DNA from: an uncultured Clostridia bacterium
Lineage (GTDB): Bacteria; Bacillota; Clostridia; TANB77; CAG-508
Assembly (NCBI GenBank): GCA_944391835.1
Contig: CALXVA010000008.1
Span: forward strand, 1-32,749
Reading direction: 5' to 3'
Length of the DNA: 32,749 nucleotides
The notes beneath the pieces were generated by a model. That model was given only the letters and a program-made list of their open reading frames with translations, had not been told where the DNA came from and made no database searches. A program made the translations under genes and the position numbers. The first letter of the stretch is position 1, and every line of letters starts with the position of its first letter. Of the stretch, positions 1 through 32,749 are shown piece after piece.

Positions 1-1394
1 TTAATCATATTATCTCTATTTAAAGGAGCTTCATCTGCAAACTCAACTTTAATTTTAAACAACTTTCTAAAATCTGGATCCATTGCAAGCAATGTTTGAT
101 AAATATTCTCATCACCAATTAAAATAACCTTTAAATCTAATGGAATAGGTTCTGGCTTTAACGAAATCATAACCATAGAAGAACGTGGGTCAGCAGCATT
201 TTCTATTCCTAAAGTTTTGCTTCTTAAAACTTTTTTTAAGGCATCATAACATAGACTATTTGTTAGTAAATCATTTGCTTGAAATACTAAATATCCACCA
301 TTTGCAATATGAAGAAGACCAGGCTTAAGCATTGTGAAATCAGTTTTTAGTGTACCATAATAGTTTTCGTACTCAAGTTTACCAAAAATGTTATGGTAAG
401 AATAGTTTGTATCTGCAACCAAAGGTGCACCCTCTAAGTTACTATTATCAATAAATAAATTAACTCTATAATTTAACCAAGGCTTGTACACTTCTGGGTG
501 AGCTGCTTGTGGACCTTGTAGTTTTCCTTCTATAGCTTTTTCATCAGCAGTAAATAGATTTATGTTCTTTAATATATCTTTTTTAATAGACTCTAGAAAA
601 TTATTTATCTTTTTATTTCTTTTATACTTGCTTTTTATTAAATTTATATGTCCGTTTATTGTAAGCAGAGCAACATTAGATTGCCACTCTTCAATACGCT
701 TATCAGACTCTCTCTCAATAGACTTAATTTCACTAATTGCAGTCATAATATGTTGTTGAACAATAGTAGACTTTTCTTCAAAATCTTTCTTTACTGCATC
801 ATCTAACTTGTTAAACTCATCTTCTGCAATAGTTTTACCATTTAAAATAGGCATCATATAAATACCATTTTGAGAAGACTTAACAGTAAAACCATATTCA
901 GCAGAAGTTTGATTCAACTTTTCAAGTAGAAGAGTACGCTTAGTTTCATATTCTTGCTTAATTAAATTTTTCTCTTTCTCAAAATCCTCATTATTAAAAG
1001 TATTTTTTATATCAGTCTTAATTTCATTTATAAAAGAATCCATTGTAGACTTAAATTCTTTACCCTGCCCAGCAGGAAGTGAAATAGCAACTGGTTCATT
1101 TGGATTATCGAAATTATATACATAGCACCAATCGTTTGGAACCTTTTTCTTTTTAGAAATAACACTTAAATAATTTTTCACATAAGAAGTTTTTCCAACT
1201 CCATAAGGACCTTCTACATATACATTATAACCATTTATATCTACATTTAAGCCAAACTCTAAAGCTTTTATACCACGCTCTTGGCCGATACCAGTGCTAG
1301 TTGGCTCTAATTCATCAGTTGTATTAAAATTCAATAATTTAGGATCACAAGTAACCTTTAATTCTTTGTATCCAAGTTCATTTTTTCTTTTCAT
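1..1394 (-). CDS. Lon-related ATP-dependent protease (AAA_32 type), partial
   Basis: The reading frame runs from ATG at 1394 off the left edge, giving about 464 N-terminal residues. A Walker A loop (GPYGVGKTS, about residues 62-70) follows a GIGQERGIKALEFGL segment. This is the arrangement of the Lon-related putative proteases typified by E. coli YcbZ, rather than canonical Lon. A long helical insert (about 130-300) precedes a segment with HIANGGYLVFQAND and later ADPRSSMVMISL, as expected for the rest of the AAA module. The lid and the Ser-Lys protease domain would lie outside the window, so proteolytic activity cannot be confirmed. The start is supported by TAAGGAGG just upstream. The gene follows tsaB-rimI on the same strand, with a palindromic repeat in the 75-bp gap. 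Role in the family: ATP-dependent cytosolic proteolysis, substrates unknown. Confidence 0.85.
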   Translation of the reverse strand, partial: MKRKNELGYKELKVTCDPKLLNFNTTDELEPTSTGIGQERGIKALEFGLNVDINGYNVYVEGPYGVGKTSYVKNYLSVISKKKKVPNDWCYVYNFDNPNEPVAISLPAGQGKEFKSTMDSFINEIKTDIKNTFNNEDFEKEKNLIKQEYETKRTLLLEKLNQTSAEYGFTVKSSQNGIYMMPILNGKTIAEDEFNKLDDAVKKDFEEKSTIVQQHIMTAISEIKSIERESDKRIEEWQSNVALLTINGHINLIKSKYKRNKKINNFLESIKKDILKNINLFTADEKAIEGKLQGPQAAHPEVYKPWLNYRVNLFIDNSNLEGAPLVADTNYSYHNIFGKLEYENYYGTLKTDFTMLKPGLLHIANGGYLVFQANDLLTNSLCYDALKKVLRSKTLGIENAADPRSSMVMISLKPEPIPLDLKVILIGDENIYQTLLAMDPDFRKLFKIKVEFADEAPLNRDNMI

Positions 1395-1418
1395 TAGTAA
1401 ATCCTCCTTAAAAATTTT

Positions 1419-1480
1419 GGCACTTTTGTGACTGTCACCGAAGTGCCATTTGGCACTTTTTGGGACAGGTTAAAGTGACA
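1419..1480 (-). repeat. REP-like palindromic element, copy A
   Basis: On the minus strand this reads TGTCACTTTAACCTGTCCC, then the palindrome AAGTGCCAAATGGCACTT, then CGGTGACAGTCAC and AAAGTGCC. It is nearly identical over about 55 bp to copy B at 16267-16323. The first ten bases encode the last codons and stop of tsaB-rimI, and the far end abuts the Shine-Dalgarno sequence of the Lon-related gene. The 8-bp stem of AAGTGCCA/TGGCACTT is perfect. Confidence 0.8.
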
Positions 1481-2816
1481 TTATAATTGCATCGTCTGTA
1501 TTATTATAATACTTTTTTCTTAAACCTATTCGCTTAAAACCAAATTTTTCATATAATTTTATTGCTTGAAAGTTTTTGTCGTTTACTTCTAACGTAATAC
1601 TTGTTAAGTTTTGTTTTTTTGCTTCGTCTATAAGTGCTTGCATAAGTTTTGAGCCTATTCCTAAATGCCTTTTATCTACTTTTGTGACTATATTCATAAT
1701 GTTAGTTTCATCGCAGATTTTAAGAAATCCTGCAAATCCAACTATTTCATCATCGATTTTGGCAATAATGTAAGTAGAATTAGGATTAGAAAAGTCATTC
1801 CTTAAAGTGTTGATGTTCCAAAATTTATCAAACTCTGTTTCAAAATTAGGTGTTATTGCATCAATATCGGAAGCATGCATTGGCATAATTTTAATTTTTT
1901 CTTCTAATGCTCTTTCTGCCTGAGATTTTTTTAAGTAGATAGGAGAGATAGAAGAAGAATAACCAAAATTACCTTGATTGTATTTGCACAAGGCAGATTT
2001 TGCCACACTATTACTATTTTGAAGATTATAGTTGTCTTCAGCAAATTGAACCAATATGGAAGTAGTTGATGTGGCAGATGCTATATTTGAATCTGGAACA
2101 ACATTAAAATCAAAAGCAGTTTTTAGTTTTTCTTGATGTACGATTGTTCCATCTCCAACCAAAATTATGTTATGAAATTTTTGTCTTAATATGTTATTAG
2201 CTGTTTCTTCATTTTCAATGTCTAATACTTCTATGTTTGAGATTTTATTATTTATTGCTTTTGAGCCAACTATAGTAGCCTTTATCTTTGAAATAGCTAT
2301 ATCAATATTTTCTGCAAACATTTCTATTTGATTACAAAATGTATTTCCAGTATCATTTTTATTTAAACTGTATAATCCACAATATACATTGTTGTTTTTG
2401 GCATCAATTAAAGAACAAATTAAAGTACTCTCCAAGTTGCCTAAGTTATTTGTATTGGTTGTCGCTTTTATAGTTCTAGATATTTCAGATTTTATATCAG
2501 TTTCTATAACGTTATATGCTAAACTTTCTAATGAACTAACACCAACTATAGGAATGTGTTTAACATCTGAAAATGCTTTAATTGTGGCAATGCCAATTCT
2601 AACACCAGTAAACGAGCCAGGACCAGTACAAACTGCTAAAAGAGATATATCATCTAAAGTAAGATTTGTACTTTTAAAAGCAGTATCGACCATAGGCATT
2701 AGCTTTACGGAATGAGTTTTTTCATCGTCATTGCTTAAATGTATTAAAATATTTTCGTTATCTGAAATTGTGACACCGCATATTTTTGATGAAGTGTCTA
2801 TACTTAAAATTTTCAT
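1470..2816 (-). CDS. tsaB-rimI: TsaB-RimI fusion: t6A37 synthesis subunit plus N-acetyltransferase
   Basis: The 448-residue protein has two parts. The N-terminal part is TsaB, the ASKHA-fold partner of TsaD in making t6A37 on ANN-decoding tRNAs: SIDTSS at 5-10 and CTGPGSFTGVRIG around 63-75. The C-terminal 141 residues (about 308-448) are a GNAT domain of RimI type. They carry a modified acetyl-CoA loop, KRHLGIGSKL (about 382-391), and the typical LEVNDKNFQAIKLYEKFGF and RKKYYNN segments. TsaB-RimI fusions are known in Bacillota. The TsaB half is longer than usual, with a poorly conserved, Asn/Thr-rich stretch at roughly 110-300. The gene starts 54 bp after tsaE ends, so the two are probably cotranscribed. 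The last codons (MSL and stop) lie inside repeat copy A. Confidence 0.93.
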   Translation of the reverse strand: MKILSIDTSSKICGVTISDNENILIHLSNDDEKTHSVKLMPMVDTAFKSTNLTLDDISLLAVCTGPGSFTGVRIGIATIKAFSDVKHIPIVGVSSLESLAYNVIETDIKSEISRTIKATTNTNNLGNLESTLICSLIDAKNNNVYCGLYSLNKNDTGNTFCNQIEMFAENIDIAISKIKATIVGSKAINNKISNIEVLDIENEETANNILRQKFHNIILVGDGTIVHQEKLKTAFDFNVVPDSNIASATSTTSILVQFAEDNYNLQNSNSVAKSALCKYNQGNFGYSSSISPIYLKKSQAERALEEKIKIMPMHASDIDAITPNFETEFDKFWNINTLRNDFSNPNSTYIIAKIDDEIVGFAGFLKICDETNIMNIVTKVDKRHLGIGSKLMQALIDEAKKQNLTSITLEVNDKNFQAIKLYEKFGFKRIGLRKKYYNNTDDAIIMSL

Positions 2817-2870
2817 TTTATTGTCCTTTCTTAATATAGTATTTGGCTTTGATAATACTCTAAAAATTTA

Positions 2871-3299
2871 CTATTTCTCAATTTTTTCAATAGTCAATTT
2901 TCTATAACTTACATCGTCATCACTTTTACTAAAAGAAATTTTGGTATATGGTTTAGGCAAAATATCTTCTATTAATTCGCCCCATTCAATAAGGCAAATT
3001 CCTTTAGAAAAATATTCTTCCCCACCAATAGCAAAAAATTCATCAGAATCTTCTAATCTATATACATCAAAATGATAGATGTTAACTGTATCTGAATTAT
3101 ATTCATTTACTATAGTAAATGTGGGACTAGATATTTCATCTTGCAAATTAAAATTTTCTAGAATGCCTTGAACAAATTTTGTTTTACCAGAACCAAGCTC
3201 ACCAGAAAGTACAATAATGTCTCCAGCTTTTAGGTTTTGGGCATAATTTTTAGCAAAATCTATTGTATCTTGTTCACTTTTTGAAATATATGTACTCAT
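2871..3299 (-). CDS. tsaE: tRNA t6A37 synthesis ATPase TsaE
   Basis: The 142-residue protein is the normal length for TsaE (YjeE), the small P-loop ATPase that regulates or resets the TsaB-TsaD complex during threonylcarbamoyl transfer to A37 of tRNA. Walker A is GELGSGKT at 33-40. The family motif SPTFTIVNEY follows, and the LIEWGE segment provides the Walker B-like region. It is first in a minus-strand run with tsaB-rimI, matching the usual tsaE-tsaB-rimI order of Bacillota. The start at 3299 is preceded by AAAGGAAAGG and by a strong promoter. Confidence 0.96.
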   Translation of the reverse strand: MSTYISKSEQDTIDFAKNYAQNLKAGDIIVLSGELGSGKTKFVQGILENFNLQDEISSPTFTIVNEYNSDTVNIYHFDVYRLEDSDEFFAIGGEEYFSKGICLIEWGELIEDILPKPYTKISFSKSDDDVSYRKLTIEKIEK

Positions 3300-3328
3300 A
3301 TTTTTCCCTTTCCTTTAATATCTACAAT

Positions 3329-3357
3329 ATTGTATATTAAACTACATTTTTTGTAAA
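3329..3357 (-). promoter_or_regulatory. Sigma-A promoter of tsaE operon
   Basis: On the minus strand there is TTTACA (3357-3352), a 17-bp spacer and TACAAT (3334-3329), about 30 bp before the tsaE start. Divergent from the promoter at 3412. Confidence 0.7.
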
Positions 3358-3411
3358 GAAAATACACGAAAAAAACAAAAAAAATTACCCTGAAAAATAC
3401 TAAAGAATAGG

Positions 3412-3440
3412 TTGACTCAAAAAAATAATAATGATATACT
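3412..3440 (+). promoter_or_regulatory. Sigma-A promoter of the surface-protein genes
   Basis: TTGACT at 3412-3417, a 17-bp spacer and TATACT at 3435-3440, about 48 bp upstream of the ATG at 3488, which has its own GAGGAGGAA Shine-Dalgarno sequence. Confidence 0.8.
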
Positions 3441-3487
3441 GTATACGAGAAAATTGTCGATAAAACTAATGAGGAGGAAACAAAAAT

Positions 3488-5311
3488 ATGAACTTTAAAT
3501 TAATAAAATGTATTAACATATTATTAATTATTATATTATTAGCAGGAATATTCATAGCAACGTTTCTAACGAACAAAGCGGAAGCAAAAGAACAAAATAC
3601 AGAAGTATACAAAAAAGGAAGTGACATATTAGACGATTATCCGGGCTATTCTGATTTATTAGATGATTTGTTAGAAGAACATCCAAACTGGACTTTCACA
3701 ATTCTATTTACCGGGCTTGATTGGAATACAGTTATCAGAAATGAGACTACAGTAGAACACGGCAGAAATTTAGTACAGGGAAAAACAGGAGCTTGGATAT
3801 GCTCTGTCTGTGGTGATAAAGCCTATGACAATGGAAGTTGGAGATGTGCTTCAACTGCAACAGTAGAGTACTATATGGATCCAAGAAATTCTTTATATGA
3901 TGAAACATATTTATTTCAATTTGAAAATTTAAAATGGTCTGACAATACATATACAATATCTGGTATAGAGAAAATACTAGATGGATGTGATTATTTATTA
4001 GAAGACAAAATTACATATACAAATACAAAAAATAAAAAAGTAACAATAGATAAAACTTATGCAGAAGTTATAATGGAGGCAGCAGAAGAAGCAGGAATAA
4101 GCCCTTATCATTTAGCATCAAGAATAAGGCAAGAGCAAGGAACGGGAGATAGTGCTTCTGCAACTGCAACAGGTACTTATTCTGGATATACAGGCTACTA
4201 TAACTTTTTAAATGTAAATGCATCTGGAAATGGTTCTTCAACAATTATAAAAAATGCATTAGAATATGCAAAGAAAAAAGGATGGGACACACCTGTAAAA
4301 GCAATAGAGGGTGGAGCAGAATTTCTAGTAAAATCTTATATTCAATATGGGCAAAATACATTATATTTGCAAAAATTTGATGTAGATGACAGTGACGGAG
4401 ATTTATACTGGCATCAATATCAACAAAATGTAGCTGCAGCAAAAACAGAATGTGTGGATATAATGCAGTCATATAAGGAAATAGATGAAAATTTAAATTT
4501 GCCATTCAACTTTGTTATACCAGTATTTGAAAATATGCCAGAAACAAAGTGTGCAATGCCAGGAACCGAATCTATAGTAACACAGAACATAGAAATAACA
4601 GATTCATCTGTGGTTGTGTATAAATCAAAAGATAAATCTTCAACAAAACTTGCTACTTTGAAAAAAGGAGAAAAGGTTTTAAGAATAGAAATTGACAATA
4701 ATAAAACAAATGGATATAAATGGAGCAAGGTTGTATTAAGTAACGGAAAGAAAGGTTATGTTATAACGGAAGGATTTAAAGTTATAGCAGACGTTACAAA
4801 TTGCAACATAGAGGCAGTTGCAATAGAACCAGGTAATGTTAGAAATGGACCTGGAACGTCAGGTACAAATGTACTATTAACATTAACAGAAGGACAGAGA
4901 GTAACAATAATAGAAAAAGGAAAGTATAACAATATAGATGGATATGACTGGTCAAGAATAGTACTTGCAGATGGAACTCAAGGTTATGTAGTTGCCAGAT
5001 ATTTGGAAGAAGTAGATGATTCTGGTTCTACCGATTCAGGAGCAGAAATTGTTGAAGTTGTATGTGATGGTGGATTAACACTAAGAAAAGAACCAGGAAC
5101 AAGCTCAAGTATTTTAGGATATATAGACAAAGGAGAATATTTGACTAGAATAGAAAAAAATTCTGCAAATAAAAATGGATATATATGGGATAAGGTTGTA
5201 ACAGACTCTGGTACTACAGGATATGTTGCAAGAGGCGACGATGATGAAGATTATATACAGGTGGTAAATAGTAGTTCAGGAAATGCTTCAAATGAACGGA
5301 ACAGCAATTGA
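3488..5311 (+). CDS. Secreted glucosaminidase-like cell-wall protein with three SH3b domains
   Basis: The 607-residue protein has a hydrophobic signal segment at about 8-28, with AEA near 31-33 as a possible cleavage site. A domain at about 45-335 has HPNWTFTILFTGLDWNTVI and SRIRQEQGTG followed by TYSGYTGYYNFLNV. This pattern is typical of clostridial endo-beta-N-acetylglucosaminidase-like hydrolases of the lysozyme superfamily, and Glu216 in RQEQG is the likely acid. A CxxC/C cluster (CSVC at 105-108, Cys120) sits in an insert. Three SH3b repeats follow at about 365-430, 437-510 and 518-585. The C terminus ends abruptly in an Asn/Ser-rich tail (ASNERNSN), and a dockerin module continues in another frame. 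A probable frameshift therefore cuts the natural C terminus. Likely role: peptidoglycan hydrolysis outside the membrane. The hydrolase assignment rests on motif reading only. Confidence 0.75.
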   Translation: MNFKLIKCINILLIIILLAGIFIATFLTNKAEAKEQNTEVYKKGSDILDDYPGYSDLLDDLLEEHPNWTFTILFTGLDWNTVIRNETTVEHGRNLVQGKTGAWICSVCGDKAYDNGSWRCASTATVEYYMDPRNSLYDETYLFQFENLKWSDNTYTISGIEKILDGCDYLLEDKITYTNTKNKKVTIDKTYAEVIMEAAEEAGISPYHLASRIRQEQGTGDSASATATGTYSGYTGYYNFLNVNASGNGSSTIIKNALEYAKKKGWDTPVKAIEGGAEFLVKSYIQYGQNTLYLQKFDVDDSDGDLYWHQYQQNVAAAKTECVDIMQSYKEIDENLNLPFNFVIPVFENMPETKCAMPGTESIVTQNIEITDSSVVVYKSKDKSSTKLATLKKGEKVLRIEIDNNKTNGYKWSKVVLSNGKKGYVITEGFKVIADVTNCNIEAVAIEPGNVRNGPGTSGTNVLLTLTEGQRVTIIEKGKYNNIDGYDWSRIVLADGTQGYVVARYLEEVDDSGSTDSGAEIVEVVCDGGLTLRKEPGTSSSILGYIDKGEYLTRIEKNSANKNGYIWDKVVTDSGTTGYVARGDDDEDYIQVVNSSSGNASNERNSN

Positions 5312-5675
5312 AATTAAAAAATCGAATTTAATATGTGAGCCTGGTACAGGAGTTAGTAATGTTTTAGAGCAACTATCAGACGTTGTTGTTAGAGATTCTA
5401 ATGGAAAAAAAGTGACTACGGGTAGTATTGGAACAGGATACACAATAGAATATGAAGGAAAAAAATATACTGTAGTAAAAATGGGTGATGTAAATGGAGA
5501 TGGAAAGGTAAATACTACAGATGCATTAAATGCTTTAAGATATGATGTTGATATAGTATCACTAAATAAATATGAAGTTACAGCTTTAGATTTAAATAGA
5601 GACGGAAAAAGTGATACACTTGATGCTCGTATACTATTAAAATATGATGTTGGATTAGAAAATATAGAAATTTAA
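5268..5675 (+). pseudogene. Dockerin type I tail, out of frame with upstream gene
   Basis: This frame is open from 5268; the first ATG is at 5283 and another at 5292. It encodes up to 130 residues after the ATG. A short beta-rich segment (VSNVLEQLSDVVVRDSNGK, YTIEYEGKKYTVVKMG) leads into two dockerin calcium loops: DVNGDGKVNTTDALNALRYD and DLNRDGKSDTLDARILLKYD. It overlaps the end of the SH3b protein by 29-44 bp in a different frame and has no signal peptide. Alone it would stay in the cytoplasm, where a dockerin makes little sense. The simplest reading is one ancestral secreted protein (hydrolase, SH3b, dockerin) broken by a single-base indel between 5268 and 5311. Alternatives are a programmed shift, a sequencing error, or translational reinitiation at 5283/5292 (a weak CAGGA lies upstream). 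Confidence 0.75.
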
Positions 5676-5689
5676 CATAGGAGGAAAAA

Positions 5690-7405
5690 ATGTTTAAAGT
5701 AAAGAAAGTAATTATATTTGCAATAATATTTTTAGCAATATTGATTATACCAAATATTGCTGAAGCAAGAGTAGTAACTAATGATCCTACAGTTTCATCT
5801 GGTGAAAAGGTAAATATTACGGTAACAACTACAAATCCTGTTTCATCTTTTAAAATAGAAATATTAGATAAAGGAGGATTAATATTTGATTCTGTTAGTG
5901 GAAATGAAATTTTTTTAAGTGAAAATAATCCTTATACTGGCACTGTAAATGGTATTAGTACAAATAAAACGAGTACGACACTAGCAACATATACTTTTAC
6001 AGCACCAGAAGTAAATAGTACTAAGGAATTTGTAGTTAAATTTTCTGTTACGGGTATGGATAATGAAAGTGATACTACTAACACTTCAACTGTAACAGTA
6101 AAACCTAAAGAAACATCATCTGGTGGAGATTCAGAAGGAAATAATAATAGTGGAGGAAACTCTAGTAAACCATCAGATACTGAAGAAGAAGCACCTAGTA
6201 TTAGCTTTTCATCAAGAAATGAAACTGTATATGCTACAAGTAGTGTAAATGTTAGATCAAGTTGTAGTACTAGCAGTAATAAGAATATAATAGGTTCATT
6301 AGATATAGGTGATAGTGTAACTAGAACTGGTATAGGCTCTGGATGGAGTAGAATTACATATAATGGCCAAACAGCTTATGTAAGTAGTGATTACCTTGAC
6401 ACAAAGAATCCAATTGATACAGAAAAAGAGCAAGAGCCGGAGGAAGAGGAAGAAAAAGAAAATGAAGAAGAAAAATCTAATGTAAAAACACTAAAATCTT
6501 TAACCGTTGAACGATTTACATTAGAGCCAGAATTTGATCCAAATATAACAGAATACAGTTTAACAGTAGGTGCTGATGTAGAAAAATTAGATATTGGAGT
6601 TATAGCAGAAGATCCAAAATCAACTGTAGAAATTGTCGGAAATAATGAGCTTCTAATTGGAGAAAACACAGTAAATGTAAAAGTAACAGCAGAAGATGGT
6701 ACAGTAAGAACATATACAATAAATGTAACAAAAGTAGCTGATGTTGGAGTAAAATTATCAGAGTTAAGTATAGAAAGTTATACGTTATCTCCTGAATTTA
6801 GTAGTGATGTATTTGAATACACATTAAATATAACAGATACAAGCATAACAAATCTTGCTATAAATGCAAAATCAGATGAAGAAAATGTTGATATTGAAAT
6901 TGTTGGAAATAATGAGTTAAAACTAGGAAAAAATATTATAACAATACTTGTTACATCAAAAAACGATAATTTAACGACAACATATCAAATTGTTGTTAAT
7001 ATAGAAGAAACACAACCCGAAAACAATCAAATTATAGCTGGAATTGATAATAATGATTTGTTTATGTATATAGGAATTGGAGTAGTAGTTCTAGTAATAC
7101 TTATAATTATTATAGTTGTTATTGTTAGAAAACGTAGAAATGCAAAAGAAACTGATGATTACGATGATGAGGAAGATTTTGCACCATTAAATACATATAG
7201 TTTAGAAAATATTTCTAATGATGAGAAATCTGAAAAGTTAGAAAATACAGATTTAAATAGTAACAAAGATACAACTATAACGGATAATGCAGAACAAGAT
7301 AATGAAAATAAAAGAAAAGAGAAATTAGATGAATTTAGTAGTTATGCTTCTTCAAGTGATTCTGATGCAAATACAACAACGCGTAAAAGAGGAAAACATT
7401 TTTAA
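5690..7405 (+). CDS. Membrane-anchored surface protein: cohesin-like, SH3b, two cadherin-like domains
   Basis: The 571-residue type I membrane protein has a signal peptide at 1-26 ending AEA. A beta-sandwich module at about 27-140 begins VVTNDPTVSSGEKVNITV and ends VVKFSVTG; its outline resembles cohesin or Ig-like modules, but the family is uncertain. Then come a Gly/Ser/Asn linker, an SH3b domain (about 176-236), a Glu-rich linker, two cadherin-like beta-sandwich repeats (about 268-348 and 355-438, each with a VEIVGNNEL-type strand), a transmembrane helix at 458-479 followed by RKRR, and a 90-residue acidic cytoplasmic tail. There is no LPxTG-like sorting signal, so anchoring is by the membrane helix. 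It starts 14 bp after the dockerin frame with TAGGAGGAAAAA, so the two are cotranscribed. Inferred role: surface anchor or receptor, perhaps for the dockerin of its neighbour. Confidence 0.7.
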   Translation: MFKVKKVIIFAIIFLAILIIPNIAEARVVTNDPTVSSGEKVNITVTTTNPVSSFKIEILDKGGLIFDSVSGNEIFLSENNPYTGTVNGISTNKTSTTLATYTFTAPEVNSTKEFVVKFSVTGMDNESDTTNTSTVTVKPKETSSGGDSEGNNNSGGNSSKPSDTEEEAPSISFSSRNETVYATSSVNVRSSCSTSSNKNIIGSLDIGDSVTRTGIGSGWSRITYNGQTAYVSSDYLDTKNPIDTEKEQEPEEEEEKENEEEKSNVKTLKSLTVERFTLEPEFDPNITEYSLTVGADVEKLDIGVIAEDPKSTVEIVGNNELLIGENTVNVKVTAEDGTVRTYTINVTKVADVGVKLSELSIESYTLSPEFSSDVFEYTLNITDTSITNLAINAKSDEENVDIEIVGNNELKLGKNIITILVTSKNDNLTTTYQIVVNIEETQPENNQIIAGIDNNDLFMYIGIGVVVLVILIIIIVVIVRKRRNAKETDDYDDEEDFAPLNTYSLENISNDEKSEKLENTDLNSNKDTTITDNAEQDNENKRKEKLDEFSSYASSSDSDANTTTRKRGKHF

Positions 7406-7410
7406 TTATA

Positions 7411-7440
7411 TTTACAAAAACAAATGTAATATGATATAAT
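7411..7440 (+). promoter_or_regulatory. Promoter of tRNA-Thr
   Basis: TTTACA at 7411-7416, an 18-bp spacer, and TATAAT at 7435-7440 with extended TGa. A 15-bp hairpin (7442-7481) lies between it and the tRNA. Confidence 0.65.
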
Positions 7441-7441
7441 T

Positions 7442-7481
7442 CAAAGGCAAAAAGTAGTGTAAAAAATACTTTTTGTCTTTG
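7442..7481 (+). other. Stem-loop in tRNA-Thr leader
   Basis: CAAAGGCAAAAAGTA pairs with TACTTTTTGTCTTTG, with one G-T wobble and a 10-nt loop. No T-run follows, so it is not a clear terminator. It probably forms in the 5' leader of the tRNA transcript, or it marks the end of the surface-protein mRNA. Confidence 0.5.
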
Positions 7482-7494
7482 AAATTTAATATAT

Positions 7495-7570
7495 GCCAAT
7501 ATAGCTCAGTTGGTAGAGCAACGGATTCGTAACCCGTAGGTCAGCAGTTCGATTCTGCTTATTGGCTCCA
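7495..7570 (+). tRNA. tRNA-Thr(CGT)
   Basis: A 76-nt cloverleaf with acceptor GCCAATA/TATTGGC, perfect pairing, and an encoded CCA end. The anticodon loop TTCGTAA gives CGT, reading ACG. The anticodon stem ACGGA/CCCGT has one A-C mismatch next to the loop. The T-arm is AGCAG-TTCGATT-CTGCT. Confidence 0.93.
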
Positions 7571-7575
7571 AAAAA

Positions 7576-7634
7576 TACTCCATTGAAATTCAAATATTAT
7601 TTAAAAATTAATATTTTAGAGCTTTATGAGAGTA
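7576..7634 (+). repeat. 59-nt hairpin element, copy 1
   Basis: An imperfect inverted repeat from TACTCCATTGAAATTC to GAGCTTTATGAGAGTA just downstream of the tRNA-Thr CCA end. It is related in sequence, exact length and flanking GGCTCCAAAA to the hairpin at 8733-8791. There is no T-run after it. Confidence 0.55.
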
Positions 7635-7712
7635 AAATATTTAAACTTATTGCTATAAATTATTATACATAATTTTAATAAATATTCATATAATATTAAT
7701 GTCAAATTCTAT

Positions 7713-7823
7713 TTGACAAGTTAAATATTATATGTTAAAATATATTTAACTTAACCCTCTACTACTTTTGTAGTAAGACGGGAGCCTAAATGATTTTGGA
7801 GAGTTCTAGCAACTCTCCTTTTT
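7713..7823 (+). ncRNA. Candidate small RNA with own promoter and terminator
   Basis: A strong promoter (TTGACA 7713-7718, 17-bp spacer, TAAAAT 7736-7741) is followed within about 75 nt by a Rho-independent terminator: GGAGAGTT-ctagc-AACTCTCC then TTTTT, at 7798-7823. The intended transcript (about 7748-7823) contains a hairpin TACTACttttGTAGTA and GACGGGAGCC. An 11-codon frame, ATG at 7790 to TAA at 7825 (MILESSSNSPF), has GGGAG five bases upstream and runs through the terminator stem, so a leader peptide is also possible. Nothing on the plus strand follows that it could control in cis. The transcript converges on the MazF-like gene, whose stop is only 12 bp away. No known RNA family is recognised. 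Confidence 0.45.
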
Positions 7824-7834
7824 AAGTACTATAA

Positions 7835-8530
7835 CTATTTTGTAAAAAATTTAATAATTTGTTTATCAATTAAATCAAGTGATTCACTAGATATTTTTAC
7901 GTTTCTTCGTACAGTATCCTTGAAAATTCTTTGTTTGCTAACTGTAGTTATTTGATTAATTAATGCTATACTATCTTTTTTCATTTTACCAATTTCTTTT
8001 TCCATTTTTTCAATATATTTTTGCTCTTTTTCTATGATATTTTGAATATTGATAGGAATATCTTCTATCTTTTCTAATTCACTTAATATTTGTTGCAATT
8101 TCTGTTTTTCCTTTTCTATTTTGTCTTGAAAAACAATATAAAGTTCCTTTCCAAGATTTACAGAAGAAGAATCATATTTTTTATTATCTTTTCTAGATGT
8201 TAATGGAATAACATTTAATGCTCCATTTCTGGTATTATCATATTTATTTAGTACAATACAATAATGTAATCCTCCTAATTCATTTCCAATATTAAAACCC
8301 AAGTTTACTTTTATTACATCGCCACGAGAGTACATACCAGATTTTGCAATATTGAAAGTTCTTTCTTCATCGTGATATTCGGAAAAGTCATGTATCCAAT
8401 ATGCTAATAAATCACTTTTTTTGTATTCATTTAATTCTATATGTTTCAAAAAAGATAAGTCTAATCTGTTTAAAGAATTATCCTTATGTAGAATAGCATT
8501 GTTTTTTAGTTTGATTTCATTTTCATCCAT
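7835..8530 (-). CDS. MazF/PemK-like toxin-family protein with coiled-coil insert
   Basis: The 231-residue protein has a MazF/PemK core in two pieces. SRGDVIKVNLGFNIGNELGG...NVIPLTSRK at about 68-114 matches the RGDV...GxExGG...TS pattern. SIALINQITTVSKQRI at about 187-202 matches the LLEQIRTIDKQRL segment. A charged helical insert at about 137-185, probably a coiled coil, separates them, and about 65 extra residues precede the core. Thr111 of the usual active pair is kept, but the Arg of the GGxRP motif is replaced (GGLHYCIV). Ordinary MazF proteins are about 110 residues. No MazE-like antitoxin gene is adjacent. Family role: mRNA interferase; activity here is unproven. The start has AGGAGTG five bases upstream. 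A palindrome overlaps the promoter, suggesting autoregulation or repression. Confidence 0.75.
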   Translation of the reverse strand: MDENEIKLKNNAILHKDNSLNRLDLSFLKHIELNEYKKSDLLAYWIHDFSEYHDEERTFNIAKSGMYSRGDVIKVNLGFNIGNELGGLHYCIVLNKYDNTRNGALNVIPLTSRKDNKKYDSSSVNLGKELYIVFQDKIEKEKQKLQQILSELEKIEDIPINIQNIIEKEQKYIEKMEKEIGKMKKDSIALINQITTVSKQRIFKDTVRRNVKISSESLDLIDKQIIKFFTK

Positions 8531-8561
8531 AGTATCACTCCTAGTAATTCAATATAGAAGT

Positions 8562-8591
8562 ATTGTATCAAACATCTGTTTAAAATACAAT
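8562..8591 (-). promoter_or_regulatory. Promoter with overlapping dyad operator for MazF-like gene
   Basis: On the minus strand the promoter is TTGTAT, a 17-bp spacer, and TACAAT. The same 30 bp form a near-perfect dyad: ATTGTATcAAACA, 2-bp centre, TGTTTaaaATACAAT. The symmetry spans exactly the -35 to -10 interval, the arrangement of a self-repressed toxin-antitoxin operon. Confidence 0.6.
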
Positions 8592-8596
8592 AGATA

Positions 8597-8624
8597 TTGA
8601 AAAATAATTTTATTATGTTATAAT
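8597..8624 (+). promoter_or_regulatory. Orphan plus-strand promoter
   Basis: TTGAAA, a 16-bp spacer, and TATAAT with extended TGt. It drives transcription into a 180-bp gene-free stretch carrying two nested hairpins. The only frame behind it is a 40-codon ORF at 8639-8761 without a Shine-Dalgarno sequence. Confidence 0.5.
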
Positions 8625-8669
8625 TTATGCAACGGTTGATGAATCGAATTATTTTTTTGAGCCAAATAT

Positions 8670-8791
8670 GGGAGGAACACTTTGAGAAAAAGGTGATTTT
8701 TTCGCAAATAACCTCCCTAAAGGCTCCAAAAGTACTCCCACGAAATTCTAAAATTACTTAAAGTAAATAATTTTAGAACTTTGTGGGAGTA
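8670..8791 (+). ncRNA. Candidate structured RNA with 59-nt hairpin, copy 2
   Basis: The first stem has two blocks, GAGCC then GGGAGG pairing with CCTCCC then GGCTC (about 8670-8726). The second is a 59-nt hairpin at 8733-8791 with arms of 24 bp and about two mismatches (TACTCCCAC...GTGGGAGTA). The second hairpin is related to the one at 7576-7634. It lies between the orphan promoter at 8597 and the convergent HD-domain gene. On the minus strand the hairpin is followed by only four Ts, so it may act as a weak terminator for that gene. No RNA family is recognised. Confidence 0.4.
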
Positions 8792-8810
8792 TAATTTCTA
8801 AAACTAATTT

Positions 8811-9836
8811 TCAAAACTCAAAATCCAAATACACATAATTATCCATATCATAAGCTAAATTAGTATCAATCATTTTCTTAGCAATCTTACAACTTTTAGA
8901 CATTCTTTGCCCATTAAATAAAGGGTCAATATACCTTACTTTTGCTCCGTGATGCACAAAATAAACATTTTTTGGTTCTTCTTTAGATGTCTTAACCTTT
9001 TTTGCATTTCTCCAGATGTCAAATATATCTTTGTATTTAGAATTTTCTATAATGTTAATAATATCGCTTTCCTTTAATTCATATAAATCTTTTTTAGATA
9101 TTTTATGCTCATCACTTAATTTCTTCAAAATATCTGCAATAAGTTGCATAGAGTACCTAGTTCTATCTTCACGATATATAACTGATAACCTACTTGTAAT
9201 TTTTACAAAATTTCTTGCAATTTTTTTAGTTTTAAAGCCTAATTCAATTTCATCTTCTTCATTTTTTTGCACTTCTATATCATTATATATTTCTGAAATA
9301 ACACTACTATCAACTAATCTATAAGTAAATAAAGCATTTGATAACGAATATTCTAATCTGTCGGCAGATAGTTTAGGGGTATCATTGTCTGCTATTGGAT
9401 AAATATGATAGTCATTTACCTCATTTAAACTAATATTGTCTCTTTTTAGTAAAGTCATTATTTCTTTAGAATTTTTTATAAAATCTGTAGTTAAATCTTC
9501 TGTAGATTCTTGAGTCATATAATCTCCATTTAGGAAATCTACACAATGCTTAAATGCAGGTGTTGCAATGTCGTGGAATAGTCCTGCCAAAGTTTGCTTT
9601 TTATCATGAGTGAAATGCCATACAATTAAAGCTACTGCAATTGAATGGTCTAAGCTAGAAAAGAAAAAATTGCTTTCAAATAAATCCGAATAGATGGTAC
9701 CACAGGTAACACTAATATATTGTTGTGCTAATAATTCGTTTGTGTCTATATAGTCATTTAGCCATTCTGGAAAATCAGGTTCTAATATTTTAAAATAATC
9801 TTTTACTTCTTTATCTACTTTATTATAATACTTCAT
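8811..9836 (-). CDS. HD-domain phosphohydrolase-like protein
   Basis: The 341-residue soluble protein has an HD metal-site pattern: His64 in SLDHSIAVAL, His88-Asp89 in LAGLFHDIATPAFKH, and Asp159 in LSADRLEYS. The DRLEYS segment resembles dGTPase or nucleotidase-like HD proteins, but substrate and pathway cannot be told. The C terminus has a YFVHHGAKVRYIDPL segment of unknown role. Start choice: AGGAGAT about 8 bp upstream of ATG at 9836. A likely promoter (TTGTGC, 17 bp, TGtTAAAAT) lies about 45 bp upstream. It is a single gene, with no partner on the same strand nearby. Confidence 0.75.
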   Translation of the reverse strand: MKYYNKVDKEVKDYFKILEPDFPEWLNDYIDTNELLAQQYISVTCGTIYSDLFESNFFFSSLDHSIAVALIVWHFTHDKKQTLAGLFHDIATPAFKHCVDFLNGDYMTQESTEDLTTDFIKNSKEIMTLLKRDNISLNEVNDYHIYPIADNDTPKLSADRLEYSLSNALFTYRLVDSSVISEIYNDIEVQKNEEDEIELGFKTKKIARNFVKITSRLSVIYREDRTRYSMQLIADILKKLSDEHKISKKDLYELKESDIINIIENSKYKDIFDIWRNAKKVKTSKEEPKNVYFVHHGAKVRYIDPLFNGQRMSKSCKIAKKMIDTNLAYDMDNYVYLDFEF

Positions 9837-9908
9837 TTTATAAATCTCCTATATATTTAAAATTCTATCTTGTGTAATTTTAACATATTATTTTGTAAAG
9901 CACAACGT

Positions 9909-9956
9909 TGAAAAAAATAAAATGAGTATATCTATGAAAAAAATAAAATGAGTATA
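9909..9956 (+). repeat. Two tandem 22-bp repeats
   Basis: TGAAAAAAATAAAATGAGTA followed by TA occurs at 9909-9930 and identically at 9935-9956 (period 26), between the divergent HD-domain gene and ftsY. Apart from the ftsY promoter, nothing else is seen in this 299-bp gap. Confidence 0.7.
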
Positions 9957-10000
9957 CCAAATTAAAGTAGATGGTTTGAATAGCAATTCATCTGCTCTCC

Positions 10001-10029
10001 TTGACATAATCCACTAAAAATAATATAAT
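10001..10029 (+). promoter_or_regulatory. Consensus promoter of ftsY
   Basis: TTGACA at 10001-10006, a 17-bp spacer, TATAAT at 10024-10029. It leaves a leader of about 100 nt before ftsY. Confidence 0.85.
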
Positions 10030-10135
10030 ATAGCTTGTAAAATATTAGGAAATATTTGGTATTAATAGTTTTATTTAACGTATATAAATCAAATATTTTA
10101 GTAAAATAAGGTGTAAAAAGAGAGGAAATAATATA

Positions 10136-11041
10136 ATGGGCTTTTTTGATAAATTAAAACAAGGGTTAAGCAAAACTAAAACTTCATTTGAAGAGAAAAT
10201 AAATAATGTTTTTAGTAATTTTAGAAAAGTAGATGAAGAGTTACTAGAAGAATTAGAAGAGGCACTTATTATGTCCGATGTTGGAGTAGAAACTTCAACA
10301 AAAATAATAGGAAATTTAAGAGATAGAATTAAAAAAGAAAAAATAGAAGACGAAGAAGCTGTAAAGCAAGCACTAAGAGAAGAAATTAAGAAAATATTTG
10401 ATGAACTAGATAATAGCTTGCATTTAGATACAGTTCCATCTGTAATTTTAGTTGTAGGTGTAAATGGAGTAGGAAAGACCACTTCAATAGGTAAAATGGC
10501 AAATAGACTAAGAAAAGACGGAAAGAAAGTAGTAATAGCAGCAGCAGATACATTTAGAGCAGCAGCAGTAGAGCAACTAGAAATTTGGGCAAATAGAGCA
10601 GGAAGCGACATTGTAAAAAGAGAAGAAGGAGTTGACCCAGCATCTGTAGTGTTCGATGCAATTAAGGTTACAAAAGAGAAAAATGCAGATGTACTTATTT
10701 GCGATACCGCAGGAAGATTGCATAATAAGAAGTATTTAATGGACGAACTTATAAAAATAAAAAGAGTTATAGATAAAGAACTTCCAAATGCTTCAAAAGA
10801 AATTTTAATGGTACTAGATGCAACCACAGGACAAAATGCTATAAGCCAAGTAAAAGCTTTTAAAGAAACTGTAGATATAACAGGTTTAGTGCTTACAAAA
10901 CTTGACGGAACTGCCAAAGGTGGAGTAGTAATTGGAATAGCAAATGAAAATAAGATGCCAGTTAAATTTATAGGAATTGGCGAGCAAATAGATGATATGG
11001 AAATATTTAATAGTGAGGATTTTGTAAAAGCTCTTATTTAG
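10136..11041 (+). CDS. ftsY: Signal recognition particle receptor FtsY
   Basis: The 301-residue NG-domain GTPase docks SRP-ribosome complexes at the membrane by pairing with Ffh. The helical N domain (about 1-95) contains MGFFDKLKQGLSKTK, the short amphipathic start found in Bacillota FtsY proteins that lack the acidic A domain of E. coli. The G domain has P-loop GVNGVGKTT (108-116), DTFRAAA (138-144), DTAGRL (190-195) and TKLDG (254-258). AGAGAGGAAA precedes the ATG. It stands apart from ffh, and the UPF0182 gene follows after 73 bp. Confidence 0.97.
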   Translation: MGFFDKLKQGLSKTKTSFEEKINNVFSNFRKVDEELLEELEEALIMSDVGVETSTKIIGNLRDRIKKEKIEDEEAVKQALREEIKKIFDELDNSLHLDTVPSVILVVGVNGVGKTTSIGKMANRLRKDGKKVVIAAADTFRAAAVEQLEIWANRAGSDIVKREEGVDPASVVFDAIKVTKEKNADVLICDTAGRLHNKKYLMDELIKIKRVIDKELPNASKEILMVLDATTGQNAISQVKAFKETVDITGLVLTKLDGTAKGGVVIGIANENKMPVKFIGIGEQIDDMEIFNSEDFVKALI

Positions 11042-11114
11042 AATAATTAAATAGTAAAAAATATAGTAGAATGAAAAGTAAAGATTTTTAGAAACCTTAC
11101 GAAAGGAGAAATGT

Positions 11115-13997
11115 ATGGATAATATAGAACAGAAAAGTTCAAATAATTCAGCAAAAGATAAAACTAACCCAAAAAAAGCAGTAGTAGAACAATCTAAGCC
11201 AGATGTTGAAGAAAATAAAAGTAAAGCAAGAATGTATATAGTAATACTATTTATTTTATTTGTTGCTATTGTAGGATATATTATTTATAGAGGAGAATAC
11301 TTAGAAATTTTAGAAATAGGAGAAAATTACTTAAGTATATTCTGGCAAAATGTAAATTACACAGCAATAGCTTTTATAATAAACTTTATATTTTTATTTT
11401 GTGTTATTTATATAAATAACACTCGAATAAAAAATGCTTTAAAACCATTTTTTGATACAGAAAAAAAGCAAATGCCAAAACTTCCAAACAAGTCAATATC
11501 ACTTATTTTATCAGTAATTGTAAGTGCAATTACAACAGAGGTAATATTAAATCAATATATGTTGTTTACGAATAGTACGTTATTTGGAAGAAATGATCCG
11601 GTTTTCGGCTTAGATATTGGATTTTTTATGTTCCAAAAGCCTTTTATAGATATTTTATTTATGTATGCAATTTTCTTAATTATTGGGCTTACAATCTACA
11701 CAATTATTTATTATATAGTAGTGTTTAATATTTGTTTTGATGGAATAGATAGAGAAACACTAAAAAGCAGTAAGTTATTAAAACAATTATTCACTAATAT
11801 AAAAATACTAGCTATACTAGTTGCAGGTTTTGTGTTAGTAAAAACTTTGGATATAGGTTTTGACAGATTTTTGAACTTACAAGAAGACACAACTTATTCT
11901 ATTTATGGTGCAGGAATTACAGATGCAACAATAAAATTATGGGGTTATAGAATCTTACCAATTCTTATAATTTTATCAGTATTTATGGCTATAAGGGCCT
12001 TTAATAAAGGAAGCACTAAAAAAGTAGTTATGTGGATAATGGTTGTACCAGCATATTTAATTATATTACTAATTGTGATGGCGCTATTCCAAGTTATATT
12101 TGTAACTCCTAATGAACTAGATAGAGAAGAGCAAAATATAAGGTACAATATAGAATATACAAAAGAAGCTTATGGTATAAATTCGGATGTATTTACAATA
12201 GAAAATGGTGGAGAAACAATTACAGAAAGTACATTAACAGAATTATCTAATACAATTAATAACATAGTAATTGTAGACGAAGATACTTTATTAAAAGATT
12301 TAAATACAGTTCAAACAGAAAAGGGCTATTATACTTACGGTACATCTGCGATAGCAAGTTATAGAATAGATGGAGAGCAAAAACTTGTATATGTATCACC
12401 ACGAGAAATTTCTAATGCAAATGGAACATATAATAACCAAACTTACGAATACACACATGGCTATGGTGTAGTTATAACAGATGCAACAGAAACCGATGCA
12501 AATGGAAATTTAATAAAATTGCAAAAAAATTATGAATCCTCAGAAAAAGACATTGTAACAATAACAGAGCCAAGAATTTATTTTGGACTAGAAACAAATA
12601 ATAATATTGTTACAAATAGCAAAAATAGAAATGAATTTGACTATCCAATTTCTACAACAGAAAATGCTGAAAACGTATATGATGGAGATGCAGGTTTAAG
12701 CTTAAACTTTATTGATAGATTTATACTTGGTATAAAAGAGGGAGATTTAAATTTAGCATTCTCGGCAAATGTAAATAGTGATAGCAAAATTTTAACAAAT
12801 AGAAACATAATAGAGAGAGCAAAGACCTTAATGCCATACTTACTATATGACGAAGAACCATATATGGTAGTAAATGACGAAGGTGAGCTTATATGGGTAT
12901 TAGATGCATACACTACATCAAGCAATTATCCATATTCACAAAAAACAACAGTACAAATAGATACACTAAATAAGCTAGAGTTAAACTATATTAGAAATTC
13001 TGTAAAGGTATTAATTAATGCATATACTGGTGAAATTAAATTTTATATAACAGATGAAACTGACCCAATAGCTATGGCCTATGATAAAATTTATCAAGAT
13101 TTATTTACAGACGAAGAAATTCCAAGTGATATAAGCAGTCAATTTATATATCCAGAATTTTTATATAGCATACAAGCAGACATAATACAAAGATACCACG
13201 ATATCCAACCAGATGTGCTATACAGAGGCGACGATGTATGGGATATAGCAACACATAATACAGGCAGAATTTCTACCAAAACAGGAGTGGATATAGAACC
13301 ATATTATACGATGGTAGATACTATAGATTCTGAAGAAAGTAAGTTGGGATTGGTGTTACCATTTACACCTAGTGAGAAGCAAAACATAATATCATATGCA
13401 GTAGGAACATATGAGGGAGGAGAAGCAAAACTTACAATATACAGATTTGCATCTGATAGTAATATTTTAGGACCAATGCAACTAGATACACAAATTGAGC
13501 AAGACGAAGAAATATCAAGCGAACTAGAAGCTTTAAATGTAACAGGTACAAGAATTTCAAAAAATATGATTATAGTACCACTTAATAATACTCTATTATA
13601 TGTAGAACCAGTTTACCAAGAGTATATAAATGAAGATGATTCTACACCAACACTTAAAAAAGTAATTGTAGCATCTGGAAATAAACTAGCAATTGGTAAC
13701 AACTTGAATGAAGCACTAAGAAATCTTGTATCGCAATATGCTGTAGATATAGAGGTAGAAAACACAGATAGTATAGATGACTTAGTTCAAGCTATAATTA
13801 AAGCAAATGGAAATTTAAAAGAATCTACTTCAAATTCGGATTTCGAGATGATAGGAAAAGATATACAACGACTACAAGACTTAATAGATAGCTTAGAAAA
13901 TTTAGTTGCAGAGCAAGAAAAAGAAAATGAGGATAATAATACTTTAACCAACGAGATTTATGCTAATGAGCTAGTGGACAATGTGGTTGCTGAATAA
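11115..13997 (+). CDS. UPF0182 family membrane protein
   Basis: The 960-residue protein belongs to the UPF0182 (COG1615) family, of unknown function. About seven transmembrane segments lie in the first third (about 38-58, 80-102, 127-147, 176-203, 228-245, 278-295, 302-326), followed by a large, probably extracytoplasmic region. Family signatures include FGRNDPVFGLDIGFFMFQKPF in the membrane part and YSIYGAGITDATIKLWGYR. The first 35 residues are polar and charged (cytoplasmic), and the last 60 are acidic. AAAGGAG precedes the ATG. The next genes encode transketolase, and a palindrome sits immediately after the stop codon. Confidence 0.9.
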   Translation: MDNIEQKSSNNSAKDKTNPKKAVVEQSKPDVEENKSKARMYIVILFILFVAIVGYIIYRGEYLEILEIGENYLSIFWQNVNYTAIAFIINFIFLFCVIYINNTRIKNALKPFFDTEKKQMPKLPNKSISLILSVIVSAITTEVILNQYMLFTNSTLFGRNDPVFGLDIGFFMFQKPFIDILFMYAIFLIIGLTIYTIIYYIVVFNICFDGIDRETLKSSKLLKQLFTNIKILAILVAGFVLVKTLDIGFDRFLNLQEDTTYSIYGAGITDATIKLWGYRILPILIILSVFMAIRAFNKGSTKKVVMWIMVVPAYLIILLIVMALFQVIFVTPNELDREEQNIRYNIEYTKEAYGINSDVFTIENGGETITESTLTELSNTINNIVIVDEDTLLKDLNTVQTEKGYYTYGTSAIASYRIDGEQKLVYVSPREISNANGTYNNQTYEYTHGYGVVITDATETDANGNLIKLQKNYESSEKDIVTITEPRIYFGLETNNNIVTNSKNRNEFDYPISTTENAENVYDGDAGLSLNFIDRFILGIKEGDLNLAFSANVNSDSKILTNRNIIERAKTLMPYLLYDEEPYMVVNDEGELIWVLDAYTTSSNYPYSQKTTVQIDTLNKLELNYIRNSVKVLINAYTGEIKFYITDETDPIAMAYDKIYQDLFTDEEIPSDISSQFIYPEFLYSIQADIIQRYHDIQPDVLYRGDDVWDIATHNTGRISTKTGVDIEPYYTMVDTIDSEESKLGLVLPFTPSEKQNIISYAVGTYEGGEAKLTIYRFASDSNILGPMQLDTQIEQDEEISSELEALNVTGTRISKNMIIVPLNNTLLYVEPVYQEYINEDDSTPTLKKVIVASGNKLAIGNNLNEALRNLVSQYAVDIEVENTDSIDDLVQAIIKANGNLKESTSNSDFEMIGKDIQRLQDLIDSLENLVAEQEKENEDNNTLTNEIYANELVDNVVAE

Positions 13998-13998
13998 T

Positions 13999-14029
13999 GT
14001 GGACAAAAGGGACACTCCATTTTGTCCAC
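13999..14029 (+). repeat. REP-like palindromic element, copy F
   Basis: A perfect 10-bp stem, GTGGACAAAA/TTTTGTCCAC, encloses GGGACACTCCA. It begins one base after the UPF0182 stop codon and ends about 15 bp before the Shine-Dalgarno sequence of the transketolase gene. It is the most divergent member of the repeat family. Confidence 0.65.
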
Positions 14030-14057
14030 GGCTACTTGAAAAGAGGAGGAAAAAACA

Positions 14058-14894
14058 ATGAAAATAACCAATGTAGAAGCTTTAAAAAGAATTGCAGTAG
14101 AAGTAAGAAAAGATATCATAGAAGCAGTGTATAGTGCAAAATCTGGTCATCCAGGTGGCTCACTATCAATTGCAGATATTTTAACAGTTCTATATTTTAA
14201 CCAAATGAACATAGATGAGCAAAAACCTAATGATCCCAACAGAGATAGACTAGTTCTATCAAAGGGGCACGCTTGCATTGCATTATATAGTGTGCTTGCA
14301 GAAAAAGGATATTTTGCTAAAGAAGGATTACAATCTTTTAGACACTTAGGAAGCCCATTGCAAGGACATCCAGATATGAATAAAGTTCCAGGAGTTGATA
14401 TGACAACAGGCTCATTAGGACAAGGATTATCTGTAAGTGTAGGTATGGCTATTGCTTCAAAAATGAATAAAGCCGGATGCAAAATTTATTGCATACTAGG
14501 AGATGGAGAAATAGAAGAGGGGCAAGTTTGGGAAGCTGCTATGTCAGCTAGCAAAAATAACCTTGATAATTTGTGTGTTATATTGGACAACAATAATCTA
14601 CAAATAGATGGTGAGATAGACAAAGTAGGTGGTATGAACAACATAACTGAAAAATTTTTAAGTTTCGGATTTAATGTAATCAATATAAATGGTCACAATA
14701 TAGATGAAATAATAGATGCAATTACAACAGCAAAACAAACAAAAGGAAAACCTACAGTAATTATTGCTAAAACCATAAAGGGAAAGGGCGTATCTTTTAT
14801 GGAGAATATAGCTTCATGGCATGGTAAAGCTCCAAATGAAGAGGAGTATAATCTTGCTATGGAGGAGCTTAATAGGGCAATGTTAGAGATTTAG
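14058..14894 (+). CDS. Transketolase, N-terminal (TPP pyrophosphate-binding) subunit
   Basis: The 278-residue protein is one half of the split transketolase common in Clostridia and archaea. It transfers two-carbon ketol units in the non-oxidative pentose phosphate pathway. The TPP/Mg site is GDGEIEEGQ from 148 to ILDNNN at about 180. His31 (SGHPGGSLS), His71 (SKGHA) and His104 (GHPDMN) occupy conserved active-site motifs. It is directly followed by the partner subunit at 14909, so the two are cotranscribed. AGAGGAGGAAAAA precedes the ATG. Confidence 0.95.
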   Translation: MKITNVEALKRIAVEVRKDIIEAVYSAKSGHPGGSLSIADILTVLYFNQMNIDEQKPNDPNRDRLVLSKGHACIALYSVLAEKGYFAKEGLQSFRHLGSPLQGHPDMNKVPGVDMTTGSLGQGLSVSVGMAIASKMNKAGCKIYCILGDGEIEEGQVWEAAMSASKNNLDNLCVILDNNNLQIDGEIDKVGGMNNITEKFLSFGFNVININGHNIDEIIDAITTAKQTKGKPTVIIAKTIKGKGVSFMENIASWHGKAPNEEEYNLAMEELNRAMLEI

Positions 14895-14908
14895 GAAAGG
14901 AACGAGTG

Positions 14909-15868
14909 ATGATGATGAGAGAAGATATAAAAATAGCTACAAGGCAAAGCTATGGGGAAGAATTAGCTAAGCTTGGAGAAGAAAATGAAAATATAGTTGT
15001 ACTTGATGCAGATTTGACAACTGCAACTAAAACAGAACTTTTTGCAGAAAAATTTCCAGATAGATTTATAAATGTGGGTATAGCAGAACAAAATCTTATG
15101 GGAATATCAGCAGGTTTATCTACATTTGGTAAAATACCATTTGCAAGCACTTTTGCTGTATTTGCAGCAGGTAGAGCTTATGAACAAATTAGAAACAGTA
15201 TTGCATATCCAAACCTAAATGTAAAGATTTGTGCTACACATGGTGGAGTAAGTGTTGGAGAAGATGGTGCTACACATCAAATGCTAGAAGATTTGGGGCT
15301 AATGCGAGGTTTGCCAAATATGACTGTAATGTGCACATCAGACGACATTCAAACAAAGTGGGCAGTAAGAGAAATTTCCAAAATAAAAGGTCCTGTATAT
15401 TTACGTTTATGCAGAATGAAGACACCAGTAATTTATGACACAGACAATTTTGAAATAGGAAAAGCTGTGCAAATAGGTGAGGGAACAGATGCAAGTATTA
15501 TTGCAACGGGAGTATGTGTATCAGAAGCAATAAAAACTATGGAAATTTTAAAGGAAAAAGGTATAAATGTTAGAGTAATAGATATGCATACAATAAAGCC
15601 AATAGATAGAAAAATGATTATAAAATGTGCAAAAGAAACCAAACGAATAATTACGGTAGAAGACCATAGTATAATTGGTGGTTTAGGAAGCAGTGTTTGT
15701 GAGGTGCTATCAGAAGAATACCCTACAAAGGTGGAAAGAATGGGTATAATGGATACCTTTGGACAAAGTGGAAAAGGGGAAGAATTGCTTGCATATTATA
15801 GAATAGATAGTAATGCAATTGTAGAGAAAATTGCTAAAAAATTAAAAAAAGTCGCAATTCACAGTTGA
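14909..15868 (+). CDS. Transketolase, C-terminal (pyrimidine-binding) subunit
   Basis: A protein of about 319 residues pairing with the upstream subunit. It has the PYR-domain motif NVGIAEQNLMGISAGLS, then CATHGGVSVGEDGATHQ, and a C-terminal transketolase domain with ITVEDHSIIGGLGSSV. A run of GTG ATG ATG ATG codons opens the frame. ATG at 14909 has AAAGGA seven bases upstream and is preferred over GTG at 14906. It lies 14 bp after the N-subunit gene. Confidence 0.95.
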   Translation: MMMREDIKIATRQSYGEELAKLGEENENIVVLDADLTTATKTELFAEKFPDRFINVGIAEQNLMGISAGLSTFGKIPFASTFAVFAAGRAYEQIRNSIAYPNLNVKICATHGGVSVGEDGATHQMLEDLGLMRGLPNMTVMCTSDDIQTKWAVREISKIKGPVYLRLCRMKTPVIYDTDNFEIGKAVQIGEGTDASIIATGVCVSEAIKTMEILKEKGINVRVIDMHTIKPIDRKMIIKCAKETKRIITVEDHSIIGGLGSSVCEVLSEEYPTKVERMGIMDTFGQSGKGEELLAYYRIDSNAIVEKIAKKLKKVAIHS

Positions 15869-15873
15869 TTTTA

Positions 15874-16027
15874 CAAGAAGCAGTATATATTTTTTATTTT
15901 TATTTCCGGCCCCCAACTGCGTACAAACTGTATAAAATTTCGCTAGTGCTCAATTTAACAGTTTGTAAACTTGTCGGTCCCCACCTTAAGCACTCCAATA
16001 AAAATAAAAAATATATACTGCTTCTTG
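15874..16027. repeat. 154-bp element with perfect 31-bp inverted ends
   Basis: The left arm 15874-15904 (CAAGAAGCAGTATATATTTT...) and right arm 15997-16027 are perfect inverse complements of 31 bp. The 92-nt interior is less AT-rich and has its own 10-bp stem TACAAACTGT/ACAGTTTGTA, plus AGTGCT and AGCACT, which could pair across it as a pseudoknot. The element begins five bases after the transketolase stop. No protein is encoded. It resembles a MITE-like or structured RNA element. The rest of this 476-bp gap holds a terminator, a promoter and repeat copy B. Confidence 0.75.
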
Positions 16028-16136
16028 CAATAAATATGGCTATGAATTATAACATTTATACAGTGACAAATTTGACAAAAAATGACAATATTATAAAAAA
16101 ACAAGTAAAAAAGAGATATTATAAAGAGAATTGAAG

Positions 16137-16182
16137 AAAAACAACATAAATAATTTTTAAAGAAAAATTTATGTTGTTTTTT
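16137..16182 (+). terminator. Rho-independent terminator before ftsE
   Basis: AAAACAACATAAAT pairs with ATTTATGTTGTTTT over a 15-nt loop, with T residues at the 3' side. It ends transcription from the transketolase direction and is symmetric enough to act both ways. Confidence 0.7.
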
Positions 16183-16195
16183 GTATGAAAAAGTA

Positions 16196-16224
16196 TTGCA
16201 AATAATTAATTTTATTGTTATGAT
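16196..16224 (+). promoter_or_regulatory. Promoter of ftsE-ftsX
   Basis: TTGCAA, a 17-bp spacer, and TATGAT with extended TGt, about 120 bp upstream of ftsE. Repeat copy B lies in the leader. Confidence 0.6.
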
Positions 16225-16266
16225 ATAGAAGTGAATTAGTATGACGGAGACACGTATATAATAGGT

Positions 16267-16323
16267 GAACCTGTCCCTAAAAGTGCCATTTGGCACTTCG
16301 GTGACAGGCACCAAGGTGCCAAA
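16267..16323 (+). repeat. REP-like palindromic element, copy B
   Basis: AACCTGTCCCTAAAAG leads into the palindrome AAGTGCCATTTGGCACTT, then CGGTGACAGG and CACCAAGGTGCC. It matches the reverse strand of copy A almost base for base, apart from the palindrome's two-base centre. It sits immediately before AAAAGGAG of ftsE. Confidence 0.8.
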
Positions 16324-16344
16324 ACCAGACAAAAGGAGAAAAAT

Positions 16345-17031
16345 ATGATTGAGTTTAGAAATGTAAATAAGAAATATGATACAGGTACAGAAGCTGTTCA
16401 TAATGCAAATTTTAAAATTGATAAAGGGGAGTTTGCGTTCTTAGTAGGTAGCTCTGGCTCAGGAAAATCTACTTTAATTAAGCTTATATTAAAAGAAGAG
16501 GAACCTACTTCAGGTCATATTATAATAAATGGAAAAGATACCACTTTTTTAAAGCCAAAGAGAGTACCTTTTTTAAGAAGAAGTATGGGAGTCGTTTTCC
16601 AAGATTTTAGACTTTTGCCAGATAGAACGGTATATGACAATGTTGCATATGCAATGTACATAGTAAGAGCAACACCAAAACATATTAGAAGACAAGTACC
16701 AATGGTACTATCATTAGTTGGTTTAAGCGATAAAGCAAAAGTTTATCCAAATGAATTGTCTGGTGGAGAGCAACAAAGAGTAGCTTTAGCAAGAGCATTA
16801 GTTAACAATCCATCAATGATAATAGCAGATGAGCCTACAGGAAACCTAGATCCAGATACTGCATGGGAAATTATGATGTTACTTAATGATATAAATGCTA
16901 GAGGAACAACTGTAGTAGTTGCAACTCACGCAAAGGATATAGTAGATAGAATGAAGAAAAGAGTTATTCAAATTGAAAAAGGCAATATAATAAGAGATGA
17001 TAAAAAAGGTGGGTATGATAGTGAAATATAG
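16345..17031 (+). CDS. ftsE: Cell division ATP-binding protein FtsE
   Basis: The 228-residue ABC ATPase pairs with FtsX to transmit ATP hydrolysis to periplasmic or septal murein hydrolases. Walker A is GSSGSGKST (35-43), Q-loop VFQDF (84-88), signature LSGGEQQR (138-145), Walker B ADEPTGNLDP (161-170), and switch His in VATHAKD. The length is normal for FtsE. It overlaps ftsX at the 3' end, indicating translational coupling, and the downstream M23 genes are likely effectors of the complex. Confidence 0.97.
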   Translation: MIEFRNVNKKYDTGTEAVHNANFKIDKGEFAFLVGSSGSGKSTLIKLILKEEEPTSGHIIINGKDTTFLKPKRVPFLRRSMGVVFQDFRLLPDRTVYDNVAYAMYIVRATPKHIRRQVPMVLSLVGLSDKAKVYPNELSGGEQQRVALARALVNNPSMIIADEPTGNLDPDTAWEIMMLLNDINARGTTVVVATHAKDIVDRMKKRVIQIEKGNIIRDDKKGGYDSEI

Positions 17032-17923
17032 TATTTTTGGTTATTTAATAGGGGAAGGTTTTAGAAACTTTTTTAAAAATAAAAAATCAACAGCAGCATC
17101 ATTAATTATTATGTGTGCTACAATGTTTATATTTGGTATTTTCTTTTTAATAGGAGAAAACGTAAACTATATAATGCAACAGGTTCAAGGTATTCAAGAA
17201 ATGAATGTATTTATAAATCCAGAAGCAACAGCAGAACAAGAAAAGGAACTTGAAGCTAAAATTAAAGAATTACCTTATATAAATACAATAGAGTATGTAT
17301 CTCAAGAGGAAGCCTTAAATACAATGAAATCATGGCTTGGTGAGGATTCATCTATTCTTGATGCATATTCTGGTGAAGATAATCCATTTAAAGCATCTTA
17401 CAAAATAACTTTAACAGATTTGACTAAGACTGATGAAATTAAAACTCAAATATCAACATTTGAAAATGTTGCAAAAATTACAGTAGGAAGTGATACAATA
17501 AATAAACTAATAGATATTGCTAATGGTATTAGAACAGCAACTGGAGTTATATTGGTATTGCTAATACTAATTTCAGTATTTATTATAGCAAATACGATAA
17601 AGCTTACAGTTCATGCAAGAAGAAAAGAAATATCTATTATGAAATATGTTGGAGCAACAAATGGATTTATTAGATGGCCATTTATAGTAGAAGGTATTTT
17701 GATAGGTATTATTTCTGCAATTATAACTATTGTAATACTTGGATTTACATATAATTTCATTGCTGATAAAATATCAAGTAGCGAAGTAATGAACGTGATG
17801 GGATATAATTTATTAACTTATTCAAATATGTTATCGATGTTATTTGTCGTTTACATAGGAATGGGTATAGGAATTGGTGCAGTAGGTAGTGCAATTTCAA
17901 TGAGAAAATACTTAGAAGTTTAA
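17021..17923 (+). CDS. ftsX: Cell division protein FtsX
   Basis: A membrane protein of about 300 residues. The first helix (after NFFKNKKSTAASLIIMCATM) is followed by an extracytoplasmic domain of about 100 residues and three helices near the C terminus, the standard FtsX layout. GTG at 17021 is chosen as start: AAGGTGG lies eight bases upstream, and KYSIFGYLIGEGFRN is where FtsX proteins normally begin. In-frame ATGs at 16997 and 17015 are alternatives but have poor spacing. The gene overlaps ftsE by 11 bp. The extracytoplasmic loop is the part that, in known systems, holds the coiled coil of PcsB/EnvC-type proteins, two of which are encoded downstream. Confidence 0.95.
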   Translation: MKYSIFGYLIGEGFRNFFKNKKSTAASLIIMCATMFIFGIFFLIGENVNYIMQQVQGIQEMNVFINPEATAEQEKELEAKIKELPYINTIEYVSQEEALNTMKSWLGEDSSILDAYSGEDNPFKASYKITLTDLTKTDEIKTQISTFENVAKITVGSDTINKLIDIANGIRTATGVILVLLILISVFIIANTIKLTVHARRKEISIMKYVGATNGFIRWPFIVEGILIGIISAIITIVILGFTYNFIADKISSSEVMNVMGYNLLTYSNMLSMLFVVYIGMGIGIGAVGSAISMRKYLEV

Positions 17924-18009
17924 GGTTTATTTAATGTTTATATTATATAAAGTTAGAACAAAAGATATAGATAGCAAATATAAGATAAATATAAAGGAGA
18001 GACAATCTT

Positions 18010-19212
18010 ATGATGAAAAAAATAGTTTCTATAATTTTAACTTTAATTATTTTAGGAATATGTTCCATACAAGTAATTGCATCAAGTGTTTCAGAATTAC
18101 AAGATAAAAAAGACGACTTAGAAAATCAACGTGATGAGGTAGAAAGCCAAAAAGAAGAAGTAACAGCAGAGAAAGAGTCAATTATGGAAGAAATATTAAA
18201 TCTTACTGCACAAATAGATAGCTATACATCACAAATAGATGAGTTAAACCAAAAAATAAATACATTAGAAGACACAATAGCTAACACAGAAAAAGAAATA
18301 AAAGAGTTGGAGCAAGAAACTGCAGACAAAGAAGAATTGCTACTACAAAGACTTGTAGCAATATATGAAAATGGACAAACAACATATTTAGATGCACTTC
18401 TTGGCTCTGAAGATATTTCTGCATTTATATCTAATTATTATAGAATAGAAGAAATTGCTGAAGCAGACCAAACTGTTATAGACTCTATTAAAGCTAAACA
18501 AAAAGAAACAGAGGACAAAAAGCAACAATTAGAAAAAGAGAAAAATGAAATAGATGAGTCTAAAAAAGAAATAGAAGCTAAAAACCAAAGTTTAGAAACT
18601 GCACAAGCAAAAAAACAAGTGGTAGTAGCAAATTTAGAGCAGCAAGAAGATGAATTGCAAGCACAAATAGATGAGTTTGAATCGGCTATTGAAGAAGCAC
18701 AAAATGATATAGATGAAATTATAGCACAAAATAATGCAAGTTCGGGTGGATCTGGAAGCTATATAGGTAGTTTTGAAGGAACACTTAGTTGGCCACTATC
18801 TTCAAATACATCATGGTACAATTATATATCTTCTTATTTTGGACCTAGACCAAGTCCAACACTTGGAGCATCATCTAACCATGGAGCAGTAGATATACCT
18901 GTTAGCTATGCACCAGTCTATGCACCAGCAGACGGAAAAGTTATAATAGCAAGATGGTTATCAGGATATGGAAATTATATAATGATAGACCATGGAGACG
19001 GATATTACACGGGCTTTGGACATTTATCAGGATATAACGTAAGCGAAGGACAAACTGTTTCTAGAGGAGAACAAATTGCTACATCTGGAAACACAGGAAT
19101 TTCAACAGGACCACATTTACATTATGAAGTATACATAGGTGGAACTGCAAATTCATATAGGGTAGACCCACTACAATATACAACACATCCAACATTGTAT
19201 CCATTATACTAA
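18010..19212 (+). CDS. M23 murein hydrolase activator/endopeptidase, coiled-coil (EnvC/PcsB-like), first copy
   Basis: The 400-residue protein has a signal peptide (about 1-25), a long antiparallel coiled coil (about 27-240) and a C-terminal LytM/M23 domain. Zinc ligands are present: His291 and Asp295 (NHGAVDIPV), His369 and His371 (GPHLHYEV). It should therefore be an active endopeptidase rather than a degenerate EnvC. The coiled coil breaks at RLVAIYENGQTTYLDALLGS, which is shared with the next gene. Its place behind ftsEX suggests that FtsX recruits it at the septum, as for PcsB, CwlO and EnvC in other bacteria. AAAGGAGAG precedes the ATG. Repeat copy C follows the stop codon by two bases. 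Confidence 0.9.
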   Translation: MMKKIVSIILTLIILGICSIQVIASSVSELQDKKDDLENQRDEVESQKEEVTAEKESIMEEILNLTAQIDSYTSQIDELNQKINTLEDTIANTEKEIKELEQETADKEELLLQRLVAIYENGQTTYLDALLGSEDISAFISNYYRIEEIAEADQTVIDSIKAKQKETEDKKQQLEKEKNEIDESKKEIEAKNQSLETAQAKKQVVVANLEQQEDELQAQIDEFESAIEEAQNDIDEIIAQNNASSGGSGSYIGSFEGTLSWPLSSNTSWYNYISSYFGPRPSPTLGASSNHGAVDIPVSYAPVYAPADGKVIIARWLSGYGNYIMIDHGDGYYTGFGHLSGYNVSEGQTVSRGEQIATSGNTGISTGPHLHYEVYIGGTANSYRVDPLQYTTHPTLYPLY

Positions 19213-19214
19213 AA

Positions 19215-19275
19215 TGTCATGTTTAGGGACAGGTCTAAATGAGACAAGTCTGTCATCTTTGGGGACAGGTCTATC
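19215..19275 (+). repeat. REP-like element, copy C (two 36-bp-spaced units)
   Basis: Unit 1 begins TGTCATGTTTAGGGACAGG at 19215 and unit 2 TGTCATCTTTGGGGACAGG at 19251; each is 23 bp and the period is 36 bp. On its reverse strand copy E has the same unit and the same period. Confidence 0.75.
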
Positions 19276-19347
19276 AAAAATAAAAAATATAGGTTTATAG
19301 ATATTCCTTAAAAATCTAAATTTAAGAGAAAAGGATAATTAGCAAAT

Positions 19348-20544
19348 ATGAAAAAGAAGATAATTTCTATTATATTGATATTTTTAATATTACAATATTT
19401 TTGTACTTTTGTATTTGCCGATAATTCTTTAACAAATGAAGTTGTAAATGAAGTAGCTAATAGTATAACAGATGAATTAAAAAGTAAGCAGGAAGAAGTT
19501 GAAAACAAAATAGATGAAGCAAATACTGAACTTGAATATGTTCAAGATGAATTATCAGATACAATGTTAAGAGTACAAGAAACAGAAGATAAAATAATGC
19601 AATATCAAAACGAGGTTCAAGAACTTGGAAATAAAATGCAAACTTTACAAACTTCAATAGACGAAGCAACACAAAAATTACAGATTGCCTCACAAAACTA
19701 TGAAGAAAAGAGTGATTTACTTGCCAAAAGATTGGTCGCAATATATGAGGCAGGAGATACTCAATATTTAGATATTTTGCTAAAATCTAGAAGTATAACA
19801 GACTTTATATCTAGGTCATATATGATTCAAGAGATAGCAGAATATGATGGAGTATTGATAAATCAAATAGAAGAAGAAAAGGATAATATAGAGACTACAA
19901 AGCAAAAGCTTGAGAATGAGCAATCAGAAATTCAAATTCTTAAAGCTAAAAGTGAACAAACCACAATAGTTTTAAGTAATATGCAGACACTATTGGAAAG
20001 TTATGTAAGTCAATTATCAGAAGAAGAAAAAGAGTTACAAGAACAATTAACTGAATATAAAAATGAACAAGCAGAAATTCAACGACAAATATTGTTAGCA
20101 ACAAGTGTAATTGATCCAGATATACAATATACAGGAGGAGAAATGCTTTGGCCAGTTGCAATTAGTGGAACGGCAGTAACTTCTGATTATGGTGTGAGGG
20201 AACACCCTATACAAGGAGTGGTAAGAGAACATACAGGAATAGACATTGGTAATACACCTACAGGAACACCAGTTGTAGCAGCAGCAGATGGAATAGTTAC
20301 TTATGCAGGATGGCTCGGTGGCTATGGAAACTGTGTAATGATAAATCATGGAGATGGAGTGGTTACATTATACGGACACGGAAATAAAATTTTAACTTCA
20401 GTAAATACACAAGTTAAGCAAGGAGATGTAATAATGGAGGTTGGTTCAACTGGAAATTCTACAGGACCACACCTACATTTCGAAGTGAGAGTAAATGGAA
20501 CGTGTACTAATCCATGGCAATTCGTGAAAGCACCTACATCATAG
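19348..20544 (+). CDS. M23 murein hydrolase activator/endopeptidase, coiled-coil (EnvC/PcsB-like), second copy
   Basis: The 398-residue paralogue of the preceding gene has the same order: signal peptide ending FVFA (about 21-24), coiled coil (about 30-250), then LytM/M23 domain with His295 and Asp299 (EHTGIDIG), YGHG, and His375/His377 (GPHLHFEV). The block KRLVAIYEAGDTQYLDILL aligns with the same block in the first copy, showing tandem duplication. The catalytic domains are diverged and the surface loop differs (EHPIQGVVREH here). Two active copies beside one FtsEX suggest separate times, places or cleavage sites of action. AGAAAAGGAT lies upstream of the ATG. Confidence 0.9.
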   Translation: MKKKIISIILIFLILQYFCTFVFADNSLTNEVVNEVANSITDELKSKQEEVENKIDEANTELEYVQDELSDTMLRVQETEDKIMQYQNEVQELGNKMQTLQTSIDEATQKLQIASQNYEEKSDLLAKRLVAIYEAGDTQYLDILLKSRSITDFISRSYMIQEIAEYDGVLINQIEEEKDNIETTKQKLENEQSEIQILKAKSEQTTIVLSNMQTLLESYVSQLSEEEKELQEQLTEYKNEQAEIQRQILLATSVIDPDIQYTGGEMLWPVAISGTAVTSDYGVREHPIQGVVREHTGIDIGNTPTGTPVVAAADGIVTYAGWLGGYGNCVMINHGDGVVTLYGHGNKILTSVNTQVKQGDVIMEVGSTGNSTGPHLHFEVRVNGTCTNPWQFVKAPTS

Positions 20545-20571
20545 CTAATAATGAAAATATAGATGAAAAAG

Positions 20572-20598
20572 TGAGATTGCTAAGCTTTAGCAATCTCA
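20572..20598 (+). other. Perfect stem-loop between M23 gene and ctpA
   Basis: TGAGATTGCTAA-gct-TTAGCAATCTCA, a 12-bp perfect stem. It is followed by TATAAC, not a T-run, so it is more likely an mRNA processing or stability element than a terminator. Confidence 0.55.
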
Positions 20599-20661
20599 TA
20601 TAACTAAATAAACAGACATATATATTAGAATGCTTAGAAAAAGGATATAAAATGAAAGGAT

Positions 20662-21873
20662 ATGATAAATTTGAATAGTGAAAAAGCACAGAGAATTTAT
20701 AGAATTATAATGCTTGTAATAATTACTGTATTAGTAACATCTTTAATCACCGCAGTAGTTGTTACTGAAAGGTTAACATCATCATCTAGCATAGAAAGTA
20801 TAGCAAATGGAGATGGTACAACTGGAATAGAAACAAGATTAGCCTATATTAGAACATTATTAGATGAAGATTATATTGGAGAACTTAATGATGAGCAAAT
20901 GATAGAAACTGCTATAAAAGGATATGTTGCAGGTGTAGGTGATGAATATACTGAATATTATACTGAAGAGGAAATGAATGCACAGTATGAGACCGCAATG
21001 GGAAATTATGTTGGAATTGGAATATACATGATAGTTAATTATGAAGAAGGCACAATTGAAGTAGTAGAACCTATGGAAAATTCTCCAGCGTTAGAGGCAG
21101 GTATGCAAAAAGGAGATATGATTATATCAGTTAATGGAGAAGAGCTAACACCTGAAAATGTTAGAGATTTATCAAATGACATAAAAGGAGAAGAGGGAAC
21201 CACAGTTAAACTAGGAATTAAACGTGGAGAAGAGACTTTAGAAATTGAGGTTGAAAGAAGGAGAATAGAAGTAAGTCATATAGAGTCTAGAATGCTAGAA
21301 AATAATATAGCATATATTCAAGTATTGGATTTTGACGGTGGAACAGCTAAGGAATTTAAAGAGAATTACGAAGACCTAAAGGAGCAAGGGGCCACCTCAC
21401 TAATAATAGACATACGAGGAAATGGTGGAGGAGTAGTAGACGAAGCAATAGATATGCTAGAGATGATTTGTGATAAAGATAGTACTCTTCTAATAGAGAC
21501 AGATAAAAATGGAAATGAAGAAATAATTAAATCTGAGGAAAATCCAATAATAGATGTACCAATGATTGTACTTGTAAATGGAAATTCAGCAAGTGCATCA
21601 GAAATATTTGCAGGTGCACTTAAAGATAATGAAAAAGCAACAATACTAGGAACGAAAACTTATGGAAAAGGTGTTATACAAACTCTACTTAGATTACCAG
21701 ACGGAAGTGGATTAAAAATGACCACAGAAGAATATTGTACACCAAATAGAAATAAAATAAACAAAATTGGAATTGAGCCTAATATTACAGTAGAATTACC
21801 AGAAAATATTGAAGAAGTTACAGAAGAAAATGATACTCAATTGCAAAGAGCAATAGAAGAATTAACAAAATAA
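20662..21873 (+). CDS. S41 carboxyl-terminal processing protease (CtpA-like)
   Basis: The 403-residue protein has an N-terminal membrane helix (about 13-35), a PDZ domain (about 115-200, with LEAGMQKGDMIISVNGE) and an S41 catalytic domain. The dyad Ser311 in NGNSASASEIFAGAL and Lys336 in TYGKGVIQT is intact. It acts outside the membrane on unfolded or tagged proteins; in related systems it degrades or tunes PG hydrolases and their regulators. Its position after the two M23 genes fits such a role. The annotated ATG has GAAAGGA only one base upstream; TTG at 20671 has better spacing (10 bp) and could be the true start. An 8-codon frame beginning at 20652 in another frame overlaps the start. Confidence 0.92.
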   Translation: MINLNSEKAQRIYRIIMLVIITVLVTSLITAVVVTERLTSSSSIESIANGDGTTGIETRLAYIRTLLDEDYIGELNDEQMIETAIKGYVAGVGDEYTEYYTEEEMNAQYETAMGNYVGIGIYMIVNYEEGTIEVVEPMENSPALEAGMQKGDMIISVNGEELTPENVRDLSNDIKGEEGTTVKLGIKRGEETLEIEVERRRIEVSHIESRMLENNIAYIQVLDFDGGTAKEFKENYEDLKEQGATSLIIDIRGNGGGVVDEAIDMLEMICDKDSTLLIETDKNGNEEIIKSEENPIIDVPMIVLVNGNSASASEIFAGALKDNEKATILGTKTYGKGVIQTLLRLPDGSGLKMTTEEYCTPNRNKINKIGIEPNITVELPENIEEVTEENDTQLQRAIEELTK

Positions 21874-21943
21874 AAAATTCTAACAATAAATTATGTAACA
21901 AAGAATTAAGCAAATAATTAAGTTATGTAACAATAAATTAAGA

Positions 21944-22007
21944 ATACAATAAAAGAACTTGGATTATATACAACTTTGTCTTTTTCCACCAAGTTCTTTT
22001 ATTGTAT
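21944..22007. terminator. Bidirectional terminator between ctpA and traX-like gene
   Basis: Perfect 19-bp arms, ATACAATAAAAGAACTTGG and its complement, surround a 26-nt loop. The A-rich and T-rich outer ends serve both convergent genes. Just upstream, TTATGTAACAA...AATTAAG occurs twice as a direct repeat. Confidence 0.75.
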
Positions 22008-22050
22008 AGAAGCAATCAAATTCTTTTGCAAAATGCATTCCTTACATAGT

Positions 22051-22797
22051 TTACAATAAGTACAATGTTAATAAATGCAATGGATAAAAAATATATAATA
22101 AATATTTAATTTTAGGTCCTTGTTTACCATTATATGAGGTAATAAATACAATAGGTAAGAATGTGCATAGACCAAGCACTAAATAAGTAAAACTAAAAGC
22201 ACTATTAATATATGGAATAAAATATTTTGCCATGCAAAGTATAAAAAATGCAATAGTCATTAGTAATTTTCTTGAATTGAATAAATAAAATATGAAAACT
22301 ACTAACACACCCCAAAAACCATAGTCTGTATTTAGTAATTCTGCAATATAGCTAAGCAATAAAACAATTATAATTCCAACTATTTTGTAAACATTTGATA
22401 ATACTTTTATTTTTTTATTTAAAGAATTATTTGGGTTATCATTGTTGTTAACCCTATTTGTCTTAGATGATTTAACAATAAAATCATATAAATAAATAGA
22501 TAGGAGTCCTAAAAATAAAGTAAAAAATACATTTAAATTTAGTATATTGCCACCATGGTATTTAAAAGAAAATAAATAAAATGGAATTTGTGATACTAAA
22601 GAAAATACACCAAGTCTAATAAAATATTTTTTTAAATTTTTAGTATGTTTATACCCTTCGCTAATTTGGAATGCAAATATAGGAAAAGCAATTCTACCTA
22701 TAAAATTACAAAAACTAAAATTGCCTACAAATACGTATCCAGCATGATCTATAAACATTGTAATAAGTGCAATTATTTTTAAAGCAAAACTAGTCAT
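22051..22797 (-). CDS. TraX-like integral membrane protein
   Basis: A protein of about 248 residues starting at ATG 22797 (AAGGAG ten bases upstream); longer forms from 22842 add a segment without a Shine-Dalgarno sequence. It begins with LKIIALITMFIDHAGYVF and continues NFIGRIAFPIFAFQISEGYKHTKN, the signature of the TraX family. TraX is named for F-pilin acetylation, but chromosomal relatives in Bacillota are of unknown role and no conjugation genes are nearby. About seven to eight hydrophobic helices with a basic loop near the middle (SSKTNRVNNNDNPNN). A membrane acyltransferase role is plausible but unproven. Confidence 0.85.
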   Translation of the reverse strand: MTSFALKIIALITMFIDHAGYVFVGNFSFCNFIGRIAFPIFAFQISEGYKHTKNLKKYFIRLGVFSLVSQIPFYLFSFKYHGGNILNLNVFFTLFLGLLSIYLYDFIVKSSKTNRVNNNDNPNNSLNKKIKVLSNVYKIVGIIIVLLLSYIAELLNTDYGFWGVLVVFIFYLFNSRKLLMTIAFFILCMAKYFIPYINSAFSFTYLVLGLCTFLPIVFITSYNGKQGPKIKYLLYIFYPLHLLTLYLL

Positions 22798-22899
22798 AAT
22801 AATTATTCTCCTTAAAATAGAACTAGAAATATTATACAACAAAAATGAAGAAAAAGTATACTATTGTTATAAAAAAATGAAAAAAATTAGAAAAATGTA

Positions 22900-22928
22900 T
22901 TGACAAAGATAAAAAAATTTAGTATACT
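22900..22928 (+). promoter_or_regulatory. Promoter of tRNA cluster
   Basis: TTGACA at 22900-22905, a 17-bp spacer, TATACT at 22923-22928, about 20 bp before tRNA-Val. Confidence 0.85.
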
Positions 22929-22947
22929 TAACGAGTCGAAAGGAAAT

Positions 22948-23023
22948 GGGCGCATAGCTCAGCTGGGAGAGCATCTGCCTTACAAGCAGGAGGTCATAGG
23001 TTCGAGCCCTATTGCGCCCACCA
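22948..23023 (+). tRNA. tRNA-Val(TAC)
   Basis: Acceptor GGGCGCA/TGCGCCC with encoded ACCA. The anticodon loop CTTACAA gives TAC. First of three tRNAs in one transcript. Confidence 0.96.
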
Positions 23024-23047
23024 TTTTTTTACTTTAATTTCCTATAC

Positions 23048-23124
23048 GGCCCGGTAGTTCAGTTGGTTAGAACGCTAGCCTGTCACGCTAGAGGTCGACG
23101 GTTCGAGCCCGTTCCGGGTCGCCA
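23048..23124 (+). tRNA. tRNA-Asp(GTC)
   Basis: Acceptor GGCCCGG/CCGGGTC with GCCA end. The anticodon loop CTGTCAC gives GTC. 24 bp after tRNA-Val. Confidence 0.96.
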
Positions 23125-23143
23125 TTTTTTTGAAATAATATAT

Positions 23144-23219
23144 GGCTTGATAGCTCAGTTGGTAGAGCAAGGGACTGAAAATCCCTGTGTCAGTGGTTCG
23201 ATTCCACTTCAAGCCACCA
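23144..23219 (+). tRNA. tRNA-Phe(GAA)
   Basis: Acceptor GGCTTGA/TCAAGCC with encoded ACCA. Anticodon stem GGGA/TCCC, and loop CTGAAAA gives GAA. Confidence 0.96.
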
Positions 23220-23223
23220 AAAA

Positions 23224-23250
23224 AGTACCTAAGCTAGGTACTCTTTTTTT
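23224..23250 (+). terminator. Terminator of tRNA cluster
   Basis: AGTACCTA-agc-TAGGTACT followed by CTTTTTTT directly after tRNA-Phe. Confidence 0.9.
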
Positions 23251-23354
23251 ATTGCAGAGAAAATTTTCGGAGCAACAAGGCTAAGTTTCCTGAGGCGTAC
23301 GTGTTTGCAAAGCAAAACGATACAAAAGGTCAAGCCACTTTTATTCTGCTCAAA

Positions 23355-23413
23355 ATGTACAAATTAGAATAGATATTATACATATTTATTTTCAAATTGG
23401 ACAAACTGTACAT
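23355..23413 (+). promoter_or_regulatory. Inverted repeat upstream of sortase gene
   Basis: ATGTACA at 23355-23361 and TGTACAT at 23407-23413 frame the AT-rich region where the sortase promoter should lie. This could be a paired operator; no regulator is identifiable. Confidence 0.3.
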
Positions 23414-23429
23414 TGAAAGGATATTAATT

Positions 23430-24224
23430 ATGGACAAATACCTAAAAAAGAAAGGAAAACATTTTAAAATCCTAAAAAAGAGGTACAAGTTTATTATATT
23501 TCTTTTAAGCATTATTATCATAGTTGCTGTAGCATATATAATAAGAAATATTAGAGATAAAGAAAAAATTCAAGAAGAAAGTAATCTGTTAAATACAATA
23601 GAAATAGAAGAAAGTGAAGTTACCGAACAAAAAACAGAAAGAATGTTGCAAGTTGAAAAAATGAGGCAAGAAAACTCAGATATAGTTGGGTGGGTAGAAA
23701 TAGAGGGGACAAACATAAATTATCCTGTATTACAAGGTGATGATAATAGATATTATATGAAGCATAACTATAATAAAGAAGAAAATACGTATGGTTCAAT
23801 TTTTTTAGATAAGGACTATGACTGGAGCAAGCCAAGTAGTAATTTATTAATTTATGGACATAATTTACAGAATGGCTCAATGTTTCACGATTTGCTAAAC
23901 TATAGCAAAGAAAGCTATTATGAAGAACATCCAATTGTTAGATTTACAACTGAAACTGAGGATTTAGAATTTGAAATTATATCAGCTTTTTATTCAAGAG
24001 TTTATTATAAATCAGAGCAAAATGTATTTAGGTATTATTATTTTATAGATGCGGAAAATGAAGAAGAATATAATGAATTTGTAAAAGATGCAAAAGATGC
24101 TTCTATATATGATACAGGTAAAACTGCAAAATATGGAGATAGGTTAATTACCTTATCTACATGTTCATATCATACAGAGGATGGAAGATTTGCAATAGTG
24201 GCTAGAGAAAAAGATAAAGATTAA
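23430..24224 (+). CDS. Class B sortase
   Basis: A 264-residue transpeptidase from ATG 23430 (GAAAGGA nine bases upstream; an upstream TTG at 23397 is less likely). A basic N terminus and membrane helix (about 20-39) are followed by a linker and the sortase beta-barrel. It has the class B opening VGWVEIEGTNINYPVLQGDDNRYY, catalytic His144 in LIYGHN, Cys245 in TLSTCSY, and Arg253 in DGRF. Class B sortases attach proteins bearing NPQTN-like signals to peptidoglycan, often for haem uptake, pili or housekeeping in Clostridia. No gene in this window ends in a recognisable sorting signal, so its substrates are encoded elsewhere. It is a single gene with its own terminator. Confidence 0.95.
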   Translation: MDKYLKKKGKHFKILKKRYKFIIFLLSIIIIVAVAYIIRNIRDKEKIQEESNLLNTIEIEESEVTEQKTERMLQVEKMRQENSDIVGWVEIEGTNINYPVLQGDDNRYYMKHNYNKEENTYGSIFLDKDYDWSKPSSNLLIYGHNLQNGSMFHDLLNYSKESYYEEHPIVRFTTETEDLEFEIISAFYSRVYYKSEQNVFRYYYFIDAENEEEYNEFVKDAKDASIYDTGKTAKYGDRLITLSTCSYHTEDGRFAIVAREKDKD

Positions 24225-24262
24225 TCTAAAGTAAGAACTTTAGGTGATTTTTATCTTTTTTT
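24208..24262 (+). terminator. Terminator of sortase gene
   Basis: CTAAAGT-aaga-ACTTTAG extended by AAAGATAAA/TTTATCTTT, ending in TTTTTTT. The left arm includes the stop codon. Confidence 0.7.
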
Positions 24263-24336
24263 GCTTGTACATTATCTTATAAAAAATCCGTATATTTTTA
24301 TAAAATTAGCATATATTATTTTTAAGAGGTGGTTAT

Positions 24337-25182
24337 ATGCTAAATTTTACAAAAATGACAGGGCTTGGAAATGATTATATATATATAAATTGTACAGATG
24401 GATTAAAGCTTAAAAACATACCAGAGTTTACCAAAAAGCTAAGTGATAGACATATGGGAGTGGGGGCTGATGGACTAATTTTAATAGATAAATCAAGCAA
24501 TCCAGATAGCGATTTTAAGATGAGAATTTTTAATAGTGATGGTAGTGAAGCCGAAATGTGTGGAAATGGGATAAGATGTGTAGCAAAATTTATTCATGAT
24601 AATAATTTATCTAGTAAAGATAAGTTAGCGATAGAAACATTAGCAGGAATAAAAAAGGTTAAATTAATAGAAGAAGATGGAGTTTGCAATGAAGCAATAG
24701 TGGATATGGGAGAACCTATATTTCAGGATACAAATATACCATATGACGTGTATGAAGCTTTTAATAAAGACTTGGATTTAGATGTTTTGGGAGAAAAAAT
24801 GAGATTTACAGTAGTATCTATGGGAAATCCACATGCTGTCACTTTTGTAGAAGATGTAGATAAAGTAGATATAGAGAAATATGGACCAGCAATAGAAAAC
24901 AACCCAATCTTTCCAAATAGAACAAATGTGGAATTTGTGCAAATAATAGATAAAAACAATATAAAAATAAGAGTGTGGGAAAGAGGAGTAGGAGAAACTT
25001 GCGCATGTGGAACAGGTGCGTGTGCAGCAACAGTTGCAAGTGGGCTAAATGGGTATACTGATGAAAATGTAACAGTTGCACTTCCAGGTGGAAAACTAAT
25101 AGTAGAATGGGGCAAAGATAATCACATATACATGCAAGGACCAGCTACAAAAGTATTTGAAGGAAGGATAGTGTATGATTAA
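24337..25182 (+). CDS. dapF: Diaminopimelate epimerase
   Basis: A 281-residue enzyme converting LL- to meso-diaminopimelate without a cofactor, for lysine and peptidoglycan synthesis. The two catalytic cysteines are present: Cys75 in [11 protein letters not shown] and Cys224 in [12 protein letters not shown]. It begins with the family start [14 protein letters not shown]. It overlaps the next gene, dapL, by 8 bp, so the two are translationally coupled. AAGAGGTGG precedes the ATG. Confidence 0.98.
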
Positions 25183-26434
25183 ATTAAACGAAAATTTTTT
25201 GAAACTAAAGGATAGCTATTTGTTTTCAGACATAAATAAAAAAGTAAAAGAGTATACAAAAGAAAACCCTGATGCAAATATAATAAAATTAGGAATAGGA
25301 GATGTTACAAAACCAATACCAAGTGTAATAGTAGATGCAATAAAAAAATCGGCAGATGAGATGGGAAATATAAATACATTTAAAGGATATGGACCAGAAC
25401 AAGGTTATGACTTTTTAAAAGAGAAAATAATAGAAAATGAATATAAAAACATTGATATAAAAATGGATGAAATATTTATATCTGATGGAGCAAAATGCGA
25501 TACAGGTAATATTATTGAAATATTTAATAAAAATATTAGGGTAGGAATAACAGATCCAGTATATCCTGTTTATTTAGATACTAATGTTATGTATGGAACA
25601 GCAGGTAAGTATGATGAGAATACAAAACGATATGACAATATAATTTACTTAAATGCAACAGAAGAGAATAACTTTATACCAAAGCCGGATGAATTAGAAG
25701 AAATACCAGATTTAATATACATATGTTCTCCAAATAATCCAACGGGAGTAGCAATGAATAAAAGAATATTAAAAAGTTGGGTAGAATTTGCTAAGCAAAA
25801 TGGAAGCATTATTTTATATGATTCAGCTTATGAAGCATTTATAGAAGAGGACGACATTCCACATAGCATATACGAAATAGAAGGTGCAAAAGAAGTAGCA
25901 ATCGAATTTAAAAGTTACTCGAAGACAGCTGGATTTACAGGGCTAAGGTGCGCATATACGGTAGTGCCCAATGAGTTAGTTGTTAAATTGAAGACAAATT
26001 TGACTCATATAACTGGTAAAGACTCAAGTATAAGTATAAACAAACTATGGAACAGAAGAATCACAACAAAATTTAATGGGGTGTCATACATAATTCAAAA
26101 AGCTGCGGAAGCAGTATATTCAGAAGAGGGAAAAAAGGAAATAAGAGAAAACATAAATTACTATAAAGAAAATGCAAAAATATTATTACAAGGACTAAGA
26201 AAAGCAGGAATAATCTGCTATGGTGGAATAAATTCTCCTTATGTGTGGCTTAAGACTCCAAACGGAATAAGTTCATGGGAATATTTCGAGATATTACTAA
26301 GAAAATGTAATGTAGTTGGAACTCCAGGAGTTGGCTTTGGTAGAAATGGAGAAGGTTATTTTAGATTAACCGCTTTTGGAAATAGAGAAAAAACAATAGA
26401 GGCAATGGGAAGAATAGTGGAAATGTCACTTTAG
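25175..26434 (+). CDS. dapL: LL-diaminopimelate aminotransferase
   Basis: A 419-residue class I aminotransferase that makes LL-diaminopimelate from tetrahydrodipicolinate in one step, bypassing the succinylase and acetylase routes. It has [16 protein letters not shown] and [11 protein letters not shown] at the N terminus, [24 protein letters not shown], and the PLP lysine K250 in [12 protein letters not shown]. It supplies DapF, encoded just upstream. The final codons MSL and stop are formed by the left arm of palindromic repeat copy D, shared with the convergent rnhA gene. Confidence 0.97.
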
Positions 26435-26477
26435 GGACAGGTCTGTTTATTTCAGACCACTGCCCCCTAAAGTGACA
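26424..26477. repeat. REP-like palindromic element, copy D, joining dapL and rnhA stops
   Basis: The left arm TGTCACTTTAGGG...GGTCTG (26424-26445) and right arm CAGACC...CCCTAAAGTGACA (26453-26477) pair over 13 + 6 bp around a 7-nt loop. Both convergent genes end inside it, each with TCA CTT TAG read from opposite strands. It probably also serves as a bidirectional transcript end, although T-runs are absent. Confidence 0.85.
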
Positions 26478-26901
26478 AAATTGCTTTTCTTGCGAGTTCG
26501 TCGCATCTGTTATTGTATTCGTTATCACTATGTCCCTTTACCTTTATAAAAGTAACATTATGAGTATTGGTAAGCTTTAATAATTCTTGCCATAACTCTT
26601 TATTTTTTACATCACTTTTATCTGCTGTTTTCCAGTTATTTTTCTGCCAATTTGTAATCCAATGTTGTAAAAATGCATTTACTACATAAGCACTATCGCT
26701 ATAAAGTTTAACTGAGCAAGGATATTTTAAAAGTTTTAAAGCTTCTACTACAGCCGTTAATTCCATCACATTATTTGTGGTATCTTTTTTTGAGCCAGAT
26801 ATTTCTTTTTTATTTCCTTTATACATAAGTATTGCACCCCAACCTCCAGGACCAGGATTCCCCGAACAAGCACCATCTGTGTATATTGTAACTTCTCCCA
26901 T
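26467..26901 (-). CDS. rnhA: Ribonuclease HI
   Basis: A 144-residue enzyme that cuts the RNA strand of RNA-DNA hybrids. Asp9 ([14 protein letters not shown]), Glu47 (NNVMELTA), Asp69 (YSDSAYV) and Asp134 (RCDELA) form the metal site, and His124 lies in KGHSDN. It is full length and E. coli-like, including the basic handle region (NWQKNNWKT). The C-terminal SL and stop are encoded by repeat copy D. GGAGG precedes the ATG. Confidence 0.97.
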
Positions 26902-26928
26902 GATAAAAAATAAACCTCCATAAAATTA

Positions 26929-26957
26929 TTGTATATTTTAATATTTTATGATATTAT
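26929..26957 (+). promoter_or_regulatory. Promoter of tmcAL-coaE
   Basis: TTGTAT, a 17-bp spacer, and TATTAT with extended TGa, about 90 bp before tmcAL and divergent from rnhA. Confidence 0.5.
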
Positions 26958-27046
26958 ATCAGTAAATTGATATTTAGACAATATTAAATAACACGAATGG
27001 CGGAATTTCAACAAATTTCGGATAAATATAGAAGGGAGAAAACTTT

Positions 27047-28279
27047 ATGAGCAGAGTTCTAGGAATTATTGCAGAATATAATCCATTTCATAATGGACAC
27101 TTGTACCATATAGCCAAATCAAAAGAAGAAACTGGCTCTCAATATGTAATAGCTGTAATTTCTGGAAACTTTGTACAAAGAGGAAATACATCCATAGTAA
27201 ATAAATGGATTAAAGCAAGAATGGCACTGCTAAATGGCGTTGATTTAGTTATTGAATTACCAACTATCTATAGCATTTCAAGTGCAGAAAACTTTGCAGA
27301 AGGAGCTATAAAAATATTAAACTCCTTAGGAGTTGTAGATACACTATCGTTTGGAATGGAAGCAAAAGATGTATCTACTTTAAACAATATAGCAAATGTT
27401 CTATATACTGAACCAAAAGAATATATTACAATGTTATCACATGAGTTAAAAAAAGGAAATTCGTTTCCAAAGGCTAGAGAAAATGCTTTAATGATGTACT
27501 TAAATGATATAAAAAGATATGCAAATGTAATGGCAGGATCTAATAACATTTTAGGTATTGAGTATTTAAAGGCAATGAAAAAAACAAAAAGTATAATAAC
27601 GCCAGTAGGAATTAAAAGGGAGAAAGTTTTATATAACGATAAATATATTGTAGATGAATTTGCAAGTGCAACAGCAATTAGAAAAATGCTTATGACAAAA
27701 GAACTTAATGATATAAGTAAGGTTATGCCAAGAAGTTCGTATTTACAATTAGGGGAAGAACTTAAACTTGGACATTATGTTATAGATATTTCTAGATTTG
27801 AAAAAGAAATTATATATACACTTAGAAAAATGTCTGTAGAGGAAATTGCGAATATTCCAGATGTATCTGAAGGATTAGAAAATTCAATAAAAAATGCAGC
27901 AGATTCTTGTAATACATTGACTGAACTTATAAATATAGTTAAAACTAAAAGGTTTACTCAAACTAGAATACAAAGAATACTTTTATACAGTTTACTGGGA
28001 ATAACTAAAAAACAAATGGAGATTTCAAAAAAAGTTACTCCTTATGTAAGAGTACTAGGATTTAATAATAAGGGAAAAGAGTTAATATCAGAAATGATGA
28101 GATTAAATCCAAAACTAAATGTAGTAACATCTGTAAAAAAATATATTGATACAGTAGCAAACAAAAACTTAAAAGAAATGTTAGAGACAGATATATTAGC
28201 AACTAATGTATATACTTTAGGATATTATTCAGATTCTTATGCTAACTTAGACTACACAAATAAAATAGAGATACTATAA
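27047..28279 (+). CDS. tmcAL: tRNA(Met) cytidine acetate ligase TmcAL (YlbM)
   Basis: A 410-residue nucleotidyltransferase-fold enzyme that uses acetate and ATP to form N4-acetylcytidine at the wobble position of elongator tRNA-Met. The N terminus GIIAEYNPFHNGHLYHI contains the HNGH nucleotide-binding motif (15-18), followed by SGNFVQRGNTSIVNKW and DLVIELPTIYSISSAENFA. The C-terminal half is helical (tRNA-binding region). AAGGGAG precedes the ATG. coaE follows after a 78-bp gap made largely of repeat copy E. Confidence 0.95.
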   Translation: MSRVLGIIAEYNPFHNGHLYHIAKSKEETGSQYVIAVISGNFVQRGNTSIVNKWIKARMALLNGVDLVIELPTIYSISSAENFAEGAIKILNSLGVVDTLSFGMEAKDVSTLNNIANVLYTEPKEYITMLSHELKKGNSFPKARENALMMYLNDIKRYANVMAGSNNILGIEYLKAMKKTKSIITPVGIKREKVLYNDKYIVDEFASATAIRKMLMTKELNDISKVMPRSSYLQLGEELKLGHYVIDISRFEKEIIYTLRKMSVEEIANIPDVSEGLENSIKNAADSCNTLTELINIVKTKRFTQTRIQRILLYSLLGITKKQMEISKKVTPYVRVLGFNNKGKELISEMMRLNPKLNVVTSVKKYIDTVANKNLKEMLETDILATNVYTLGYYSDSYANLDYTNKIEIL

Positions 28280-28287
28280 AAATATAA

Positions 28288-28347
28288 GCCTGTCCCCAAA
28301 CCCGACAGGAGTGTCGCAAAAGAGCCTGTCCCCAAACCTGACAAAGG
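28288..28347 (+). repeat. REP-like element, copy E (two 36-bp-spaced units)
   Basis: GCCTGTCCCCAAACCCGACA at 28288 is repeated with one change at 28324 (period 36). The first unit folds as CCTGTC/GACAGG. The second runs into AAAGGAGG, the Shine-Dalgarno sequence of coaE. Confidence 0.75.
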
Positions 28348-28357
28348 AGGAAAGAGT

Positions 28358-28957
28358 ATGATTATTGGAATAACTGGTAGTTCTGGAGCAGGAAAAAGTA
28401 CCGTATGTGAATTTTTAGAAAATGAATATAAAGTTAAAGTACTGGATGCAGACAAAATTGCAAGAAAATTATCTAAAAAAGGTACAAGTTATGTTGTAGA
28501 TATAATAAAAATATTTGGGAAGGATATAGTTGATGAAGAGGGAGAACTTAAAAGAAGAAAACTAGCAGAAATTATCTATTCGAATCCTAAAAAGAGGGAA
28601 GAACTAAATAAATGTACTTTTAAATATATAACCAAAGAGATAGAAAAAAGACTAAAGAAAATAGATGACGATACAGTCAAGATTATTGATGCTCCATTAC
28701 TATTTGAAAGCAAATTAAATGAAATATGTGACAAAGTTATAGGTGTAATATCTAAAAGGGAAGTACAAATAGATAGAATTGTAGCAAGAGATGATATAGA
28801 TTACGAACAAGCAGAAAAAAGGTTATTGGCACAACAAAGTAACGAATTTTATATAGAACATTGCGATGATATTGTGGAGAATAATGGTTTATTAGAATTT
28901 GAACAAAAGGTAGAGGCAATAATGAAGAAGTATAAAATTGATAAAAATATAAAATAA
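28358..28957 (+). CDS. coaE: Dephospho-CoA kinase
   Basis: A 199-residue P-loop kinase for the last step of coenzyme A synthesis. It has ITGSSGAGKSTV (P-loop about 7-15), VLDADKIARKL (Asp30), IDAPLLFES and a C-terminal RDDIDYEQAEKRLLAQQ lid. Length and motifs are complete. The Shine-Dalgarno sequence AAAGGAGG forms the end of repeat copy E. A polymerase gene follows after 31 bp, probably in the same transcript. Confidence 0.97.
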   Translation: MIIGITGSSGAGKSTVCEFLENEYKVKVLDADKIARKLSKKGTSYVVDIIKIFGKDIVDEEGELKRRKLAEIIYSNPKKREELNKCTFKYITKEIEKRLKKIDDDTVKIIDAPLLFESKLNEICDKVIGVISKREVQIDRIVARDDIDYEQAEKRLLAQQSNEFYIEHCDDIVENNGLLEFEQKVEAIMKKYKIDKNIK

Positions 28958-28988
28958 ATCCTAGGACAATATTGGAAGGTGTAGCAAG

Positions 28989-30206
28989 ATGGAAAAACAA
29001 AGACAAATTTTGCACGTTGATGTAAATAATGCCTTTTTAAGTTGGACAGCACTAGATAGATTGAGCCAAGGTGAAAAGGTTGATATAAGAGAGATTGAAG
29101 CAGTTATTGGTGGAGATGAAACCAAAAGATCTGGTATAGTTTTAGCTAAAAGTATGAAAGCTAAAAGAAAAGGGGTATGTACAGGAGAAACTTTATATCA
29201 GGCACGTTTAAAATGCCCTAATTTACAAGTCTTTAAAGGAGATTACAAAAGTTATAAGAAGCACTCAAATGATTTATACAAAATCTTATTACAATATACA
29301 GAAAAAATAGAAAGATTTAGTATAGATGAGTGCTTTTTAGATATGACAGATTATTTAGGGAGTGATACATTAATAAATAAAGCTTATGAAATAAATAGAA
29401 GAGTAAGAGAAGAATTAGGCTTTACTGTAAATGTTGGAGTTGCACATAATAAATTACTTGCTAAAATGGCATCAGACTTTACAAAACCAGATAAAGTCCA
29501 TACCTTATTTGAAGAAGAAATACCAACTAAAATGTGGACATTGCCTGTATCTGAACTTTTTATGCTTGGTAAAAAAACTCTACCAAAGCTATATAACATG
29601 AAAATAAAAACAATAGGAGATTTAGCAAAACAAGACAAAATGTTGATGATTAAAAAGTTTGGCAAGCACGGACTTATGATGTGGGAATATTCAAATGGTA
29701 TAGACAATTCAAAGGTGAATTATTTGGAAGAAAAGCCTAAAGGTATAGGCAACTCTGTAACACTTCCACAAGATATTTGTTCAGAAGAAGAAATACAAAG
29801 AGTTCTTTTAACACTTGCAGAACAAGTAACATATAGATTGCGTAGATATAATATGTATGCAAATGTAGTAAATGTTCAGTTACGTACAAAAGATTTTAAG
29901 GATTTTTCGCATCAAAAGAAACTGATGAATCCTGCCTCAAATACTAAAGAAATATATAGCTTAGCTAAAGAACTGTTACACGAGATGTATAAAAAAGGTA
30001 CATTCATACGTCTTGTAGGGCTTAGAGTAGACAATTTAATAGAAAAAGATGAGATGCAACTATCTTTGTTTAGTAATGACGAAGAAGAAAAACAGGAAAA
30101 ATTGGACAAAGTAGTGGATGAACTAAAAAACAAATATGGATATAGTAGCATAACTAGAGCAGGAAAGTTAAATTCTGAAAAAAATATTAGATTAAAGGAT
30201 GTATAA
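28989..30206 (+). CDS. Y-family DNA polymerase (DinB/UmuC-like)
   Basis: A 405-residue translesion polymerase. Its catalytic acids lie in HVDVNNAFLSW (Asp11) and SIDECFLD (Asp113, Glu114). NNAFLSW replaces the more common DSFFA. The thumb/HhH and little-finger regions follow (GIGNSVTLPQDI, FIRLVGLRVDNL). QLSLF at 357-361 is a sliding-clamp binding motif near the C terminus. No LexA-like box was found upstream; the gene seems to be transcribed with coaE. Confidence 0.93.
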   Translation: MEKQRQILHVDVNNAFLSWTALDRLSQGEKVDIREIEAVIGGDETKRSGIVLAKSMKAKRKGVCTGETLYQARLKCPNLQVFKGDYKSYKKHSNDLYKILLQYTEKIERFSIDECFLDMTDYLGSDTLINKAYEINRRVREELGFTVNVGVAHNKLLAKMASDFTKPDKVHTLFEEEIPTKMWTLPVSELFMLGKKTLPKLYNMKIKTIGDLAKQDKMLMIKKFGKHGLMMWEYSNGIDNSKVNYLEEKPKGIGNSVTLPQDICSEEEIQRVLLTLAEQVTYRLRRYNMYANVVNVQLRTKDFKDFSHQKKLMNPASNTKEIYSLAKELLHEMYKKGTFIRLVGLRVDNLIEKDEMQLSLFSNDEEEKQEKLDKVVDELKNKYGYSSITRAGKLNSEKNIRLKDV

Positions 30207-30221
30207 AATATAAAAAAACTA

Positions 30222-30249
30222 TTTACAAAAAAACAAATTATGATATAAT
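30222..30249 (+). promoter_or_regulatory. Promoter of the 30.3-kb membrane protein gene
   Basis: TTTACA, a 16-bp spacer, and TATAAT with extended TGa. Closely similar along its length to the tRNA-Thr promoter at 7411. Confidence 0.65.
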
Positions 30250-30306
30250 TCGATATATAGCAAAAGATAAGACATTATGAAAAAAATAAGAAAGGATGAT
30301 AATATA

Positions 30307-31095
30307 ATGGGGGAAAACGAAGAAGAGAAAAAATTAAATGTTGAGAACGAAGCAAAAATGCAAGAAAATTCAACTGCAAAAGAAGAAACGAAAAAGGAAG
30401 AGGTAAAAAAAGAAGAAAGCAAGGTTACAACTGAAAGAAAAGAGGAACTTAACTTTAAAAAAGTAGAAACTAAAATAAAGAAGTCAAACCATGGTGTGGC
30501 AAAGGCAATACTAATTTTAATAGGACTATTAGTTATAGTATATTTTATATTTGTTATGAGAAATTATTTCATATTAAATAGTATATGTGAAAAAGCAAGT
30601 GAGTATAAAGACGTATCAAATTATACATATCATTTGAAAGGAGATTCAGGAGAATATACTGCTAGCGTAAAGGATAACATTTCCAGAATGGATCAAAGAA
30701 GTTTAGAAAATGAAGATAGGACAATGATAATGTGGTCGGATAAAAATACTGGAGAAACAATTGTAGCATTTCCAAATCAAAAGACAGCTCAAAAAAATAC
30801 ATTATCGCCAGTATTATTTACAGTACCTTTTGAATATGTAAATATGGATAGCCGAATGTTGGGAATGGTGCTTTATACATGGATTTACACAGATGAATTC
30901 GATGGAAAAGAATGTTATGTAATATGTCTAGATAGCAATTATAAAGAATGGGTAGAAAAAGATACAGGACTTGTAGTAAAGAAAGAAAATAATGGTTCAA
31001 CAACAGAAATTACAAACATAGGAATAAATAATGTAGATGAAATATATAAGCCAGATTTAACAGGATATGAAATAACAAACGAAACTCAAGACTAA
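30307..31095 (+). CDS. Membrane-anchored protein with LolA-like exterior domain, function unknown
   Basis: A protein of about 262 residues from ATG 30307 (AGAAAGGA ten bases upstream); ATG 30277 is an alternative. The first 65 residues are highly charged (Lys/Glu runs). One membrane helix (AILILIGLLVIVYFIFVM) follows, then an exterior domain of about 170 residues. The domain pattern (YTYHLKGDSGEYTASV, ending in EWVEKDTGLVVKKEN) resembles the LolA/lipoprotein-sorting-like fold seen in many Bacillota membrane proteins. There is no lipobox. The role is unknown. Single gene with its own promoter and terminator. Confidence 0.6.
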   Translation: MGENEEEKKLNVENEAKMQENSTAKEETKKEEVKKEESKVTTERKEELNFKKVETKIKKSNHGVAKAILILIGLLVIVYFIFVMRNYFILNSICEKASEYKDVSNYTYHLKGDSGEYTASVKDNISRMDQRSLENEDRTMIMWSDKNTGETIVAFPNQKTAQKNTLSPVLFTVPFEYVNMDSRMLGMVLYTWIYTDEFDGKECYVICLDSNYKEWVEKDTGLVVKKENNGSTTEITNIGINNVDEIYKPDLTGYEITNETQD

Positions 31096-31106
31096 TAATA
31101 AAAAAG

Positions 31107-31153
31107 AATAGATTATATGTAAAATAAACCACATTATATAATCTATTTTTTTT
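31107..31153 (+). terminator. Rho-independent terminator
   Basis: AATAGATTATAT pairs with ATATAATCTATT over a 17-nt loop, followed by T residues to 31153. Confidence 0.85.
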
Positions 31154-31170
31154 GTACTTTTCTATTAACG

Positions 31171-31234
31171 AAAGCAATTTGTACCGTCGAGTGAGAAGTA
31201 AAATGCAATTTTGTGAAGTAAAAGCAATTTGTAT
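31171..31234 (+). repeat. Three degenerate GCAATTTGTA repeats
   Basis: AAAGCAATTTGTA, AAATGCAATTTTGTG and AAAAGCAATTTGTAT occur in succession; the last two sit in a 20-bp direct repeat beginning AGTAAAA. They lie upstream of the VTT-domain gene, whose extended -10 (TGtTATACT, 31299-31307) follows. Could be binding sites; function unknown. Confidence 0.45.
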
Positions 31235-31337
31235 TAAAAATTATAACAAGAATTAATCAAAACTTAAGAAAAAATAAATAGTATTTTATAAATTTTGGTG
31301 TTATACTAATAACAGTTTAAATAAAGAAGGAAATAAT

Positions 31338-32051
31338 ATGAGTAGAAGAGTAAAAGTATTTAAATATATTTTAATGATAATAGTAATTGTATTATTAGTA
31401 GGACTAGTAGTGTATCTATTTCCTGTAATTAAGAATCTAAGTACACCAGAGGGACAACTGGAGTTTAAAAATCAGGTAAGTGATATGGGCTTTTTAGGGA
31501 TGCTAGCCTTATTTGGATTACAATTTGCACAAATATTTCTAATAATCCTTCCAGGGGAGCCAATTGAAATATTAGCAGGTATGTGCTACGGTGGAGTAGG
31601 TGGCACACTGTTTATTACTATTTCTGCTTTCTTAATTTCTTTAATGATATTCTTTGCAGTACGAAAATTTGGAAGAAAATTTGTATATAGTTTCTGCAGT
31701 AAAGAAAAAATAGATAAAATAGAAAACAGCAAATTATTTAAAAACCCTAAAAAAATAGAATGGATTATATTATTACTATTTGTAATTCCAGGCACTCCAA
31801 AGGACCTACTTGTATACATAGCAGGACTTTTACCACTAAAACCACTAAGATTTATACTAATATCAACATTTGCAAGACTTCCATCTGTTATTTCTTCTAC
31901 ATTTGCAGGAAGCAATATAGTGGCAGGAAATTGGAAATATAGTTTAGTAATTTATGCAGTTACATTTGCAATAGTAGGAATATTTATATTTATTGTAAAT
32001 AAGTTTGACAAAGACAAAACTGCAGAAGAAGCTATGAGAGTTATTAAATAA
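31338..32051 (+). CDS. TVP38/TMEM64 (VTT-domain) membrane protein
   Basis: A 237-residue integral membrane protein of the DedA-like VTT/SNARE-associated family. It has the first helix at about 9-30, the re-entrant motif GEPIEILAGMCYGGVGGTLF, and the second signature PGTPKDLLVYIAGLLPLKPLRFI followed by ARLPSVISSTFAGS. Family members are thought to scramble or transport lipids or carriers across the membrane; the substrate here is unknown. AGAAGGAA precedes the ATG. Confidence 0.92.
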   Translation: MSRRVKVFKYILMIIVIVLLVGLVVYLFPVIKNLSTPEGQLEFKNQVSDMGFLGMLALFGLQFAQIFLIILPGEPIEILAGMCYGGVGGTLFITISAFLISLMIFFAVRKFGRKFVYSFCSKEKIDKIENSKLFKNPKKIEWIILLLFVIPGTPKDLLVYIAGLLPLKPLRFILISTFARLPSVISSTFAGSNIVAGNWKYSLVIYAVTFAIVGIFIFIVNKFDKDKTAEEAMRVIK

Positions 32052-32135
32052 TTAAAAAACCATAACTATTTCGTATGTATAAAAAAATAAATTTAGGCAA
32101 TACTGTAAATATATTAATAAGAAAGAGGGAAAAAT

Positions 32136-32570
32136 ATGATCACAGAAGACCTAAATTTATTTTTATCTAATTTAAATGTATTTTATAGAAAGCTACAAAA
32201 TTATCATTGGAATGTAAAAGGAGAAGATTTTTTTACTGTTCATGCAAAATTAGAGGAGCTGTATGATGATGTAAATGAGCAAATAGATGAAATTGCAGAG
32301 CATATACTAATAATAGATGGAGAGCCTCTGGGAACAATGCATGACTATTTAGAAATAGCGCAAATACAAGAGGCTCAAAACGAAAAAATATGCTCTAAAA
32401 AAATATTTGAAACAATCTTAAAAGACTATAATATACTAATAGAAAATGCTACTAAAGTAAAAGAAGATGCTGATAATGAAAAGAAATATGCAACATCAGC
32501 CTTAATGGATGAGTATTTGCAAGACTTTAAAAAGAAAGTATGGATGATTAGACAAATGTTAATGCAATAA
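32136..32570 (+). CDS. Dps-family ferritin-like protein
   Basis: A 144-residue four-helix protein. The ferroxidase-type residues of Dps appear in NYHWNVKGEDFFTVH and LYDDVNEQIDEIAEHIL. Dps proteins store iron, consume peroxide and may coat DNA. No long basic N-terminal tail is present, so DNA binding is doubtful. AGAGGGA precedes the ATG. A terminator and a group II intron follow within 105 bp. Confidence 0.95.
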   Translation: MITEDLNLFLSNLNVFYRKLQNYHWNVKGEDFFTVHAKLEELYDDVNEQIDEIAEHILIIDGEPLGTMHDYLEIAQIQEAQNEKICSKKIFETILKDYNILIENATKVKEDADNEKKYATSALMDEYLQDFKKKVWMIRQMLMQ

Positions 32571-32625
32571 ATAAAAAAGAATCTAAACAGACTTAGCAAA
32601 CCAAAATTGATATGAAGGTATAATA

Positions 32626-32669
32626 AACAAGAGAGTTCATGGTTAATAAAGTGAACACTCTTGTTTTTT
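32626..32669 (+). terminator. Terminator downstream of dps
   Basis: AACAAGAG-a-GTTCA pairs with TGAAC-a-CTCTTGTT (one A-A mismatch), followed by a T-run at 32664-32669. It lies a few bases upstream of the intron boundary. Confidence 0.85.
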
Positions 32670-32673
32670 GATA

Positions 32674-32749
32674 GTGCGACAGGCATGTCGTTTAGCTAAA
32701 CGGTGAAAGTCCGTAGTGGAGGTAGATATCGCTAACCACATAGAGAAAC
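32674..32749 (+). mobile_element. Group II intron, 5' end (probable class IIC), partial
   Basis: The sequence opens GTGCGAC, the conserved 5' end of group II introns. It continues with hairpin CGACA-ggca-TGTCG, then CGGTGAAAGTCCG and GTGG...CCAC, as in the start of domain I. It begins ten bases after the stem of the dps terminator. Class IIC introns characteristically insert just behind terminator hairpins, supporting that class. The reverse transcriptase gene and domains II-VI would lie beyond the right edge. Confidence 0.8.

Follow-up and report, generated by a model that had tools for sequence, protein, structure and literature searches.

A peptidoglycan hydrolase and its membrane-anchored neighbour as a candidate cohesin-dockerin pair in uncultured gut Clostridia

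The window (the whole stretch of DNA analysed, 32,749 nucleotides from an uncultured Clostridia bacterium) encodes a wall hydrolase, a dockerin in the +1 frame and a membrane protein, all on the forward strand, as the initial annotation had described them. Does the membrane protein hold the hydrolase at the cell surface by binding its dockerin, as proposed there from the tentatively cohesin-like N-terminal module of the former? The features of the locus are as follows.

3488..5311, +, gene of a secreted SagB-like/GH73-type glucosaminidase with three SH3b domains (ORF, SH3_3 x3, SagB matches)
3608..4522, +, glucosaminidase (SagB/GH73-type) domain (NCBIfam SagB, PDB SagB/AtlA glucosaminidase)
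5268..5308, +, overlap of the hydrolase and dockerin frames (frame break), in a non-conserved linker; same in the sister genome
5283-5675, +, dockerin-frame ORF, +1 relative to the hydrolase frame
5301..5474, +, X-like module ahead of the dockerin, in the dockerin frame (alignment of relatives)
5484..5645, +, type I-like dockerin of class AB (DALNAL..DARILL), two calcium-loop repeats (Pfam, alignment)
5690..7405, +, gene of the membrane-anchored partner (ORF of 571 aa; conserved neighbour)
5690..5767, +, signal peptide of the partner (hydrophobic N-terminus ending ..AEA)
5762..6115, +, N-terminal module of class AB, predicted cohesin fold and putative dockerin receptor (AlphaFold2, VIA-align, Foldseek)
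6239..6400, +, SH3b domain of the partner (Pfam SH3_3, E 1.3e-8)
6491..7009, +, two cadherin-like beta-sandwich repeats (Pfam Cadherin-like, E 1.2e-14)
7064..7141, +, transmembrane helix (hydrophobic run in the translation)
7142..7402, +, acid-rich cytoplasmic tail with the conserved end [KR]G[KR]H[FS] (alignment of relatives)

The two genes and the frame break

The hydrolase ORF (607 aa) stops soon after the third SH3b domain, owing to a frame break. Its product matches SH3_3 three times (Pfam, E 1.9e-22), the NCBIfam SagB model (E 7e-20, but under the model's own cut-off of 425 bits) and, in a PDB sequence search, SagB (6fxp/6u0o, E ~1e-14) as well as the AtlA glucosaminidase; the putative catalytic Glu is invariant in an alignment of relatives (72/72). 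The SagB/GH73 domain and the conserved Glu predict a SagB-like peptidoglycan glucosaminidase. The second ORF contains Dockerin_1 (PF00404; E 1.8e-9, 38-39 bits against a cut-off of 22.9), which, with its two calcium-loop-helix repeats, classifies the domain as type I. Loop Asp 12 is invariant across all relatives of classes AB, C and D (see below). The partner is composed of the N-terminal module, an SH3b domain, two cadherin-like domains, a single transmembrane helix and a tail of about 87 residues, which is acid-rich, basic at both ends and terminates in RKRGKHF; the SH3b domains of both proteins, the cadherin-like repeats and the acidic tail had all been correctly recognised at the outset. 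Between the dockerin ORF and the partner gene lie 14 nt, which include a GGAGG ribosome site, and this gap is the one feature that suggests cotranscription of hydrolase and partner. A scan of positions 3250-7620 found no terminator-like sites there, and fewer promoter-like sites than in shuffles.

The frame break is real as sequenced, since a second MAG, the sister genome G039, carries the identical hydrolase/dockerin break, and an assembly error was judged unlikely for the same reason. The initial annotation had spoken of a hydrolase that bears a dockerin once rejoined: the dockerin is genuine and intact relatives exist, but in the window genome it lies out of frame. As the break parts the hydrolase from the dockerin, the tether has probably been lost or much reduced in this genome and its sister. 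For the window genome only, we lean slightly towards a decaying pair, in which the hydrolase, deprived of its dockerin, now depends on its SH3b domains alone. The identical break in two genomes, a dockerin ORF devoid of its own signal peptide, and a linker that is not conserved and shows no known frameshift motif all fit such decay. On the other side, dockerin frame and receptor module alike are intact and open and retain their recognition and calcium residues, and the segment is near-identical in the two genomes, which leaves a selection test without power. A programmed +1 frameshift yielding hydrolase with and without dockerin is highly improbable: the break is common to two genomes, both frames remain open and the zero-frame overlap contains a CGG codon (1 occurrence in 5163 codons counted), but this codon is merely a by-product of the shifted frame, no slippery motif was seen at the break, and all the class-AB relatives examined (e.g. 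L147, very alike just upstream of the break) have an uninterrupted hydrolase-dockerin frame.

Conservation of the pair and fold of the N-terminal module

The gene pair is kept in relatives, as had been asked of it. In the window's family, a dockerin ORF lies directly upstream of 82 of the 85 full-size partner genes (at least 380 aa), at a median gap of 19 nt. This family-wide recurrence is beyond chance. The pair is also present in other families of the same class, where canonical Pfam cohesins fill the partner slot beside hydrolase-dockerin genes. In five f46 loci the hydrolase is without a C-terminal dockerin, yet the partner has a cohesin-like module.

The cohesin assignment has gained considerably from structure prediction, which did not give the unrelated fold that would have spoken against it. 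The AlphaFold2 model of partner residues 25-142 (pLDDT 86.9, pTM 0.82) retrieved only cohesins at ranks 1-27 in VIA-align (Z 11.3-10.2, the first non-cohesin at 9.9; rmsd 2.3-3.1 over 110-117 of 118 residues), the top three Foldseek matches were cohesins, and cohesins made up 9 of the 10 best matches for the module of one relative. Pfam PF00963 did not match the window module and was matched weakly by 5 of 19 class-AB modules (best E 0.02); ubiquitin and ABL matches in the PDB sequence search were put down to chance. The class-AB module of the window is thus a predicted cohesin by fold, outside Pfam membership by sequence. Class E partners (contig C32 type) are recognised by cohesin profiles: 11 of 17 match PF00963 (best 1.5e-8), and all 12 PDB sequence matches are cohesin-bearing entries. 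The modules of classes C and D gave only generic Ig-like matches in sequence searches and are not recognisable as cohesins by sequence; profile-profile comparison gave them 96-98% probability of similarity to class AB. When dockerin and module of L149 were co-folded as a single read-through chain (pTM 0.57), both modules were well predicted, but not their mutual orientation.

Matched classes and their joint exchange

Dockerins and N-terminal modules fall into discrete matched classes, AB, C and D, with E in a second, paralogous pair, which in the window genome is intact and lies on contig C32. Blind clustering of the dockerins agreed with that of the modules (ARI 0.77, shuffle maximum 0.08). 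Agreement was seen at k=6-8 but not at k=4, because two outlier groups occupied clusters there. The partial Mantel correlation was 0.55 (0/5000) when the hydrolase and the rest of the partner were controlled for. Comparisons between hydrolases at least 60% identical gave 128 with both classes the same, 87 with both different, and 1+1 mismatched. For held-out loci, the class matched in 25 of 33 overall, and in 20/20 when the module resembled a known class. Class is nearly independent of enzyme phylogeny: mapped on the enzyme tree, there were 24 dockerin switches, 24 module switches and 24 joint ones (shuffled minimum 32). Relatedness was rejected as the source of the matching, class being untied to the hydrolase tree (P 0.23).

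As the two modules adjoin in the DNA, linkage explains part of the correlation. It is unlikely, in our judgement, to be the whole explanation, that is, that adjacent modules merely recombine jointly without binding each other. The exchanged segment is indeed contiguous and holds both modules. Against linkage alone speak the complete concordance under a one-residue class rule (58/58 loci, no mismatched pair) in spite of 24 switches, and the focusing of class information at the cohesin-contacting positions of both dockerin repeats, away from the calcium ligands, rather than over the other variable columns (MWU p 0.001). The class-specific positions overlap the dockerin recognition positions 10/11, 17/18 and 22. 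Positions 11 and 12 are recognition positions in the literature (PMC5141474, PMC5301203). The signal peptide between the two modules is uncorrelated with class (r 0.10 vs 0.74), though it is short and fast-evolving. Dockerin and cohesin folds are also known partners, and other families have pairs in which the cohesin is a Pfam one. The matched classes, which extend far past the original proposal, argue for the two modules being partners.

It is very unlikely that the dockerin serves a different cohesin and the N-terminal module binds something else. The window genome does contain a further, LPXTG-anchored Pfam cohesin adjoining a sortase on contig C32, and its contig C66 encodes four further dockerin proteins, but this would leave unexplained why the dockerin class tracks that of the adjoining module, and the C66 dockerins, of their own nearly identical type, are presumably better candidates for the LPXTG cohesin than the hydrolase dockerin. 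A cellulosome, with its tandem-cohesin scaffoldin and several dockerin enzymes for plant polysaccharide, was also rejected, as the genome, perhaps incomplete as a MAG, has one Pfam cohesin beyond the two pairs and no tandem array.

The exchange can be read directly in L055 and L061, near-identical loci whose sole difference is a cassette of about 600 bp covering both halves: nucleotide identity is 98.8% up to the dockerin, none through dockerin, start and N-terminal module, and then 98.1%. Because the dockerin-coding 3' end of gene 1 adjoins the 5' end of gene 2, which encodes the receptor module, one exchange replaces both halves and preserves their match. Taken with the 24 joint switches, lock and key appear to have changed in concert on at least two dozen occasions. 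One might speculate, although we consider this more doubtful than not, that the modules of classes C and D represent dockerin receptors beyond the known cohesin types and that diversifying selection acts on the locus as a polymorphic specificity cassette, driven by escape from phage or bacteriocins that exploit the exposed receptor, or by privacy against capturing neighbours' hydrolases. Wall remodelling in each strain would then follow an orthogonal dockerin code private to that strain.

A probable private tether and known systems

The architecture and adjacency of the two genes, the cohesin fold of class AB and the matched classes make it probable that hydrolase and partner form a private cohesin-dockerin tether, SagB-SpdC-like in function and diversified by cassette exchange. 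A SagB-like glucosaminidase would be secreted bearing a C-terminal dockerin, and the outermost module of the single-pass partner would be its cohesin-type receptor, the physical binding being presumably calcium-dependent. The receptor would keep the hydrolase near the membrane while the SH3b domains of both partners hold the wall, and glycan strands would be cut close to their site of synthesis, as by SagB-SpdC in Staphylococcus aureus. That the cytoplasmic tail might also signal inward, as the initial annotation suggested, we treat as speculation.

SagB-SpdC is the peptidoglycan release complex of that species, in which the integral membrane protein SpdC belongs to the CAAX-protease family (PMC12272431). 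Common to both systems are a GH73-type glucosaminidase, here with a domain matching SagB, and a dedicated membrane partner, which in our case is putative; cohesin and dockerin are absent from SagB-SpdC, and we rejected the partner as an SpdC/CAAX-protease-family protein, since what it carries instead are SH3b and cadherin-like domains with a single transmembrane helix. The Limousia mucinolysome, a multi-enzyme mucin-degrading complex with tandem cohesins, shares with our pairs the use of cohesin and dockerin on a substrate other than cellulose in gut Firmicutes, with a cohesin anchored to the cell wall; the parts of that report available to us describe no peptidoglycan hydrolase-partner pair or class switching (PMC12997984). 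A literature search, which covered few subscription journals, found no paper on the hydrolase-partner pair or its class switching.

With the type I cohesin-dockerin systems of cellulosomes (Clostridium, Ruminococcus), the pairs have in common (i) a dockerin with two calcium-loop repeats, (ii) receptor modules that are cohesin-like by fold or sequence in classes AB and E, and (iii) class-specific positions that overlap recognition positions. Here, in contrast, each partner has one cohesin without a scaffoldin array, the genes are adjacent, the predicted enzyme cuts peptidoglycan, the partner is a transmembrane protein and the class switches as a cassette. The non-cellulosomal cohesins of Clostridium perfringens GH84/GH33 and Archaeoglobus (2xdh), among the best fold matches to the window module, likewise act outside cellulosomes, pairwise and not in scaffold assembly. 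In C. perfringens the cohesin is carried on a glycan-degrading enzyme, whereas here it caps a membrane-anchored, non-enzymatic protein. Cohesin-dockerin binding, familiar mainly from plant-fibre breakdown, would extend to the peptidoglycan metabolism of many uncultured gut Clostridia, which offer a natural set running to dozens of dockerin-receptor pairs, matched and apparently orthogonal, whose specificity positions are already mapped. How specificity is coded, and how it changes without loss of the partner, becomes directly testable with these pairs, which could also serve as orthogonal scaffolds.

The gene pair and its conservation

The window comes from a 1.69-Mb MAG, and its named relatives are uncultured Clostridia, with the gut of rabbit, chicken and roe deer among their sources. 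ORF calling in the window recovered the three ORFs claimed by the initial annotation, all at the positions it had given:

3488-5311, forward strand: secreted glucosaminidase with a SagB/AtlA-type domain and three SH3b domains (NCBIfam, PDB, Pfam)
5283-5675, forward strand, +1 frame: X-like module and Dockerin_1 domain (Pfam; Dockerin_1 E 1.8e-9)
5690-7405, forward strand: membrane-anchored partner with signal peptide, N-terminal module (N-module), SH3b, two cadherin-like repeats, one transmembrane helix and acid-rich tail (Pfam and sequence)

The hydrolase matches the NCBIfam SagB model at E 7e-20, yet below the model's own cut-off, and PDB entries 6fxp and 6u0o at E about 1e-14. A conserved basic motif, [KR]G[KR]H[FS], closes the partner's cytoplasmic tail (window 7367-7402 and many relatives), and this conserved end suggests a contact inside the cell. 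Upstream, judged from translation alone, positions 1470-2816 resemble TsaB fused to a RimI-type acetyltransferase and adjoin a TsaE-like gene (2871-3299).

The expectation that both genes would occur together in relatives was borne out. Among membrane-type genes encoding at least 380 aa, 82 of 85 have a dockerin ORF directly upstream, at a median gap of 19 nt (85 of all 103 genes fetched; shorter proteins lacking the N-module represent another type of gene). The membrane protein has a relative in 137 of the 145 genomes of the family, the genomes compared being mostly MAGs. Contig C32 of the window's own genome carries a second pair, which is intact: GH73-SH3b-Big2-X-dockerin followed by cohesin-cadherin-like-TM. 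The pair was also found in a second family of the order, and in further families of the class partners adjoin hydrolase-dockerin genes; 4 of the 9 outgroup partners scanned contain a Pfam cohesin above the curated cut-off. The exception is another family, f46, in which the hydrolase of five loci (L220, L225, L229, L230, L231) ends at the GH73 domain without a dockerin, while the partner retains a cohesin-like N-module. Two loci, L194 and L195, have class-C-like receptor genes (classes are defined below) with no dockerin gene directly upstream, and are thus solitary receptors.

The N-module and its matched classes

Pfam gave no match for the N-module of the window and weak Cohesin matches in 5 of its 19 relatives; in a PDB sequence search, the sole near full-length and plausible match was a Ruminococcus scaffoldin cohesin (E 0.016). 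An AlphaFold2 model built from 19 natural sequences (pLDDT 86.9, pTM 0.82) retrieved cohesin structures as its first three Foldseek matches. In VIA-align, ranks 1-27 were all cohesins (Z 11.3 to 10.2; rmsd 2.3-3.1 over 110-117 of 118 residues), including non-cellulosomal ones of C. perfringens and Archaeoglobus; the best non-cohesin followed at Z 9.9, a small margin after an unbroken run of 27. For relative L149, whose module was modelled at pLDDT about 97, cohesins made up 9 of the 10 best Foldseek matches (E 1.4e-7). Unrecognised by sequence alone, the window's N-module is by its predicted fold a cohesin, as the initial annotation had tentatively proposed.

Reading hydrolase C-termini and partner N-termini side by side revealed discrete types that go together.

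Matched classes of dockerin and N-module
Class AB: dockerin D[AS]xxxLxxxVG; cohesin-like modules
Class C: dockerin DYVKIKNxIMGK; Big2-like modules
Class D: dockerin D[LMT]LxxxKxLL; WNLKVSG-type modules
Class E: dockerin DLLVLQRHILEI; IAAYTLWIYYE cohesins, second pair only

By hhalign profile comparison, the class C and D modules are related to those of class AB (96-98%); profile and sequence searches could not establish them as cohesins. When the two sides were clustered separately and blind, the adjusted Rand index reached 0.77 with six clusters (best of 2000 shuffles, 0.08). Dockerin and N-module distances correlate at 0.60, and at 0.55 once hydrolase-domain and rest-of-partner distances are removed (0 of 5000 permutations, maximum 0.13). 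A one-residue dockerin rule, the residue after the last calcium-loop Asp, formulated after the alignment was seen, assigns all 58 variable-pair loci as the blind N-module clustering does. Where two loci have hydrolase domains at least 60% identical, both classes are the same in 128 pairs and both are different in 87, with 1 + 1 mixed. On the hydrolase tree the dockerin changes class 24 times, the N-module 24 and the joint state 24 (minimum in 1000 shuffles, 32), and the tie of class to this tree is no better than for shuffled labels (P 0.23). Class E loci form one clade and never switch. The two pairs differ in class in all nine genomes in which both were sampled, and the window's own genus contains classes AB, C and D.

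Outside the discovery set, public genomes were searched using class-AB N-modules as the only queries; each of the 19 loci retrieved, some ten of which were new, has a class-AB dockerin upstream (L156 read by hand). Nearest-neighbour assignment of 33 further loci gave concordant classes in 25, where shuffling gave 10 on average and 20 at most. Among the loci whose N-module resembles a known class, at a threshold chosen after the scores were seen, 20 of 20 were concordant; the other loci represent new types, among which NARDLLMLQRYIL dockerins paired with VGAYDNISVSYD modules stand out.

Exchange, linkage and partnership

Between loci L055 and L061, identity is 98.8% across 2411 bp of hydrolase sequence, as far as the first dockerin residues. 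It then vanishes for ~600 bp, a stretch that comprises dockerin, stop, start, signal peptide and N-module, and returns, at 98.1%, from membrane-protein residue 143 to the end. The same pattern, less sharp, is seen in L045/L084 and L072/L089. Since dockerin and N-module lie directly on either side of the gene boundary, a single exchange replaces the two together.

This very proximity would make both sides travel together, so that correlation alone is no proof of binding. We nevertheless consider it improbable that class matching reflects mere linkage of neighbouring modules without binding. In both repeats of the dockerin, class information is found at loop positions 10, 11, 13, 14, 17, 18, 20 and 21, and not at the calcium ligands; recognition positions known from type I dockerins, for which positions 11 and 12 have been named (PMC5141474, PMC5301203), carry more of it than other variable columns (p 0.001). 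The signal peptide between the modules is hardly class-correlated (r 0.10 versus 0.74), although it is short and drifts quickly; nor is the X module beside the dockerin (r 0.17 versus 0.74), and no mismatched locus was found. Together these observations favour partnership. Folding the dockerin and N-module of L149 as one chain predicted each module well but not their orientation to each other (pTM 0.57). Comparison of the loci argues that the tentative pair of the initial annotation is real, and that it belongs to a larger set of dockerin-receptor cassettes that are matched and can be exchanged.

In the window, the hydrolase frame stops just after the third SH3b and the dockerin runs on in the next frame. 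The break is identical, letter for letter, in the sister genome G039 of the same genus (apparently contig CALXWT010000034.1), and sits in a non-conserved linker across which L147 and similar close relatives read uninterrupted; for these reasons we regard it as a genuine mutation in this lineage rather than an assembly error. The tether of the window's own copy is probably impaired. Over window ~5242-6733 (~1490 bp) the two genomes show two differences only, whereas many third-codon-position differences lie upstream of 5242 and the flanking DNA differs at many synonymous sites; this segment, break included, was thus probably exchanged recently between the two species. In the MAG loci L045, L058 and L073, frame breaks or stops likewise appear to interrupt other hydrolase genes of the family.

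Other cohesin and dockerin genes, and comparison with SagB-SpdC

Just upstream of the class-E pair on C32, beside a sortase-like gene, another protein is encoded that is LPXTG-anchored and bears a Pfam cohesin (L007, 2525-4466); this may provide the cell with a third cohesin. Contig C66 of the same genome encodes four consecutive proteins (L008, 522-8527) with nearly identical dockerins (GLYDAFQILRTVILGDGDL), of a type unlike both pairs; possibly they are clients of the LPXTG-anchored cohesin on C32.

As to why the specificity of the tether is exchanged so frequently, one might guess that it helps to evade phage or bacteriocins that use the exposed module, or keeps the tether private against the secreted hydrolases of neighbours. 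In SagB-SpdC, the enzyme is bound by a membrane protein, and the two as a complex free nascent peptidoglycan from its membrane anchor (PMC12272431). The SagB-like glucosaminidase described here also has a dedicated membrane partner, and by analogy we infer that pairs of the window's type would do the same job, through a different and unrelated tether.
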